Assembly: GCA_025149125.1 (NCBI GenBank)
Contig: CP102272.1
Span: forward strand, 5,146,001 to 5,210,000
Length of the DNA: 64,000 bases
Direction: 5' to 3'
Source: [Clostridium] asparagiforme DSM 15981
GTDB taxonomy: Bacteria; Bacillota; Clostridia; Lachnospirales; Lachnospiraceae
The notes beneath the pieces are model-generated. The model had not been told where the DNA came from. It ran no database searches and saw only the letters and a list, made by a program, of their open reading frames with translations. Below, piece after piece: positions 1-64,000 of this stretch (positions within the stretch are counted from its first letter, which is position 1; every line of letters begins with the position of its first letter). The translations under genes were made by a program, and so were the position numbers.

Positions 1-807
1 GCCCTCTCCAAACAGATCAACACCCTGGAGCGCGAGCTGGACTGCCGCCTGTTCGACCGAAAGGGCAGCCGCCTGGTGCTCAACGGCAGCGGGCAGAAAG
101 CCTACGCCTACGCCGTCTCCTGCCTGGACGGCTACGCCCGGCTTCAGGAGGAGCTGGCCGCGGCAGGGCAGGCCAGCCGGAAAACCCTGTATCTCGGCAC
201 CACCAACAGCATCGGGGTCTACCAACTCCCCACCGTGCTCCAGAAAGCCCGCCAGTCCCTTCCGGAATTGGAGATCCGCTTCACAGTCGGCTTCCGGGCC
301 AAAATCGTCTCCCTGCTGGCGGACGGCAGGGTTTCCCTGGCAATCCTGCCCCGGGTGGAAGGCGTAAAACCGCCCGCCGGTTACCTGGAAACCCCGCTCT
401 TTCGCGAGGAAATGGCCCTGGTACTACCCACGGATCACCCCCTTGCGGGCAAATCCGTCCCCTGGGCGGACATATGCCGCCTCACCATGCTGGCGCCGGA
501 GCAGGACTCCGCCACCCGGCAGTTTATCACAGGGCTGATGAAAACCCACGGCGGGGACTCCCCCAGGCTTCTGGACTTCGGAAATATCGAGGCCATCAAG
601 CAGGGGGTGATGCGGGGCATGGGCGTGTCCATTCTGCCCCTCGCCACCGTCCGGCGGGAGCTCTCAGGCGGGGAGCTGGCCCGGTGCCGGATCGGGGATG
701 TCAGTCTGGAGCGCACCGTGGACTGCGTCTGCCGGAAAAACGTGCCGCTGACCTGGTGGGAGCGGAAATTTCTGGATCTTTTTTCCAGTCAGCCTTCCCC
801 GTACTGA
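1..807 (+). CDS. LysR-family transcriptional regulator, 5' end outside the window
   Basis: The reading frame is open from the first base. The first residues (ALSKQINTLERELDCRLFDR) are the end of a LysR winged helix-turn-helix, so only the first ~25 codons are missing. The rest is a LysR substrate-binding domain (periplasmic-binding-protein type II fold), with the usual 'MALVLPTDHPLAG' segment in the middle and 'GVSILPLATV' near the end. Such proteins activate or repress a nearby operon in response to a small effector that cannot be predicted here. The gene converges on the phosphoglycerate mutase gene and their 3' ends overlap by 19 bp, so the mutase is not the usual divergent LysR target; the target probably lies left of the window. 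Confidence 0.93.
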   Translation, partial: ALSKQINTLERELDCRLFDRKGSRLVLNGSGQKAYAYAVSCLDGYARLQEELAAAGQASRKTLYLGTTNSIGVYQLPTVLQKARQSLPELEIRFTVGFRAKIVSLLADGRVSLAILPRVEGVKPPAGYLETPLFREEMALVLPTDHPLAGKSVPWADICRLTMLAPEQDSATRQFITGLMKTHGGDSPRLLDFGNIEAIKQGVMRGMGVSILPLATVRRELSGGELARCRIGDVSLERTVDCVCRKNVPLTWWERKFLDLFSSQPSPY

Positions 808-2363
808 CGGGCTTCCATGCCGTCTGTCAGGGCGTCGTAGGCCCGCTTTACATTTCCCCAGTTCTGATCCCGGTCCAGCACAAGGCCCCGGCCCACGCCG
901 TCCACCACGCGGAAATTGCCGCCGATCCGCGCCAGCCTCTCATCCAATGCCTGAAGCATTTCCGGGGCGGAGCCGGGCTCGGTGGAGCGGCCGTCAAAGA
1001 TGATATGCAGGTATACCTCCGGCAGGTCCCTGGCCATTTCGCAGATGGAAAGGGGGTAGTCGATGGAACCGTGGGAGGACTTGTAGGTCAGGTAGGACAA
1101 GAGGTGCAGCGCCCGGCCGGTTCTGCGGCAGCGGTCGATGGCCTCCAGAAACACGGGATTCTTCCGGAAGCTTCCGTCCCTCACCGCCGCGTCCAGGCGG
1201 ACGTCGTCCTGGAGCACCAGGCGGCCCGCTCCCAGGTTGATGTGCCCGGCCTCGGAGTTGCCCGGCTTGCCCGCGCCAAGCCCCACGTATTGGCCGGAGG
1301 CGTGGAGCCTGGACCAGGACTTCCCGCTGACAAGCGCGTCCCAGAAGGGGGTGTCCCCGGCAAAAATGGCGTCGTTTCCCGTCTGATCCCCCAGCCCCCA
1401 GCCGTCCAGAATGATGAGCAGCATTCTGCGGCCCTGGCCGAACTCATAGCCCGAAACAAGGGATTCCCCGGTCATTTCCCGGGGCTTTTTTATGGCCATC
1501 ACGTCCAGCACCGTGGGCGCCACGTCGGACAGCGCGCCGTCTCTCAACGGGATGGGTCCGCTCTTTCTGGGATCCATAAGCACAAAGGCCACCTGGTTAT
1601 CCGTGTGGGCTCCGTCGGGCTTGCCTGCGGGCGTGTAAAGCTTCTCGATATTCCCGTGGTCGGCGGTGATCGCAACCACATAGTCCTCCCTGAGGGCGGC
1701 GCTCACCACCTGCTGAAGGCTGCGGCTGACCTCCCGGCAGGCGGCCAGCTTGGCAGCGGAATTGAGCGTGTGTCCCACCACGTCTCCGTTTGCAAAATTC
1801 GTGACAATGAAATCATACCGGCCCAGCGCCTCCGTCACCGTGTCCGCCACCTCCGGCAGGGACAACTCCGGCTTCTGGTCAAAGGGCACGCCCTTGGGGG
1901 AAGGGATGCACTTGTCCGTCTCCGCGGGAAACGGGGCGTTCTCCCCGCCGTTCAGGAAAAAGGTCACATGGGCGAACTTCTCCGACTCGGCGCAGTGGAA
2001 CTGGCTTTTTCCGGCCTGGGAAATCACCTGGGCCAGCGGCATTTCCACGTGGGAGGGCGCAAAGGCGATGGGCAAATCCTTGAATTTCTCGTGATATAGG
2101 GTCATGATGGCAAAATAAAGGTCCTTAAGAGGGCGGCGGGGAACCTGTGCGAAACCGGGGTCCGTGAACATGTCGGTCAGCTCGATCTCCCGCTCTCCCC
2201 GGCGGCAGCAGAAAATCACACTGTCCCCGTCGGCGATCCTGCCCACGGGCCTGCCGCCCTCCGTCAAAACCATAGGTTCCAAGTGATAATCGTCCATCCC
2301 TTCGGCGTATGCGGCTCTGACCGCCTCCGCCAGGGAAGCGCCGCCGTATTGCGGTTGTGACAT
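789..2363 (-). CDS. gpmI: Circularly permuted cofactor-independent phosphoglycerate mutase
   Basis: iPGM interconverts 2- and 3-phosphoglycerate in glycolysis using two metal ions and a phosphoserine intermediate. All blocks of the family are present but in rotated order. Residues 10-70 match the second half of the transferase domain (R55 and R58). Residues 85-303 match the second phosphatase segment (K129, D194/H198, D235/H236, H253). A linker at 304-312 leads to the normal N-terminus, with D320 in ILDGWG and the catalytic serine S370 in GNSEAGH. The first half of the transferase domain follows (H431, R459, R492, R498) and ends in AYDALTDG. Length (524) is near normal. The usual Asp after the transferase Arg (DGRD) is Ser460. 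Start: ATG 9 nt after GAGGAGG. It may be a working mutase or a relative with altered specificity. Confidence 0.88.
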   Translation of the reverse strand: MSQPQYGGASLAEAVRAAYAEGMDDYHLEPMVLTEGGRPVGRIADGDSVIFCCRRGEREIELTDMFTDPGFAQVPRRPLKDLYFAIMTLYHEKFKDLPIAFAPSHVEMPLAQVISQAGKSQFHCAESEKFAHVTFFLNGGENAPFPAETDKCIPSPKGVPFDQKPELSLPEVADTVTEALGRYDFIVTNFANGDVVGHTLNSAAKLAACREVSRSLQQVVSAALREDYVVAITADHGNIEKLYTPAGKPDGAHTDNQVAFVLMDPRKSGPIPLRDGALSDVAPTVLDVMAIKKPREMTGESLVSGYEFGQGRRMLLIILDGWGLGDQTGNDAIFAGDTPFWDALVSGKSWSRLHASGQYVGLGAGKPGNSEAGHINLGAGRLVLQDDVRLDAAVRDGSFRKNPVFLEAIDRCRRTGRALHLLSYLTYKSSHGSIDYPLSICEMARDLPEVYLHIIFDGRSTEPGSAPEMLQALDERLARIGGNFRVVDGVGRGLVLDRDQNWGNVKRAYDALTDGMEARQYGEG

Positions 2364-2379
2364 TGTGATACCTCCTCAA

Positions 2380-2404
2380 ATATGATTCTTTTTCTTAATC
2401 ATAT
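2380..2404. promoter_or_regulatory. Palindrome before the phosphoglycerate mutase gene
   Basis: An 8-9-8 inverted repeat (ATATGATT and AATCATAT) lies directly upstream of the mutase ribosome-binding site. It could be an operator or a leader hairpin. No factor can be assigned. Confidence 0.35.
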
Positions 2405-2653
2405 AGCCTGTCGGTTCACAAGTCTAATTCGGATAAGTTGTAGGGATTATTCCAGAACGGAATAGGCAGTATCAAGACCGCCCGGGCGGGGCGAAAAAAA
2501 CAGAAATTGCCGTTTTTAAGGGAATTTCCGGCCGCTCACAGCAGTAAAAAGGTGTTGCTTTTTCGCGGAAAATATATTATAACTAATATGAGGAAAAATG
2601 GTTTCCCTTAAACCATTTCCTCATCCTTATTAATTATTTATACTCCCCTTGAG

Positions 2654-2689
2654 AAAACGCCGGATAGCTCCCCTATCACGGCGTTTTTT
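2654..2689 (+). terminator. Hairpin terminator, probably works in both directions
   Basis: The arms AAAACGCCG and CGGCGTTTT enclose a second GATAG/CTATC stem. The right arm runs into six T. There is no + strand gene just upstream, so it may serve as a second leftward terminator or act as insulation. Confidence 0.6.
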
Positions 2690-2730
2690 CTGCGCAGTAT
2701 ACAATTTTACAAAGAAATCCAATATGGCGC

Positions 2731-2764
2731 GAAAAGCCGGAAGCACCTCCGCTCCCGGCTTTCC
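2731..2764 (-). terminator. Terminator of the first NlpC/P60 gene
   Basis: AAAGCCGG and CCGGCTTT form an 8 bp stem about 50 nt beyond the stop codon. On the minus strand it ends in a short T run. Confidence 0.6.
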
Positions 2765-2812
2765 CCGTTCCTTTTTGAATATCCTTTTATCTGAACATTG
2801 CTAGCAATCCGT

Positions 2813-3541
2813 CTAACCCAGCACGCTTGTGATCTTCACAGGAGTCCGGTAATTCCAGGGGGAGATGGTGATTCCCGTCTGCTCGGTGGACGCGTGAACG
2901 ATCTGTCCGTTGCCTATGTACATCGCCACATGATTGATCCGTCTGCCGTTGCCGTAAAACAAAAGGTCTCCGGGCTGCATCTGATCCGCGCTGATAGCTG
3001 ATCCCTGGGCCGCCTGAGAACCGGAGGAACGGCTCATCCCAACACCCGCCGCGTTCTGCAGCACATAACGGGTAAAGCCGGAGCAGTCCACGCCGCTGTG
3101 GGGATCGGATCCGCCGTAGCGGTAACGTCCGCCCACGAACTGCAGCGCATAATCCACGACCTGCTGGCGGCGGTAGCTGTTGGAGGAGGTGAGCGCCTCC
3201 TGCTGAATCTCAGCCATCTCCTCACCGGCGACTTCCTCCACCGTGGCGTTGCCGGACACCGGCATATACCCCTCCGTGTCCAGAACCCGAACCTTCATCC
3301 AGCCGTTTCCCATATCTTCCAACACTTCATATGTATCGCCTGACTTTGCGGTGAGAAGAACATCCTCCCCGTCCCGGCTCTTGTTGATGTTCACACTGTC
3401 CGCCGTGACGGTAGCCACGTAAGTCCCCGGCTCAAATCCCGGTCCAATCGCCGCCAGAGCTGTCTGGGGCGCCGCCATCGTAAGTACAGAGCACATGGCA
3501 CCAATCCGCAAAAAATATCTAAAGGTCCTGGTATTCAACAA
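2813..3541 (-). CDS. Secreted SH3b-NlpC/P60 cell-wall hydrolase (copy 1)
   Basis: Predicted peptidoglycan endopeptidase cutting stem peptides outside the cell. Residues 1-30 are a signal peptide ending TALA-A. Residues 42-100 resemble a bacterial SH3 wall-binding domain. Residues 124-242 are an NlpC/P60 domain with the catalytic cysteine in DCSGF (C153) and histidines in NHVAMYIG (H204) and IVHAS (H216). The start is TTG, 4-7 nt after AGGAG, with two TTG codons in a row. It is closely related to the gene at 3957-4655, and both have a TGTAAY direct-repeat box upstream resembling the WalR (YycF) site that controls wall hydrolases in Firmicutes. Each copy has its own terminator, so they are separate transcription units from a local duplication. 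Confidence 0.92.
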   Translation of the reverse strand: MLNTRTFRYFLRIGAMCSVLTMAAPQTALAAIGPGFEPGTYVATVTADSVNINKSRDGEDVLLTAKSGDTYEVLEDMGNGWMKVRVLDTEGYMPVSGNATVEEVAGEEMAEIQQEALTSSNSYRRQQVVDYALQFVGGRYRYGGSDPHSGVDCSGFTRYVLQNAAGVGMSRSSGSQAAQGSAISADQMQPGDLLFYGNGRRINHVAMYIGNGQIVHASTEQTGITISPWNYRTPVKITSVLG

Positions 3542-3581
3542 AATCTCCTGCCTTTCATGTTCCGTTTACTTGTCCGTAATT

Positions 3582-3607
3582 GTTACGCAAATATTACATT
3601 CGTTACA
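3582..3607 (-). promoter_or_regulatory. WalR-like box upstream of the first NlpC/P60 gene
   Basis: Read on the minus strand the site is TGTAAC-GAA-TGTAAT-ATTTG-CGTAAC. The last two units fit the known WalR pattern TGTWAH-N5-TGTWAH with one mismatch, and a third half-site lies just upstream. The site is about 40-65 nt before the start codon. The sequence shows the repeats; binding by WalR is inferred. Confidence 0.55.
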
Positions 3608-3609
3608 AA

Positions 3610-3938
3610 CTTATTATAGCAGGTTCTTGAGATTCGTCAACTATTTTAGAATTATTTAACATTTTTTAGTCGTTTTTTACAATATCCTTACGGCCAGATT
3701 ACGAACTCACGCGTTTTCCGCCGCACAGGGGGCATTTCCAGAGGGCTTCAGCCGTTTTATCGCTGATTTTTCTGGCAAATGCTACCAATTTATTAAATTT
3801 CTGTTTCATTCCAGAAAAATGCTGCACCGAATTATTCCGGCGGCGGCGCTTCACCCATCCCCGCGTTTTCCTCCTCAGTCCGGTCCCCGGCAAGGGATAT
3901 GGAATGAGCCGCAGCCTGAACCAAAGTCCCAATACGGC
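3610..3938. other. Intergenic region between the NlpC/P60 genes
   Basis: AT-rich promoter-type sequence occupies about 3610-3690. A short leftward frame at 3699-3809 could encode a 36-residue peptide with a CPLCGG zinc-knuckle-like end, but it has no convincing ribosome site. It is more likely chance or a gene fragment, so no gene is called. Confidence 0.4.
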
Positions 3939-3969
3939 AAAAAAATACAGCCTGCATCAAAGCAGGCTG
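3939..3969 (-). terminator. Terminator overlapping the end of the second NlpC/P60 gene
   Basis: CAGCCTGC and GCAGGCTG form a perfect 8 bp stem followed on the minus strand by TATTTTTTT. The stop codon lies inside the hairpin. Confidence 0.85.
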
Positions 3970-4655
3970 ACAATCTTCACCGGTTTGCGGTAATTGTAGG
4001 GGGAGGTCTTGATCCCCGTGCGTTCTGTGGAGGCGTGGACGATCTGCCCGTCTCCAATGTACATGGCCACATGGTTGATCCGGCTGCCGCTGCTGTAGAA
4101 CAGCAGGTCGCCGGGGCGCATCTGGTCCACCGTCACTTCTCTGCCGTAGGACGACTGTCCGCCGGAGGAGTGGGGAAGGCTGATGGAAGCGGCTTTTGCC
4201 ATGACATAGCGGGTAAATCCCGAGCAATCCACGCCGCTGTTGGGGTCCGTTCCGCCGTACACATACTTGCCGCCCACGAACTGGAGGGCGTATTCCACGG
4301 TTTCACGGCGCTTTTTCACGGACTCATCCACCTTTTGGCTGGTCTTTTCCACCAGAGAGGCGTTCCCGGGAACGCGGATGTATCCTGCGGCGTCCTCTGC
4401 CTGGATCTTCACCCAACCCGCCTCCGCCTGGGACAACACCTGATAGGTCTGTCCCCGCTTCACGGTTCCCGCCTTGGCGGAGCTTGTGTTTGCCGCTGTA
4501 TGTACTTCGACCTCCGGGGCTTCGATCTTCACCACGTAGCTGGATGTGTTGGTCACCTCTGGTCCAAACTGGGCCGCTCTTGCCTCCGACGGTTCCGCCA
4601 CCAGAAGCAGCCCCATTACACAGGCGGCGCCTGCCATCTTCCATATCGTTTTCAC
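3957..4655 (-). CDS. Secreted SH3b-NlpC/P60 cell-wall hydrolase (copy 2)
   Basis: Paralogue of the upstream hydrolase with the same layout: signal peptide at 1-27 ending SEARA, SH3-like domain at about 42-100, charged linker, and NlpC/P60 domain at 117-232. The catalytic cysteine is C144 in DCSGF, with histidines H195 (NHVAMYIG) and H207 (IVHAS). I chose the GTG at 4655 because it sits 8 nt after GAGGTG and gives a clean signal peptide; a TTG at 4673 would start before that ribosome site. A perfect WalR-type box (TGTAAC-N5-TGTAAC) lies 61 nt upstream. Predicted to hydrolyse peptidoglycan stem peptides during growth or division. Confidence 0.9.
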   Translation of the reverse strand: MKTIWKMAGAACVMGLLLVAEPSEARAAQFGPEVTNTSSYVVKIEAPEVEVHTAANTSSAKAGTVKRGQTYQVLSQAEAGWVKIQAEDAAGYIRVPGNASLVEKTSQKVDESVKKRRETVEYALQFVGGKYVYGGTDPNSGVDCSGFTRYVMAKAASISLPHSSGGQSSYGREVTVDQMRPGDLLFYSSGSRINHVAMYIGDGQIVHASTERTGIKTSPYNYRKPVKIVSLL

Positions 4656-4715
4656 GCTTTTTGCACCTCGCAAATCAATCTATTTCCAATTTTCGATTAC
4701 AGTTTTATCAAAATT

Positions 4716-4732
4716 GTTACATAAATGTTACA
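4716..4732 (-). promoter_or_regulatory. Perfect WalR-like box upstream of the second NlpC/P60 gene
   Basis: The minus strand reads TGTAAC-ATTTA-TGTAAC, an exact fit to TGTWAH-N5-TGTWAH. The flanking AATT and the spacing resemble the box at 3582-3607, so the two hydrolases probably share a regulator. Confidence 0.65.
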
Positions 4733-4924
4733 TTTCTTATACAGTATATTTTATTTTTGTAATTTTGTCAAGATGCAATCACCGCGAACCCTGTCGGCCG
4801 CGTTGCTTTTTTCCCGGAGATCGCTTATCATAGGATCATACGAATCATTCTAATTCCCCGCGGACAGGCGCGTCCGGGCGCGGCCCGCCGCCTTCCCGTG
4901 AATCCACCACAGGAGGTATTTCCC

Positions 4925-5749
4925 ATGCACACAGAACGCTACCCCTATCCCCTCTGCATCCAGCTGGCAGCCCCGGAGTCCCTGGACAGCCCGGAATTTC
5001 TGGATACGCTCAAACTGCTGAAAGATTCCGGCTTCTACGGCGTCGAGATGAATCTGCTGGACTTCTCCCAGGCCTACGCGGTCCGGCTGAAAGAGACGCT
5101 GGAACGCTTCGGACTTCGGCTGACCATGATCGCTTCCGGCGCTTTTGCCAACCGTAACGGCCTGTCCCTCAGCAGCCCGGATCAGGGTGTCCGCGCCAGG
5201 AGCGTCCAGGCCCTTGGCGGAATGCTGGACTGCGCGGCGGGGTTCGGAGCGGGCGTCATCTGCGGCTTCATCAAGGGCGGGCCCTCCGGCGACAAAGCCG
5301 TGGCCTCCCAACAGCTGCGCGCCTCCCTGGAGGAGCTGGACCGTTTGGGCAAGACCGCGGCGGCCCCCCTCTACCTGGAAGCCACCAACCATTATGAGGC
5401 CCTTCTGGTCAACACCCTGGAGGAAGGCGCGGCCCTCACCGCCGGGCTCTCCCACCCGGTGTACATTCTCCCCGACACCTACCACATGAACATCGAGGAG
5501 ACGAGCACCACGGCGGCGCTGACAACCTATGCCGGCCATTACCACAATCTGCATGTGTCCGACAACAACCGCTATTTCCCCGGCATCGGCGCCATCGATT
5601 TTGCCGGAATCATGCGCCAGCTGAAGGGGCTGGGCTACGACGGCACCATTACCATTGAGGGAAGAGTGTTAAAGAGCCTGTCTGAGGACACTGTTTTCTC
5701 CGCTGGTTACCTGGCGGGGATCGGGGCGCAGTTGGGATTTTGGGAATAA
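4925..5749 (+). CDS. Sugar phosphate isomerase/epimerase-like TIM-barrel protein
   Basis: A 274-residue protein of the xylose-isomerase-like TIM-barrel (AP endonuclease family 2) superfamily. Typical blocks are 'GFYGVEMNLLDF' (first strand), 'LYLEATNHYEA' with a metal-ligand Glu, 'ILPDTYHMNIEE' (Asp and His ligands), 'HNLHVSDNNRYFPG', and 'GTITIEGR' near the end with the last Glu. These proteins usually bind Mn2+ or Mg2+ and interconvert ketoses or keto-polyols at C3. The start is the ATG at 4925, 7 nt after AGGAGG. It stands alone between divergent and convergent neighbours, so the substrate cannot be inferred from context. Call to superfamily is firm, exact reaction unknown. Confidence 0.85.
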   Translation: MHTERYPYPLCIQLAAPESLDSPEFLDTLKLLKDSGFYGVEMNLLDFSQAYAVRLKETLERFGLRLTMIASGAFANRNGLSLSSPDQGVRARSVQALGGMLDCAAGFGAGVICGFIKGGPSGDKAVASQQLRASLEELDRLGKTAAAPLYLEATNHYEALLVNTLEEGAALTAGLSHPVYILPDTYHMNIEETSTTAALTTYAGHYHNLHVSDNNRYFPGIGAIDFAGIMRQLKGLGYDGTITIEGRVLKSLSEDTVFSAGYLAGIGAQLGFWE

Positions 5750-5796
5750 TTGGTTCTTCAAGTAATCATCCACAAAATGCGCTATTCACCGCAGCC

Positions 5797-5842
5797 AAAA
5801 AGAGGGAGGCCATCCGTTTTCACACCGGATGCCCTCCCTCTT
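5797..5842. terminator. Bidirectional terminator between convergent genes
   Basis: A 17 bp stem (AAGAGGGAGG... pairing with ...CCTCCCTCTT) separates the isomerase gene from the DUF1700 gene. On the minus strand it runs into five T. Confidence 0.88.
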
Positions 5843-5854
5843 CATTTCTCATCT

Positions 5855-6361
5855 CTACCTTCTCGGCCCTTTCATAAACCAGATCACCAGCAGTACCAGC
5901 AGCACCGGCCATACCACGGACAGAATCCATCCGGCCAGGCCCAAGATGCCCATAAACAGCGTGATCAGCAGAAAAATCACCACAAAACCGGCCAAACCGG
6001 CCAAAAGCCGCACGTACCATTTGCTGAAATCCACATAGTGCACCGAACGCTTTTGGCCGTCCCCGTACTCCGTATACTGTTTCTGGGCGGTGCGCTTTGC
6101 GGCTCCGTCGTACTCCTCCCTTCCGCCGTAGGACTGGAAGCCGTCCGGGCGGTCCTCGGTGTCCAGAGTGGCGTCCACGATGGTGCGGGCGATGATCCTG
6201 GGGCCGCCTAACTCCTCGATCACCTGGAGTTCGGGCCGGCCCTTGGCCGTCTCCCCGTCAATATAGCTGTTGTAATAATTCAGGTTCTCCTGGATCACAG
6301 AGTAGGGCACCCGCCCGTCCAGCTCCTCCCGGAGAATCTGCAAAAATTCCGTCTTGGCCAT
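5855..6361 (-). CDS. HAAS/DUF1700 membrane protein
   Basis: A 168-residue protein. Residues 1-65 form the helical HAAS/DUF1700-type domain (LREELDGRVPYSVIQENLNYY, then EVIEELGGPRIIA-like helices). A polar linker follows, then two membrane helices at about 118-165 and a basic end, KGPRR. In many Clostridia such proteins sit next to a PadR-type repressor and act in envelope-stress or membrane signalling, but no PadR gene is present here. Its ATG follows directly on the fbp stop codon, so the two genes are translationally coupled and share the terminator at 5797-5842. Exact role unknown. Confidence 0.8.
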   Translation of the reverse strand: MAKTEFLQILREELDGRVPYSVIQENLNYYNSYIDGETAKGRPELQVIEELGGPRIIARTIVDATLDTEDRPDGFQSYGGREEYDGAAKRTAQKQYTEYGDGQKRSVHYVDFSKWYVRLLAGLAGFVVIFLLITLFMGILGLAGWILSVVWPVLLVLLVIWFMKGPRR

Positions 6362-8299
6362 TTATTCTACCCTTTCTTTCAGCGTGCCTTCCCGGTAGGC
6401 CGCCACCAGTTCTTTTAAATCCGCGATCTGCCCCGCCAGCTCTCTGCCCTTGTCGGTGTCCGCCACCATCACCCGGCTCTGCATTTTCTCCACCACGGAC
6501 ACCCGGGGCGAACTCTCCTTGTTGGGATCAAATGGCATGTGCTCCGCCAGCGCCAGGTGGTTGGAATTGTAGATCAGGGTGTACCCGGCGATGCCCGTGG
6601 CGGCCTGGTAAGCTTTGGAGAGGCCGCCGTCGATGATGAACAGCTTGCCCCCCGCCTTGACCGGAGTCTCCCCGTCCTTCATCTTCACCGGCACATGGCC
6701 GTTGATGATGTGGGAGCCCTTTGCCGGGAGATCGAATTCCTCCAGAATCCGGTCGCAGAATTCCTCCTGCACGCTGAGCTTGTAATAGGGGTTGAGCGTC
6801 TCCTTGTGGGTCTTTTTGTCCGCAATAAAATAGTGCTCAAAGGTGGTCATTTTATCCTTGCCGAACACCGGGGACTTGGAACCGCACCACAGGTACCACA
6901 TCAAATCCATGGCCCACTGCTTCTCCACCGAGCCCTCAGGCATAAAATATGCGTTCTGCACCTGATAGTTGAAGTAATCCATCAGGCTTCTGCCGGAATA
7001 GATGGCGTTGCCCGCCATAACGCTGTCGAAATTGCCGTCCGCCCTCATGGGGATACAGCCGTGGTACAGCAGATTGGAATTGTAGCACTTGTAAATGGCC
7101 CCGTGGGAGTAGAGGAATTTCACATGCTTGTGCAGCCGCCCGCTGTGCTTGAAGGACGCCTTCAGGGTTTTTAACAGCTCCTTCTCCCCGTCGGTGAGTT
7201 CCAGCGGATTCGCCGGGTCCACAGTGGGGAAATTCCGGTCCAGCATGGGGTACTCCTTCCCCTCCACCGTCACCGTGCCCTTCTCAAAGTCCACGGCCTC
7301 CAAAAGAATCCGGTTCGCCATGCCGTACTCGGGATGGCGCTTGATAATGGCACCCTCCACCTTGAACTGGATCACAGCGATGGCCTTGTGCATCTTCGCC
7401 GCCAGACCCGGATCCACTGCGTCGTAGACATTTTCATCCAATATATGAGGGACAAACCGCTCGCAGGGGTCGTCCCGGTACACCTTAGCCGCAAACATGG
7501 ACAGGGGCCGCAGGTTAATGCCGTAGCCGTCCTCCAGCACGTCGAAGCTGTTGTAGCTGATCGCGATGCGCAGCACGTTGCAGATGTTGGCCAGGTTGCC
7601 CGTGGCCGCTCCCATCCAGGAAATATCGTGGTTCCCCCACTGGATGTCCACATCGTGGAAATGCATAAGCTCGTCCATGATGATATCCGCCCTGGGACCA
7701 CGGTCGAAGATATCGCCGATAATGTGCAGATTGTCGATGGTCAGATTCTGTATCAGCTCGCACAGGGCGATGATGAACTTGTCCGCCACTGTGTTGTCGA
7801 TAATGGAGTGGATAATCTCGCTGTAATAAATCCGCTTGTTGTCGTCGTTGTAATCCACATGGAGCAGCTCGTCGATCACGTAGGCGAATTCCTTTGGCAT
7901 CTTCTTTCGCACCTTGGATCGGGTGTACTTGGAGGACACCACCTTGCAGATCTGCACCAGGCGGTAGATGGTGATCTTCTGAAAGTCCTCGGTAAACAGT
8001 CCCGTCTTGCGGATCTTTCCCAGATTCCGATCCGGATAATAGATCAGGTTCGCCAGCTGGACTTCCTCCTCCTCGGGAATCAGGTGCCCGAAGGTCTCGC
8101 GGATCTTCTCCCGGATAATGCCGGAGGAGCTGCGCAGCAGGTGGACAAACGCCTCATATTCCCCGTGCAGGTCGCTGAAGAAATACTCCGTCCCCTTCGG
8201 CAGTCCGCAGATCGCCATCAGGTTGATGATCTCGCTGGTAGCCGACCTCACCGTGGGATACTCCCTGGACAACAGCTTTAAATAAGCCAAATCCCTCAT
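6362..8299 (-). CDS. fbp: Fructose-1,6-bisphosphatase, class III
   Basis: Hydrolyses fructose 1,6-bisphosphate to fructose 6-phosphate in gluconeogenesis. The 645-residue length fits the Firmicutes-type class III enzyme. The metallophosphoesterase core is clear: FFSDLHGEYEAF (about residue 40), GDIFDRGPRAD (about 196), WGNHDISWMG (about 222), a later SHGAIYKCY block, and INGHVPVK/IDGGLSKAY near the C-terminus. The ATG follows AGGGAGG. It is the first gene of a two-gene unit with the DUF1700 gene and is divergent from signal peptidase I. Confidence 0.97.
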   Translation of the reverse strand: MRDLAYLKLLSREYPTVRSATSEIINLMAICGLPKGTEYFFSDLHGEYEAFVHLLRSSSGIIREKIRETFGHLIPEEEEVQLANLIYYPDRNLGKIRKTGLFTEDFQKITIYRLVQICKVVSSKYTRSKVRKKMPKEFAYVIDELLHVDYNDDNKRIYYSEIIHSIIDNTVADKFIIALCELIQNLTIDNLHIIGDIFDRGPRADIIMDELMHFHDVDIQWGNHDISWMGAATGNLANICNVLRIAISYNSFDVLEDGYGINLRPLSMFAAKVYRDDPCERFVPHILDENVYDAVDPGLAAKMHKAIAVIQFKVEGAIIKRHPEYGMANRILLEAVDFEKGTVTVEGKEYPMLDRNFPTVDPANPLELTDGEKELLKTLKASFKHSGRLHKHVKFLYSHGAIYKCYNSNLLYHGCIPMRADGNFDSVMAGNAIYSGRSLMDYFNYQVQNAYFMPEGSVEKQWAMDLMWYLWCGSKSPVFGKDKMTTFEHYFIADKKTHKETLNPYYKLSVQEEFCDRILEEFDLPAKGSHIINGHVPVKMKDGETPVKAGGKLFIIDGGLSKAYQAATGIAGYTLIYNSNHLALAEHMPFDPNKESSPRVSVVEKMQSRVMVADTDKGRELAGQIADLKELVAAYREGTLKERVE

Positions 8300-8472
8300 T
8301 TCTTCCGCCTCCCTTGTTCCATCCTTTTCAAACAGTTAAAAATATAGTAACACAAAATATCCCAGTTTTCAAACCCTCCCAAAAAAGAAATACACAATTA
8401 ACAATTTAGTAAAGACTTCCGCCCCCGACAGTGCTACACTATTCAATATCACCCCAAAGGAGCTGCAAATAC

Positions 8473-9027
8473 ATGAAGGAAAACAATGATCCCACCGTCA
8501 ACTGGAAAAAAGAACTTCTGGAATGGCTGAAAATACTTCTGGCCGCTGCCGCCATCGCCCTGTTTATCAACACCTGCGTCATCGCCAACACCCGGGTGCC
8601 CTCTGATTCCATGGAAACCACTATCATGGCCGGTGACCGCCTGCTGGGCTCCCGCCTGTCCTACCGCTTCGGCTCCCACCCGCAGCGGGGCGACATTGTG
8701 ATCTTCAAGCACAAAGCCGAGCCCGGCCGGGATCAGACCCGGCTGGTCAAGCGGGTCATCGGCCTGCCGGGTGAAACCGTGGACATCCGTGACAACCGGA
8801 TCTATATAAACGGCTCCGAAACGCCCCTGGAGGAGCCCTACCTGCCCGAGCCCATGGAGACGGACGACCGGCATTTTGAAGTCCCCGAGGGCTGCTATCT
8901 GATGCTGGGGGACAACCGGAACGTCTCCGCGGACGCCCGTATGTGGGAGGACCCCTATGTTCCGGAAACGGATATCTCGGCCAAGGTGTTCTTCCGCTAT
9001 TATCCGGGTTTTAAGCGGGTATCCTGA
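8473..9027 (+). CDS. lepB: Signal peptidase I
   Basis: Membrane serine protease that removes signal peptides from exported proteins. The 184-residue protein has one N-terminal membrane helix (about 19-38), the catalytic serine in VPSDSM (S46), the catalytic lysine in RLVKRVIGLPGE (K93), and the box GDNRNVSADAR near the end. This Ser-Lys dyad marks it as the ordinary bacterial type, unlike the two Ser-His SipW-type enzymes at 48.6 and 51.9 kb. The ATG at 8473 follows AAAGGAG. The next gene starts 42 nt later and may be co-transcribed. Confidence 0.95.
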   Translation: MKENNDPTVNWKKELLEWLKILLAAAAIALFINTCVIANTRVPSDSMETTIMAGDRLLGSRLSYRFGSHPQRGDIVIFKHKAEPGRDQTRLVKRVIGLPGETVDIRDNRIYINGSETPLEEPYLPEPMETDDRHFEVPEGCYLMLGDNRNVSADARMWEDPYVPETDISAKVFFRYYPGFKRVS

Positions 9028-9069
9028 CCGGTCAATGGCGGAACGATTCGATGGAAGGAGGCTTCAGTT

Positions 9070-9864
9070 TTGAGAACCGTGTATTATACGGACCATGAAA
9101 AAATGATCGTGGAGGAGGGTCTTTCGGCGGTGGAGAAAATCTTCACCGGAGACGACCCGGACGCCATAGCGCGCCTGCTGTTCTGCCTGGATTATTACAT
9201 GGATCCCTATTACGGCCACAGTCTGCCCTATGAGCGGGAATTGATCGTCCTGCTGCAAAACCTGATTCTCTCTTCCAATCCGCTGGAGATCAAGCAGGAT
9301 GCATTACAGCTTCTGACCGACTACGCCTGGCCGCCCTTTTCTGTTCTGGAGCGGGGGCTGGCGGAAGCGGAAACGGGCCGTATGCGGTTAGATCCCTCGC
9401 TGAAGCAGGATATGATCTACGCCCTGAATATGGCAAAGGAGGAGGCGGCGCTGACTGCCCTCCTGGAAAAATGCGTTTCTATAATCCGCTCCATGAGGGA
9501 GGAACTGAAAGAGCTGGACCAGGTTCGTTTCGGCGCGCTGCCCCAATGCTCCATCGTTAAATACTGCTCGGGCGCGGACTCGGAACCCGCCGGCTATTTT
9601 AAGAAAGCTGCGCTGCACACCTGGAAGCTGGAACAGGACAAGTATACCCCCGCCGACAACTCCCTCTGCCACCAGCAGAAGCCGGTGTCCGGGATGTTCT
9701 TCCCCCAGGGAGGCTTCTGGATCCGCTTTGACCTGGAGCGCGGGGCCGGATACCTGAGTTATCAGCTGGGTCCCCGGTTCGGCAGGGGCTTCACCTACCA
9801 CCTGGTGTTCCCGGAGGAAGGCGGCGCGCGGCTGGAGAATGAGAGGGTGGACTGGGTGTCCTGA
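9070..9864 (+). CDS. Uncharacterised protein
   Basis: 264 residues, not recognised. The first ~150 residues look all-helical, with HEAT-like helix pairs (AIARLLFCLDYYMD, LEIKQDALQLLTDYA, SLKQDMIYALNMAKEEAAL). The second part looks like a small beta domain rich in aromatic and Gly residues. There is no signal peptide or membrane helix. The start is TTG 9 nt after GGAAGGAGG. It follows the signal peptidase gene by 42 nt, so it may be in the same transcript. A helical-repeat immunity- or scaffold-type protein is possible but not supported by any motif. Confidence 0.75.
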   Translation: MRTVYYTDHEKMIVEEGLSAVEKIFTGDDPDAIARLLFCLDYYMDPYYGHSLPYERELIVLLQNLILSSNPLEIKQDALQLLTDYAWPPFSVLERGLAEAETGRMRLDPSLKQDMIYALNMAKEEAALTALLEKCVSIIRSMREELKELDQVRFGALPQCSIVKYCSGADSEPAGYFKKAALHTWKLEQDKYTPADNSLCHQQKPVSGMFFPQGGFWIRFDLERGAGYLSYQLGPRFGRGFTYHLVFPEEGGARLENERVDWVS

Positions 9865-10175
9865 TTTTTGAAGGTGTGTTTGGATAAACTGGATTTTCGT
9901 GTCAATTTTCAATCGGATGAATATCCGATGCTTCCCTGCCGTTCTTTTTCGGTCAAGAAGATGAGCCGTCTGAACGGTTACACTCCACCAAACAAAGTCT
10001 TGCGGTATCCCCGAAATTATAGTAACATTATCTTAAAATCCCAGCGCCGCGGAATGTGCACGGCTATTCTCCCCATCAACCTGCTGGGGAGCAGTCTCAG
10101 TCATTTCCCGGCGCGCCAGAAAAATATTTACATTTTCTGGGAATCTATGATGATTTTCAGAATGGAGGAGACACA
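9865..10175 (+). other. Intergenic region before the metallo-hydrolase gene
   Basis: No gene is supported. The open frame from 9868 crosses into the next gene and looks like chance. A hairpin with arms CCAGAAAA and TTTTCTGG lies at 10116-10140, about 35 nt before the next start codon. No clear promoter is seen. Confidence 0.5.
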
Positions 10176-10979
10176 ATGGAACAGCTCTATGTATTCGGTA
10201 CAGGAAACGCCCAGGCCATCCACTGCTACAACACCTGCTTCGCGCTGCGGGACGGGGACGAATATTTCATGGTGGACGCCGGAGGAGGCAACGGCATCCT
10301 GAAAATTCTCGACGAGATGAAGGTGGATTTGAACCATATCCATCACATTTTCGTCACCCACGAGCACACGGACCACATTCTGGGCATCGTCTGGATGATC
10401 CGCATGATCGCAACGGGCATGAAAAAGGGCACATTTGAGGGCGACCTGCAGATCTACTGCCACCCGGATCTGGTGGAGACCATCAAGACAATCTGCCGCC
10501 TGACCGTGCAGGGGAAATTTTACAAAATGATCGGCGACCGCATTTTTCTGGTGCCGGTGGAGGACGGCGAGACCGTACATATCCTGGACTACGACGTGAC
10601 CTTCTTCGACATCCTGTCCACCAAGGCCAAGCAGTTCGGCTTCACCACCCAGCTGAAGAACGGAAAGCGTTTGACCTGCGCGGGCGACGAGCCCTACAAC
10701 CCGGGCTGCCAAACCTACGTGGAGGGAAGCGACTGGCTGCTGCACGAGGCGTTCTGCCTGTACGGGGACCGGGAACGCTTCCAGCCCTATGAGAAGCACC
10801 ATAGCACGGTGAAGGAGGCCTGCGAGCTGGCAACCCAGCTGAATATTCCGAATCTGGTCCTGTGGCACACCGAGGACAAACAGATCGCCCGCCGCAAGGA
10901 GCTGTATACCGCCGAGGGACGGGAGTATTATCAGGGGAATCTGCTGGTGCCGGATGACCGGGAGATGATTGATCTGTAG
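10176..10979 (+). CDS. MBL-fold metallo-hydrolase (RNase Z-like)
   Basis: A 267-residue metallo-beta-lactamase-fold hydrolase. The metal-binding motif THEHTDHILG gives H62, H64, D66 and H67. Later ligands are probably the Asp in TCAGDEPYNPG and the His in NLVLWHTED. The layout (LYVFGTGNAQAIHCYNTCFALRD start, long middle insertion) resembles RNase Z-like enzymes, but the exosite arm of true tRNase Z is not evident. It may act on small phosphodiesters or a cyclic substrate. The ATG at 10176 follows AGGAG by 7 nt. A terminator lies at 11125-11168. Confidence 0.88.
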   Translation: MEQLYVFGTGNAQAIHCYNTCFALRDGDEYFMVDAGGGNGILKILDEMKVDLNHIHHIFVTHEHTDHILGIVWMIRMIATGMKKGTFEGDLQIYCHPDLVETIKTICRLTVQGKFYKMIGDRIFLVPVEDGETVHILDYDVTFFDILSTKAKQFGFTTQLKNGKRLTCAGDEPYNPGCQTYVEGSDWLLHEAFCLYGDRERFQPYEKHHSTVKEACELATQLNIPNLVLWHTEDKQIARRKELYTAEGREYYQGNLLVPDDREMIDL

Positions 10980-11124
10980 AACAGCCGGGAACAGGGGTTG
11001 GACGAGACGCTCCGGTGATCCGCAGCGGCCAACAGCCGACTGAAAGATGTACGCGGATCACCGCTTCGAACAATCGCCCATTGCTATCACAAAAAAACGC
11101 CGCCACGCCGCGGGACTGCCGATT

Positions 11125-11168
11125 ATGCCGTTCATGGCACAGCAGCCCCTCAGCATGGCGGCATTTTT
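11125..11168 (+). terminator. Terminator after the metallo-hydrolase gene
   Basis: The arms ATGCCG-TTCATG and CATGG-CGGCAT are followed by five T. A second perfect hairpin, TCGGCCGC/GCGGCCGA, lies at 11182-11208 beside the end of the alcohol dehydrogenase gene and has no T run. Confidence 0.7.
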
Positions 11169-11223
11169 CATTTGAATGGAGTCGGCCGCCGGTGCAGCCT
11201 GCGGCCGATTGTCTTTCTTACCC

Positions 11224-12411
11224 TTACGCCTCCATGGCCATCCGGTAAATCTCCATCATCTCCGCTTTTCCAAGCTCCCTGATCCCCGGCAGCGTGCGCG
11301 TCCCGAAATTGGTGCACTTTTCCGCCATCTCATCGATCTTCTCCGGCTCCACGCCCAGGTCCCGGATATTCGTGGGCATATTCAGGCTCTTGAAATAGTC
11401 CTCCGTGACCTTGATTCCGGCCAGGGCCGTCTCCATGGGATTCTCAAAATTCATCTCCAGATTCCACACCCGCACCGCGTACTGGGCGAAGCGCTCCGGC
11501 CAGGCCGCGCAGACGTAGCGGGCCCAGGAGGGCCACAGTGCGGAAAGCCCGGCTCCGTGAGCGATCTGCGGATACATGCCCGAAAGCTCGTGCTCCATCT
11601 GATGCACCTGCATCATAAACGCTCTCCCGGCGCTGGTCAGGTCGTTGTGAGAAAGGCTTCCGGCCCACATCAGGGTAGCCCTGGCCTCATAGTTCTCCGG
11701 GTCCCGGTCCGCCACTGCGCCTGCTTCCGCCACGGTCTTTAACAGTCCCTCCGCGATCCGGTCCGTCAGCGGCGTCTCCTTCGTGGTTCCGCCCATATAC
11801 CGCTCCAGAGTGTGCATCATGATGTCCACCGTGCCGCAGCCGGTCTGGAAACGGCTCACCGTGTAGGTCAGCTCCGGGTTGCATATGGAGAACAGAGGCC
11901 GGTGGGTAGTGCTGTTGAAACCGCGCTTTAAACCGTTCTCCTCATTGGTAATCACACAGGAGGCGCTCATCTCGCTGCCCGAGGCGGACAGGGTGAGGAT
12001 GGCGCCCACGGGCAGGGCGCCGGCCGGAGCCGCCTCTTTGGTGAAGAATTTCCACACGTCAACGCCGGGATTTCCCGCGCCGTCCGCGATGCATTTGGCC
12101 GAGTCGATCACGCTGCCGCCGCCCACGGCCAGAACGAAATCCACCTTCTCCTCCAGGCACAGCTCGATTCCCTTTTTCGCCATGGACAGGGTTGGGTTGG
12201 CCTGGACGCCGCCCAGCTGCACGTAACCGATTCCCTCCGCCTCCAGCGCGCCGCACACAGCGTCCAGAAGCCCGGTTTTCTTCGCGCTGGCCCCGCCGAA
12301 ATGGACCAGCACCTTCTTAAATCCATATTCCTTGACGATCTTCCCCACCTGAAGATGGGTTCCCCTGCCGAAAATCATCCGCGTCGGGGTATAAAACTCA
12401 AAATTGTTCAT
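11224..12411 (-). CDS. Iron-containing alcohol dehydrogenase (butanol-dehydrogenase type)
   Basis: NAD(P)H-dependent oxidation of alcohols or reduction of aldehydes in fermentation. The 395-residue protein starts NNFEFYTPTRMIFGRGT, typical of the Fe-ADH family. It has the nucleotide-binding block FVLAVGGGSVIDSAKCIAD at about 89-107. The metal region includes GTVDIMMHTLERY and, further on, HQMEHELSGMYPQIAHGAGLSALWP, which carries the expected His ligands. The ATG at 12411 follows GAGGAGG; longer frames upstream cross the promoter region. It is monocistronic. Related enzymes are YqhD and BdhA; substrate range cannot be told from sequence. Confidence 0.93.
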   Translation of the reverse strand: MNNFEFYTPTRMIFGRGTHLQVGKIVKEYGFKKVLVHFGGASAKKTGLLDAVCGALEAEGIGYVQLGGVQANPTLSMAKKGIELCLEEKVDFVLAVGGGSVIDSAKCIADGAGNPGVDVWKFFTKEAAPAGALPVGAILTLSASGSEMSASCVITNEENGLKRGFNSTTHRPLFSICNPELTYTVSRFQTGCGTVDIMMHTLERYMGGTTKETPLTDRIAEGLLKTVAEAGAVADRDPENYEARATLMWAGSLSHNDLTSAGRAFMMQVHQMEHELSGMYPQIAHGAGLSALWPSWARYVCAAWPERFAQYAVRVWNLEMNFENPMETALAGIKVTEDYFKSLNMPTNIRDLGVEPEKIDEMAEKCTNFGTRTLPGIRELGKAEMMEIYRMAMEA

Positions 12412-12452
12412 AGCGCCGCCTCCTCGTTTTCCGATGTGTTTATAGTCCCTCC

Positions 12453-12467
12453 TATCATAACATGATA
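12453..12467. promoter_or_regulatory. Palindromic operator candidate before the alcohol dehydrogenase gene
   Basis: A perfect TATCAT-AAC-ATGATA palindrome lies 42-56 nt upstream of the start codon, near where the promoter should be. A redox or aldehyde sensor would fit, but no protein can be named. Confidence 0.35.
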
Positions 12468-12790
12468 TGGAAGCTGCTACAAGTGGATGCGGACGGCGGG
12501 CATAGGGCTGATGGGCCGGGCTTTGTGAGTCGCGCCTGCGTGGCCTACGCCACGCCCGGTCCACGCCACGCCGTTCTCGCCTGCCCCGCTCCCGTTATTC
12601 TCGCCCGGCCCGCTCCCCTCGCCCAAGCCACACGCTGCCGTCCCTAAATTTTCACCTTCCCCTTCTCCCCAGGTCTAAACAACCATTCCCACGCATAAGA
12701 TAACCATAAACGGGTGTCCCACGCCGCGGCATCGCGTGTCTTTGAAAATGCGCCTGGCTCCGCCCCGGAACTGAAGGAGGTAATCAATCT
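12468..12790. other. Intergenic region between divergent genes
   Basis: C-rich sequence with no gene. It has a GCGTGGC/GCCACGC hairpin at 12538-12555 and scattered CCACGCC/GCCCG repeats at 12550-12640. The M23 peptidase ribosome site is at 12774-12780. No clear promoter is recognised. Confidence 0.5.
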
Positions 12791-14020
12791 ATGTGGTGGA
12801 AAGACCGAGCAAAACGTCTGCGGACCCGCCGTCCGATCAGCGAAAAGACCATCATATTTACGGAATCGGTGGTGTTGAGCCTGCTGTGCCTCTCATTTTT
12901 TCTCTTTCGCACAGAGCCGGGGCAGGCTGCCATGGCCCACGCGGGTAAGGCGGCCGCCGCTCTGGGGCTGGAGAAAATGCTTCCCCAGAAGCAGGAAAAT
13001 GCCACCCCGCCCGAGGCAAAATCTTACATAAAATGGGTGGATTTCACCGTGACCTGCGAGGCCATGAACCAGGCCTTCCGCTACGACGTGGACACCTGCC
13101 AGGCGGACGTCCACTTGAACTGGGTGGATCTTCTGGCCTATCTGGGCGCGCGCTACGGAGGCGACTTCTCCCGCTACAAAGCCGCGGACATGACCCAGGT
13201 GGCGGAAAAATTAAAGAGCGGCGAGACCACCATGGAAGCGCTGACCAAGGACATGAAATACTACAGGTATTACCGGGAGGCCTATGGCGCGGTGCTGGAC
13301 GGAATGGTGGGCCAGTTTGAGGCGCAGATTCCCGCCAGCGAAGCCCCGGGCGCTTATCTGCCCTCCGGCGTCACCGGCGGGGCCCCCGGCGACCCGGAAA
13401 CCATCTGGGTCACCAAATACGGGCTGAAGGCATTTTCCCCTATCGCCAAGGGCTTTCCTTACAGTGATTTCGACGACTTCGGCGTAGCCAGGAGCTACGG
13501 CTTCCGCCGCCAGCATCTGGGCCACGACCTCATGGGGCAGGTGGGAACCCCTGTGATCGCCGTGGAATCCGGCTACGTGGAGGCCATGGGCTGGAACCAG
13601 TACGGCGGCTGGAGGCTGGGAATCCGCAGCTTTGACAAGAAACGGTACTACTACTACGCTCATCTGCGCAAGGATTACCCCTACCAGTCCAATTTGAAGG
13701 AGGGCAGCTACGTCCAGGCCGGGGATGTGATCGGCTACCTAGGCCGCACCGGCTATAGCCGCACCGAGAACACCAACAACATCGACGAGCCCCATCTTCA
13801 CTTCGGCCTCCAGCTGATCTTCGACGAGTCCCAGAAGGAGGGCAACAACGAGATCTGGGTGAGCTGCTACGAGCTGGTCAAATTCCTGTCCATGAACCGC
13901 AGCCAGGCTGTAAAGGTGGAGGGCACCAAGGAATGGACCCGGGTCTACGGCACCAAGGACCCGCAGGTACCAGATACGCCGCCCGCAGAACCGCCGAAAG
14001 CGCCGGAGAGTAATCCCTAG
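12791..14020 (+). CDS. Membrane-anchored M23 (LytM-type) peptidase
   Basis: A 409-residue predicted zinc endopeptidase acting on peptidoglycan cross-links. Residues 1-21 are basic and cytoplasmic. One membrane helix at about 22-40 serves as anchor or signal. A helical region spans 75-180, and the M23 domain follows at about 208-350. Zinc ligands are H242 and D246 (HLGHD) and the second His of PHLHFG (H337), with H291 in YAHLRKDY. The C-terminal end is proline-rich (PPAEPPKAPE). The ATG follows GAAGGAGG. It has its own terminator. Similar peptidases act in sporulation or division, but nothing nearby decides this. Confidence 0.93.
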   Translation: MWWKDRAKRLRTRRPISEKTIIFTESVVLSLLCLSFFLFRTEPGQAAMAHAGKAAAALGLEKMLPQKQENATPPEAKSYIKWVDFTVTCEAMNQAFRYDVDTCQADVHLNWVDLLAYLGARYGGDFSRYKAADMTQVAEKLKSGETTMEALTKDMKYYRYYREAYGAVLDGMVGQFEAQIPASEAPGAYLPSGVTGGAPGDPETIWVTKYGLKAFSPIAKGFPYSDFDDFGVARSYGFRRQHLGHDLMGQVGTPVIAVESGYVEAMGWNQYGGWRLGIRSFDKKRYYYYAHLRKDYPYQSNLKEGSYVQAGDVIGYLGRTGYSRTENTNNIDEPHLHFGLQLIFDESQKEGNNEIWVSCYELVKFLSMNRSQAVKVEGTKEWTRVYGTKDPQVPDTPPAEPPKAPESNP

Positions 14021-14071
14021 AGAAATCTCCCAGGCGGGGTAACGCCAGACTTTCCGAAGATATTTTTAAAT

Positions 14072-14113
14072 GGCCGCATTCGCGATTCCCTCGCAGATGC
14101 GGCTGTTTTTTTG
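14072..14113 (+). terminator. Terminator after the M23 peptidase gene
   Basis: GGCCGCAT and ATGCGGC arms flank a 17 nt loop, followed by GTTTTTTTG. The T run merges with the -35 box of the next promoter. Confidence 0.85.
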
Positions 14114-14139
14114 ACTTCTCCCACCCCATTTGCTATAAT
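14111..14139 (+). promoter_or_regulatory. SigA-type promoter of the two-component genes
   Basis: TTGACT, 17 nt spacer, then TATAAT with a TGC extension. It is close to consensus and starts inside the T run of the preceding terminator. It should drive the two response regulators and the kinase. Confidence 0.8.
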
Positions 14140-14189
14140 TAAATTCAGACACCCGCCCACCATTTCCCCACACTGAAAGGAGGCAAGTC

Positions 14190-14930
14190 ATGCCCCAGCC
14201 GCTGCGCTTAATCATCGTGGACGACGAATCGTTCATGCGGGACAACCTGGCGCATCTCTTCCCATGGGAGGAGCTGGGCTATGAGGTGGCCTCCGTCTTT
14301 GCCAACGGCCGGGAGGCCCTGGCATACCTGGAACACAATCCCGCGGACGTGGTGCTGACCGACATCCAGATGCCGGTCATGGACGGCCTTGAGCTGGCCC
14401 GCTGTATCCGTGAGCAGAATATCCCGGCGCGGCTGGTTTTTCTGTCCGCCTACTCGGATTTCGAGTACGCCAGAAAGGGCATCCTCTACGGCGCCGACGA
14501 CTACCTGGTCAAGCCGGTCCGCTACCAGGAACTGGTCGATCTGTTCACCCGGCTGAAAGATTCCATCGAAGCCGCGGCCCGTGAAACGTCCCCTGCGACG
14601 GAAAGTAAGGAGGAGCCGGCGCTGGCCGCCCTCTCCGCCTGCATCCGCGAACATCCCGGCGAAATCAGCCTGGACTTCGCCTCCCGCGCCACCGGCCTTG
14701 GCAGCGACTCCATCTCCGGGCTTTTAAAGGAGCGCCTGTCCATGACCTTCCCGGAGTTCGTGTGCCAGGAGAAAATGATCTGGGCCGCCGGGCTGCTGCG
14801 CGATATCCACCTCAGCATCGGCGAGATCGCCGCCCGTACCGGCTACACCAATTCCAAGAATTTTTCCCGGGCGTTCCACAACTACTACCACATGACTCCC
14901 ATGCAGTACCGGAAAAAGGGAGAAACCTGA
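14190..14930 (+). CDS. YesN-type response regulator with AraC DNA-binding domain (first)
   Basis: A 246-residue regulator. The receiver domain at 1-125 has acidic DDE near the start, phospho-acceptor D58 in DVVLTDIQMPVMDG, and the conserved Lys in YLVKPV. The AraC-type double helix-turn-helix is at about 155-243 (LDFASRATGLGSDSISGLL and IGEIAARTGYTNSKNFSRAF). It is first in an operon with a second, similar regulator and a YesM-type kinase, facing a carbohydrate ABC operon. This layout is usual for sensing extracellular sugars. Shorter than typical YesN (about 350-500) because the middle region is missing. Confidence 0.92.
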   Translation: MPQPLRLIIVDDESFMRDNLAHLFPWEELGYEVASVFANGREALAYLEHNPADVVLTDIQMPVMDGLELARCIREQNIPARLVFLSAYSDFEYARKGILYGADDYLVKPVRYQELVDLFTRLKDSIEAAARETSPATESKEEPALAALSACIREHPGEISLDFASRATGLGSDSISGLLKERLSMTFPEFVCQEKMIWAAGLLRDIHLSIGEIAARTGYTNSKNFSRAFHNYYHMTPMQYRKKGET

Positions 14931-14950
14931 CATTGAGGTGATACAGAACG

Positions 14951-15709
14951 ATGAGCTCATATATGAAACTGGTGATTGCGGACGACGAACCCAATATCCG
15001 CGACAGCTTAAGCCAGCTCTTCCCCTGGGAAGAACTGGGAATTCAGGTGGTTTTTCTGGCCGCCAACGGCCGGGAAGTGCTGGACTACATGGAAATGAAC
15101 CCGGTGGACCTGCTCCTTGCGGACATCCGAATGCCGGTGATGGACGGGCTGGAGCTGACTCAGGCCGTCCGGCGGACGTACCCGGAGGTTCCCGTCATCC
15201 TGCTGTCCGCCTTCGCGGACTTCGAGTACGCCCGCACCGCTTTGCGCTTCGGGGTCAGCGCCTACCTGACAAAGCCGGTGAATTACGGGGAACTGATGAA
15301 AACCTTCCGGACGGTGGCCCATTCCGCCATTCCCCCGGAAAGCGCTCCCGGCCCCGCGCCGGAAACCACGGGCGACGGCCAGCCCGTGTCCTACAAGGGC
15401 TATTACAACGAGATCGTGACCCGCATCCAGGAGTACGTCCGGGACAACGCGGACACCGCCTCCCTGATCGGGGCCGCCGAGCTGACCGGCCTGTCCGCCA
15501 GCTACGTCTCCACCATCTTCCACCGCTGCCTGAACCAGACCTTCTCCGACTACCTGAACCAGACGCGAATGGAAAAGGCCGTGCAGCTTCTGAAGGAGGG
15601 GCGTTCCGTATCGGATACGGCCTGGATGGTGGGCTACAACAACCCCCGGAACTTTTCCCGCGTGTTCAAACAGTACCACGGCGTTGACCCCTGTCCGGCC
15701 AAACGCTGA
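14951..15709 (+). CDS. YesN-type response regulator with AraC DNA-binding domain (second)
   Basis: A 252-residue paralogue of the preceding gene, sharing LFPWEELG, ANGREVLDYME and MPVMDGLEL blocks. Receiver acceptor D58 lies in LLLADIRMPVMDG and the conserved Lys in YLTKPV. The AraC-type domain at about 160-250 ends in NNPRNFSRVFKQYHG. Start at 14951 follows GAGGTG by 10 nt, 20 nt after the previous stop codon. Two near-identical regulators with one kinase suggest either heterodimers, two target sets or a recent duplication. Confidence 0.92.
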   Translation: MSSYMKLVIADDEPNIRDSLSQLFPWEELGIQVVFLAANGREVLDYMEMNPVDLLLADIRMPVMDGLELTQAVRRTYPEVPVILLSAFADFEYARTALRFGVSAYLTKPVNYGELMKTFRTVAHSAIPPESAPGPAPETTGDGQPVSYKGYYNEIVTRIQEYVRDNADTASLIGAAELTGLSASYVSTIFHRCLNQTFSDYLNQTRMEKAVQLLKEGRSVSDTAWMVGYNNPRNFSRVFKQYHGVDPCPAKR

Positions 15710-15735
15710 CTACTCCCCAAGGAGGATTTACCCCT

Positions 15736-17478
15736 ATGCGCCGCCGCTTTTTCGCCGAAAATATGGTCCGCATGCTGACGCTGTCGCTGCTTCCCATGCT
15801 CTTTCTCACCGTCATCTTTTTCGCCGTCCTGGTGCCCACGGAAAAAAAATCCCTGGAGAGCGAGGCGGAAATCAACCTCTCGCTGCTCCAGGAAAATGTG
15901 GACCTTCTGCTGAACGATTCCAACAAGGTCATGAATATGCTGGCCGTCCCGGCCTACTCCAATTCCAACTCCATCTACCAGATCCTCCAGTCGGAAAAGC
16001 TGGGCTACGTGGACTTTGTGATCTTAAAACAGGTGGCGGCGCAGTTAAACGCCATCGTCAACTCCCGGGACTACATCGACAGCATTTACGTCTACATTCC
16101 CAACGCCCGGGGCCGCTACCTGACCAACCAGGCCAATGTCTACGAGATGGCCTCCGGTCCGGACAAGGACTGGCTTTCCGTCTGTTCCGGCGACAGCGCC
16201 TACCGGGTCATCCGCCGCAGCACCAGCCTCTACGCCTCCGCCCCGCGGGACTACCTGACCGTAGTCCAGGAGAATTCCAAAGGCTACACCGTAGCGGTCA
16301 ACATCGTGGTCTCCTATTTCAAGCGCCTGTTCACCAACTCCTACTTAGAAAGCGGACGGGCTATCGTCCTGGCCGAAGGCGGCAAGGCCCTGTTCTCCAG
16401 CAGCCAGGATCTGGACGCCCAGGACCTGGTGGGCCGCCTGGAGGGCATGACGGACACCGGCGGACTGCTGCGCCTGGATAACAACCTGATCATGCGCTCC
16501 TACTCCCCCAACACGGGGCTGGATTTCATCTCCGTCACGCCGGTCTCCCTGGCCTACGCCAATATTTACCGGCTGATCGGGATCACCTGCGCCACCGTGT
16601 TTCTCTGCATCCTGGTCGCCGTCATGACCTCCTACCGTTACGCCGTCAACATGTCCCGCCAGCTCTACGCCATCCTGGACCTGATGGACGCCGCCATCTC
16701 CCACAAGGAGCTGCCGGAAATACGGCCCCACAGCAACGACCTGTACAGCCACATTGTAACCAATATGATCCAGACCTTCACCCGCAACGACTTTTTGGAG
16801 GTGTCCTTAAACGAAGAGAAGTTCCAGGCCCTGTCCCTGGAGCTGTCCGCGCTGCAATACCAGATCAACCCCCATTTTCTCTCCAACACCCTGCAGATGA
16901 TCGATTTCGAGATCTTAAAGCACACAAAGCTGCCCACCACAGCCAACGAGATGATCCAGGACCTGTCCATTTTCCTGCAATACAGCCTGAGGGCGCCGGA
17001 CGAGGACGTGACCATCGAGCAGGAGATCGAGGCCACCACCCACTACACGGCACTAATGGCGCACCGCTACGCGGGACAGGTCCAGGTGCACTGGGACGTG
17101 GACCCGGAGGCCCAGAGCTACCGGATTCCCAAGCTGATCCTCCAGCCCATGATCGAGAACTCCGTCACCCACGGCAACAACAGCCAGACAAATCCCCTGG
17201 ACATCTTTATCGACATCTCCGTCCGGGACGAGCTTCTCACCATCCAGGTGCGGGATAATGGCAACGGCGTCAGCCCCGGGCGCCTTGAAGAGCTGCGGAA
17301 TTCCCTTTCCAGCTTCGAGGGCTTCCACGAAAAACACATTGGCCTGCAGAATCTCTTCCGCAGATTGCAGTTGAGATTTACCGCAGACCAATGCCGCATT
17401 ACCCTTGACAGCCAGCTGGAAAAAGGCTTTTCCGTCACAATTTGTATCAACACCTCCGCCGAATCACAGGAGGGATGA
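15736..17478 (+). CDS. YesM-type sensor histidine kinase
   Basis: A 580-residue membrane kinase that should phosphorylate the two regulators upstream. There is a membrane helix at about 16-36, an extracellular sensor domain to about 275 (Cache-like), and a second helix at about 278-300. The His_kinase domain has phospho-acceptor H380 in QINPHFLSNTL, and a C-terminal HATPase has the N-box LQPMIENSVTHGN and G-box VRDNGNGVSPG. In the family the motif normally reads NPHFLYNTL; here Tyr is Ser. The ATG follows AAGGAGG. The 3' end overlaps the convergent dehydrogenase gene by 15 bp. It probably senses the glycan or oligosaccharide imported by the neighbouring ABC system. Confidence 0.94.
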   Translation: MRRRFFAENMVRMLTLSLLPMLFLTVIFFAVLVPTEKKSLESEAEINLSLLQENVDLLLNDSNKVMNMLAVPAYSNSNSIYQILQSEKLGYVDFVILKQVAAQLNAIVNSRDYIDSIYVYIPNARGRYLTNQANVYEMASGPDKDWLSVCSGDSAYRVIRRSTSLYASAPRDYLTVVQENSKGYTVAVNIVVSYFKRLFTNSYLESGRAIVLAEGGKALFSSSQDLDAQDLVGRLEGMTDTGGLLRLDNNLIMRSYSPNTGLDFISVTPVSLAYANIYRLIGITCATVFLCILVAVMTSYRYAVNMSRQLYAILDLMDAAISHKELPEIRPHSNDLYSHIVTNMIQTFTRNDFLEVSLNEEKFQALSLELSALQYQINPHFLSNTLQMIDFEILKHTKLPTTANEMIQDLSIFLQYSLRAPDEDVTIEQEIEATTHYTALMAHRYAGQVQVHWDVDPEAQSYRIPKLILQPMIENSVTHGNNSQTNPLDIFIDISVRDELLTIQVRDNGNGVSPGRLEELRNSLSSFEGFHEKHIGLQNLFRRLQLRFTADQCRITLDSQLEKGFSVTICINTSAESQEG

Positions 17479-18477
17479 AATCTCGTTCCACACGCCCTCG
17501 TCCACCGGAATGCCGTTTTTTAAGTTGTCCGCCCGGCATTCCAGAGTCAGCTGGCCGGTGTAGATAATCCGGTCCGTGCCCTGGGCCTTCCCGGAGGCCA
17601 ACAGATCTTTGACCGCGCCCTCCACGATGCGCTCCGCCGCCTCCTGCGTCACCAGGTTCCGGTAATCCACCGCGATAAACACCTGGGATACCCCATGCTC
17701 ATCCCCAGACAGTCTGCCTACCCCCGAAACCGTGTTGCCGTCGGACAGCACGCCCGCGAAAATGTCCAGCATGAAGGACAGGGCCGCCCCCTTCCAGTAT
17801 CCGGTGGGCAGAATCCGTTGGGATTTGATCACGCTGTCCGGGTCCCGGGTCAGATTGCCCGCGGTGTCAAAGCCGGCGTCGATTGCCATCTGCCGCCCCT
17901 GGAGACGGGCCAGCTCCAACGCTCCGTAGGAGAACTGGGACATGGCCATATCCGTGATCAGGTGCCCCTCCCTGCGGGGAAATGCAAACACCAGCGGGTT
18001 GTTGCCGATGCGGGAGTCCACGGCCCCCCAGGTGGGCATGTTGGGCATGGTGTTGGTGAAACAGACGGCCGCCATACCCGCGTCGCAGGCCTGATAGCCG
18101 TAGGTGGCCGCCCGCATCCAGTGGTTGGTGTTCCGCAGGGCCACCAGGCCGATGCCGTAGGATTTGGCCAGCTTGACGGCCTCCTCCATGGAAAACCAGG
18201 CGTTGGTGATGCCAAGGCCCAGATGGCCGTCCACCTGCTCCATCGCCCCCATGCGCACCGTCACCTCCGGCTCTGCCCCAGGCCTTACGATCCCCTCGTC
18301 AATATTGCGGATCAGCCGCGCGAACCGGTTGATGCCGTGGGTATACACGCCCTCCAGCGAGTTTCTCGCCATCTCGTGGGCCACCTTCTCCGCCTTTTTC
18401 TCCGGGCAGCCCCGCCCCGCCAACACCTGGCAGAGACAGGCCTTCACTTCCTCAAAGGGTAATCTGACTGTTCCCAT
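17464..18477 (-). CDS. dlgD: DlgD/YiaK-like 2,3-diketo-L-gulonate reductase (Ldh_2 family)
   Basis: NAD(P)H-linked oxidoreductase of the malate/L-lactate dehydrogenase 2 family. Blocks such as GVYTHGINRFARLI, GIGLVALRNTNHWMR, RIGNNPLVFAFP, FSYGALELARL, RILPTGYWKGAALSF and DEHGVSQVFIAVD closely match the DlgD type, which interconverts 2,3-diketo-L-gulonate and 3-dehydro-L-gulonate. The catalytic His is in THG. 337 residues, normal length. It is the last gene of the ABC operon and its start overlaps the isomerase gene by 26 bp. The context suggests catabolism of a uronate- or keto-aldonate-type sugar released from a glycan. Family firm, exact substrate inferred. Confidence 0.87.
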   Translation of the reverse strand: MGTVRLPFEEVKACLCQVLAGRGCPEKKAEKVAHEMARNSLEGVYTHGINRFARLIRNIDEGIVRPGAEPEVTVRMGAMEQVDGHLGLGITNAWFSMEEAVKLAKSYGIGLVALRNTNHWMRAATYGYQACDAGMAAVCFTNTMPNMPTWGAVDSRIGNNPLVFAFPRREGHLITDMAMSQFSYGALELARLQGRQMAIDAGFDTAGNLTRDPDSVIKSQRILPTGYWKGAALSFMLDIFAGVLSDGNTVSGVGRLSGDEHGVSQVFIAVDYRNLVTQEAAERIVEGAVKDLLASGKAQGTDRIIYTGQLTLECRADNLKNGIPVDEGVWNEISSLL

Positions 18478-19381
18478 TCTGTTCCACTCCCCTCATAAAT
18501 GATACAAAGCTATCAAGTTGTTCCTCGAATCCCACGCCCTGGCCTTCCAGGGCTGACTTCTCCCATTCCAGGGAGTAAAATCCCTGATATCCCCGGCCTT
18601 CCAGCCAGCGCACCGTGGACTCCACCGGGAGGATCCCCTGCCCGATGGGACAGTAAATGCGGCCGTTTTCCAAAGTGCGGCTGATGTCCTTGATGTGGAC
18701 ATGGTAGATTCGCTCCCCAATCATTTCCCAGGTTTTTCCAATCTCTTCCCCCATGTCCCAGGGGTGGATGATGTCAAGGAGCACGCCGATGTTGGACGGC
18801 ACGTCCTTTAATAGCCGCGCCAGGGTTCTTCCGTCCTTGGCTGAATCGTGGGTCTCGATGACCAGCCGGACGGGGGAATTTTCCAGGCGCTTTGAGGCGT
18901 ACTGCAGACCTTCTATGGCTATTTGGTCGGCTTGCGAGAGGTTTAACGAAGCTTGGGCCGGGATCAGGGGCCCCGAGGACAAATCCGGCGCCAGGCCCAG
19001 AGTCTCCGCGGGTAAATCCGGCGCTGGGCACAGAGTCTCCGAGGGCAAATCCGGCGCCGGCCCCATAAACACTCTCAGGCATGGCGCTTCCAGGAATTCC
19101 GCCAGCCGTACCATGTCCATCATGCGGTCCACTTCCTCCCGGACCGCGGCCGCCGTGGGTTGGTGGAACCGGGTGTAGGCGGTCAGGCAGGGCACCGCCA
19201 GTTTATGTTCCCGCACCAGTTCTCTCACGTGAGCGGCGTAGGAAAATGTGCTCTCAGGCGACACGTGGGCGTCGCCCCGGCCCCGGAGCTCGATTCCCTC
19301 CAGGCCGTGGGCCGACGCGATCTCCACCGCCTCCCCGATAGTCCTGTCCTGGACGGACAGCGTGGTATAACTCAATTTCAT
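18452..19381 (-). CDS. Sugar phosphate isomerase/epimerase (TIM barrel) with inserted repeats
   Basis: Xylose-isomerase-like TIM-barrel protein of 309 residues. Typical blocks are GLEGIELRGRG, LVIETHDSAKDG (Glu ligand), GVLLDIIHPWDMGE (Asp ligand), YHVHIKDISR (His) and GFYSLEWEKS (last Glu). Between the third strand (CLRVFMG) and the helix containing QIAIEGLQYAS is a ~35-residue insertion made of three ~11-residue repeats (APDLPSETL type). It probably forms a surface loop. The gene overlaps its upstream and downstream neighbours (4 and 26 bp), so it is translationally coupled. Likely converts the sugar made by the operon's glycan-active enzyme or feeds the DlgD-like enzyme. Confidence 0.86.
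   Translation of the reverse strand: MKLSYTTLSVQDRTIGEAVEIASAHGLEGIELRGRGDAHVSPESTFSYAAHVRELVREHKLAVPCLTAYTRFHQPTAAAVREEVDRMMDMVRLAEFLEAPCLRVFMGPAPDLPSETLCPAPDLPAETLGLAPDLSSGPLIPAQASLNLSQADQIAIEGLQYASKRLENSPVRLVIETHDSAKDGRTLARLLKDVPSNIGVLLDIIHPWDMGEEIGKTWEMIGERIYHVHIKDISRTLENGRIYCPIGQGILPVESTVRWLEGRGYQGFYSLEWEKSALEGQGVGFEEQLDSFVSFMRGVEQNGNSQITL
18971..19065. repeat. In-frame 33-bp tandem repeats within the isomerase gene
   Basis: AAATCCGGCGC recurs at 18981, 19014 and 19047, giving about three 11-codon units (APDL[PS][SA]ETL/GPL). The reading frame is kept. Confidence 0.8.
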
Positions 19382-22300
19382 AGAGCACCTCCCTGCAATA
19401 CGATCCGGTTGTTGGTCTTTGTAATCTCCTTCATCCGGTTTTCAGGATCCAGCTCCACCGAGCAGCCCGCCAGGTCGATTCCCCTGGTCCAGAGAGGAAT
19501 TTCCATCACCTTGGGATACAGGTCGTTTGGCGCAGGAATGGGCGGAACCTGGCTGCGGCGCAGGATTTCGCCGGAGGGACTCTTGAGCACCAGCTCCGTC
19601 TCCGCGCTCTCTGCGGCCCCGATGTTGTGCACCCGCACGCGGATGCAATCGTCCCGGATGATCACATCCTCCCGGTCCATGGCCAGGTCCGGGCGCTCCC
19701 AGTATCCGTTTTCCCGCTCCCTGAGGTCCAGCTCCAGAACGGTATGGCAGCCGGGTTTAAACACCACCGGCAGACCGCCCATCCACTCCAGTTCCATTTC
19801 CCGTTCCTCTGACTGTTCCATCACGCCGATCTCCGGCCCTGTGCCGGCCTTCACCGTCCATTTTCCGGGAATGATATCTTCCATAATCATGTGGGCGGTG
19901 ATGTCGTCGTCGGTCATGTTGAAGGCGGAGAGGCGTATTTTGTCCGGGGCCGCGTACGTTACCATGACGGCCACGTCCATTTCCTGGGAAGGTTTAAACT
20001 GCCAGCGGAAGTAGTGCCGCGGGTACAGGGAAAAACGCTCGTGTCCCACGCCGCCTATGCGGTCCTGCTGCATCACCGCGATGTCGATGACGCCCCGGTC
20101 CACCCACAGCTGACCGTCCGTATTGATGTATTCCCGCAGCGCGGCCTTGCGCAGAATATCCTCGTAGCGCTTTGCCGCGGCCTCCCCGATATCCGTTCCC
20201 GGGAAACGGTCCTGCTGCTGCTCGTAGAGGGCGGGATCGATGGGCTTTAAGTATTTTTCATCCCCGGTAAATTTCCACGCCGCGTAGAACAGGGGCCATT
20301 CCCTGGTCCGCTCGTGAACCTGGTCCTCGTCCGTGGTCACGTTGACCAGCACGTGGAGCCGCCCGTCGTAGTAGTGCTCCAGCATGGAATCCGCCATCTC
20401 CAGCACCAGCCTGCGCGCCTCCGGGGAACCGTTGTAGCGCACCAGCATGTAGGTGGGGTGGAACACGTGGAAGGAATCCGACGCGGAGTAATCCCAGGGC
20501 GCTTCCCGGGCAATGCGGGTGCCGGAATAGTAGCCCGACAGCACGTGGCGGTGGCCCTTCTCATTGTAGCCGGTCACATAGTGCAGGCCCCTGGCATTTT
20601 CCATGGCCCGCTCCATGTATTTGGGAGAGCCCGGGAACAGAGTCAGACACTGGCCCAGACACTGGATTCCCTCCTCCAGGGTGTGAAGCTGGTCCGTCTG
20701 GATGGCGCACAGTCCGTTGGCGAACATACCCTGGTCGTAAAATGCCTCCATCTCCCGGGCAAGGGAGTCCCCGATCTTCTCCGGCATGCAGCCCGCCATA
20801 GCCGGCCCCGGCCACCAGGCCGTCAGGTCGCCGTCGTCGGAAAGGCCGCCGCCGAACTCGCCGTTTTCGATCTGTCGCTTGTCGATCCACCAGCGGATGT
20901 AGCGTTTCACGTACCCCATGTACTCTGTCTGCCGCCAGGCCCAGAGCGGGATGCCCTCGGGGCAGCGGGAGAAGGCAGATTCCGGCGGATTGGTTTTGAA
21001 TTTATCGTACCAGTATTCCCGGGCCAGACGGTGATCCGGGCACACCCGCAGCAGATCGGTCAGGTCGGCCTTAAACCGGTTGAACAGATTGAAATGCTCG
21101 TTGGAGGGATTTTCCTCCACCAGGTTTGCGTAATTGTCCTTTACCTGGATCCAGCGGTCTTCTATGTGCTCTTTCTTCGCTTCTTCGCAGGGTTTGTAGG
21201 TCACTTCCATGGAAATATTTTCCATATATTCCGAAGAAATCTGGGTTGACCAGGCGATCTGCACGTACAGGGCGTTCCCTTCGGGCAGGATACGGTCCCT
21301 GGTGTCCAGCCAGATTTCCTTGGCGGCGCCGGGGAGAACGGCGAAGGTGAAGTTTATCAGGTTCCGGTAAATCCACAGCGGGTCCTTCACCTGAACATTG
21401 ACCAGCACGTACCGGCCGTGATCCGGCGCGCAGTTGAGGGGCGGGAGGTGAAGCAAAAGACCGTCCATGCCGGCGCCGGCCGGCTGATGGTAAGGGAGCA
21501 TGTAGTGGGCTATGGGGAGGGCTTGGGACGGCGGGAGGAGCGGGGAGGCGGGGAGAACATAGCCCGCGGGGCCGCTCGCCGGGACCTCTGCGGGGCCGCT
21601 CGCCGGGACCTCCGCTGGGCCGCTCGCCGGGACCTCCGCGGAGCCGCTCGCCGGAACCTCCGCTGAGCCGTTCGCCGGGACCTCCGAGGAACCGCTCGCC
21701 AAATCCCCCGCAAAGCACCGCCTCTCATCCGCCGCAAATCTCCCGGCCACAAACGCCCTGACCCCGTCAAAGCATTCCGGCCCCATTTTCCCGTCGTCCG
21801 GCGCGAACCGGAACATTTCCCTGGCCGCGCCCTCCGGAGCCACGCCAGGCTCCACCTGGAGCAGGGTGATATCCCCGATTGGCTCCTCGATCACGTCGTT
21901 GGTGAAGGTGATGTCCACATTCCGCACCGGTTCCGCCAGCCGGAGCACGCTGCGCTCGCAGGACTCCCGGCGCACCTTCAGCTGCTCCTCCATGCGCCCG
22001 TGAATCCGCAGCTGGCCCGCGGCGGAGCCGGAAATCTCGATGTGGTTGAAATATGCGTCCTTTACCGGCTGGAACGTAATCTCCTTACCGGAGACGGAAT
22101 AGCAGTCCCAGTCCGGCAGCACAAAATAATCGGTTCTACCCGGCAGCCCGGACCGGTTATAGACGCCCGGCCAGGTGGTCTCCCGGATTCCGTCGCAGCC
22201 CTTCCACCACCAACGCTTGTGATCCCAGGCGTCGTGAATCTCCACCTTACGGACCGCCGTGGCCGGATGGGTCAGCGCCGCGGGCATTTCCCCGGCGTCG

Positions 22301-23043
22301 AAGCCAAAGCGCCTCTGCCACTCCCGGTTCCAGCGCTCCTCCCTCAGATCCCGCGCCGGAAGCTTTGCAAGCGCAGACATCTCCAGACGGCTCACCGCCC
22401 GCACTTCCCCGTCCGTCAGCATGCGGTCGAACACCGTGATCTCGTCAAAGTCCCCAGTGCGCATGTAATTGTAGCTGGACTGCACCTGGGCGTTGCTGAT
22501 CACCCGGGAGTGGGTGCCGAACTGGTCCAGCCCCGCGTATAAGAGCGCCTCCCGATCCAGCTTTGCCGCCAGCTCCCCGTCGATATAGAGCCGCACGCCC
22601 ACGGTCTCGTCCCAGGAAAAGGCCACGTGGAACCACTGGTCCGGCTCCGGCAGCGCCTCAAACCGGTGGGATACCCGCAGACGGCTCAGGTTGACGTCCG
22701 TCACAAAAGCGTCGATGCCGTGCCCGTTGTAATCGATTCGCATAAACAGCGCGTCCCAGCTGGAATGATCCGCAAAGGACACCCGAAACAGTGGAAATTC
22801 CGTCGGCCCCAGGGGCGTCCTGCTACGCCAGAAAAAGGACACGGTCCCTCTCTGGGAATACAGGTTGCCCGGCGCCCAGTAGGCCAGAAGCTGAGTGGGC
22901 AGGCAGCGCAGCGCCTTCCCCTTCCGCCCGTCCCCGATCACTTCCACATCCTTAAAAAAGTTGGGTTCCGGGTTGCCTGCCGCAATCTCCGGCACGCTCC
23001 CCTGCTCTCCCGACAGATAAAACAATATTCCCTCATTTTTCAT
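19378..23043 (-). CDS. Large LamG / alpha-toroid / CARDB-like protein, probable glycan-active enzyme
   Basis: A 1221-residue protein with no signal peptide. Residues ~35-215 are a LamG/concanavalin-like lectin fold (GTVSFFWRS, WFHVAFSWD, VRLYIDGELAAKLD). Residues ~250-440 look like beta-sandwich (NHIEISGSAAGQLRIHGR). Residues ~440-495 hold five to six 8-residue repeats (GPAEVPAS). Residues ~660-1000 are rich in helices and aromatic residues (WWPGPAMAG, HVLSGYYSGTR, HVFHPTYMLVRYNG), like the alpha/alpha toroid of polysaccharide lyases and some glycosidases. The C-terminus (~1110-1215) looks like a CARDB/Ig-type domain (VRVHNIGAAESAE). It lies between the ABC permeases and the isomerase, with 12 bp and -4 bp spacings. 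I infer it processes an imported oligosaccharide; no catalytic residues can be assigned. Confidence 0.7.
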   Translation of the reverse strand: MKNEGILFYLSGEQGSVPEIAAGNPEPNFFKDVEVIGDGRKGKALRCLPTQLLAYWAPGNLYSQRGTVSFFWRSRTPLGPTEFPLFRVSFADHSSWDALFMRIDYNGHGIDAFVTDVNLSRLRVSHRFEALPEPDQWFHVAFSWDETVGVRLYIDGELAAKLDREALLYAGLDQFGTHSRVISNAQVQSSYNYMRTGDFDEITVFDRMLTDGEVRAVSRLEMSALAKLPARDLREERWNREWQRRFGFDAGEMPAALTHPATAVRKVEIHDAWDHKRWWWKGCDGIRETTWPGVYNRSGLPGRTDYFVLPDWDCYSVSGKEITFQPVKDAYFNHIEISGSAAGQLRIHGRMEEQLKVRRESCERSVLRLAEPVRNVDITFTNDVIEEPIGDITLLQVEPGVAPEGAAREMFRFAPDDGKMGPECFDGVRAFVAGRFAADERRCFAGDLASGSSEVPANGSAEVPASGSAEVPASGPAEVPASGPAEVPASGPAGYVLPASPLLPPSQALPIAHYMLPYHQPAGAGMDGLLLHLPPLNCAPDHGRYVLVNVQVKDPLWIYRNLINFTFAVLPGAAKEIWLDTRDRILPEGNALYVQIAWSTQISSEYMENISMEVTYKPCEEAKKEHIEDRWIQVKDNYANLVEENPSNEHFNLFNRFKADLTDLLRVCPDHRLAREYWYDKFKTNPPESAFSRCPEGIPLWAWRQTEYMGYVKRYIRWWIDKRQIENGEFGGGLSDDGDLTAWWPGPAMAGCMPEKIGDSLAREMEAFYDQGMFANGLCAIQTDQLHTLEEGIQCLGQCLTLFPGSPKYMERAMENARGLHYVTGYNEKGHRHVLSGYYSGTRIAREAPWDYSASDSFHVFHPTYMLVRYNGSPEARRLVLEMADSMLEHYYDGRLHVLVNVTTDEDQVHERTREWPLFYAAWKFTGDEKYLKPIDPALYEQQQDRFPGTDIGEAAAKRYEDILRKAALREYINTDGQLWVDRGVIDIAVMQQDRIGGVGHERFSLYPRHYFRWQFKPSQEMDVAVMVTYAAPDKIRLSAFNMTDDDITAHMIMEDIIPGKWTVKAGTGPEIGVMEQSEEREMELEWMGGLPVVFKPGCHTVLELDLRERENGYWERPDLAMDREDVIIRDDCIRVRVHNIGAAESAETELVLKSPSGEILRRSQVPPIPAPNDLYPKVMEIPLWTRGIDLAGCSVELDPENRMKEITKTNNRIVLQGGAL
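21566..21702. repeat. In-frame 24-bp tandem repeats within the large LamG/toroid gene
   Basis: About five copies of a GC-rich 24-bp unit (GCTCGCCGGGACCTC core) encode repeated GPAEVPAS/GSAEVPAS. They are coding repeats and not a CRISPR array. Confidence 0.85.
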
Positions 23044-23055
23044 AATAATCTCCCC

Positions 23056-23907
23056 CTAACCCTTGATCCCGGATGTGGCGATCCCATCCACGAAATACTT
23101 CTGCGCGCAGAAGAACAGGATAAACAGCGGAATAATGGAGCAGACCGACATGGCCATGACCTCGTTCCACTTCACCGCCTCCGTGGACGCGTCGATGGAC
23201 AGCCGCAGCCCCAGCGACAAGGTAAATTTTTTCGGCGAATTGATGAAAATAAACTGGTTGTAAAAATCATTCCACGTCCACAAAAACTGGAACAGTCCGG
23301 CCGAGAACAGCGCGGGCTTTAGCAGCGGCACCAGGATGTGGATCAGAATCTGGAAGGAGCTGCAGCCGTCGATCTTTGCCGACTCGTCCAGGGTGGACGG
23401 CACGTTCCGCAGAAACTGAATGATCATAAAGATGAAAAACGGGTAGACGGCGAACAGCGCCGGTACCAGAAACGGCAGGTAGCTGTCCAGCCAGCCCAGG
23501 TTCTTAAACAGCATGAACCGCGGAATAATGATCACCGTGTTGGGCAGCATCAGCGTGGAGATCAGCACCGGAAACAGAATTTTCTTGCCCGGGAAGTCGA
23601 ACCGCGCGAACCCGTAGGCCGTCAGCGTGCAGGAAACCACCGTGAAGGCCACCACCGGAATCACCAGCTTAAAGGTGTTTAGGAAAAAATTGGTAAATGT
23701 CACCACGCCGGTGGCCCCGCTCTTCCAGCCGTTGGTATAGTTCTCCCCGTGCCACAGCTTTGGCAGCAGCTTGGTGGAGGTGAAAATTTCATTGGTGTCC
23801 TTGAACGAGGCGAACACCATAAATACCACCGGGTAGATCAGAACAACGCCCACCACAATCAGGATCAGATGGCGGATCAGCGCCGCCCTGGAAGCCTTAT
23901 CCATCAT
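23056..23907 (-). CDS. Carbohydrate ABC transporter permease, MalG type
   Basis: Inner membrane component of an importer for sugars or oligosaccharides. 283 residues, about six membrane helices. The EAA loop that docks on the ATPase is LDESAKIDGCSSFQILIHILVPLLKPAL. The start ATG overlaps the stop codon of the upstream permease (ATGA) and follows GGGGGAG. No ATP-binding subunit is encoded here, as is common in Clostridia where a shared MsmX-like ATPase serves several importers. Confidence 0.94.
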   Translation of the reverse strand: MMDKASRAALIRHLILIVVGVVLIYPVVFMVFASFKDTNEIFTSTKLLPKLWHGENYTNGWKSGATGVVTFTNFFLNTFKLVIPVVAFTVVSCTLTAYGFARFDFPGKKILFPVLISTLMLPNTVIIIPRFMLFKNLGWLDSYLPFLVPALFAVYPFFIFMIIQFLRNVPSTLDESAKIDGCSSFQILIHILVPLLKPALFSAGLFQFLWTWNDFYNQFIFINSPKKFTLSLGLRLSIDASTEAVKWNEVMAMSVCSIIPLFILFFCAQKYFVDGIATSGIKG

Positions 23908-24806
23908 TTTTTGCTCCCCCCTTCGTCCGCATAATAAACCCAGGCGTCCGACGATTTGAACACCAGAAGCGTCAGCGCCAGAATCACCAGGAACAGGATC
24001 CAGGACTCCGCACAGGCGTAACCCACCTTGTAGAACCGGAACGCGTCGTCGTACAGCTTCATGCCGATTATGTAAGTCCGCTTCATGGGCCCGCCGCCCG
24101 TGATCACAAACGCCGAGGTGAAGTTCTGCAGCGCCTGGATGGACTGCATGATCAGATTGAAAAATACCACGGAGCTGATCTGCGGCAGCGTGATATGCAG
24201 AAACTGGTTCCATTTCCCGCTCCCGTCAATGGAAGCCGCCTCGTAGAGCTCCGCCGGAATCCCTTTCAGCGCAGCCAGGAAAATGACCATGGCCGAACCG
24301 AACTGCCACACCTGCAAGAGGCTCAGGGTGATCAGCGCCAGCTTCGCATCCGTCAGCCAGTTCACCGGCCCCAGGCCCAGGAGTCCGATAAAATGGTTGA
24401 TCATCCCGTCCTTCATGAAGATCACCCGCCAGAGCACGGACACGGCCACGCTTCCGCCCAGAATGGACGGCAGATAATACAGGCTGCGGTAAATGCCGAT
24501 CCCTTTGATTTTGGCGTTCAGCAGGATCGCGATGAACAGTGCGAAGGCCAGCTTCAGCGGCACGGAAAGCAGCGCGTAGAAGCCGGTGATCTTCATGGTG
24601 GACAGGAATTGTTTGTCCGTGGTAAACAGCGTCAGATAATTTTTCAGCCCCACAAACTGCGGCTGGTTTAACAGCGTATAATCCGTAAACGAATAGCAGA
24701 GGGATGCGATAAACGGATACAGCTGGAAGATCAGAAAACCCAGCAGCCACGGAGCGATGTAGAGAAGTCCTACATACCGTTTGGATTTCATCTTGTTCGA
24801 AATCAT
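23904..24806 (-). CDS. Carbohydrate ABC transporter permease, MalF/LplB type
   Basis: Partner permease of the MalG-type protein. 300 residues; N-terminal start RYVGLLYIAPWLLGFLIFQLYPF is typical of the family. The EAA loop is LYEAASIDGSGKWNQFLHITLPQIS. ATG follows GGAGG. The gap to the binding-protein gene upstream (235 bp) contains a 36-bp duplicated hairpin unit, which may lower downstream expression relative to the binding protein. Confidence 0.94.
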   Translation of the reverse strand: MISNKMKSKRYVGLLYIAPWLLGFLIFQLYPFIASLCYSFTDYTLLNQPQFVGLKNYLTLFTTDKQFLSTMKITGFYALLSVPLKLAFALFIAILLNAKIKGIGIYRSLYYLPSILGGSVAVSVLWRVIFMKDGMINHFIGLLGLGPVNWLTDAKLALITLSLLQVWQFGSAMVIFLAALKGIPAELYEAASIDGSGKWNQFLHITLPQISSVVFFNLIMQSIQALQNFTSAFVITGGGPMKRTYIIGMKLYDDAFRFYKVGYACAESWILFLVILALTLLVFKSSDAWVYYADEGGSKK

Positions 24807-24875
24807 AGTTCCTCCATTCCCCGGACTTAAACTGGGAGCAATCCCTGAGGCAATCCGGCGTTAATTCCATTCTGT

Positions 24876-24952
24876 AATCGCCCGCGGACTGCGCCTGCGG
24901 CCCATTACACTCAAGCAATCGCCCGCGGGCTGCGCCAGCGGCCCATTACACT
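24876..24952. repeat. Duplicated 36-bp unit between binding protein and permeases
   Basis: Two direct copies (24876-24911 and 24917-24952) differ at two or three bases. Each starts AATCGCCCGCGG, ends CGGCCCATTACACT and contains GC-rich self-complementary parts. They lie between the binding-protein gene and the permeases. They may act as a processing site or partial terminator that keeps binding protein in excess. Confidence 0.75.
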
Positions 24953-25041
24953 ACTCATTAAAAAACGATGTTTTTGTCAGGAACATCGGAAACCTGTTAA
25001 TGCTTATGCCGGATCACTCAAACCTGCATCCGGCAACTCTG

Positions 25042-26442
25042 TCAGGACTGCGCCGAGGAAGCGACGATCTGGTCGATGCGGCTGATCACCTCGTCCGCGG
25101 CCTCTTCCATAGATCCATACTGTTTGTATGCAATTTTCTGCATGATCTCCGTCATCATGGCCTCCACCTCGGAGTTGTTGGACCACGCGTTCACCACGTT
25201 TCCGGAATTTTCCAGGGAATATACCACGTTCTCCATGGCGGACTCGTCCAAAAGCGCTTTCTCCTCACAGAAGGCGCGAAGGCTCTCTCTGGCGGGCACG
25301 GAGTAGGTGTCCTTCAAGAGCTCGGCTCCCTCCTCGGAGTTGAACATAAAGCTCAGGAACTTAGCGGCCGCCTCCGGGTTTTCGCACTTTCCGTTTACCG
25401 CAAACAAGGTGGTGGGACGGACCTCGATGCCGGATTCCTTGCTGTTCTCCATCTGAGGCAGCACATAGCCGGAGGTGGTGTAATTGCCGCTCTCGTCGGC
25501 CCGTCTGGCGGAGGCGTCCGTCATAACGGAGGTTCTGCCCAGAATCATGAACATCTGACGGTTCAGCCAGGTGGGGTTCTGGGTCATGGAGTTCTCATAG
25601 ATTCCCGCCTCCTCGATGGGCTGGAAAATCCCCTTCTCGAACAGGGTGTTCACCAGTCCCAGGGCCTCGGCCAGCTCTTCCCTGGTCACGCCCACGGTGC
25701 CGTCGTCGTTGATGAACTGTTTGCCGGTCAGCTGGCGCAGGTAAACTCTGGCGTAGTACAGGGCGGCCTGCTTGCTGTCCACGCAGCAAAGGTACTGGCT
25801 GGAATCCGCCGCATGCACCTTCTCACCCAGAGCGATCAGGTCGTCCCAGGTAAAGGTCTTGTCGGCGGGATCGAAGCCGTACTCCGCCAGCTTCTCCGTA
25901 TCCACCAGGGACCCCATTCCATTCACGCCTGCCGGGACAAAGAAGGTTCCGTTGTCGAACTTACAGAAATTGTCAATAATGTAGGCGTCCATATCGTCCA
26001 GTCCCAGATCGGCGTAACCGCTTAAATCCGCAAAGAAATCTCCCTGCGCCATAATGCTGGACACCCAGGGCTGGTCCACGGCCATGATATCCGCAGCCGC
26101 GCCGGACGTGAGCTGCATGGTGAACTTATCGCGGTAGTCCGCAAATGCCGAATACTCCGGTTCAATGACGATGTCTGGGTTAGCCTTCTGGAACGCGTCG
26201 ATCACAGCCAGAATCCGCTCATGTCTGGAGTCCCCGCCCCACCAGGACATTCTCAGGGTAACCGTCTCCCCGGGCGCCTCGCCGGGCTTCTCCCCCTCTG
26301 TCTGGGCCGCCGCTGTGGTGTTCTCAGCCCCCGCCGCCGTGGTGGGCTCCGCCGTCTTTCCGGAGCCGGAGCACCCGGCCAGGCTCCCCGCCAGCATACC
26401 TGCCGCCATAAACGCTGCGATCAATCGTTTGTGTTTTCTCAT
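25042..26442 (-). CDS. Extracellular sugar-binding lipoprotein (family 1)
   Basis: Captures the sugar outside the cell and hands it to the two permeases. 466 residues with a lipoprotein signal peptide ending LAGSLAGC, so it is anchored by lipid on Cys24. A Thr/Ala/Glu-rich linker is followed by a family 1 solute-binding domain (VTLRMSWWGGDSRHERILAVIDAFQKANPDI-like start, then FTMQLTSGAAADIMAVDQPW). ATG follows GGGAGG. It is the first gene of the operon, with a promoter at 26488-26516. The likely ligand is an oligosaccharide, judged by family and by the enzymes encoded downstream. Confidence 0.95.
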   Translation of the reverse strand: MRKHKRLIAAFMAAGMLAGSLAGCSGSGKTAEPTTAAGAENTTAAAQTEGEKPGEAPGETVTLRMSWWGGDSRHERILAVIDAFQKANPDIVIEPEYSAFADYRDKFTMQLTSGAAADIMAVDQPWVSSIMAQGDFFADLSGYADLGLDDMDAYIIDNFCKFDNGTFFVPAGVNGMGSLVDTEKLAEYGFDPADKTFTWDDLIALGEKVHAADSSQYLCCVDSKQAALYYARVYLRQLTGKQFINDDGTVGVTREELAEALGLVNTLFEKGIFQPIEEAGIYENSMTQNPTWLNRQMFMILGRTSVMTDASARRADESGNYTTSGYVLPQMENSKESGIEVRPTTLFAVNGKCENPEAAAKFLSFMFNSEEGAELLKDTYSVPARESLRAFCEEKALLDESAMENVVYSLENSGNVVNAWSNNSEVEAMMTEIMQKIAYKQYGSMEEAADEVISRIDQIVASSAQS

Positions 26443-26487
26443 GATAACCTCCCTCTCTGATTTGGTCGTGACATTTTTTGTAACTCT

Positions 26488-26516
26488 ATTGTATCATTGG
26501 CAAAATCTTCACACAA
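26488..26516 (-). promoter_or_regulatory. Promoter of the carbohydrate ABC operon
   Basis: On the minus strand TTGTGT, 17 nt, TACAAT. The weak -35 box fits an activated promoter. Two TGATACTTTTTT repeats lie just upstream of it. Confidence 0.6.
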
Positions 26517-26530
26517 CAACCTCCAAATTC

Positions 26531-26573
26531 AAAAAAGTATCACCTTATTGCGCCTGCTTTTAAAAAAGTATCA
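26531..26573 (-). promoter_or_regulatory. Direct repeats, candidate response-regulator site
   Basis: TGATACTTTTTT occurs twice on the minus strand, at 26531-26542 and 26562-26573, exactly 31 bp (about three helical turns) apart. They are immediately upstream of the ABC operon -35 box. Direct repeats on one face suit AraC-type activators such as the YesN proteins at 14-15.7 kb. The repeats are seen; the binding is inferred. Confidence 0.55.
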
Positions 26574-26588
26574 TTTCTTTGCTGAATA

Positions 26589-26617
26589 TTGACATTTATT
26601 GTGGGGGATTTTATGAT
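26589..26617 (+). promoter_or_regulatory. Promoter of the cupin gene
   Basis: TTGACA, 17 nt, TATGAT; near-consensus SigA promoter 28 nt before the start codon. Confidence 0.75.
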
Positions 26618-26644
26618 CGGTTTTATGGTATAGGAGGGGATCAC

Positions 26645-27061
26645 ATGAAACTATCAGAGACAAACGGAATTGACATTTACGAGTACGACAAGAGCGCCGG
26701 AAAAAGTTTTCAGCCCCTGGTCCAGTTCGGGGACTGGCGGGTTGCGGCAGCCTCCGAAAACGGAAGCGGCGGCCCAATCACCGCCATGTCCCGGCACATG
26801 GAGACGGACGAGGTTTTCGTGCTGCTAAAGGGCTCCTGCACCATTTTTGCAGGCGGAAACGGGGATAACTCCGCAGACATCACGCCTGTGGAAATGGAAC
26901 CGCTCAGGCTCTACAACATCCGCCGCGGAACCTGGCACGCACGGACCATCGCGCCGGGTTCCCTGGTTCTGGTGATCGAGAATCGGTTGACCGGGGACTT
27001 TAATTCGGAGACGGAGGAGTTGGAGATACCGGTTGGACTTCATTTCTCAGACATAATTTGA
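26645..27061 (+). CDS. Cupin-domain protein
   Basis: A 138-residue single cupin. The first cupin motif is seen as SRHMETDEVFVLLKGSCTIF and the second as NIRRGTWHARTIAPGSLVLV, with His and Glu in the places used for metal binding. The ATG at 26645 follows GGAGGGG. It is divergent from the sugar ABC operon, so it may be a sugar mutarotase/isomerase-like partner or a sensor. Function is not fixed by the sequence. Confidence 0.8.
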   Translation: MKLSETNGIDIYEYDKSAGKSFQPLVQFGDWRVAAASENGSGGPITAMSRHMETDEVFVLLKGSCTIFAGGNGDNSADITPVEMEPLRLYNIRRGTWHARTIAPGSLVLVIENRLTGDFNSETEELEIPVGLHFSDII

Positions 27062-27099
27062 TATAATAGGGTAAATTTGGAGTTTACGGAGGGATAGAC

Positions 27100-27549
27100 A
27101 TGTGCGATTGCATGGTTTGCGAGCGAATTGACCGGATCAAGAGCGGCAAAAACCCATATTTTGTAAGAGAATTGAATACCGGCTATGTCGTGATGGGAGA
27201 CTGCCAGCGTTTCACCGGATATACGCTGTTTTTATGCAAACAGCACGAGACCGAGCTGCATTTTCTTGCGCCGGAATTCAGAGATGAATTTCTGCATGAA
27301 ATGTCGGTGGTGGCGGAAGCGGTTTATCACGCCTTTCAGCCGGAAAAACTGAATTATGAACTTCTCGGCGCGGGGAAAGGCGTTCACATGCATTGGCATA
27401 TCTTTCCCAGACGAAGCGGAGACACGCCCAAAAAAGGACCGGTCTGGCAGCTGGGAGACCAACTCTATGCTAAGGAATATATGCCCTGCCCGGAAGAATT
27501 GGAGGATTTGAAAACGCGTTTAAATGCGGAGCTGGATAAACTTTTGTAA
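27100..27549 (+). CDS. HIT-family nucleotide hydrolase/transferase
   Basis: A 149-residue histidine-triad protein. The triad HMHWHIFPR (H96, H98, H100) is the nucleotide-phosphate active site. An N-terminal CDCMVC pattern could bind zinc, as in other bacterial HIT proteins. Members hydrolyse dinucleoside polyphosphates, adenylylated compounds or nucleoside phosphoramidates. ATG follows GGAGGG. TATAAT at 27062-27067 within the preceding stop region may be its own -10 box, without a good -35. Confidence 0.93.
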   Translation: MCDCMVCERIDRIKSGKNPYFVRELNTGYVVMGDCQRFTGYTLFLCKQHETELHFLAPEFRDEFLHEMSVVAEAVYHAFQPEKLNYELLGAGKGVHMHWHIFPRRSGDTPKKGPVWQLGDQLYAKEYMPCPEELEDLKTRLNAELDKLL

Positions 27550-27612
27550 GGCCCGGAACTATCTCAGCTCTAAAACCATCTCCTCCAGGCTGCATCTTCG
27601 GCTCACTGCACA

Positions 27613-27654
27613 AAAAAATCCCGACCTCCCCTCCCCAGGGCCGTCGGGACTTTT
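27613..27654. terminator. Bidirectional terminator between HIT and GGDEF genes
   Basis: TCCCGAC and GTCGGGA arms, with seven A on the left and TTTT on the right, serve both convergent genes. Confidence 0.8.
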
Positions 27655-27665
27655 CATGTTTTATC

Positions 27666-28838
27666 TCAGCCGCTCCTTCGTTTCTCCCGTTCCGTATGGT
27701 ACAACCGCTTACTCTCATACATAGACGCATCCGCCCGCTCATACAGCGCCGCCAGTCCACGATCCCTTGCCTTGTCGTAAACCGCAACGCCGCCGGACAG
27801 CGACAGCAGAACGTCCGCGCCGACCTCGGGGGCCCGCTGGGCAAAATACCGGCAAATCCCGTCCAGAATCTCTTCCAGCTCCACCTCGGAAGCGCCGTTA
27901 AACAAAATCACATACTCATCCCCGCCCGTCCGGTAGGCCGCTCCACGTTTTCCCACCACGGCCCGGATGGCCCGGGCGGCGCTCTCGATATACCGGTCTC
28001 CCATATAATGACCGAACCGGTCGTTGACCAGTTTCAGATCGTTTAAATCGATGGAGATCATCCCCACTCCCGCGCGGATCCCCTCCGCCTCCATGTTGCT
28101 CAAATCCGTCTGGAACGCGTTCCTGTTTTTCAACTGCGTCAGCTGGTCCGTATTGTACAGGTCCTGGTAAGTGGGGTTGGAAATCCTTCGGAAGGCCACC
28201 ACCGCTACCGCTGTGGACAGCAGGCTGACAAACAGCACGATGCCCGGAAGCACCCGCAAAATGCTCTGGTAGGTGTTGTACTGGTGCTCCGCCCCGATCT
28301 CGATGCCCAGCACGCCCACCACCTTCTCCCCGTCGTGCACCGGGAAATAAGTGATGAAAATTTTCCCCCATTCCGTATCCTTGATGTTCTTTGGCAGAAC
28401 CCGCTCACCGTCCAGGGCCCGCTGCATGTCCGGCACGATCTCCGGCTCGATCAGGTCCCCCGGATACCGGAAATCCTCCGCCCGCGCCTCCAGGCCGTCG
28501 ATCACGTAGACGAACTGCCCTTCCTCATTCTTCTTGGCCGTATACAGATACATCATATTGGTGGCGCTCTTGACCTGCCTGAGCAGCCGCTTCATCTCCC
28601 GGTAGGATTTCTTCTCCATGTCCTCCCGGGTGTTGATCTCCTCGAACATGGTTTTGTCCAGGGAGTCCTCCAGAAAATCGTATATTGCGAACACCCGCTC
28701 CTCCAGGCTGTTGATCATATCCCGGTGAGTCATCCGGTAACAGACGAGATAAATACAGCTGGAGCAGAATATGGTAACGATGATCATCAGAATCGACACC
28801 TGTACGTCTACACGGCGGATTTGTTTCCCCAATCTCAT
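27666..28838 (-). CDS. Membrane diguanylate cyclase (GGDEF)
   Basis: Predicted to make c-di-GMP from two GTP. 390 residues: membrane helix at about 14-36, extracellular sensor domain at 37-190 (single Cache-like), second helix at about 194-216, GGDEF domain from about 225. The active-site motif is GGDEY (305-309), a tolerated variant. There is no RxxD product-inhibition site five residues upstream. LTQLKNRNAF and DLNDLKLVNDRFGHYMGD are typical family blocks. It is monocistronic. It may supply part of the signal read by the c-di-GMP riboswitch at 53.0 kb, though that is only an inference from co-occurrence. Confidence 0.93.
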   Translation of the reverse strand: MRLGKQIRRVDVQVSILMIIVTIFCSSCIYLVCYRMTHRDMINSLEERVFAIYDFLEDSLDKTMFEEINTREDMEKKSYREMKRLLRQVKSATNMMYLYTAKKNEEGQFVYVIDGLEARAEDFRYPGDLIEPEIVPDMQRALDGERVLPKNIKDTEWGKIFITYFPVHDGEKVVGVLGIEIGAEHQYNTYQSILRVLPGIVLFVSLLSTAVAVVAFRRISNPTYQDLYNTDQLTQLKNRNAFQTDLSNMEAEGIRAGVGMISIDLNDLKLVNDRFGHYMGDRYIESAARAIRAVVGKRGAAYRTGGDEYVILFNGASEVELEEILDGICRYFAQRAPEVGADVLLSLSGGVAVYDKARDRGLAALYERADASMYESKRLYHTEREKRRSG

Positions 28839-28923
28839 GATATTCCCCTCTATGGCCTCCTGAACGGCAGTGGTTTATCCGACGCCAGTTCCCTTATATC
28901 CTACCATAGAATCGAAAATTTGC

Positions 28924-29880
28924 CTAGCGGTTTAAACTCCCCCTGCAAGAAAGCGCCTGATTGCAGCAAATTTCAGACTGCTCCGCCGCATCCCGTTCCA
29001 TAACGTTCGCGTCCGGCCTCTGCAAAAACACCACCCCCACCGCGTCCGGTCCAATATGGGCCCCGATTGTGGGGTTGATCTCCGACACGATGATCTCCTC
29101 AACCCCTTCCGGCTTTTCCTCTAATATCCGCTCCCGCAGCCGGCCCGCCAGGACCTCGCAGCCCGAGTGGACAATTCCCAGTTCCGGATACCCGCCCTGT
29201 TTTTGCCGCAGAAGGTCCGTCATAAACGCGACCGCCTTCCTGAGGGTGCGCACCTTATTCCTCGCCACGATCTGCCCGGCTTCATTGACGGTCAGAACCG
29301 GCTTGATGTCAAGGACCGTCCCGATGCAGGCGCTTACGCCCCCAAGCCTGCCGCCCAAGGCCAGATATTTTAAGTCGTTGACCGCAAACCATAGATTTGC
29401 AAGGGGAATCTCCGACTCCACCGCCTGAACGATCTCATCAAAAGAACGGCCTTCCAGGCGGCGTTTGGCCGCGCGGTACGCCAAAAGGCCCTGGGCAAAG
29501 GAGGCGTTTAAGGTATCGATCACTTTGATCCGTCTCTCCGGATATTCCCCGCAGAGCTGCCGCGCCACCAGGGAGACCGTGTTATAGCTGCCGCTCAAAG
29601 CGGAAGAAAACATAAGGCAGATGATATCCTCCCCGGCCGCCAGCCGCGGCTCCAGCAATTCCCTGACCCGCTGCGGGTTACAGCCCATGGAATAGGCCCT
29701 CTCCCCTCCGGACAAGCGCGCGAAAAACTCTGCGGAGCTTAAATTCCGTTCGTCTCCATACACTGTGTCATCCCGGTCAAACCGGTAATACTGGGGCAGA
29801 ATGACAATCCCGTATTCATCCGCCAGACCTTCCGGAATATCCCCGTTCACATCCGCCGCTATGGTGATTTTCGTCTCCAT
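28924..29880 (-). CDS. DegV-family fatty-acid-binding protein
   Basis: 318 residues. DegV proteins bind a fatty acid in a cleft; those named FakB present it to the kinase FakA. Family blocks here are ITIAADVNGDIP at the start, FSSALSGSYNTV (acyl-carboxylate site with the Ser-Gly-Ser-Tyr signature), LKYLALGGRLGGV and SEINPTIGAHIGPDAVGVV near the end. The first strand normally reads TDSSADLP, so Ser is replaced by Asn here. The gene overlaps the upstream papain-like gene by 65 bp and closes the three-gene unit. Confidence 0.92.
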   Translation of the reverse strand: METKITIAADVNGDIPEGLADEYGIVILPQYYRFDRDDTVYGDERNLSSAEFFARLSGGERAYSMGCNPQRVRELLEPRLAAGEDIICLMFSSALSGSYNTVSLVARQLCGEYPERRIKVIDTLNASFAQGLLAYRAAKRRLEGRSFDEIVQAVESEIPLANLWFAVNDLKYLALGGRLGGVSACIGTVLDIKPVLTVNEAGQIVARNKVRTLRKAVAFMTDLLRQKQGGYPELGIVHSGCEVLAGRLRERILEEKPEGVEEIIVSEINPTIGAHIGPDAVGVVFLQRPDANVMERDAAEQSEICCNQALSCRGSLNR

Positions 29881-30541
29881 CCTTTAACCTGCTGCCTTTC
29901 CCGGCCTTAAAGACCATACGATACAAAAGTGTCAGAAGGATTCCGGCGTTTAACACGGATTTCCGCCAGAAACCGATCCTTCTCTCCCTGTGGTTTTTGT
30001 CCGCGCTGTCCGCCGGCATCCTGCCGTCAAAATATTCATACCGGTCCAGAAGCGCCATAAATTCCTCCGGCAGGTACTTATAATAGGGCTTTGAAAATGG
30101 GACAGCGCCGGTCATCTCTATGATTCTTCCCACAAAAGACATACAATTTTCCGTTTTATAGATCGAAAATCCATGAAATACCGTCATGGTCACCATACTG
30201 AAAATATTAAACATATATTCCGGGTCGCGCTCATAGTCCCGGATCAGCTCCTTGATCCGCTCCAGGTCATTCCGGCCGACCGGTATCCGATAAATCTTTG
30301 TCCGGTAAGAAGTCTGCCCCGGCTGCACATAATCTCCCCTCCGCTCCCACACGATCCCGGCATCCAGAGGCGTGTTGGCGCTTCTTCTGGAAAAACTCAC
30401 AAAGTCCTCCAGCTTCCCGTCAAAGGCAATGGAAATATGGGTGTAGTCACAGCCGGAAATGCGGCGGCTGATCTTCGCAATCGTGGTCATTGTGGCCATA
30501 AAACAGATGTATACACAGGGATCCTGCCGCCTGTCCGCCAT
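29816..30541 (-). CDS. Permuted papain-like (YiiX/C92-type, NlpC/P60 superfamily) protein
   Basis: About 241 residues. It has the circularly permuted NlpC/P60 layout: the active-site histidine comes first, in CDYTHISIAFD (about 34), and the cysteine later, in ENCMSFVGRIIE (about 133). Such enzymes are predicted amidases or thioesterases and some act on lipids. The ATG at 30541 follows AGGGGGAG; an ATG at 30568 overlaps the upstream stop codon (TGATG) but lacks a better ribosome site. The C-terminal ~21 residues are encoded within the DegV gene. Context with DegV and radical SAM suggests a lipid-related role (inference). Confidence 0.78.
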   Translation of the reverse strand: MADRRQDPCVYICFMATMTTIAKISRRISGCDYTHISIAFDGKLEDFVSFSRRSANTPLDAGIVWERRGDYVQPGQTSYRTKIYRIPVGRNDLERIKELIRDYERDPEYMFNIFSMVTMTVFHGFSIYKTENCMSFVGRIIEMTGAVPFSKPYYKYLPEEFMALLDRYEYFDGRMPADSADKNHRERRIGFWRKSVLNAGILLTLLYRMVFKAGKGSRLKDGDENHHSGGCERGYSGRSGG

Positions 30542-30567
30542 TCCACATCTCCCCCTTTCCACCGTCA

Positions 30568-31908
30568 TCAAGCGCCTTTCCCTCTGACCATATTTTTGAG
30601 AAACGACAGGATGTAGGACCGGTAGTCGATGCCATCATACACTCCCTGCCTCCTCGCCAGCAGGAATAACCGGATCAGCAGCACATAATAATAAAAATAA
30701 TACTTCCGGACGGACAATTTCTCCGGCCTGCACACCAGATGCATATAATCCCAGTGCCCCGGATCCTCCGTGATCAGCTTGTCCGCATAATCATGATAGA
30801 TTTCCGTTCCAGGCACCGGAGTAAAAATGGAGACGGCCACATTGTTCACGCCCCGCGTGGCGATCCAGGTATACAGGCGGTCGAAATCCTTTTTTTGGAA
30901 ATCCAAATCTACGATGAACATGCCGAATATCTTGATCCCCAGCTCGTTTGTAAAACGCACGCACTCCGCGTTCCAGGATATCTTCGTCCGCTTGTCGTAC
31001 TGTTTTAAGTAGGCGTCCTCCACCGCCTCCAGGCCCACGATCAGGTACAGAAGGCCGATTTCGGCAAAGTCGCGGATCAGCTGGCGGTTCTTCAGAATAA
31101 AATCCACCCGTCCCATGCAGACATAGGTTTTATGGATTCCCTTTTCTTTGATCAGGTCTATAAACCGGCGGATCCGCTTCGCGTCCAGCAGAAAGTCGTC
31201 GTCAATGATATAGATTCCCTCGCTGTCGATGGAAGCGATCTCCTCCACCACATCCTCAATATCCCGCGCCGTGTACGTCCCGCAGTTGAGCACGTTCCGA
31301 TAGCAGAACCGGCAGCGAAACGCGCAGGAGTAAGCGGTCCTCACCTGGGCGCAGTGGGAAATCTCAAAATAGTTGTAATGTCCCGAATGGGAGTAAAAGT
31401 AACTGCGGTCCGGCCAGGGCAAACGGCGGATGTCAAAGGGCTGCGCCGCCTGGCATTTCCACCGTCCGCCCTCCCTGTAACAGAGCCCCGGAATCTCCTC
31501 CGGCGCCTCCCCCTCAATGATTCCGGGGACCTGAAAGACGTCGAACGTGGTCAGGATATAATCGGTCTCGGGCATATAAAACCGCTCATAATTCTTCTGC
31601 ACGTGGAGTCCGCCCACGATTGTGACGACCTGCGGGTTCAGCCTCTTCGCCAGGCGGATATACTCTTTCATAAAGACTTCCTGCTTGATCCGGCCGCAGA
31701 TATAGAACACGTCCGGCCGGTACTCCCGCAGCTTCTCCTCCAGAGAAACCGCTTCTCTGGGCACGTCAAAGATTTCCGGGGCATATCCCTCCTGCTTTAA
31801 GACCGCGCTCAGGTACTCAAGCTCCAGCGGCTCATTTTCCAAAATCCCGTTAAAATTATACTTGTTTCTGGACACTTCCGGATGGACCAGCAATATTTTT
31901 TTATCCAT
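30568..31908 (-). CDS. Radical SAM protein of the B12-binding type
   Basis: 446 residues. The N-terminal ~160 residues look like a cobalamin-binding Rossmann domain (ILLVHPEVSRNKYNFNG, GYAPEIFDV, VVTIVGGLH), but the DxHxxG cobalamin-ligand motif is absent, so B12 may not be bound. The radical SAM core has the 4Fe-4S cysteines C195, C199 and C202 in SCAFRCRFC, then EGIYIIDDDFLLD and LYLIVGLEAVEDAYLKQYDK. A C-terminal basic helical region follows (RKYYFYYYVLLIRLFLLARRQG). It is the first gene of a unit with the papain-like and DegV genes. The reaction is unknown. Confidence 0.88.
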   Translation of the reverse strand: MDKKILLVHPEVSRNKYNFNGILENEPLELEYLSAVLKQEGYAPEIFDVPREAVSLEEKLREYRPDVFYICGRIKQEVFMKEYIRLAKRLNPQVVTIVGGLHVQKNYERFYMPETDYILTTFDVFQVPGIIEGEAPEEIPGLCYREGGRWKCQAAQPFDIRRLPWPDRSYFYSHSGHYNYFEISHCAQVRTAYSCAFRCRFCYRNVLNCGTYTARDIEDVVEEIASIDSEGIYIIDDDFLLDAKRIRRFIDLIKEKGIHKTYVCMGRVDFILKNRQLIRDFAEIGLLYLIVGLEAVEDAYLKQYDKRTKISWNAECVRFTNELGIKIFGMFIVDLDFQKKDFDRLYTWIATRGVNNVAVSIFTPVPGTEIYHDYADKLITEDPGHWDYMHLVCRPEKLSVRKYYFYYYVLLIRLFLLARRQGVYDGIDYRSYILSFLKNMVRGKGA

Positions 31909-31971
31909 GTGTCTTCCCCCTATTCCGGTCCGTTATCAACCGGATTAAGCTTTTCTCTCTTTGTTGTCCAC

Positions 31972-31977
31972 ATTATA
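31972..31977 (-). promoter_or_regulatory. Extended -10 promoter of the radical SAM operon
   Basis: TGC-TATAAT on the minus strand, about 65 nt before the start codon. No good -35 box is present. A small ACGTCA/TGACGT dyad lies upstream at 32009-32030. Confidence 0.5.
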
Positions 31978-32074
31978 GCAGAGACGCGATGTGGGGGACA
32001 GATACCATACGTCATGAATGAGCGTGACGTTTGTCACTGATTTGAGGAGAAATGCAGTCCGCGAACCTTCACAT

Positions 32075-33793
32075 TTACCATCCGACCGCCGCTGTCCGGC
32101 TCCTGTGCGCGCGCCGCACCGCGGCCCTGCACCTGATCAGAATCTCATCCAGCCCATCCCAGCCCGCCGCCCTGGCGTTCTGCAGCAGCTTGGCCTCCAA
32201 CAGATGGGCCTGAATCACCAGGCTGTAGTAGAGCTGGGTGTCCACCTGGCATTCCCGGCAGACCCTTGTCAGCAGCTCCGTGGTGGCCGCATACTTTTTA
32301 AGCATCTGCCGGGTGGCGGTTCTGCGCCGGTAGGGGAACAGCAGGCAGTTGGCCGCCACGGCCAGCGCCGCGCCAACGCAGACATAACCAAGCCGCACAA
32401 TCGCCATGGCCCCCACATCGGACCAACCGAAAGCGGTCATAAAAACAGCCCCGCCCAGCGCGCCCACGGTAGAACAGGTAAAGGTTCCCGTGTATTCGGC
32501 GCAGTAAAAGGACAGGTAGCCCGAGATCATCATGACCGCCGTCCGCCCCGCCATGGACGGAATCATCGAGTAAAGCGCCACGGAAAACAGCCCTCCCGCC
32601 ACAGTGGCCAACAGCCGCTTCACGGTCTTCTGCTTCACGTCGTCGGCGTAGGGCACGGACAGGGAAGCCAGGGTGAACAGCAGCCATTTCCCGTGAGGCA
32701 GAGCCAGAACCTGCACCGCCAGGGTGAATACGGACAAAAGAAAGGCCACCCGAAGCGCGTACAAAACCCGCACGGAGCTGACATCCAGCGCCGCTTTCAG
32801 CCGCACGGACACGGAGAGCACGGTCTTGCGGTAATGGGTGCGCTTCTGGGGATCGGACAGATGGAGCAGGTGATTGTGCAGGTACAGCAGCGCGTTGTAA
32901 AAATCCGTCTCCGCCCTCTCATCCCCGCCGCGGGCAAAGTCTTCCCGCACCGGCGGCAAAAGCTGCCCGCCCTCCTGGGAGATATAAGTCCTGTACTCCC
33001 CGATCTTCTCCCTGGTTTTTTCCAGTATTTTCCTCATCTCAGGGGTAAGCGGCCCCTTCAGGTCCACCAGCAAAAGCACAATATGCTCCAGCCCCCGCCC
33101 GGCGTCGATCATGGAGAACCCGGCGTCCGAAACGCAGAGAGCCTTTTTTCTCCGGTCGTACACCGTCTGGCTCAGCCCGAACAGCCTGCGGTGCACCTTC
33201 TCCGGGTCAGCCGCCTCCCCCTGGCCGGTCAGAAGATATGTAATCGCGGCCACCGCCTCGTCCGCCATGGAGCAGAGCACGTCCCGGGCCGTTTCAGCCG
33301 CCCGCCTGCGCCCCATAAACAGCTGATAGAGGATCACGCACACTGCGCCCGCAAACAGCCCCAGCAGCCGTTTGGGAAGCCCCTCGGCCGTCACCGGAGA
33401 GATAAAGATCAAAAACAAATAGGATAAAATGTAAGGAAAATACATATGGCTGGAATATTCATAGGTGAATGCATAGAGAATGAAAAACACCGTCAAAAGA
33501 TTAACCGGAAACGCGGCCAGAGGCGGCAGCGTATTGACCCAAAATGCGGACATCCCCATCCACAGGAGCACCGCGGCCTGGATCAGCAGATGCTTGACGG
33601 GCGTGGCCGTCATATCCCGCACCATGGAGGCCGACATCATGATCGTGAAGATCACCCCCACGATGGAGTTTTCCGCCCCAAAGATCCATTGAAACACGTT
33701 GACAAAGGCGATGATGAACAGAAAGTTCAGGGTCGCGTGGGCGAAATTCGCCCGGACGTTCTTAAATAGCGCTTCGTTATTCAGTTTTACCAA
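32075..33793 (-). CDS. FUSC/aromatic-acid-exporter-type membrane protein
   Basis: 572 residues with two blocks of membrane helices (about 20-160 and 340-460) separated by a helical cytoplasmic domain. This duplicated layout is that of the FUSC (fusaric acid resistance, YccS/AaeB) superfamily of exporters. Clear segments are AFVNVFQWIFGAENSIVGVIFTIMM-like helices near the start and GKWLLFTLASLSVPYADDVKQKTVKRLLATVAGG-like in the second half. It probably exports aromatic or other small organic acids; the substrate is unknown. It stands alone. Confidence 0.85.
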   Translation of the reverse strand: MVKLNNEALFKNVRANFAHATLNFLFIIAFVNVFQWIFGAENSIVGVIFTIMMSASMVRDMTATPVKHLLIQAAVLLWMGMSAFWVNTLPPLAAFPVNLLTVFFILYAFTYEYSSHMYFPYILSYLFLIFISPVTAEGLPKRLLGLFAGAVCVILYQLFMGRRRAAETARDVLCSMADEAVAAITYLLTGQGEAADPEKVHRRLFGLSQTVYDRRKKALCVSDAGFSMIDAGRGLEHIVLLLVDLKGPLTPEMRKILEKTREKIGEYRTYISQEGGQLLPPVREDFARGGDERAETDFYNALLYLHNHLLHLSDPQKRTHYRKTVLSVSVRLKAALDVSSVRVLYALRVAFLLSVFTLAVQVLALPHGKWLLFTLASLSVPYADDVKQKTVKRLLATVAGGLFSVALYSMIPSMAGRTAVMMISGYLSFYCAEYTGTFTCSTVGALGGAVFMTAFGWSDVGAMAIVRLGYVCVGAALAVAANCLLFPYRRRTATRQMLKKYAATTELLTRVCRECQVDTQLYYSLVIQAHLLEAKLLQNARAAGWDGLDEILIRCRAAVRRAHRSRTAAVGW

Positions 33794-33947
33794 TCAGACT
33801 ACTTCCTTTCTCATTTAACACGGGACTCTGGCAAAAGCTGTCATGCAATCCCATTTTTGCGTATATTAGATGATTATAGCAAAAATGGAATCGAATCGCA
33901 ATACGTCTGTTTTCCGCTATTTTTCATTCCCCGGTATCATAAAACCC

Positions 33948-33986
33948 AAAAAGCGCCCCCATCGCGCGTTGGACGGGGACGCTTTT
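33948..33986 (-). terminator. Terminator of the cellobiose PTS operon
   Basis: AAAAGCG-T-CCCC pairs with GGGG-G-CGCTTTT, ending on the minus strand in five T, 15 nt after the glucosidase stop codon. Confidence 0.85.
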
Positions 33987-34000
33987 CTCTTGCAGATCAA

Positions 34001-35856
<1,856 letters not shown>

Positions 35857-35928
35857 TTTTTTACCCGTATGGCGTTCCCGGACGGAAAACGCCACAATCC
35901 TTTCTTGTTATATAATGTTTGATAATCG

Positions 35929-37191
35929 TTATGCCTGAGCCGCACCGAGTTTGGCCGCTTTTGCCGCCGCGCGCTCCTCTTCTTTCCGGACCTCCGCCTT
36001 GTCCGCCGCCTTAAAGAATGGATACCAGATCAGAGCGGCAATCACAAAGTTAATGCAGACCAGAATCACGTTGCGGAAATCTCCGCCGGACATAAAGAAG
36101 GCCGAAACCGCGTTGGGGGCAAAATTCATATCAAAATTGACATAGTTGATGGTGCCCCAGCCCATCACAAACCACAGATACGAAAATGCCGGTAAAATAA
36201 TCGCAATCATGACCGTGGGAATCAGCATAAATGGGTTGCCGACGACCGCGCCGTATTGCAGCGGTTCATTGATGTTAAAAATGGAGGGAACCAGAGTGGC
36301 CTTGCCCAGCACCCGGTATTTTTTGGATTTGGCGCGGAGCATGAAAAGTGCGAGGGGCATCGTGGCGCCCTGTCCGCCAATGTGGTGATAACGGCTAAAG
36401 CCATAGGCATAGATGTTCTTGGGAGCCATACCGGCCGCCATCATTGCCGCGTTTTCGGCAATGGCCGCCTGGGTGATGCTGCGGGTGACCGGCGTAAACA
36501 CCCAACCGGAAATCCCGAAGAAATAAAAGACATTCTGCAATAACACAATCAGCACAACCCCGGGCCCGCTCTGCGCAAAGCTGGTAATGGGCTTCATGAT
36601 CAGCTGAACCATTGTGAAAACATCAATCTTTATCACATAGGTAAGCAGGTATCCCGCGGTCAGACTGAGTAAAATCGCAATAATATTGTCAAACCAGTTT
36701 TTTACAAAATCAGGGATCACGCTGTCCTCTCCAAAGAAAGAGAATTTAAACATGGCCTTATAGACAACCGCCACCAGCAGACCGACGAACATCGCCGTGA
36801 ACATGCCGCCTGCGCCAAATTTTGACATGGCTACCAATGATCCTTCATCGGTCGTCACAAAATTCATGCACATCATAAACGTGCCGATGCCGGTGAATCC
36901 GGCAATCATGGCGCGGTCCTTTTTCCCGATTTTGTTCAGACAGTTATAGGGAATGACAAAGGACACGAACAGGCCGATCAGGCCGAACGAGAAGGTGCCA
37001 AGCGGCGAGATATCCGGCAGAACCGGAACAAACCGCCGCAGAATCGACCACAGCGATGGGATCGCGCTGACCATGGAAAACGGGACGATGTAAAGGATCG
37101 CGTCCGCCACAATGCCAAACCAGAAATTCTGAGTAATTTTGTTCATAACCGGAACGAGATGCTTCTCGATCCATTCCTGAATTTTTTTCAT
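35929..37191 (-). CDS. PTS cellobiose/lactose-type EIIC permease
   Basis: 420-residue membrane channel of the PTS that moves the sugar across the membrane. About ten hydrophobic helices. Family blocks: WIEKHLVPVMNKITQNFWFGIV start, FTGIGTFMMCMNF, YHHIGGQGATMPLALFML and FNINEPLQYGAVVGNPFMLIP, the last holding the conserved NEP that contacts sugar. ATG follows GGGGGG. Ends in an Ala/Lys-rich tail. Confidence 0.96.
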   Translation of the reverse strand: MKKIQEWIEKHLVPVMNKITQNFWFGIVADAILYIVPFSMVSAIPSLWSILRRFVPVLPDISPLGTFSFGLIGLFVSFVIPYNCLNKIGKKDRAMIAGFTGIGTFMMCMNFVTTDEGSLVAMSKFGAGGMFTAMFVGLLVAVVYKAMFKFSFFGEDSVIPDFVKNWFDNIIAILLSLTAGYLLTYVIKIDVFTMVQLIMKPITSFAQSGPGVVLIVLLQNVFYFFGISGWVFTPVTRSITQAAIAENAAMMAAGMAPKNIYAYGFSRYHHIGGQGATMPLALFMLRAKSKKYRVLGKATLVPSIFNINEPLQYGAVVGNPFMLIPTVMIAIILPAFSYLWFVMGWGTINYVNFDMNFAPNAVSAFFMSGGDFRNVILVCINFVIAALIWYPFFKAADKAEVRKEEERAAAKAAKLGAAQA

Positions 37192-37205
37192 CCTGATCCC
37201 CCCGT

Positions 37206-37517
37206 TTAACCCGCATGATAAAAGTCGATGGCATCCTGAAGGATACTCTCGCCGTCCAGCGCGCCGTATGAATCCGGATCGATGGAGGTGACCTTGACGT
37301 TGTGCTCCTTCAGCATCTCCCTGTACTCCGGCACCTCAGCCGAGAAATGCGGCCCCAGCAGCAGGACGTCGATTTTGTCGGCATAGTCCGATACCTGAGA
37401 TTTACTGACCGCATGGATCGAGACATCCAGTTTCTGCGCTTTAGCGGCCTTCCTCATGTTGGCGGCCATAAAACCGGTAGAAGCTCCGATTCCGCATGCA
37501 AGTAAAATTCGAATCAT
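37206..37517 (-). CDS. PTS lactose/cellobiose-type EIIB
   Basis: 103-residue phosphocarrier. The phosphorylated cysteine is C8 in RILLACGIGASTG. The remainder fits the small EIIB fold (VDVLLLGPHFSAEVPEY). It is the first gene of the operon EIIB-EIIC-EIIA-glucosidase; a long palindrome at 37612-37651 lies in front of it. Confidence 0.96.
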   Translation of the reverse strand: MIRILLACGIGASTGFMAANMRKAAKAQKLDVSIHAVSKSQVSDYADKIDVLLLGPHFSAEVPEYREMLKEHNVKVTSIDPDSYGALDGESILQDAIDFYHAG

Positions 37518-37611
37518 AGTGTTAATTCCCCTTTCTCCTTTTTGCAGATTGCTTTGTTCTTGCTGTCTTTATCTTAGATCATTCAGACCTGAAAATAAAA
37601 CAGACTTCTTA

Positions 37612-37651
37612 CCGGCATTGCGGCAATACAGGAAGATTGCCGCGATGCCGG
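37612..37651. promoter_or_regulatory. Long palindrome upstream of the PTS operon
   Basis: The 16-bp arms CCGGCATTGCGGCAAT and ATTGCCGCGATGCCGG differ at one position around an 8-nt loop. It is 95-134 nt before the EIIB start, at the place expected for an activator site. The weak core promoter downstream suggests it binds the PRD regulator encoded next door (inference). Confidence 0.6.
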
Positions 37652-37709
37652 CAAATTCACTGTTTTCTTCCAAAGCAGTTCCGGCCGGCAACAGGTTCCG
37701 AATACCCAT

Positions 37710-37742
37710 AACGCCCGGGCGGCCTAAGGCCATCCGGGCGTT
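37710..37742 (-). terminator. Hairpin after the PRD regulator gene
   Basis: AACGCCCGG and CCGGGCGTT form a 9 bp stem 32 nt after the stop codon. No T run follows, so termination may be partial. Confidence 0.5.
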
Positions 37743-37774
37743 GTGCATACTGTAGGCATCGTCTCACGGGCAGA

Positions 37775-39667
37775 TCAGTTCATTCGCCCGCAAAATTCTT
37801 CAAATGTGTTCGTCTTGAGCAGCTCTATGGTTCGGCTGGTAGAGTTAAACAGTTCGATGATGAGATCGAACGACGACTTGAAATACTTCATTTCCTCCTG
37901 GGTAATCCCAACTAAAAGAATAAAATGGATTGCTTTATGATTCCAGCGGATGGGCATATTGTTGTGCACGACGCAGATAAACGACTGTTCCGCAAATTGG
38001 CTGATTGCATGGGGCACCGCCAGGGTGTCGGTAAACGCGGTGCTGGAAACCGACTCCCGCAATAACACATCCTGAATGAAGGCTTCTTTCACATAACCAT
38101 GTTCCAGACAATGTCCGCCCATGAATTTTATATATGCTTGCGCGCTGTCTTGCGCCACGTTCCTGAAGTACAATTCTTTATGGAACAGGCTCCGCAGAAA
38201 CGTGCGCGCGTGCAGCAGCTCCCGCTCTGCTCCGATTTCATCCAATTTCTTTTGTATACTGTCCTGGTTCTGCCTGGTCAGAATCGGATTGACCCGCACG
38301 GTATGCCTGCCGCCGGTGTCAACCGGCAGTGTGGAGATGATCAGGTCGCTGCCCGGAGGGTGCTGCAAAAAACGGCTGACCGGAAGCACGTCCGTGACCA
38401 GAAGCTGTTCATGAAATGCCGCGCTGATATCATTCACAAGCTTCCTCGAAAAGGAGTGATAGGATTCCACCACAATCGCGCAGGTGATGCGCTCCTTATT
38501 TTGCTTATTGTTTTCAAGAAATGCGCCAAAATGGAACGCAATAAATGCGATCTCATCTTCATTAAATGTAACCTGGTAAATTTTAGAAAATTTATGGGCG
38601 AAAAAAACGGCCATATCATAAACAGGCGCATAATCCTTTTTTAGCTGCGGACCGATGGGATTGGGATACCCGATCCGGTAGGTGCAGCGCTGGTACGCAT
38701 AGTACACATGCAGGGCAAACTGAAGAATAAAATCGTTTTCAAATTCCGGCGTACAGTAGCGTTCTGATACCAACGATAAAATGGAGGTTACATTACAAAT
38801 AAACTCATGGCTGATGACACTCTGGATATCCACCACCTCATGCTCAACCGATAATGCAATCAGAATCAAAATCTGCTGGTAATCTTCTTTCGGAATCTGA
38901 ATTCCATAGTTTTCCCTGTAATTGGAAGAAATCATATCCGCCAACGCAATGATTTCCTCTTTGTCATACAGTGCCTCCAACAGCTCACCGGCCGAAATAT
39001 AAGTTTCCCTCTCCCCCAGACAATGATCGGAATTCAGCCGGATCAGGATAATCAAAATGTGAATCAGTAAATTGTTCAGCGAGTAGTCGTTCAGATAAAT
39101 TTTGGATTCCTGACAGATATTGTAAAGCTCCTGCATAATCCCGTGTACGTCCTGCTGCGGGAAAAGCTGCTCTAACGCCTCCTTTGTGTTAAAAAATCCA
39201 TATGTATCCCCGGTTGCAATATGCCCGATCAACCGTCTCTTGTTCTGCTCGCTTCCTCTTAAGTAAAACTGGTAATTCTTCGATTCAATGGAAAGATCAT
39301 ACTCTCTGACCACATTTTTGATTTGCGGAATAATGGTATTGATCACCGTGCTGGCACTGATAAAAAGGCGTTCCGCCTCATCGAAGGCATTGACCCCGTC
39401 CTTGCCGGTCAGCAAATCGGACAGTATCTGCCAGACCCGCCCCTCATTTTCCGAAGGAGCCGCTTCCCGGCTGCCAAAAACCTCCTGCAGCCTGTAACCT
39501 TCCCGTGAAGCCAGAATCGAGGCTTCCCCGCTCTCGTTCAAATCCTTCACATAATTGCGGATCGTTCTCTCGCTGACCCCTAACATTCCGGCAAGCGCAG
39601 CCGAAGGTATACTCTGTGAGGCATCCGAAAGAATCCGAAGCAGCTCATTTTGTTTATTCGTTTTCAT
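37775..39667 (-). CDS. LicR/MtlR-type transcription activator with PRDs and EIIA domain
   Basis: 630-residue PTS-controlled activator. N-terminal helix-turn-helix at about 7-60 (SIPSAALAGMLGVSERTIRNYVKDLN), then Mga-like helices, two PTS regulation domains at about 170-395 (histidines within HILIILIRLNSDHCLG, SVEHEVVD, and FAHKFSKIY regions), an EIIB-like part at about 400-480, and a C-terminal EIIA type-2 domain at about 485-625 with His in TLAVPHAISQFAE. Phosphorylation by HPr and the EII proteins should tune its activity toward the PTS operon. It follows the unusual HPr gene by 25 nt. Confidence 0.94.
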   Translation of the reverse strand: MKTNKQNELLRILSDASQSIPSAALAGMLGVSERTIRNYVKDLNESGEASILASREGYRLQEVFGSREAAPSENEGRVWQILSDLLTGKDGVNAFDEAERLFISASTVINTIIPQIKNVVREYDLSIESKNYQFYLRGSEQNKRRLIGHIATGDTYGFFNTKEALEQLFPQQDVHGIMQELYNICQESKIYLNDYSLNNLLIHILIILIRLNSDHCLGERETYISAGELLEALYDKEEIIALADMISSNYRENYGIQIPKEDYQQILILIALSVEHEVVDIQSVISHEFICNVTSILSLVSERYCTPEFENDFILQFALHVYYAYQRCTYRIGYPNPIGPQLKKDYAPVYDMAVFFAHKFSKIYQVTFNEDEIAFIAFHFGAFLENNKQNKERITCAIVVESYHSFSRKLVNDISAAFHEQLLVTDVLPVSRFLQHPPGSDLIISTLPVDTGGRHTVRVNPILTRQNQDSIQKKLDEIGAERELLHARTFLRSLFHKELYFRNVAQDSAQAYIKFMGGHCLEHGYVKEAFIQDVLLRESVSSTAFTDTLAVPHAISQFAEQSFICVVHNNMPIRWNHKAIHFILLVGITQEEMKYFKSSFDLIIELFNSTSRTIELLKTNTFEEFCGRMN

Positions 39668-39692
39668 TCACTACTCCTTATCACTCGCCGCC

Positions 39693-39950
39693 TCAGAGAT
39701 TTTCCCTCAGAAACCGGCTGAGAGAGATCATCGCTTCTTCTTCCTGATCCCCCTCAGTTTCCAGGACAATTTCCTGCCCGCACCTCACGCCAAGTCCCAA
39801 CACCGCAAAAATCTTCTTGCCGTCCGCCGTTTTTCCGTCTCTCACAACCCTCACGGCACACGGAAACGTCCCCGCTTCCCGCACAAAAAATCCCGCCGGC
39901 TGCGCGTGAAATCCCCGCTTGTCCCTGATCGTATATTTGAATTCTCTCAT
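39693..39950 (-). CDS. HPr-like phosphocarrier lacking Ser46
   Basis: An 85-residue HPr homologue. With the ATG at 39950, the phosphorylated histidine falls at position 15 (KRGFHAQPAG), as in all HPr proteins; a start at 39965 would shift it to 20. Two canonical residues differ: Arg17 is Gln17, and the regulatory Ser46 is Lys46 (DGKKIFAVLGLGV). Ser46 is the target of HPr kinase, so this protein should not take part in CcpA-type catabolite repression. It may serve as a dedicated carrier for the PTS or the PRD regulator encoded downstream. Confidence 0.88.
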   Translation of the reverse strand: MREFKYTIRDKRGFHAQPAGFFVREAGTFPCAVRVVRDGKTADGKKIFAVLGLGVRCGQEIVLETEGDQEEEAMISLSRFLRENL

Positions 39951-39988
39951 GTCCCCCAAGTCCATTTCCTACAATCCTATTTGCTTAT

Positions 39989-40017
39989 ATTATAGACGCG
40001 GCTCCCGGTTTATTCAA
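39989..40017 (-). promoter_or_regulatory. Promoter of the HPr-like/PRD regulator genes
   Basis: TTGAAT, 17 nt, TATAAT on the minus strand, 39 nt before the HPr start; close to the SigA consensus. Confidence 0.75.
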
Positions 40018-40031
40018 GCCAATATATTATG

Positions 40032-40077
40032 AAAAAACGCCGGAAGCCCTGGCACACCCAAGGACTTCCGGCATTTT
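40032..40077 (-). terminator. Terminator of the surface-protein operon
   Basis: GCCGGAAG and CTTCCGGC arms with further pairing inside; on the minus strand it runs into six T. It lies about 80 nt after the adhesin stop codon and ends the 12.7-kb operon. Confidence 0.88.
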
Positions 40078-40152
40078 TCAATGCTTATGCGATTTTTTTT
40101 GATCTTATTCTGATGTGACGGCCTCTTTGCCAGACGTTCATTTTGGACTGGT

Positions 40153-43100
40153 TCAGTCCGTCCGTACAATCACATTGTAAGGGGCCCCGCTGTCTCCCAG
40201 CCGGAAGATCAGCCGGTAGGTCCCCTGGTCTGCCCCAGCCGGAACCGATACGGTAACCGTGCCGCTGCCGCTGCCTGAAAGGGCTTCACCCGCGCCGCTC
40301 ACGTTCCAGTCTCCGGTTCTCACATAGCTTTCGCTCTCCTTCCGATATGTTTCCACCTGAATCGCTGCCGCCTCCGCTTCATTCCGGATCGAATAGGACG
40401 CGGTAAAGCTTAAATCCGTACCTGGTGCGCAAACTCTGCCGCTCTCATCCGCCAGATAAATCTTCAGACCATACTCGGGATTGGCCCTGACTGTATACGT
40501 GATTTCTCCAGCGCTGACCATCCCATGGCCGGAGCTGGCGCCAACCGGGAACAGTTGTATCTTTAGGGAATGATTCCGATCTGCCGTTAATCCGGCGGAA
40601 TTTGTAGTATCCATCACAAATTCCATCTCTGGCCCACCGGCCATGAAATACACCGCACCCTTCACCGGGTAGTATGCGCGGCCGTTGCACCGGAATACCG
40701 TCCCTTCCGGAAATCCATCCGGGGATGAGACGGCCACCGCCGCGCCGTCGGACAAACGCGTGTCCGATGCAGAGAGAACCGACAGCTTAAATACCTGCTT
40801 TCCCTTGGAAAGCCCATCCCCTCTGTCCGCTTCCACCGACACCTTTGCCAGTGAATTATCTACCGTAAAATCAGCTCCTATGGAGTCGGCGCTCTTGTCA
40901 TTGCGCAGCCTGAGGCTGTAGTCGCCCTGGGATAATCCACCCGATCCTTCAAAATCCATGACGACGGTAATGGGTTTCTCACCCACGTCCCCGGAAAGCG
41001 CATTTCCGGAATTCCACATCTGCGCGAAGCTCGGCAGCGGGATTTTGCCGTCCTGCTCCTCCCCCGTGACTTTGTAAAAATAAAATTTATTTCCCTGTCC
41101 CAGCAGCGTCAGCTTTGTGCCAACCGGAAGCGCAGTCCTTGCTCCGTCTGTTTGAAGTTCTATCCACAGATTTTGGGCCGCGTCCTTCGATCCCAGAGTG
41201 AAAACAGAGGTGAGCGCGCTGTCCGGCGAGACGGCCGCTTTGTTCATTTCCTCGGAGACTGCATTGTATTGCTTTCCCCGCTCCATTTTAACGTCGGTTA
41301 CAATCGAATCCCGCCAGTGGATTTTCAATGTGATGGGAACTTCTTCGCCACCGTTATCGTTCAATTTCAACGTTATAATATCGGCCTCGCTCTTTGATTC
41401 AAAACCGCCTGACACATTGTACAGAGTAAATTCAATGGACGCTTCGTAACGGCTGTCTGTGGTTCCGATGGTTTTCTGGCCATCCGTCTGAAAGAGGCTC
41501 AAATCAAAATCCCCCTCCATCAATCCGCTGCTCTGCCACCCCTGGCTCTGAACCGGACGCATCGTCACCGAAATCTCATGTCCGGAAAGTACACCGCCGG
41601 ATTCGTACGCTTTTAAAACCGTGCCCTCCGTAAATGATTTCTCTAACCCGGACAAGCGCAAAGTCCTGCTCATCCCTGCCGGTATAATCAGCTTTCCCGT
41701 GTAGGTTCCTCTCTGCGTGGCATAGAGATCAACGCTCTGTTCCGACAGGGCAGTGGCCTTGGTGACAATCCCTACATTTAGCGTGATTGTCTCCTTAAGG
41801 ATCTCCCCCGCATACCGCTGGATTACGACCACCACCTCGCCCAAATCCTGGCTGACTGTGATTCCATCATTCCAGTAGGTAAGGACAACTTCAATTTTCG
41901 GAATACTGCCTTTCGTTCCATGTACAACGGTTGAGTTATCTCCCACATTCGAAACAGCGGTATTATTTGAAATCACATCCCCTGCCTCGTCCGCAAAACC
42001 GGTTGAGGTATTGATATATAACCCGAACGTGGATAAGGGTTTATCTTTGATCTTGACTTTTTCTGATTCCTGTGGTGTCTGGCCACGCGGTGCAGCCCAC
42101 TCCGTCTGCGTTTTTTTTGCAGTGTCCACCAGCAATATTTGACCGGGAATCGTAATGCTGCCGATCTTATAAGTGGAATCCTCCTCCGCAGGAGGCAACT
42201 CAATACTGCCTGTTGTTATGGAAAATCCGTCTTCTGGCTTCAAATCATTTTTTTGCGCGGTCAGTACCGTTTCCCGGGTGGCGCTGGCATGTTCCCCGGC
42301 AACACGCCAGTAACGGTATCCGCCAGCCTCGACATTCATATACTCTAATTCATTGGCTTCACCAGGTATGGCAAAGCCTCCATCTCCGCTGTTATCCGTC
42401 CCTGTCTTGATTCTGGCGTATGCGTATGCGCTGGCCGCATCCTCCGCCAGCATATAAGAATAGCCGGATACCCCACCGTATTTTTCCACACCCGCTTTGG
42501 ATGTGCAGGAAATGCGCAAAACCGTTCCAGTTGTCAGCATAATGATATTGGGGACAGATGGCAGGCGATTAAGTTCTACATTTTTCCAGGCAGACTTATC
42601 CGCGTTGACGCTTTCGACACTCTTAAAGTTCGCCAGCTCGATGGACGCAGAATCCAGAATCAACGTGCTGCCGTCCATTAATATCAATCCGTTTCCCAGC
42701 TCTCCCAGACCGTCTTTCTCTCCCTGATCCCCGATCCTGTTTAGGGAATAGAGGGCTGTCTGATTGGCATTCGCCACATCAGACTGGCCGGATAACTGTA
42801 CATGGGAATTGATCAGCCGCACCTGGTCAGCCCTCTGGATCGAGGTCAGGGTACTGCTGACTGCCACTGTTTGCCCGGAACCGTCCCCGGTTCTCACGCC
42901 ATAGTGGTCCAGCGTAACCAGCCGCTTGTCACCCGCATCGCAGGAGGCGCCGCTGCCGAACACTCCTCCGGAAATATTCATCCTGTCGGAGCCGTCTTTC
43001 GCCTCTCCAAAGCTGTACCCCTCACCGTCGATGTATACATGCGAAAAGCCCTTTATTGTAATAGCGTTGTAATCCGCCCCGGCTCCATAGTCGCCGCCCG

Positions 43101-46100
43101 CGTAAACGGAACCTTGCACTGACAGCTCCGCTGCGGTCATATTGGGTTTTTCCGATAGGTGAGTCATGTAATAATTACATTTATCCATGGCTCTCACCCC
43201 CACATGGACATGGGTGGAACCGTTGATAATTCCCTGATAGCCTCCGCCAAACACCATGCCGTCGACGGTCCCGCCGGTCAGATTGACGAAAATCAAGTCC
43301 TCCGCCGCGCTCCCCGTACCCGCTGCAGGCAATTCCGGCCCGTCGTCGCTCAGCTCACTTCCGCCGTACAGGTTGCCGCGGATCCAGCCGCCGCTCATAT
43401 TGACAGTGGAGCCGCCCTTGACAAACCGCTTGCCCGGGACGCCCAGGGCGCCGCCATAGACAGAGCCTCTCACGGTTCCGCTGCTGACGGTGATATTGGT
43501 CCGCTTCTCCACTAGTCCCTGCTTCCCTCCGCCGTAAATATTATTTTGAACCCAGCCTCCCGACATCGTTACATTTGTGGAGCCGTCCACGGAGCCGTTC
43601 TCACCGCCGCCGTAGATATAACCATTTATGGTTCCGCCCGCAACCATAATCGATGTGGAGCCTGTGACAGGGGCATTCTTGCCACCGCCGTAAAGATCAC
43701 CTTCCACCGTCACTTCCTCTGCGTTTTTCCCAGCAACGGTTACCGACGTGGAACCATAGACTTTGGCAATCTCGCCGCCGCCATAAATATTTCCCTTAAC
43801 AGTGCCGCCGGTCATCTGAATTTTGACAGTGGATCCCTCCACGATGCGCGCGCAATCCTCGTATCCGGCCTTGTCGATTCCTTTCCCCCCTCCAAATATG
43901 TTCTGATTGATCGTGCCTCCCTCGATATTGATCTGGACGGTTCCTTTTAAGTAAGCATTTTTAGAAGTGTCATACTTTGGCGCTTCATACCCCTGTCCGC
44001 TGGCGTATATATTTCCTGTTACGACAGCGTTGCCGCTGATTGTAATCGTAGCCGTTCCGGTTAAACTGCCGAAATCCTCCGGCAATGTAATCCGGTCAGG
44101 TTTTGTTTCATTTTGACTTCCACCCTCGACATCTTTATCGCCTCCGATTCCGGCGGCATAGATATTGCCGATCGTCCCCCCTGAAGCCGAGATATTAATG
44201 TTGGATATTCGCTCCGCTGTACTGATCACATAGGCTGCGGAACCCGAGCCGTAAATATTTCCCACCTGACCGCCGGAAACATTGATATTCATATCCCCTA
44301 GAAATTTGGGAATACCAGTCGTTCTGCCAGAACCGGCGCCATAGATATTCGTAACCTTGCCGCCTTTGATATTGATGGTTGTTGTCCCGGAATAAGGGGA
44401 ATAGGCATTGCTGAAGCCTTGGCAACTGCCCACCAGAGTTCCAACAGTCCCTTCATCCATGACGGTGATGTTCACGATTGCGTTCTCTATCCCTCCGCTG
44501 GCGCTTCCGGCAATAACTGTAGTTACATTGGCTGTTCCTCCCACGGTGATATTTGCTTCTTTTCCGACCACATCAACCATAGGGTTGCTGCGCACATACC
44601 CAGCAATACGAGCGTAATTGCCTCCATAAACTTCGATTTTACCTACCTGATTCGTAATATTCGTTCGCGCTGATCCGTATAGGTAGATATTGCTTCCTAC
44701 AACATCTTTACAAATTTTAATATCATATCCGTTTGCATAGATATGCATAAGTTTCAGCTCGATTGAGTCGAAAATAAGATCCTCATGTAGGTTGATGTTT
44801 GTCTCTTGTTGCGCTTGAGCAACACCCGGGGTGATATAATTGTAAGATAGCTTTACCTTATTTGTATCATCCATTCCCCTAATGGTTACCGGCACCGGCC
44901 TATCTTCCAGGAACTCCCATGTCTGTGTCTCATTATATATGTAATCTTCCACCAGAATGATCTGGTTGCTCTCCGCAGTCCCCCCGTCTCCCCTGGTTTT
45001 AAGGAGCTCAGCCGCCTTTTCCAGTGTTTGGACCGCATTATCCTGATCAGCTCCTGAATTAGTATCGTTGCCTTTGATCTGCGCTACATAGACGGTACTC
45101 AACTCCGCCAAAGCATTCACCGGGTCCGAGTACATGGTAATCTGACCGGCCGAACGGTCACGGGTCAATTTTACGGCTGTCACCACACACCGGAACCGCA
45201 GCGTTGTCCCGCCGGTTTCCACAGACCGGCTGTATACAGGCGTATTTTCCCCCGCAAGGTCGATCCAGCCTTCCTCCGCCTCGGTGTTCTTCCTCCCGGC
45301 CCGCGAAGGAGTCGCCTTGCCGGAATCCGGGTCTGACAGCGGCTGTTTTTCTTCCTCATTGGTATACTGCCATTGATATAGGAATTCATACAGATAGGGG
45401 ACTTCCGGCGTTTCCCCCGTACCGCGGTCGGTCAGTTTATACACCGCAGTATCTCCCTGGCGCTCTGACTCGACCTGAAAATCATATGTACCAACTGTAT
45501 CCCACACGGAATAGAGGGTCAGGCTGCCGCTTTCCGGCACATCGATTGGATCGCCGGGCGCCTGCGGAGTACCGGAGTCCTGCCCTTCCACAATCCATCC
45601 CGCAAATTCGTTCTTAAAAAATTCATTTTCCTCATAAGGGCCGTTTATCTCCTGCGGGCATTCAGGCAGTAAAACGCTTCCCTCCAGCGCAGGCAGTTCC
45701 AGATCCACCGTATCGTCCAGAGTCGCTGTGATGATGCCGTCCGCCAGCTGATACCCCGCGGATTCGGCCGCCTCGATAAAGCTTCCATTGTCCGGGAAGC
45801 AGACGAAATATCCGCTCTGCCCCTCATAGAACAGCGTGTCCGGGTTTTCGATCTTCTGTTCAAAAATAAATTCAATATCGTATTCCGTTTCTTCTTCTAA
45901 CGGAATTTCCTTATCCTGCTGTCCTTGCTGCTTTCCGCTTCCGGTTGACGATGACGTACCCCCAGACGCCCCGGCAGCGGCTTCTGTTTCGGGTATGGTT
46001 TCCGTGTTCTCCCCGCTCTCTGCCGGAGGAGTGGTATTCTCGTCCTTGGCGCCGCCCTCCGGGTCAGCCTCCCCCGTCTCCTCTGAACCGGCGTCTGTTG

Positions 46101-47223
46101 AAGAACCACTGGTATTTACGTTTTCTTCATCACCGGTAATGCCGCCATTGCCGGTCTGACTGTTTCCGTCGCCCGTTCCGTCCGCGCCGGTCTGATCGTC
46201 TCCGCTGGGCGTTCCCGCCGGGTCGCCGTTTCCGCCGCCCGCTCCGTCCGCGCCGGTCTGATCGTCTCCGCTGGGCGTTCCCGCCGGGTCGCCGTTTCTG
46301 TCGCCCGCGCCGTCTGCTCCGATCTGACCGTTCCCACTGGGCGTTCCCGCTGGGTTCTCGTTTCCGCCGCCCGCACTGTCTGCGCCGGTCTGATCGTTTC
46401 CGGACTGGCTGTTCCCGCCGGTCTGGCCGTTCCCACCGGACGCTCCGTCCGCGCCCGCATTGCCGTTTCCGCTGGACGTTCCACTCACATCGGCCTGGCT
46501 ATCCCCGCTGTCAGCTGCGTCCGCAGCATCCCCCATGGACGAACCGCCACTGTTTTCCTCCTGACCCGCTTCCGATCCATCCGCCAAACCGGCGGCGCTT
46601 CCATCAGCTTGCTCCGGGCTGTCTCCCACCCGCGGAGCGGCATGCCTTTCGATCTCCGCCGTTTCCGCCTCCGACGCCTGGGACGGGGAGGCTGCCTGAG
46701 ACGGGCTGGCCGCCTGGGACGGAGTTGCAGCTGTAGCTTCCTCCTGAGTATAGCCCACAATCTCCCCTTCCTCAAATTCATTCAGAATCGAAGAAAAATG
46801 AGGCGCATGTTCCCAATCTTTTCCGGAAAAGGCGTAGTCCCCAAAGCCGACAATACTCTCAGGCAATTTCAGCTCGCCCCGAAGCTCCCCAAGCCCATAA
46901 AATAGATAGGAGCCGATATAGGTAATACCGTTCTCAATGCTTAAAGACCGGATCTCCTCCGCATATTCCAAAAACGGGGCGGTATCCTCTGTAAAATCCT
47001 TCGTGTCCCCATGACCCTTGACCGTCAGAACTCCGTCCTTGAGTTCCGCCGTCACATCCTCGCCGATTTCAAAGGTTTTCGCCCTGCTCTCTGTGGCATA
47101 GGTGAGCATGATCTCAAAATTCATATTTCCCAACAGGAGGCAGAGTACGAGCCAGGCTGCCAGACAACGCTGCCAGCGATATTTTCGCCTCCTTGATTGA
47201 TGTCTTGGATATCCCATGTCCAT
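40153..47223 (-). CDS. Giant secreted beta-helix adhesin
   Basis: 2356 residues, secreted. Residues 1-45 are a long signal peptide (basic region, then CLAAWLVLCLLLGNMNF). About 60-145 resemble a BspA-type leucine-rich segment (IRSLSIENGITYIGSYLFYG). Residues ~160-440 are a low-complexity Gly/Asp/Asn/Ser linker with 22-residue repeats. InlB/Flg_new-like beta domains follow (~450-590). Then comes a long series of Gly-rich repeats, GG.I.GNIYGGGE type (~720-1500), predicted to be a parallel beta-helix. The last ~850 residues are several Ig-like or SHIRT-like domains. No LPxTG or S-layer motif is present, so it may be released or held by the TasA-like proteins of the operon. Last gene, 55 nt after its neighbour. 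Confidence 0.85.
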   Translation of the reverse strand: MDMGYPRHQSRRRKYRWQRCLAAWLVLCLLLGNMNFEIMLTYATESRAKTFEIGEDVTAELKDGVLTVKGHGDTKDFTEDTAPFLEYAEEIRSLSIENGITYIGSYLFYGLGELRGELKLPESIVGFGDYAFSGKDWEHAPHFSSILNEFEEGEIVGYTQEEATAATPSQAASPSQAASPSQASEAETAEIERHAAPRVGDSPEQADGSAAGLADGSEAGQEENSGGSSMGDAADAADSGDSQADVSGTSSGNGNAGADGASGGNGQTGGNSQSGNDQTGADSAGGGNENPAGTPSGNGQIGADGAGDRNGDPAGTPSGDDQTGADGAGGGNGDPAGTPSGDDQTGADGTGDGNSQTGNGGITGDEENVNTSGSSTDAGSEETGEADPEGGAKDENTTPPAESGENTETIPETEAAAGASGGTSSSTGSGKQQGQQDKEIPLEEETEYDIEFIFEQKIENPDTLFYEGQSGYFVCFPDNGSFIEAAESAGYQLADGIITATLDDTVDLELPALEGSVLLPECPQEINGPYEENEFFKNEFAGWIVEGQDSGTPQAPGDPIDVPESGSLTLYSVWDTVGTYDFQVESERQGDTAVYKLTDRGTGETPEVPYLYEFLYQWQYTNEEEKQPLSDPDSGKATPSRAGRKNTEAEEGWIDLAGENTPVYSRSVETGGTTLRFRCVVTAVKLTRDRSAGQITMYSDPVNALAELSTVYVAQIKGNDTNSGADQDNAVQTLEKAAELLKTRGDGGTAESNQIILVEDYIYNETQTWEFLEDRPVPVTIRGMDDTNKVKLSYNYITPGVAQAQQETNINLHEDLIFDSIELKLMHIYANGYDIKICKDVVGSNIYLYGSARTNITNQVGKIEVYGGNYARIAGYVRSNPMVDVVGKEANITVGGTANVTTVIAGSASGGIENAIVNITVMDEGTVGTLVGSCQGFSNAYSPYSGTTTINIKGGKVTNIYGAGSGRTTGIPKFLGDMNINVSGGQVGNIYGSGSAAYVISTAERISNINISASGGTIGNIYAAGIGGDKDVEGGSQNETKPDRITLPEDFGSLTGTATITISGNAVVTGNIYASGQGYEAPKYDTSKNAYLKGTVQINIEGGTINQNIFGGGKGIDKAGYEDCARIVEGSTVKIQMTGGTVKGNIYGGGEIAKVYGSTSVTVAGKNAEEVTVEGDLYGGGKNAPVTGSTSIMVAGGTINGYIYGGGENGSVDGSTNVTMSGGWVQNNIYGGGKQGLVEKRTNITVSSGTVRGSVYGGALGVPGKRFVKGGSTVNMSGGWIRGNLYGGSELSDDGPELPAAGTGSAAEDLIFVNLTGGTVDGMVFGGGYQGIINGSTHVHVGVRAMDKCNYYMTHLSEKPNMTAAELSVQGSVYAGGDYGAGADYNAITIKGFSHVYIDGEGYSFGEAKDGSDRMNISGGVFGSGASCDAGDKRLVTLDHYGVRTGDGSGQTVAVSSTLTSIQRADQVRLINSHVQLSGQSDVANANQTALYSLNRIGDQGEKDGLGELGNGLILMDGSTLILDSASIELANFKSVESVNADKSAWKNVELNRLPSVPNIIMLTTGTVLRISCTSKAGVEKYGGVSGYSYMLAEDAASAYAYARIKTGTDNSGDGGFAIPGEANELEYMNVEAGGYRYWRVAGEHASATRETVLTAQKNDLKPEDGFSITTGSIELPPAEEDSTYKIGSITIPGQILLVDTAKKTQTEWAAPRGQTPQESEKVKIKDKPLSTFGLYINTSTGFADEAGDVISNNTAVSNVGDNSTVVHGTKGSIPKIEVVLTYWNDGITVSQDLGEVVVVIQRYAGEILKETITLNVGIVTKATALSEQSVDLYATQRGTYTGKLIIPAGMSRTLRLSGLEKSFTEGTVLKAYESGGVLSGHEISVTMRPVQSQGWQSSGLMEGDFDLSLFQTDGQKTIGTTDSRYEASIEFTLYNVSGGFESKSEADIITLKLNDNGGEEVPITLKIHWRDSIVTDVKMERGKQYNAVSEEMNKAAVSPDSALTSVFTLGSKDAAQNLWIELQTDGARTALPVGTKLTLLGQGNKFYFYKVTGEEQDGKIPLPSFAQMWNSGNALSGDVGEKPITVVMDFEGSGGLSQGDYSLRLRNDKSADSIGADFTVDNSLAKVSVEADRGDGLSKGKQVFKLSVLSASDTRLSDGAAVAVSSPDGFPEGTVFRCNGRAYYPVKGAVYFMAGGPEMEFVMDTTNSAGLTADRNHSLKIQLFPVGASSGHGMVSAGEITYTVRANPEYGLKIYLADESGRVCAPGTDLSFTASYSIRNEAEAAAIQVETYRKESESYVRTGDWNVSGAGEALSGSGSGTVTVSVPAGADQGTYRLIFRLGDSGAPYNVIVRTD
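46181..46396. repeat. 66-bp tandem repeats within the adhesin gene
   Basis: Units start at 46181, 46247, 46313 and 46379 (period 66 bp) and encode a 22-residue Gly/Asp-rich repeat (PAGTPSGDDQTGADG core). In-frame copy change would alter linker length. Confidence 0.85.
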
Positions 47224-47278
47224 AACAGCCCTCCCGCCGTCTCACTGCCGTGCCGCCGCTCCTCAACCGCCTGATCCC

Positions 47279-48025
47279 TCAGGGAATTGTAATAGCGTCC
47301 GCAAAGTTACCCTCGCAGGAATAATCCCCGCTGACTTCAGTTTTCAATAAAACGACGGAATATACGCCGCTTCCCGGCGCAGTAAATGTATATACTCCAT
47401 CTGCATATGTGATTCTGTCGTCCGCCTGATCTGCGATTACCCCGGACGGCAGCGAAATTTTGATCACCCCGCCGGAGTCGGCGCAGGTCACAGTCAGAAC
47501 GGCGGCCGTATTGCCAGCGCCGTCGTTGACGGTATACTCATTTCCCAGGCTCCTTTTGAAAACAGCCTGAAGAGTCTTCTTATAAGGGGATGTGGACTTC
47601 GCCGTAACCGTAATGTCGGCCGGATTCCCGTCCGTTGCAGAAACCCAGGAGGGGGTGATGGTTATAACCGATTCCCCCGCTGCGCCTCCCGCAATGGAAC
47701 CTGCATCCGGCCCGGCTGTCGCCGCGCCGCTCACCGCTATCTGGTACTCAATCGCTTGTGGGGTCGTCCGCTGTGAATCGGCATAATTGAACAGGTGGAA
47801 GGAAAATGTCTCCGCCTTTGGATCAATATAGTACAAGGCCGTCTCCGAGGGCTCCCTCAAAAGGTCGCTGGTGAAATAAAATTCCTCCGCCGTCATGACC
47901 CCGCTCTGGCGGTTCTGCATCACATAACGCGCCGCGGTGACGCCTGCTCCGGCCAGCAGGGCAAGCCCCAGGCCACCGCACACCAGAAGCGTCCGAAGAG
48001 GCAGTTTTGTTCTTTTTCCTATCAT
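47279..48025 (-). CDS. Exported protein of the SipW/TasA-type operon
   Basis: 248 residues, not assigned to a named family. A basic start and hydrophobic helix (LLVCGGLGLALLAGAGVTAARYV, about 11-34) form a signal peptide or anchor; the ARYV after it resembles the (A)xYA site cut by SipW-type peptidases. 'MTAEEFYFTSDLL' follows, then beta-rich sequence with Ala/Gly-rich loops. A C-terminal EVSGDYSCEGNFADAITIP has no anchor motif. The ATG at 48025 follows AAGGAGG. Lies between the second TasA-like gene and the adhesin, so it is probably a minor matrix or linker component. Confidence 0.75.
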   Translation of the reverse strand: MIGKRTKLPLRTLLVCGGLGLALLAGAGVTAARYVMQNRQSGVMTAEEFYFTSDLLREPSETALYYIDPKAETFSFHLFNYADSQRTTPQAIEYQIAVSGAATAGPDAGSIAGGAAGESVITITPSWVSATDGNPADITVTAKSTSPYKKTLQAVFKRSLGNEYTVNDGAGNTAAVLTVTCADSGGVIKISLPSGVIADQADDRITYADGVYTFTAPGSGVYSVVLLKTEVSGDYSCEGNFADAITIP

Positions 48026-48038
48026 GTCTTTTGCCTCC

Positions 48039-48596
48039 TTACCTTTGGCTCTCCGGCATCGTCTGCTTTGCATCCACCGTAACCGTAACCAGATCGATCT
48101 CATCGGCATAGACGAATTCATTTTTTTCGTCATTCGGCCAGGATACCGTCAATTCATAGCTGTGGGTGGTCTCCTCCGTGTGAGGCAGGAAACCGCCCTC
48201 CACAACGGATTTTCCATCTGTAAACGTCAGACTTCCACTGCCGGTCTTGGCAAGGCTACCGCCCGACGACGCGCCATCCGGGGTCAGCACGAATTTCAGG
48301 GGAAGATTTCCTGTGGTCTCCACCGTGATGGAATACTCCTGCCCCACCTGGCTGACCTTCCCATCTTTTTTGTTCGTGACTTTAAATTTATATAAACTTG
48401 TCTTGCCGGGGGTAAGTTCGCTCACATCGATCTTGATCTCACTGCTTTCCGATGCCCAAACTGCGGCGGACGCAACGGCGCTGCCCTCCACCCTGGCTGT
48501 AAACCGCGCATATGTGGCCGGCGCGGCGGTCAGTCCCAGCAGGCAGAGCAGGGCGATATAAACGGCAATCCGTGTTTTTGTCAAATGTTTTTTCAT
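48039..48596 (-). CDS. TasA/camelysin-like exported protein (second)
   Basis: 185 residues. Signal peptide (IAVYIALLCLLGLTAAPATYA) is followed by ARFTARVEGSAVASAAVWA, the typical mature start of SipW-dependent proteins such as TasA and CalY. A beta-sandwich follows with ELTPGKTSLYKFKVTNK, a LPLKFVLTPDG segment and a YELTVSWPNDEKN ending. The LPLKF.LTP and W.WP blocks recur in the C-terminal domain of the protein at 49159-50970, so the two share a domain. It is encoded 43 nt after the SipW-type peptidase that should process it. Likely a fibre or matrix subunit. Confidence 0.82.
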   Translation of the reverse strand: MKKHLTKTRIAVYIALLCLLGLTAAPATYARFTARVEGSAVASAAVWASESSEIKIDVSELTPGKTSLYKFKVTNKKDGKVSQVGQEYSITVETTGNLPLKFVLTPDGASSGGSLAKTGSGSLTFTDGKSVVEGGFLPHTEETTHSYELTVSWPNDEKNEFVYADEIDLVTVTVDAKQTMPESQR

Positions 48597-48638
48597 CTCT
48601 GCGTCCTTTCCCTGTCATGTGATTATCTGGACGATCCG

Positions 48639-49154
48639 TCAACGCCTGGAACCGAACACACGCTCCCTCAGTTGTCCCGCCGGTCCGGCAAGAAATACCG
48701 CCGCCAATACAAACAATCCCGTCAGAAGGATCCCCGCCGGAGTCCTAAGAAACATCAGAGCGCCGCCCAGGCCCGGTATCACCAGAACTGCGCGCCCCAC
48801 AATCTGTTCCGCATAAACCGGTTCCGGATCAGGAACATTGTTGGAATCTCCCTGCGTAATAAATCCGCCGTCCGTCTGGCCGATCAGCCGGTGTGTAATA
48901 TAGTTCCCATTATCTGAAAAGCTGATCACATCGCCCTCCTGGTATACGGCTTTCCGGTGGATGATCAGTAAATCTCCCGCTGAAATAGCCGGTTCCATAC
49001 TGCCAGACATGACGGCCAGAGCCGAATAACCGAGCAGTCCCGGCAGCTCCTGCCCAAACAGGGAGCGGGCTGCAATCTGCCAGATGTTGAACCCGACAAT
49101 CGCGGCCAGCGCGGCAATTCCCAGATATCGCACTGCCCTTCTCAAGAATTTCAT
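48639..49154 (-). CDS. sipW: SipW-type (ER-like) signal peptidase I, second copy
   Basis: 171 residues. The active serine is in VMSGSMEPAI and the general base is a histidine in YITHRLIGQ in place of the Lys of ordinary bacterial enzymes; QGDSNNVPDPEPV gives the third box. This Ser-His arrangement is that of SipW and the eukaryotic/archaeal enzymes. Membrane helices lie near the N-terminus (about 9-30) and C-terminus (about 135-157). It starts 4 nt after the stop of the repeat protein and should mature the TasA-like proteins of this operon. Confidence 0.93.
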   Translation of the reverse strand: MKFLRRAVRYLGIAALAAIVGFNIWQIAARSLFGQELPGLLGYSALAVMSGSMEPAISAGDLLIIHRKAVYQEGDVISFSDNGNYITHRLIGQTDGGFITQGDSNNVPDPEPVYAEQIVGRAVLVIPGLGGALMFLRTPAGILLTGLFVLAAVFLAGPAGQLRERVFGSRR

Positions 49155-49158
49155 CCGT

Positions 49159-50970
49159 CTACTCCCCTCCCTGGGCGTATATGGACAGCATTAACATATA
49201 GACGCCTCCCTGACTGCCGGCCTCCGTGTCCGCCGCGTCGCTGCCGCTCTCAAACGGCCATTCCCAGTCCAGCCTGTAGACCACGCGCTCCTTTCCCGCA
49301 ATCCTGGTTTTCAGGGATAATACTTCCCCCTCCGCCAGCGTCCCGGAAACGCCTCCCGCAGTCTGCCCCTGGGGGGTCAGTGTAAACTTCAAGGGAAGGT
49401 GCGCCATGCTGCCGCTCTCCTCAAAGCTCACAGTAACATCCAGCGCTTCATTTCTGGTATTTTCCAGCTGGAACAGGTAATATCCGCTGCTGCCGGGCGC
49501 CATTTTCATGGCTTCCCCTGTCTCACGGTTGTAAAAAAGATCAATAATGCTGTTTTTCTCCCACGGTATAAAGTTACCGTCCGTCTTTCCGTTCATCACC
49601 TGCAGCACTCCGCTGTCCGGCTCCGAGGGAAGCGTTTCGCTTCCGCTGGGATTCTCGCTCCCGCTGGGGTCCTCGCTCCCACTGGGGTCTTCGCTCCCGC
49701 TGGGGTCCTCGCTCCCGCTGGGGTCTTCGCTCCCGCCGGGGTCCTCGCTCCCGCCGGGGTCCTCGCTCCCGCCGGAATTTCCTCCCCCGCTGTTCCCTGA
49801 CCCGCCGTCGCCTGCTGATCCGCCGCTGCTCCCTGATCCGCCTCCTGTGGAATCAGATGGGCGGACCGGCGCGGCAGTCCCCTCTTGGTCCGTCTCCGCA
49901 GTGCCGGTTTCTTCCGTACTGCCGGGTTTTGGCCCATTTTCCGAATCAGAGGGGGCGGTAATGTTGGCTCCGCCATCCGGCGCTGTAGAGTCATCCGGCC
50001 GCAGCAAAGCTTCCGATGAATTTCCATCTGTCCCGCCGGGAAAAGTATTTTCCCCATCCTGCCCTCCGATGGGAATTACGGTTCCTTCACTCACAATCGC
50101 GCCGCCCGGCCCCGGTGTCTTTGGCGCTTCGCCTGGCGGTGTGATCGTACCTCCCGGTTCAATCACCGCGCCGTCCGGCAAGGTCACCGTTCCGTCGGCG
50201 GCCACGCTGATCCCTTCCGTCACAACCGGTTGATTCATCAACACATTTTCTGTGGGTTCAATCAGATATGCCGGGTCTGTTTTTGCGCCGCCCGGCAGCA
50301 CAATCGTTCCATCCGGCAAGTACACGTTTCCGCCCGGCGTCACCACCGCCCCATCCCGTACGGAGGCGGTTCCGGCAGGTGTGGTCACTAAACCGCCGTA
50401 GGTTGCGTAAGTAATACGCTCCGGGTTGATGTTCAGGCTCTGCGCATCCAACTCAATTTCGATCTCCAGAGCCCGGATATCCAGCGAGAGCTCAAGCACG
50501 TATTTTCCGTTGTCCTGCAGATCAATCGCCACCGCTCTCGCCTCGCTGCTGCGGACAATTTCGATGTCCCGCTGAAGCGCCACGCTCCCGCTGCCATCCA
50601 GCACATAGATGGTGTGCTCTCCCTGGGGAATATTGGGGAACAGGAAGCCCCCAGCCGAATCAGACACCGCTGTGACCGGGTCGCTGTGTAGCTCTAGGGT
50701 GCGTCCCGCAGCCGGGGTTCCGTCGGTGTAAAATATCCGCCCGGTAAGATGAAAGGCTTCTATTTCAGACCGCTTTTCCGGCGTCAGGAGGATTGTATCG
50801 ATCACCTGCCCCAAAGGGGCGGGACCGGAATTTCTTCCCAGTATATATCCCACCAGGCTGGAAGTTGCCAGCACAATCACTAGAAGCAGTACCACCAATA
50901 CAAGACTGCTTCTCTCATGCTCCCGATCCTGACAGGAGTCCGCAGTATTCGCTTTGTTATCTTGTCTCAT
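49159..50970 (-). CDS. Membrane-anchored repeat protein with TasA-like C-terminal domain
   Basis: 603 residues. One membrane helix at about 22-46 anchors it. Residues ~68-140 form a carboxypeptidase-regulatory-like beta domain (GRIFYTDGTPAAGRTLEL, FLFPNIPQGEHTIYVLD). Residues ~195-290 are short PDGTIVLPGG-type repeats, then a Ser/Gly/Glu/Pro linker with GSEDPS six-residue repeats. The last ~125 residues match the TasA-like protein at 48039-48596 (LPLKFTLTPQG, YRLDWEWPFE). So it may present a TasA-type domain on a long stalk and tie the fibre to the cell. ATG follows TAGGAGG. Confidence 0.8.
   Translation of the reverse strand: MRQDNKANTADSCQDREHERSSLVLVVLLLVIVLATSSLVGYILGRNSGPAPLGQVIDTILLTPEKRSEIEAFHLTGRIFYTDGTPAAGRTLELHSDPVTAVSDSAGGFLFPNIPQGEHTIYVLDGSGSVALQRDIEIVRSSEARAVAIDLQDNGKYVLELSLDIRALEIEIELDAQSLNINPERITYATYGGLVTTPAGTASVRDGAVVTPGGNVYLPDGTIVLPGGAKTDPAYLIEPTENVLMNQPVVTEGISVAADGTVTLPDGAVIEPGGTITPPGEAPKTPGPGGAIVSEGTVIPIGGQDGENTFPGGTDGNSSEALLRPDDSTAPDGGANITAPSDSENGPKPGSTEETGTAETDQEGTAAPVRPSDSTGGGSGSSGGSAGDGGSGNSGGGNSGGSEDPGGSEDPGGSEDPSGSEDPSGSEDPSGSEDPSGSENPSGSETLPSEPDSGVLQVMNGKTDGNFIPWEKNSIIDLFYNRETGEAMKMAPGSSGYYLFQLENTRNEALDVTVSFEESGSMAHLPLKFTLTPQGQTAGGVSGTLAEGEVLSLKTRIAGKERVVYRLDWEWPFESGSDAADTEAGSQGGVYMLMLSIYAQGGE
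49651..49782. repeat. 18-bp tandem repeats within the anchored stalk gene
   Basis: About seven copies of an 18-bp unit (CTCGCTCCCGCTGGGGTC) encode GSEDPS/GSEDPG. The repeat number is likely to vary between strains. Confidence 0.88.
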
Positions 50971-51015
50971 CGGATCTTTCCTCCTAATGGAAAACGCTAG
51001 GGTTCAGTCTATGGC

Positions 51016-51089
51016 AAAAGGCGCGGTGATCCGCGCCCTTTGCCGGGGGCTGAACCCCCGGCAGGCCCGCCTCTGCACAGGGGGGCGGG
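51016..51089 (-). terminator. Three-hairpin attenuator after the first TasA-like gene
   Basis: On the minus strand three hairpins follow one another: CCCGCC/GGCGGG (51066-51089), GCCGGGGG/CCCCCGGC (51042-51062) and GGCGCGG/CCGCGCC (51020-51037), the last ending in TTTT. They fill the gap between the first TasA-like gene and the stalk gene. They probably protect upstream mRNA and stop part of the transcripts, making TasA-like protein the most abundant product. Confidence 0.7.
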
Positions 51090-51098
51090 GTGATTTTG

Positions 51099-51731
51099 TT
51101 ATGGAGTGGCTGTTGTTGTTTCCGGCGTAGTCTGTTTGCCGGTGATGGCGATGTTGAGCAGCCAGTCGTTATCTGCGGACTTGTTGTCGTTTTTATTTTC
51201 CTCAGCAGTATCGTCCTCACCAAACGCCCATTCCCAGTTGACAGTGATAGTCTTTTTCATGCTATCAGCGCCAGCGGCGTAATCAATGGTACCACTTGGA
51301 GAAAAATCATCTAATTTCGATCCAGGCTTATCAGCAGTTATAGCTTCCGTAGAAAACACCAAATCATCCGGCAAAATAACATCTTTTCCGGCAGCAATCT
51401 TCACTGCATAATCAATTCCTACCCCACTCCCCGCTCCATCAATCACAATGTCAAAACTACCCTTTGTGCCAGGAGCAATAACCCCCTCAGCAATATCTTT
51501 CAGATCATATGCCTCGCGGTGAGTAGTATCACCAAGGTAAATCTCAGTAAATGTTTCACCTACGGAATCTTTACTATCCGCCTTAAAACTCCACGCCGCC
51601 ACCGCAGCCGTCGCGCTTCCCGTAACCTCCGTCACATACCGCGCCATAGTTGATCCCATCAGGCAGGTACTCATCATCGTCAGCGTCAGCGCCAGGACGC
51701 CCAGGCTCACGATTCTTGATCTTTTCTTCAT
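51099..51731 (-). CDS. TasA/camelysin-like exported protein (first)
   Basis: 210 residues. Signal peptide (LGVLALTLTMMSTCLMGSTMA) followed by RYVTEVTGSATAAVAAWSF, the hallmark SipW-dependent mature start. Beta-rich middle with APGTKGSFDIVIDGAGSG, and a VNWEWAFGEDD block near the end that matches WEWPFE of the stalk protein. Asp/Asn/Lys-rich tail, then Thr-rich end. The ATG at 51731 lies 8 nt after GAGGA; the 166-nt gap before it holds a CCAGGCG/CGCCTGG hairpin (51815-51841). Parts of this gene (51240-51560) are clearly AT-richer than the neighbours. Probably the major fibre subunit. Confidence 0.82.
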   Translation of the reverse strand: MKKRSRIVSLGVLALTLTMMSTCLMGSTMARYVTEVTGSATAAVAAWSFKADSKDSVGETFTEIYLGDTTHREAYDLKDIAEGVIAPGTKGSFDIVIDGAGSGVGIDYAVKIAAGKDVILPDDLVFSTEAITADKPGSKLDDFSPSGTIDYAAGADSMKKTITVNWEWAFGEDDTAEENKNDNKSADNDWLLNIAITGKQTTPETTTATP

Positions 51732-51898
51732 TGCAATCGTCCTCGCTTTCTTTTTTTGTTGGGAACCAGGTCTGAACGCACAGACACGGCTCCCCTGCGC
51801 CTGCGGCAATTATCCCAGGCGTCCCATTCCATGGCGCCTGGTTCTGTACGGCCTGGCTACGCGCTGTGCCCGCGTGTCCGGCCGATGCATACATATGG

Positions 51899-52525
51899 TT
51901 ATTTTTTCTCCGAATCCGCCCGGCTACGCTCCGCCTTCAGCGCCTCCAGCTCTGCTTCCAGAAGGGCGGTGCGGGCAGCCTCTTCCTTGTCCAGCTTGTG
52001 TCTGCGCCAGATATCCCACAGGATAAACAGAATCAGCGGACAGATCACAAAAAGAAGCATTCCCGTGGCCGTCTGCATGAACAGAAGGACATTTCCAAGC
52101 CCTCCGATCCGCGCGCCCAACCAAATCCCCTGCACTTGATCCGGCGTCACAGGCAGACGGTCTTCCGCGTTATTGGCATCCCCCTGCGTCACATACCTCG
52201 GCCGCCCGTCCTCCCCGGCGGTGATTCCCACAATCCGGTGGGTGACGGCCTTTCCGGAGGACAGGTAACAGATTACATCCCCCTTCTCAAGAGCCAGCGG
52301 ATCCGTGTCGCGGAGCAGAATCAGATCGCCCGTCTCGATTGCCGGCTCCATGGAGCCTGAGAGTACCACCGCGGGCTTTACGCCAAACACTCCCGGCAGT
52401 TCGTCCGGATTACGGTAACTGTTGACAATCAGAATCAGGTTGACCACAATAATGGGGACGAATACAACGCACATCAACAGGCCGATTATATCGCCCGGTA
52501 CAATTTTCTTACGCTCACGGTTCAT
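51899..52525 (-). CDS. sipW: SipW-type (ER-like) signal peptidase I, first copy
   Basis: 208 residues. Active serine in VLSGSMEPAI, histidine base in AVTHRIVGI, third box TQGDANNAEDRLPV. N-terminal membrane helix at about 13-34 and C-terminal helix at about 152-172, followed by a charged coiled tail (EEAARTALLEAELEALKAE). Only about 30% like the second copy by eye, so the two are not a recent duplication and may each serve a different TasA-like partner. Starts within the end of the HU-like gene (11 bp overlap), with a strong GGGAGGTGAT. Confidence 0.93.
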   Translation of the reverse strand: MNRERKKIVPGDIIGLLMCVVFVPIIVVNLILIVNSYRNPDELPGVFGVKPAVVLSGSMEPAIETGDLILLRDTDPLALEKGDVICYLSSGKAVTHRIVGITAGEDGRPRYVTQGDANNAEDRLPVTPDQVQGIWLGARIGGLGNVLLFMQTATGMLLFVICPLILFILWDIWRRHKLDKEEAARTALLEAELEALKAERSRADSEKK

Positions 52526-52865
52526 CTGAAATCACCTCCCATACCGGCGGCCGGCAGGTTTGTTCCCATCCTCCGGTCTCGTCTGTCTTTATATCTAAAA
52601 GTAATTTCCGCTCGAACTCCTTGCTCGGCCTGAAACGTATGTAATAATGAGGCTTTTTCTCTGCCCTCGGTGAATTTTCCTGTCTCCCCATATTATCCCG
52701 AAGCTTCGGGATAAAGCTTCCCCATTCGGGAAGGCAATCTATGGATTCGCGATTTCCCAAAGCCTCCGTAAACACATCCACAAGGGCCGCATAAAATTGC
52801 CGCGTCTCCTCTTCGCTGTATCCGGAGCGCACTGCGATTTCCCTCAGCATCCTGTCCTTATCCAT
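52515..52865 (-). CDS. HU-like DNA-binding protein
   Basis: 116 residues, first gene of the surface operon. Residues 1-48 show the HU/IHF two-helix start (MDKDRMLREIAVRSGYSEEETRQFYAAL-like), then EWGSFIPKLRD in place of the usual GFGSF, a divergent arm region, and IRFRPSKEFERKLL matching the HU end. The Pro-containing arm sequence is not conserved, so DNA-bending may differ. Why an HU homologue heads a surface-protein operon is unclear; it could act in local control of the operon. It begins 45 nt after the riboswitch terminator. Confidence 0.72.
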   Translation of the reverse strand: MDKDRMLREIAVRSGYSEEETRQFYAALVDVFTEALGNRESIDCLPEWGSFIPKLRDNMGRQENSPRAEKKPHYYIRFRPSKEFERKLLLDIKTDETGGWEQTCRPPVWEVISDEP

Positions 52866-52909
52866 CGGTCCCCGTCCTTTCCACCTAGCGCCCGCTTATT
52901 CACAGGCAT

Positions 52910-52938
52910 AAAAAAACAGCCTTGTAATTGCAAAGCTG
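52910..52938 (-). terminator. Riboswitch-controlled terminator
   Basis: On the minus strand CAGCTTTG, six-nt loop, CAAGGCTG, then seven T. It lies between the c-di-GMP aptamer and the HU-like gene. Its 5' arm contains AGCTTTGC, the exact complement of GCAAAGCT in the aptamer core, so the two could compete. Confidence 0.85.
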
Positions 52939-52950
52939 GTCTTTCATTTT

Positions 52951-53036
52951 CAGACAACTGGCTGGCTTTCCCTGGTCACGGCCGGAAGGAGAAGCCCCTA
53001 TAGCTTTGCGACACTGCCTTTCGACAGTTGTGCCCG
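52951..53036 (-). promoter_or_regulatory. c-di-GMP-I (GEMM-I) riboswitch
   Basis: Read on the minus strand: GGGCACAAC, a 6 bp stem ACTGTC/GGCAGT closed by a GAAA tetraloop, the core GTCGCAAAGCTATAGGGG (consensus GACGCAAAGC), a second stem with GGCTT/AAGCC, then CCAGCCAGTTGTC closing P1 with ACAAC. These are the conserved parts of the GEMM-I aptamer, including the G expected at the ligand position for c-di-GMP. It is in the 5' leader of the HU-sipW-TasA-adhesin operon and is followed by an intrinsic terminator. Confidence 0.88.
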
Positions 53037-53103
53037 TTATTCACTTGCGATTCAGGCGGCGTGAGCGCAAAACAACAGCGGTCAAACACCCTCCTTTTCG
53101 TTA

Positions 53104-53132
53104 AGAATACTTCTTTTTACAATAAATTACAA
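53104..53132 (-). promoter_or_regulatory. Probable promoter of the surface-protein operon
   Basis: TTGTAA, 17 nt, TATTCT on the minus strand, placed so that transcription would begin about 60 nt before the aptamer. Confidence 0.45.
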
Positions 53133-53195
53133 GCTGGCCATGCCTTTTGGCAATGCCACTTATCGGTCATTTTTAATGACACTTTTTTAACGCGT

Positions 53196-53224
53196 ACAAA
53201 CGGCATTTTTAGGGGACAAACGGC
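53196..53224. promoter_or_regulatory. Direct repeats in the divergent promoter region
   Basis: ACAAACGGC occurs twice, at 53196-53204 and 53216-53224, 20 bp (two turns) apart, between the two divergent promoters. A dimeric regulator, perhaps the adjacent gene product, could bind here. Nearby GTCATT/AATGAC forms a small hairpin. Confidence 0.4.
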
Positions 53225-53246
53225 TCAAAAAGTTGGCACTTTCAAA

Positions 53247-53275
53247 TAGACATTTCAGGCGCAATGATTTAAAAT
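53247..53275 (+). promoter_or_regulatory. Promoter of the poly-C regulator gene
   Basis: TAGACA, 17 nt, TAAAAT, 38 nt before the start codon. Confidence 0.6.
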
Positions 53276-53313
53276 AGGTATTGCATAACCATCCTGATAA
53301 TGGAGGAATCTCT

Positions 53314-54877
53314 ATGCAGTTTTATGAAAAACTAATTTTTTTGTTAAATTTAACTCAAACGACCAACCGGATGCTGGCCCAGGAACTCCAGGTGGACCCT
53401 TCCCTGATCAGCCGCTTCCGCACCGGCAGCAGGAGACTTCCACGCAACCGCGAACACATTAAATCCATGTCCTCCTATTTTGCCAGGCGGTGTACCACGG
53501 AATATCAGCGCCAGGCGCTTTCCCAAATGCTAGGAATCCGCCAGGCCTTTACCATGAAAAAAGAGCCGTTATCAGAAATTCTTTATTATTGGCTCTGCGG
53601 GGACTCTAATGAGGTCGGCCGTTTTATGCAAACCTTCGAATCCCTGGCGATTGAAAGCAGACCCGAACATTCATCCGTACATCCCGAATCTTTAAATGCG
53701 GAAAATGTGGTCTATTATGGAACCGATGGAAAACGCGCCGCGGCCCGGGCCTTTTACCAGCATCTGCTTACCCAGGAAAAGCCCTGTGATCTCTATATCC
53801 TGTCGGAGGAAGCGGATAACTGGATTTCGGAAGACTCTGATTTTCTTCAACATCTTCAGGAGTGGGGACTCTGCCTTCTTGACCGGGGATTTAAAATATA
53901 TCAGATCGCCCCTCCGGCAACTCCTGTGGATCTGGCGTTTGATTCTCTGGCCCGCTGGCTGCCTCTTTACATGACCGGCCGTGTGACCTCCTATTTTTAT
54001 CCACGGATGCGGGACAACCTTCACAGACGGACGCTCATTGTAGTTCCCGGGCATATTGCCATGACCTCAAACTCCGTTGCCCGGGGAGGCAGCAATATCA
54101 CAACCGTCGTGACCACCGACCAGCGGCTGACACAGGCGTATGCCGCCCAGTTTCAGGACTATCTTGACTTGTGCCGTCCTATGCACAATATCTACACGGA
54201 CACGGATAGCCTGCTGCAGTGTCTAACACAATTCCTGTCCCAGAATGGCGCACGGATTCAGAGAGTAAACTCTCTGTCAGCGGAAACATCACCTCCCGAA
54301 CTGGTTTCCTATTGTATCGACCAGATTCATCATCCCGGGTTAGAACAACTGGGATATCTGTATCTGCACGAACTGGATCCGATCAGGGAAAACCGGGAAT
54401 TTTGTGAATTTATCGATATCGCCTGCCTCGCAAGTGCACAAGATGTGCGGGATGGTAAGGTCCCCATTATCTTATCCTGCAGTATCGGTTCGCAGCCTCT
54501 TTACTACACGGTCGATACCTACGTTCTTCACCTGAAACATATTTTGCATACTTTGGAAACGTGTGAGAACTATCATTTTGTTCCCCTGGACATTAAGGCG
54601 CAAAGTGAAGGCTTGCTTACGGTAAAAGACGGGTATAAGGCGCTGCTCGCAAAACTATACCCCCCCCCCCCAGCAGCAAGCTTCTACGCACATATCAAAT
54701 TCTGTACATTCTCCCGACGGCATTTCTCTTACCGTGTTCGAAATTTCACAGCCAGCCATCGTCCAGCTCTGCCAGGAGCACCTGTTCCGGCTTGCGGACC
54801 AGATTGGGTATACCGGGGCGCACCGGGTACAGATTATTTCCCGGATCAAACAGAAAATCCGCGAACTGCAAACTTAA
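53314..54877 (+). CDS. Putative regulator with a poly-C tract that breaks the C-terminal frame
   Basis: Starts ATG 6 nt after GGAGG. The first ~50 residues look like an XRE-type helix-turn-helix (TTNRMLAQELQVDPSLISRFRTG). The middle (~100-440) is not recognised; YYGTDGKRAAARAFYQHLL, CDLYILSEEADNW and DIACLASAQDVRDGKVPIIL suggest a mixed alpha/beta sensor. At 54660-54671 there is a run of 12 C. As written the frame runs on for 91 codons to 54945, through the terminator. With 11 C it would continue as ...QQQASTHISNSV... and end ...KQKIRELQT at 54877, just before the terminator. So the true product is about 520 residues, and the tract is either a phase-variable switch or a sequencing slip. It is divergent from the surface operon. 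Confidence 0.72.
54660..54671. repeat. Homopolymer of 12 C inside the regulator gene
   Basis: Twelve C in a row. Eleven (or 14) restore the long frame that ends at 54877. Such tracts slip readily in replication. Confidence 0.85.
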
Positions 54878-54920
54878 AAAAACCTCTTGTCAGGGAAATT
54901 CCCCGACAAGAGGTTTTTTA
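54876..54920. terminator. Bidirectional terminator after the regulator gene
   Basis: AAAAAACCTCTTGTC pairs with GACAAGAGGTTTTTT, with further GGG/CCC pairing inside. It directly follows the 54877 stop codon and also faces the DUF1015 gene. Confidence 0.93.
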
Positions 54921-54929
54921 TCATTTTTC

Positions 54930-56165
54930 TCATCCCAACCGATGAATAAACAACCCGCTCCTAAGCTTCGGCTCAAACCACGTGGACTTGGGCGGCATGA
55001 GTAACCCCGCGTCCGCCACGGCCAAAAGCTCCTTAATGGAGGTTGGGTACATGGAAAACGCCACGGTCATGTCCTCCTTCACCCTGCGCTCCAGCTCGCC
55101 CAGCCCCCGGATTCCACCAATAAAATCGATCCGCTTATCCGTCCTGGGGTCGCCGATGCCAAGCACCGGTCCCAGCAGCCGATCCTGAAGAATGGACACG
55201 TCCAGCCCCTTCACCGGGTCGTAGCTACGGCACTCTGCCCCGGCGGCCAGCTTATACCAGCTCCCGCCCAGGTACATTCCGAACAGGCCCTTCTCATCCG
55301 GCGCATAGGGGCCGTCCATTTTCTCCACGGTAAAATGCTCCCCCGCCGCGGCCAGAAAATCCGCCTCATCCAAACCGTTTAAATCCTTCACCACCCGGTT
55401 GTAGGGCAGGATCATCAGCTGCTCGTCCGGGAACAGCACGGACAGGAAATAGTTGAAGGGCTCCTCCCCGGTATACCCCGGATTCTCCTCCCGGCGCTTC
55501 AGCCCCACCTTCACCGCCGATGCCGCCCGGTGGTGCCCGTCTGCAATATAGGTGGCCGGAATCGCCGCGAAGGCCGCCTCAATGCGCCCGTTCTGCGCTG
55601 TGTCCTCCACCTTCCACACCGTGTGCCCGATGCCGTCCTCCGAGACAAAGTCGTAGAGCGGCTTTCCCGCCGTCACCTCATCCACCACCTGATTCACCGC
55701 CCGGTCGGCCCGGTAAGCCAGGAAAATGGGGCCGGTGTGCGCATTTGTCGTGTCCACGTGGCGGATCCGGTCGATCTCCTTGTCCTCGCGGGTATTCTCG
55801 TGTTTTTTGATCACCCCGTCCACATAGTCGTCGATGGAACAGCAGGCCACGATGCCCGTCTGGGCGCGCCCATCCATGGTCAGGCGGTAGATATAGTAAC
55901 ACTCCTGCCGGTCCTCCACAAAGGTTCCGTCCGCGATGCGGCCGTCCAGCAGCTCTCTGGCCTTGTCGTAGACCCGGCCGTCGTAGGTGTCCACATCGTC
56001 GGGAAACTGCGTCTCCGGCCGGTCGATGTTCAAAAAGGAAAGGGGATTGCCCGCCACCGCAGCGCACGCCTCCTTCCGGTTGTACACGTCGTAGGGAAGG
56101 GCGGCTACCTTGTCCGCCGCCTCCCGGTTGGGTCTGATGCATAAAAATGGTTTCACTGCCGCCAT
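54930..56165 (-). CDS. DUF1015-family protein
   Basis: 411 residues of the DUF1015 family, widely found next to serA in Firmicutes. Recognisable blocks: AALPYDVYNRKEA, NIDRPETQ, IKKHENTREDKEIDR, IADGHHRAASA, and GLLMPPKSTWFEPKLRSGLFIHRL at the end. The HH and Arg-rich motifs suggest a nucleotide- or phosphate-binding enzyme. Its constant link with serine synthesis hints at a role in serine metabolism, but no reaction is established to my knowledge. Third gene of the serC-serA-DUF1015 set, with GGAGG before the ATG. Confidence 0.92.
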   Translation of the reverse strand: MAAVKPFLCIRPNREAADKVAALPYDVYNRKEACAAVAGNPLSFLNIDRPETQFPDDVDTYDGRVYDKARELLDGRIADGTFVEDRQECYYIYRLTMDGRAQTGIVACCSIDDYVDGVIKKHENTREDKEIDRIRHVDTTNAHTGPIFLAYRADRAVNQVVDEVTAGKPLYDFVSEDGIGHTVWKVEDTAQNGRIEAAFAAIPATYIADGHHRAASAVKVGLKRREENPGYTGEEPFNYFLSVLFPDEQLMILPYNRVVKDLNGLDEADFLAAAGEHFTVEKMDGPYAPDEKGLFGMYLGGSWYKLAAGAECRSYDPVKGLDVSILQDRLLGPVLGIGDPRTDKRIDFIGGIRGLGELERRVKEDMTVAFSMYPTSIKELLAVADAGLLMPPKSTWFEPKLRSGLFIHRLG

Positions 56166-56187
56166 CTGTTTTCCTCCTACCGTGATC

Positions 56188-57351
56188 CTATCTCACCACG
56201 CGCACCCGCAACACGCCCTTGATGGCGTTGAGCTTCTGCAGCGTGATGGGCTCCAGCACATTTTCCAGATCCAGCAGGGTGTAAGCGTACTTATCCCGGC
56301 TCTTGTTGGTCATGTCGGAGATGTTGACTCCCTGCTCCGCCAGAATTCCCGTGATCTGTCCGATCATGTTGGGGATATTCATGTGCAGCACCGCCACGCG
56401 GCTGGCCGCCTGGCACACGCCCATGTCGCAATTCGGATAATTGACGGAGTTTTTGATATTGCCGTTCTCCAGGTAATCCACCAGCTCCTTCACCGCCATC
56501 TTGGCGCAGTTGTCCTCGGACTCCTCCGTGGAAGCGCCTAGGTGGGGGATCACGATGGTATTTTTCATGTGGGCGGACTTGGGGTTGGGGAAGTCCGTCA
56601 CGTAACGGTGAACCTTGCCGCTCTCCAGGGCCTGGGCCATGGCGTCCTCGTCCACCAGCACGTCCCGGGCGAAGTTTAACACCACCACGCCCTCCTTCAT
56701 CTCATCCAGCTTCTCCTTGTTGATCATGCCTCTGGTGGCGTCGAGCAGCGGCACATGGATGGTGATATAGTCGCACTCCTGGTAAATTTTGTCCACGCTG
56801 GTGATATGCTTCACGTCCCGGTTCAGCATCCAGGCGGCGTTCACCGATATGTAGGGGTCGTAGCCGTAGACCTCCATGCCCAGGGCCGCGGCCGCGTTGG
56901 CCACCTCGGCTCCGATGGCGCCCAGACCGATGACGCCCAGCTTCTTGCCCTTGATCTCGCAGCCTGCGAAGGCTTTTTTGCTCTTCTCCGTGGCCTTGGC
57001 AATGTTCTCATCGTCCGCGTTGCTCCGGCACCACTCGATGCCCCCGATCAGATCCCGGGAAGCGATCAGCATGCCGGCAAGCACCATCTCCTTCACGCCG
57101 TTGGCATTCGCTCCGGGGGTGTTGAACACCACGATGCCCTCCTGGGCGCAGGCGTCCAGAGGAATGTTGTTGACTCCGGCTCCGGCTCTGGCCACGGCCA
57201 GCAGACTCTCCGGCAGCTGCATTTCATGCATATTCGCGCTGCGCACCAAAACGCCCTCCGCCTCCCCAACGCTGTCGGTCATCACATAGTCCTGGGGCAG
57301 GCGGTCTGTGCCGCACTTGGAAATATTGTTCAGGCAATGGATCTTTTTCAT
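56188..57351 (-). CDS. serA: D-3-phosphoglycerate dehydrogenase
   Basis: First step of serine synthesis: 3-phosphoglycerate to 3-phosphohydroxypyruvate with NAD+. 387 residues. NAD-binding GVIGLGAIGAEVANAA at about 136-151, NAD-ring and catalytic residues in NFARDVLVDEDAM and IPHLGASTEESEDN (catalytic His), C-terminal ACT domain from about 315 (VAVLHMNIPNMIGQITGILAEQGVNI), which normally binds serine for feedback control. It follows serC by 77 nt containing a CGCCCCGC/GCGGGGCG hairpin (57381-57401). Confidence 0.97.
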   Translation of the reverse strand: MKKIHCLNNISKCGTDRLPQDYVMTDSVGEAEGVLVRSANMHEMQLPESLLAVARAGAGVNNIPLDACAQEGIVVFNTPGANANGVKEMVLAGMLIASRDLIGGIEWCRSNADDENIAKATEKSKKAFAGCEIKGKKLGVIGLGAIGAEVANAAAALGMEVYGYDPYISVNAAWMLNRDVKHITSVDKIYQECDYITIHVPLLDATRGMINKEKLDEMKEGVVVLNFARDVLVDEDAMAQALESGKVHRYVTDFPNPKSAHMKNTIVIPHLGASTEESEDNCAKMAVKELVDYLENGNIKNSVNYPNCDMGVCQAASRVAVLHMNIPNMIGQITGILAEQGVNISDMTNKSRDKYAYTLLDLENVLEPITLQKLNAIKGVLRVRVVR

Positions 57352-57380
57352 AATCTTCTCTCCTCTTTCAACACCGGAAC

Positions 57381-57401
57381 CGCCCCGCGTCCTGCGGGGC
57401 G
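57381..57401 (-). repeat. Hairpin between serC and serA
   Basis: CGCCCCGC and GCGGGGCG with a five-nt loop; no T run, so probably an mRNA stability or processing element. Confidence 0.6.
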
Positions 57402-57428
57402 TAATTCCCTTTCTTTTCCAAAACTTTT

Positions 57429-58514
57429 CTATTTGCCGTATCTGGTCTCAAAATCGTCCATAAATTCCACCAGTTTTTTCACGCCTTCCATGGGCATCGC
57501 GTTGTAGATGCTGGCGCGCATGCCGCCCACGGTCCGGTGGCCCTTTAAATTTTCCAGGCCCGCAGCCTTGGACTCCTTCACAAACAGGGCGTCCATCTCC
57601 TCGTCGCCGGTGACAAAAGGCACGTTCATCAGGGAACGGTCCTGCTTCACCACAGTCCCCTTAAAGAGCTTGCTCTGATCCAGGAAATCGTAAAGAATCT
57701 TCGCCTTCTCCTCGTTGTACTGCTTCATGGCCTCCAGGCCGCCTTTGGCTTTCAGCCACTTGAACACCTTTCCGCAGATGTAGATGCCGTAGGTGGGCGG
57801 GGTGTTGTACAGGGAGCCCGCGTCCACATGGGTCTTGTAACGCAGCATGGTGGGCGTTCCCGGAAGCACATCCTCAGTCACCAGGTCCTCCCTGACGATC
57901 ACGATCACAGTCCCGGCCGGTCCCACGTTCTTCTGGGCTCCGGCAAAGATCAGACCGTATTTAGACACGTCCACCGGCTCCGACAGGAAGCAGGAGGACT
58001 GGTCCGCCACCAGGAGCTTGCCCTTGGTGTTGGGTAATGTCTTGTACTTTGTGCCGTAAATGGTATTATTTTCACAGATGTACACGTAGTCCGCATCCTC
58101 CGAGATCGGCAGATCGGAGCAGTCCGGGATATAGCTGAAGGTCTTATCCGCGCTGGAAGCCACCGCGTTGGCCGTGCCATACAGCTTACCTTCGGAACAC
58201 GCCTTCTTGGCCCACTGTCCGGTCACAATGTAGTCCGCCACCTTGTTTTTCATCAGGTTCATAGGAACCATGGCAAACTGCTGGGACGCGCCGCCCTGTA
58301 AGAACAGCACCTTGTAATTGTCCGGAATATGTAAAAGCCCGCGCAGATCTGATTCAGCTTCGTCGATAATGGTCTGATAAGCCTTAGATCGATGGCTCAT
58401 CTCCATCACTGACATCCCGGTCCCTCTGTAGTCCAGCATCTCCGCCGACGCCTCCGCCAGGACTTCCTCCGGCAGCACGGCCGGACCTGCTGAAAAGTTG
58501 TAAACTCTGCTCAT
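57429..58514 (-). CDS. serC: Phosphoserine aminotransferase
   Basis: Converts 3-phosphohydroxypyruvate to 3-phosphoserine with glutamate. 361 residues, usual length. Blocks: NFSAGPAVLPEEVL, MEMSHRSKAY, FLQGGASQQFAMVPMNL, and the PLP lysine in LIFAGAQKNVGPAG. HRTVGGMRASIYNAM near the end binds the substrate phosphate. ATG follows GAAGGAGG. A hairpin-rich 250-nt leader separates it from ilvB. Confidence 0.97.
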   Translation of the reverse strand: MSRVYNFSAGPAVLPEEVLAEASAEMLDYRGTGMSVMEMSHRSKAYQTIIDEAESDLRGLLHIPDNYKVLFLQGGASQQFAMVPMNLMKNKVADYIVTGQWAKKACSEGKLYGTANAVASSADKTFSYIPDCSDLPISEDADYVYICENNTIYGTKYKTLPNTKGKLLVADQSSCFLSEPVDVSKYGLIFAGAQKNVGPAGTVIVIVREDLVTEDVLPGTPTMLRYKTHVDAGSLYNTPPTYGIYICGKVFKWLKAKGGLEAMKQYNEEKAKILYDFLDQSKLFKGTVVKQDRSLMNVPFVTGDEEMDALFVKESKAAGLENLKGHRTVGGMRASIYNAMPMEGVKKLVEFMDDFETRYGK

Positions 58515-58545
58515 GTTCGCGCTCCTCCTTCAATGGTTTGTTTTG

Positions 58546-58734
58546 CCGCGGCTTTGCGCGTAGTGGCGCGCCGCAGCCTTGCTGTACATCTGTCTCTTAT
58601 AAATATATACAGATGACTTCCCCGTATGCGGGCCGGTTTCAAGGACCGCAGGCAGGAAAGTCATCCGAATACGCCAACGCACGATCGCCCTTAACGCCGG
58701 GAGGACGCTTTAACATGATAATGTGTTAACGTCC
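58546..58734 (-). promoter_or_regulatory. Structured leader upstream of serC
   Basis: Four inverted repeats occupy the gap between ilvB and serC. GGACG-TTAACA/TGTTAA-CGTCC lies at 58703-58734. AAGTCATC/GATGACTT is at 58612-58665 enclosing GC-rich inner stems. CATCTGT/ACAGATG is at 58587-58615. A GC-rich hairpin at 58546-58579 lies close to the serC ribosome site. The second and third share 58612-58615, so they exclude each other. The layout could be an attenuator or RNA switch, or a mobile repeat unit. It does not fit T-box, SAM, glycine or THF riboswitch patterns that I know. Confidence 0.45.
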
Positions 58735-58765
58735 CCGAAGTGTTACTGACTATCATACACTGTTT

Positions 58766-60448
58766 TTAATTGATTTTCAAGTCCGTATCGTCAAAAGCAT
58801 CCGCAATGGGCGCTCCGGGCGATACCATGGGGAATACCTTGTCGTCGCAGCTGACCTGGCAGTCGATGAGAACCGGGATATTCAGGGAGATCGCCTCCTT
58901 CAGCACCGGGATGAAATCGTCCTTCTGCGTCACCCGGTAGGCTTTCGCCCCCATGGCCTCCGCCAGCTTTACAAAATCCACCGCATCGTTTAAAACGGTC
59001 TGAGAATAGCGCTTGCCGTAGAACAGGGTCTGCCACTGGCGAACCATACCCAGCACGTGGTTGTTCACAATGACCTCCACCACCGGGATGTTGTAGCGCA
59101 CCGCCGTGGCGATCTCGTTCATGTTCATGCGGAAACAGCCGTCGCCCGCGATGTTGATCACCGTGCGGTCCTTGCAGCCCATCTTGGCGCCGATGGCCGC
59201 GCCCAGGCCGTAGCCCATGGTTCCCAGGCCGCCGGAGGTCAGAAGGGTTCTGGGTTTGCGGTAATTGTAATACTGAGCCGCCCACATCTGGTGCTGGCCC
59301 ACCTCGGTGACGATGATGGTGTCCTCGTCCGTCACCTCGTCGATAGCCTGAACAATGTAGGGGCCGGTCAGAAGCCGCTTGTCATAGCGCAGGGGATACA
59401 TATCCTTCATGCGCTCGATGTGGGCGATCCACTCGTCGTGGTTCACCGGGTCCAGGCGGGCGTTGAGCTTGCGCAGAATCACCTTCACATCCCCGATGAT
59501 GCTGGCGTCCACCCGGATGTTCTTGTTAATCTCAGCCGGGTCCACATCCAACTGTAAAATTTTGGCATTTTTAGCGAATTTGGAGGCGTTGCCCGTCACC
59601 CGGTCCGAGAAGCGGGCGCCCACCACGATCAGCAGGTCCGCCTCGGTGATGCCGAAGTTGCTGGTCTTGGTGCCGTGCATGCCCACCATGCCGGTGTAAA
59701 GCTCGTCGGTGCCGTCAAACGCCCCCTTGCCCATGAGGCTGTCTGCCACCGGGGCCTGGATCTTGTGGGCAAAGGCCCGCAGCTCGTCGGAAGCGTTGGC
59801 GATCACAGCGCCGCCGCCCACAAAGATAAAGGGCTTCTGGGCCTTGCGGATCATCTCAACGGCCCGGTCCATGGCCTCCTCGGTGATGGTGTCGCTCTGG
59901 CGCACGATCTCCTCGGGCGCCTGGTACTCATAGTCGCAGGTCGCGCCGGTCACGTCCTTGGTGATATCCACTAACACCGGGCCGGGCCGGCCGGTCTGGG
60001 CGATGGTGAAGGCACGGCGGATGACCTTGGCCAGCTTGTTCACGTCCTTCACGATAAAGTTGTATTTGGTAATGGGCATGGTGACGCCCGTAATATCGAT
60101 CTCCTGGAAGCTGTCCTTGCCCAGCAGGCTGTTGGTCACGTTGCAGGTGATGGCAACCACCGGCACGGAATCCATATAAGCCGTGGCGATACCGGTCACC
60201 AGGTTGGTTGCGCCGGGGCCGGAGGTGGCCAGGCACACGCCCACTTTTCCCGTAGCCCTGGCGTATCCGTCCGCAGCGTGGGACGCTCCCTGCTCGTGGG
60301 AGGTCAGGATATGGGTAATCTCATCCTGATGCTGATACAGCGCGTCGTAGATATTCAAAATGGCCCCGCCCGGATAACCGAACACGGTGTCCACTCCCTG
60401 CTCCCTCAGGCACTGTATTACAATCTCTGCTCCTGTCAATTTGCTCAT
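58766..60448 (-). CDS. ilvB: Acetolactate synthase, large subunit
   Basis: ThDP- and FAD-dependent; joins two pyruvate to acetolactate in valine/leucine synthesis (or pyruvate and 2-oxobutyrate for isoleucine). 560 residues. Catalytic Glu in LTSHEQGASHAADGYARATGKVG; FAD-region VADSLMGKGAFDG and GARFSDRVTGNASKFA; ThDP motif GDGCFRMNMNEIATAVRYNIPVVEVIVNN. ATG follows AAGGAG. No regulatory subunit gene (ilvN) follows, so it must be elsewhere. Third gene of the leuB-ilvD-ilvB set. Confidence 0.97.
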   Translation of the reverse strand: MSKLTGAEIVIQCLREQGVDTVFGYPGGAILNIYDALYQHQDEITHILTSHEQGASHAADGYARATGKVGVCLATSGPGATNLVTGIATAYMDSVPVVAITCNVTNSLLGKDSFQEIDITGVTMPITKYNFIVKDVNKLAKVIRRAFTIAQTGRPGPVLVDITKDVTGATCDYEYQAPEEIVRQSDTITEEAMDRAVEMIRKAQKPFIFVGGGAVIANASDELRAFAHKIQAPVADSLMGKGAFDGTDELYTGMVGMHGTKTSNFGITEADLLIVVGARFSDRVTGNASKFAKNAKILQLDVDPAEINKNIRVDASIIGDVKVILRKLNARLDPVNHDEWIAHIERMKDMYPLRYDKRLLTGPYIVQAIDEVTDEDTIIVTEVGQHQMWAAQYYNYRKPRTLLTSGGLGTMGYGLGAAIGAKMGCKDRTVINIAGDGCFRMNMNEIATAVRYNIPVVEVIVNNHVLGMVRQWQTLFYGKRYSQTVLNDAVDFVKLAEAMGAKAYRVTQKDDFIPVLKEAISLNIPVLIDCQVSCDDKVFPMVSPGAPIADAFDDTDLKIN

Positions 60449-60471
60449 ATATCCCGCACTCCTTTTCCGAA

Positions 60472-60500
60472 GCGCGCCTGAAATGTGGAATCAGGCGCGC
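60472..60500 (-). repeat. Hairpin between ilvD and ilvB
   Basis: GCGCGCCTGA and TCAGGCGCGC form a perfect 10 bp stem; no T run. Probably an mRNA processing or stability element. Confidence 0.65.
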
Positions 60501-60540
60501 GCTCATTCTATATGCATGTCAATTTGCCGCCCAGCCGGGT

Positions 60541-62205
60541 TTATTTCACTTCCAGCACCGCACCGCGGTCCGCGCTGGTCACCAGGGAGGCGTACCTTGC
60601 CAGGTATCCGCTCGTCACCTGGGGCGTGGGGGCGCTCCATCTCGCCTTTCTGGCCGCCAGCTCCTCGTCGGAGACCTTCACGTCCAGCCTGTGGTTGTCG
60701 ATGTCGATGGAAATGATGTCGCCCTCTTCCACCAGTGCGATGGGTCCGCCCACCTGGGCTTCCGGGCACACATGTCCGATGGAAGCGCCTCTGGAAGCGC
60801 CGGAGAACCGGCCGTCGGTGATCAGGGCCACCGTGGAGCCCAGGCCCATACCCGCGATGGCGGAGGTGGGATTGAGCATCTCGCGCATGCCGGGACCGCC
60901 CTTGGGTCCCTCATAGCGGATCACCACCACGTCGCCCGCCACGATCCGGCCGCCCTTGATGGCCGCGATGGCGTCCTCCTCGCTGTTAAACACCCTGGCC
61001 GGACCCTCGTGCTGTAACATCTCAGGCGCAACGGCGGAGCGCTTCACAACCGCGCTGCCGGGCGCTAAGTTGCCCCGCAGAATGGCGATGCCGCCGGTCT
61101 GGCTGTAGGGATTCTCCACGGGACGGATCACGTCCGGGTTCTTGTTGGCGCAGCCCTTGATATTTTCGCCCACGGTTTTTCCGGTTACGGTCATGCAGTC
61201 CAGGTTCAGAAGGCCCTTCTTGCTGATCTCGTTCATCACGGCGTAGATGCCGCCCGCCTCGTTTAAATCTTCTATGTAGGTGGGGCCTGCGGGCGCCAGA
61301 TGGCACAGGTTGGGGGTTTTGGCGCTGATCTCATTGGCGATATCCGGGTTCAGCTCCACGCCCGCCTCGTGGGCGATGGCCGGAAGATGGAGCATGCTGT
61401 TGGTGGAGCAGCCCAGGGCCATATCCATGGTCAGAGCGTTGATAAACGCCTCTTTTGTCATAATGTCGCGGGGACGGATGTTCTGGCGGTACATCTCCAT
61501 CACCTGCATTCCGGCGTGCTTCGCAAGCTTGATCCGCTCGGAGTACACCGCCGGGATGGTGCCGTTGCCCCGAAGGCCCATGCCCAGCACCTCGGTCAGA
61601 CAGTTCATGCTGTTGGCCGTGTACATGCCGGAGCAGGAACCGCAGGTGGGACATGCCTTCTCCTCGAACTCCCGCACGTCCTCCTCGCTCATGGTGCCCG
61701 CCGCGTAGGAACCCACTGCCTCGAACATGCTGGAAAGGCTGGTCTTGTGGCCCTTCACATGTCCCGCCAGCATGGGTCCGCCGCTGACGAACACGGTGGG
61801 AACGTTAATTCTGGCCGCGGCCATCAGAAGGCCGGGCACGTTCTTGTCGCAGTTGGGCACCATCACCAGCGCGTCAAACTGGTGAGCCAATGCCATACAC
61901 TCGGTGGAATCCGCGATCAGGTCCCGGGTCACCAGGGAATACTTCATGCCCACATGGCCCATGGCGATGCCGTCGCAGACCGCGATGGCCGGGAACACCA
62001 CCGGGGTGCCGCCCGCCATGGCCACGCCCAGCTTCACCGCTTCCACGATCTTATCCAGGTTCATGTGTCCGGGTACGATTTCATTATAGGAACTCACAAT
62101 GCCCACCATGGGCTTTTTCATCTCTTCCGCCGTCATGCCAAGGGCGTTGAACAGGGATCTGTGGGGCGCCTGCTGCATACCTGTTTTCACTGCATCACTT
62201 TTCAT
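60541..62205 (-). CDS. ilvD: Dihydroxy-acid dehydratase
   Basis: Fe-S enzyme removing water from 2,3-dihydroxy acids to give the keto acids of valine and isoleucine. 554 residues. Iron-sulphur cysteines in [10 protein letters not shown], and [19 protein letters not shown]; further blocks [30 protein letters not shown], and [19 protein letters not shown] near the end. ATG follows GAGGAGG, 14 nt after leuB. Confidence 0.98.
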
Positions 62206-62219
62206 CTGTTTCTCCTCCT

Positions 62220-63311
62220 CTATCGTATCCGCTCTGCAACGAGATCACCCATGCGGGTGGTCCCCACCTTCTCGCAACCGTCGGACATAATGTCCCCGGT
62301 GCGGTAACCGTCTTTTAACACCTGCCGGACCGCCTGCTCCACCGCGTCCGCCTCTTTGTCCAGATCAAAGGAATAGCGCAGCATCATAGCCGCGGACAGA
62401 ATGGTCGCGATGGGATTGGCCAGGTCAAGGCCCGCGATATCCGGGGCGGAGCCGTGGCTGGGCTCGTACAGGCCGAACTTACTCTCGTTTAAGCTGGCCG
62501 AGGAGAGCATCCCGATGGAGCCTGTGATCATGCTGGCCTCGTCGGACAGAATGTCGCCGAACATGTTCTCGGTCAGGATCACGTCGAACTGGCCCGGATT
62601 CATCACCAGCTGCATGGCGCAGTTGTCCACCAGCATGTGGGTCAGCTCCACCTCCGGGTAGTCCTTCGCCACCTCCTCCACCACCTTTCTCCACAGGCGT
62701 GAGGAATCCAGCACATTGGCCTTGTCCACGCTGATCACCTTTTTCCGGCGCTTCATGGCGATCTCAAAGCCCTTGATTGCGATCCGGCGGATCTCATTTT
62801 CATTGTATGTAAGGATATCCGTGGCCTGCAGCACGCCGTCCACCTCTTTGGTCCAGCGGTCGCCGAAGTAAATGCCGCCGGTGAGCTCCCGCATGATCAC
62901 CATGTCGAAGCCGTCCCCGATGATCTCATCCTTTAAGGGGCAGGCGGAGGCCAGCTCGGCGTAGAGGTAGGCGGGACGGATGTTGGCGAAGAGTCCCAGG
63001 CCCTTTCTCATGGCCAGAAGTCCTGCCTCAGGGCGCAGGTTCGGGGCCACGTCGTACCACTTGGAGTTGCCCACGTTGCCACCCACCGCTCCCAAAAGCA
63101 CCGCGTCGCTGTTTCGCGCCGTCTCCAGAGCCTCGTCAGTCAGGGGAACGCCGTGGGCGTCGATGGAGCAGCCGCCCATGAGCACCTCGGTATAATGGAA
63201 GCTATGGCCGTAGACCCTGCCCACCTGGTCCAGCACTTTTCTGGCCTCGCGCACGATCTCCGGGCCGATCCCATCCCCCGGTATGGCTGTCACATTATAA
63301 TTCATCTTCAT
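62220..63311 (-). CDS. leuB: 3-isopropylmalate dehydrogenase
   Basis: Oxidative decarboxylation of 3-isopropylmalate in leucine synthesis. 363 residues. Blocks: [33 protein letters not shown] (substrate Arg), [26 protein letters not shown] (catalytic Lys region), [14 protein letters not shown], and [15 protein letters not shown] for NAD binding. ATG follows GGGAGAG. First gene of the operon; promoter at 63373-63401. The short leader (about 55 nt) leaves no room for a T-box. Confidence 0.98.
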
Positions 63312-63372
63312 ATCTCTCCCATTCTATCATTCATTTTAGTTATGTCTAAACAAACAAATATGATTTCTTTCC

Positions 63373-63401
63373 ATCATAGCTCATTTAATGGGGGATTTCA
63401 A
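63373..63401 (-). promoter_or_regulatory. Promoter of the leuB-ilvD-ilvB operon
   Basis: TTGAAA, 17 nt, TATGAT on the minus strand, about 60 nt before leuB. Confidence 0.7.
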
Positions 63402-63621
63402 CTGTTGCAGGGGAATTTTCCGATTATGGAATATACAAGTTTGGAATTATTATCATGAACAGAAGTTATAGTGAACCGGCCCAGACGGCGGGAAAACCGG
63501 CGGGGAAAGTCGCGCCAGGCCTGCCTGAAAGCGCCTTTCTCCGCCGGTTTTCCCATTGGGCGCATGTCCTGTGTCCCGGAAGCCATCCCGCCGGAACGGC
63601 TGCCTCCAGCGCAGTACAGCC
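63402..63621. other. Intergenic region with a long inverted repeat
   Basis: No gene is supported; several short frames overlap here by chance. Arms of about 20 bp (GGGAAAACCGGCGG... at 63490-63509 and ...CCGCCGGTTTTCCC at 63534-63554) differ at one base and enclose a 24-nt loop. It may terminate the GNAT gene or be a stray repeat unit. Confidence 0.65.
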
Positions 63622-64000
63622 TCACTGCACTTCGCGCACCAGGCAGTATTGTTTGAGATCGAAATGTTTTTCCACCACGCCGAATACCTTGAATCCGAAA
63701 TGCTCGTACAGCGGGACATTTTTCGGGTTGTGGGTTTCCAGGGAGATCATCAGGCGGCGGCTCTCGGCGTAAGCGATCACCTCGTTTAGCAGCAGAGCCG
63801 AGAGGCCGTGGTGCTGCATACCCTGCCGCACGGCCAGATAGATGATGTGCAGGCGCTCTTCCTGGTGAAGCTGGGCCGTCCAGCGGGAGTTTAAATAGTC
63901 CTTGCCCCTCACAAAGTTCCAGAAAGTTTTAAGGCTGGGGTCCTCCCGGATCAGGTACTCGTCCGTCTTTAAGGCGGCCAGGGCCTCGGTCAGGTAGTAG
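63622..64000 (-). CDS. GNAT-family N-acetyltransferase, 5' end outside the window
   Basis: The frame is open from the right edge of the window to the stop codon at 63622. It holds 125 C-terminal residues: YYLTEALAALKTDEYLI, then LHIIYLAVRQGMQHHGLSALLLNEV with the acetyl-CoA-binding Q/RxxGxA-like loop (RQGMQHHGLS), and LETHNPKNVPLYEHFGFKVFG, the typical GNAT end. Transfers an acetyl group from acetyl-CoA to an unknown amine. Confidence 0.88.
   Translation of the reverse strand, partial: YYLTEALAALKTDEYLIREDPSLKTFWNFVRGKDYLNSRWTAQLHQEERLHIIYLAVRQGMQHHGLSALLLNEVIAYAESRRLMISLETHNPKNVPLYEHFGFKVFGVVEKHFDLKQYCLVREVQ

Follow-up and report, generated by a model that had tools for sequence, protein, structure and literature searches.

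A circularly permuted relative of cofactor-independent phosphoglycerate mutase in [Clostridium] asparagiforme, with a putative role outside glycolysis

The reverse strand of the [Clostridium] asparagiforme DSM 15981 window (the whole 64,000-nucleotide stretch analysed here) carries, at 789..2363, a gene for a 524-residue protein that the open reading frame list, profile searches and phmmer matches relate to cofactor-independent phosphoglycerate mutase (iPGM, GpmI). The two halves of the enzyme appear in exchanged order, and the locus raises the question of whether this order is genuine and, if so, whether the rearranged enzyme still serves glycolysis. The frame begins with ATG, preceded by 7 nt by a ribosome-binding site, AGGAGG, read off the sequence (2371..2376, minus strand), and ends with a stop codon at 789–791. 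Its 3′ end overlaps the 3′ end of a convergent plus-strand gene (1..807), named a LysR-like regulator from sequence resemblance and cut in its 5′ part by the window start. On the other flank, a tandem pair of minus-strand genes (2813–3541 and 3957–4673) encodes two related proteins, which we take to resemble SH3 plus NlpC/P60 hydrolases.

Domain order of the encoded protein

Canonical iPGM has its transferase domain set into the phosphatase domain. In the window protein, phmmer aligned residues 314–515 with residues 6–208 of 1ejj and residues 13–303 with residues 218–509, and the best Pfam stretches (metalloenzyme domain at 103–292, iPGM N-terminal domain at 391–517) occur in the reverse of the usual order. 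The PF01676 score of 178.5 bits exceeds the gathering threshold of 24.3 bits, with the ligands of the two-metal site conserved, and TIGR01307, the GpmI equivalog model, scored 436.3 bits against a cut-off of 330.65, split in two stretches. Since the protein passes this equivalog cut-off, annotation pipelines probably label members of its kind as ordinary phosphoglycerate mutases. ApgM (TIGR00306) shares the metalloenzyme superfamily but is shorter and unpermuted, and the window protein reached only 28.6 bits, over a partial match, against the ApgM cut-off of 320.

Global alignment with the canonical GpmI of the same genome scored 495 for the protein as encoded versus 850 after rotation; a scan in 5-residue steps gave its best score, 851, with the cut at 310, and 20 shuffled controls had a mean of 8.6 and a maximum of 19. 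Identity after rotation amounted to 200 of 499 aligned residues. The protein, collinear with GpmI only once rotated, has the iPGM sequence in circularly permuted form, as an earlier note on this DNA had claimed and had proposed to check by such an alignment. Read from the new N terminus, all on the minus strand, it comprises the second half of the canonical transferase domain (residues 11–103, 2055..2333, aligned from 1ejj 218 onward), the C-terminal part of the phosphatase domain (residues 104–303, 1455..2054, with Asp194, His198, Asp235, His236 and His253, from Pfam and alignments), a short linker from the old C terminus to the old N terminus (residues 304–312, 1428..1454), the N-terminal part of the phosphatase domain (residues 313–384, 1212..1427, with Asp320 and the nucleophile Ser370) and, at the new C terminus, the first half of the transferase domain (residues 385–517, 813..1211). 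The permuted enzyme is therefore laid out as a contiguous phosphatase domain with one transferase half on either side. The 1ejj alignment shows the old termini joined by ~9 residues and places the new ones at 1ejj 208/218, inside the transferase domain as delimited for 1ejj; both junctions fall where the earlier note had put them. A repeat search of the gene returned no convincing permutation-derived repeats.

An assembly or annotation artefact, against which the earlier note had also argued, has a negligible probability. No point in its favour was found; the genome, a single contig of 6.35 Mb, holds a second permuted copy, 62% identical to the first, together with the canonical-order gpmI that the note had suggested looking for, and the 82 loci and 24 more distant loci described below, from many assemblies, all share the same order. 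The second permuted copy (L104, 8688–10487) adjoins genes for an RpiR-like regulator and an apparent tripartite tricarboxylate transporter, named by sequence resemblance.

Enzymes of central metabolism are seldom found in a naturally permuted form. The earlier note knew of no described permutation in this enzyme, and a search of the open-licence literature likewise brought up no paper on one. The string ‘permut’ occurs 0 times in the main text of PMC2964296 and PMC5382265, and passages of PMC10690619, PMC12482443, PMC7618129 and PMC12838507 do not mention a permuted iPGM.

Distribution and history of the permuted family

A contig scan confirmed 135 relatives, the best 80 of which were combined with the two own-genome copies into group A (82 loci). 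Every one of these loci gave a single uninterrupted match in the permuted order, L068 and L073 being cut by contig ends. By record title, the relatives belong to Oscillospiraceae, Lachnospiraceae, Butyricicoccus, other Clostridia, Erysipelotrichaceae and Christensenellaceae, and further to Anaerolineaceae, other Chloroflexi and Spirochaetes. Two more distant permuted groups, B1 (11 loci) and B2 (13 loci), are 37–45% identical to the window protein.

A tree was built from 46 permuted rows (23 of 82 from A, 10 of 11 from B1 and 13 of 13 from B2) together with 28 canonical ones. A single branch, with an SH-aLRT of 99, separates all its permuted rows from the canonical rows, and each of A, B1 and B2 forms one group. 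A separate tree, of 47 A rows and 24 canonical ones, recovered the same split with a support of 100, with a program warning of meeting long branches; both trees were quick, unrooted searches without bootstrap. One old permutation event is most simply assumed as the history of a family of at least three groups, without being proven, and the family is apparently old, widespread and undescribed.

The gene was present in 3 of 150 genomes of the family to which the L009 genome belongs, and in at least 9 of 298 genomes of the class of the L049 genome (centre included in both), the class sample holding in addition at least 13 more distant permuted ones; the sample of the window's phylum contained the own genome and at least 11 more distant ones among 398 genomes. 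In the class and phylum samples, some first-look candidates per genome were scored. None of 97 other, near genomes searched carried a permuted copy, so the gene is patchily distributed and was probably acquired. Of 36 plasmid records matched at E ≤ 1e-40, none spans 80% of the protein.

A canonical gpmI, whole or in a few cases fragmentary, accompanies the permuted gene in 28 of 42 other genomes; the remaining 14 gave no match in a search aimed at canonical-order GpmI. A role of the permuted form as a replacement for gpmI is ruled out for the own genome and for these 28 others, where canonical gpmI is present.

Active site and substrate pocket

The likeness of the permuted protein to GpmI (TIGR01307; PF01676 and PF06415; 1ejj) covers both domains, the metal ligands, the serine and the phosphate-binding Arg, His and Lys residues. 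Comparison of 82 permuted with 19 canonical rows (from 20 loci, one of which lacked a canonical frame and was dropped), in the numbering of the own-genome GpmI, revealed 59 columns conserved among the canonical rows and identical in all 82 permuted rows, including Asp12, Ser62, His123, Arg260, Arg263, Lys334, Asp402, His406, Asp443, His444 and His462. Ser370, within GNSEAGH (codon at 1254..1256, minus strand), is the counterpart of catalytic Ser62; it and all metal ligands are retained, in agreement with the earlier note.

The pocket is rebuilt relative to that of GpmI. We read the changes against the roles of individual iPGM residues in substrate binding, among them that of Asp154 in handling the substrate hydroxyl, on which a search of the open-licence literature yielded no paper. 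Asp154 is present in 19 of 19 canonical rows and replaced by Ser in 81 of 82 A rows, the remaining row being cut off there; in the window protein the substituted residue is Ser460 (984..986, minus strand), and the loss of the aspartate beside the transferase Arg, which the earlier note had seen there, proved to be family-wide. The GVHS motif, invariant in the 19 canonical rows, becomes SSHG in the permuted rows (residues 429–432 of the window protein, 1068..1079, minus strand, with His431 retained) through the replacement of Gly121-Val122 by Ser-Ser and of Ser124 by Gly, each in 82 of 82 A rows. The preceding Gly120 is Lys in 80 and Arg in 2 of the 82, and His128 is Tyr throughout. Asn258-Phe259 and Pro261-Asp262 are likewise replaced in all 82, by Cys-Arg and Gly-Glu, respectively; residues 53–58 of the window protein accordingly read CRRGER (2190..2207, minus strand) against the canonical NFRPDR, that is, RGER for RPDR, with both canonical Arg retained and one Arg gained.

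These features extend in part to the distant groups. Position 154 is Ser in all ten readable B1 rows (L158 being partial) and Gly in 13 of 13 B2 rows, and SSHG occurs in all 24 B rows; Asp154 is absent from all 104 permuted rows readable at that position. The B rows depart from A elsewhere, B2 for instance in Tyr120 and the lack of Arg259. The B2 loci (L159–L171, from the class of the L049 genome), besides having Gly154 and Tyr120, share few neighbours.

Given that the catalytic set is conserved and the pocket changed, the chemistry has likely been kept and the substrate changed. The retained chemistry would comprise two metals and a serine that takes up the phosphoryl group, and with Asp154 lost and Lys or Arg gained, GpmI-like action on 3-phosphoglycerate would not be expected. 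Alkaline-phosphatase relatives hydrolyse the phosphoserine and release phosphate. The permuted enzyme might correspondingly be a plain phosphatase that, Asp154 being gone, hydrolyses its phosphoserine and frees phosphate from imported esters; the lost aspartate and the adjacent phosphatase genes of the HAD type fit this idea, but the complete transferase domain, which a phosphatase would hardly need, has been retained, and we consider it a tentative and somewhat unlikely explanation.

Gene neighbourhoods and candidate functions

Neighbouring genes were assigned by homology-based gene calling around the 82 A loci. Among the 77 loci with sufficient flanking sequence, 67 have a HAD as the nearest upstream gene within 350 bp; four HADs stand in tandem in 43 of 68 loci, and 9 of 68 have none. 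Among these tandem HAD phosphatases (L005–L084), 121 were of suitable length; 112 of them fit the motif pattern, and every one of the 112 reads DxGxT, so that the usual second Asp is missing. Directly downstream of the permuted gene lies IolG in 21 and a PfkB kinase in 14 of 77 loci. In 10 of 82 loci, the permuted gene and a PfkB kinase gene have a membrane pyrophosphatase gene close by (L020, L024, L026–L032 and L034), and a separate apgM gene adjoins the permuted gene in 8 of 82.

Of the proteins of myo-inositol catabolic operons (IolG, IolE, IolD, IolB), the IolG, IolE and IolD representatives from the permuted-gene clusters exceed the curated cut-offs, and the IolB-like representative remains below (93 versus 205 bits). 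One locus, L128, presents a long row of permuted gene, IolG, type II GAPDH, PGK, transketolase halves, LarA, a malic-enzyme-like gene, IolE, IolB-like and IolD, all named by similarity to the searched representatives; other loci contain portions of this row. To our knowledge, no known iol operon includes four HADs, a permuted iPGM, type II GAPDH or an AfuABC-like importer.

Type II GAPDH (18 of 82 loci) and PGK (17 of 82) bring back the glycolytic reading, in which the protein would be a phosphoglycerate mutase isozyme of new domain order that completes a GAPDH–PGK–PGM branch for inositol-derived triose phosphate. It agrees with the TIGR01307 result (the model matches all 47 A1 members, the cut-off being shown for the window protein alone) and with the retention of the metal ligands, Ser, His123, Arg153, Arg185, Arg191 and Lys334 in the compared rows. 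We judge it unlikely, since every one of the 104 permuted rows that can be read at position 154 has lost Asp154 and has SSHG for GVHS, GAPDH is found in only 16 of 60 A loci with at least 4 kb downstream, the permuted gene comes directly after HADs, and canonical gpmI coexists with it in the own genome and 28 of 42 others. The type II (archaeal-type) GAPDH genes, mostly with PGK, lie within inositol operons at 18 loci between L057 and L084.

Genes for an importer, either its permease or its binding protein, occur in 20 of 82 A loci, the own genome included. For the window gene, the importer set starts ~4.7 kb away, past the left end of the window, and the intervening genes lie on both strands, so the two do not form one operon. 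In L017, L018 and L023, importer genes with the window-type binding protein stand directly upstream of the permuted gene. This binding-protein type (L018) matches 6hhb, 6fjl and 4r72–4r75, named in the PDB as Fe3+ transport components, which we take to be AfuA-type proteins with sugar-phosphate ligands. Permease and binding proteins also match the PhnU2 and phnS2 models; the likeness to AfuABC and PhnSTU importers stays below curated cut-offs, and a second binding-protein type (L009) has a marginal structural match (0.0014). Taken together, the neighbours of the relatives are phosphatases, importers and inositol catabolism genes more often than glycolysis genes.

Inositol genes also co-occur with the permuted gene at the genome level. 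IolE (E ≤ 1e-60) was found in 9 of 11 genomes chosen for the permuted gene, one of them the genome of the query itself, and in 18 of 32 further genomes so chosen, related MAGs among them not being independent. In a sample of 150 genomes, IolE was present in 3 of 3 with the permuted gene versus 1 of 147 without it; leaving out the centre and ignoring relatedness, the chance of this overlap is 3 in 11,026. IolE at this threshold was missing from 16 of 43 permuted-gene genomes, some of them incomplete MAGs. By record title, six of the 16 are Chloroflexi, two are Erysipelotrichaceae and the other eight are further Bacillota, among them three Oscillospiraceae or Oscillibacter; 3 of the 16 had weaker matches of 1e-43 to 1e-55. 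The window's own genome yielded neither IolG nor IolE above cut-off, and its HAD matches are all weak, none being a close relative.

The B loci have another setting. Five B1 loci (L148, L149, L150, L151 and L157) carry in a row a synthetase of cyclic 2,3-diphosphoglycerate (cDPG), a binding protein, a permease, an ATPase and the permuted gene, headed by a GntR-like gene in four and beginning at the synthetase in the fifth; the synthetase matches 8ork at 1.3e-133. Two further B1 loci have the ATPase immediately before the permuted gene and end, with the contig, short of the synthetase position; the importer adjoins the permuted gene in 7 of 11 B1 loci. A phosphohexomutase-like gene, named by resemblance, adjoins the permuted gene in three of the remaining four. 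B2 shows citrate-synthase and SucCD-like genes (named likewise) in 3 of 13 loci and no other shared partner. According to PMC10690619, cDPG is known naturally only from certain methanogens, and bacterial cDPG synthetase genes beside a permuted iPGM therefore constitute a separate lead. An enzyme that forms or breaks 2,3-bisphosphoglycerate, the precursor of cDPG as solute or phosphate store, would account for the B1 rows, and the gained positive charges would suit a second phosphate. As a reading of the window's own group it is distinctly improbable: a cDPG synthetase match occurs in 0 of 82 A loci, which have HADs and inositol genes instead.

The reading we prefer, at roughly even odds, is that the permuted protein transfers phosphoryl groups on a polyol that carries several phosphates and is taken up by an importer, the substrates in many relatives being inositol phosphates, and is not a glycolytic mutase. 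The changed pocket and neighbours that are HADs, inositol-catabolism genes and importers argue that it probably does not serve as a glycolytic mutase. Of the earlier note's designation, circularly permuted phosphoglycerate mutase, the permutation stands and the mutase function is doubtful, because a normal gpmI is also present, the pocket is altered family-wide and the neighbours in relatives are glycolysis genes less often than phosphatase, importer and inositol genes. The gene neighbours, like the pocket, differ from those of GpmI, and the permuted gene is additional to a normal gpmI. The finding of IolG, IolE or HAD seed matches in 0 of 24 B loci is part of what lowers our confidence.

Under the preferred reading, a larger and more phosphorylated polyol would enter through the AfuABC/PhnSTU-like importer, and phosphoryl transfer would run through Ser370. 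In relatives with HAD operons, inositol phosphates would be processed by the enzyme in series with as many as four HAD phosphatases, the phosphate being moved or removed before ring breakdown by IolG, IolE and IolD. In the own genome, where an importer is near and inositol genes were not found, phosphate-ester uptake and conversion without inositol breakdown is probable.

GpmI moves phosphate between neighbouring hydroxyls, and a comparable shift in inositol phosphates would take care of the 2-phosphate, which is axial. PMC7618129 describes Ins(2)P accumulation as Mitsuokella jalaludinii breaks down phytate. A bolder and rather doubtful proposal is that the whole family consists of vicinal-phosphate mutases, group A shifting the axial 2-phosphate of inositol for removal by HADs and B1 serving 2,3-bisphosphoglycerate. 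The group A enzyme would then be the core of an uncharted intracellular pathway for phytate-derived inositol phosphates in gut and rumen anaerobes, with LacI, PHP, HADa–d, the permuted mutase, IolG, IolE, IolB-like and IolD as its genes.

Permutation and a rebuilt pocket coincide in every permuted row that could be read, which makes this family a case for studying rearrangement together with functional change. The permuted family has apparently been redirected to other phosphorylated compounds, perhaps the inositol phosphates of plants. If the inositol-phosphate reading is true, the operon would represent a new route to plant phosphate stores for gut and rumen bacteria.
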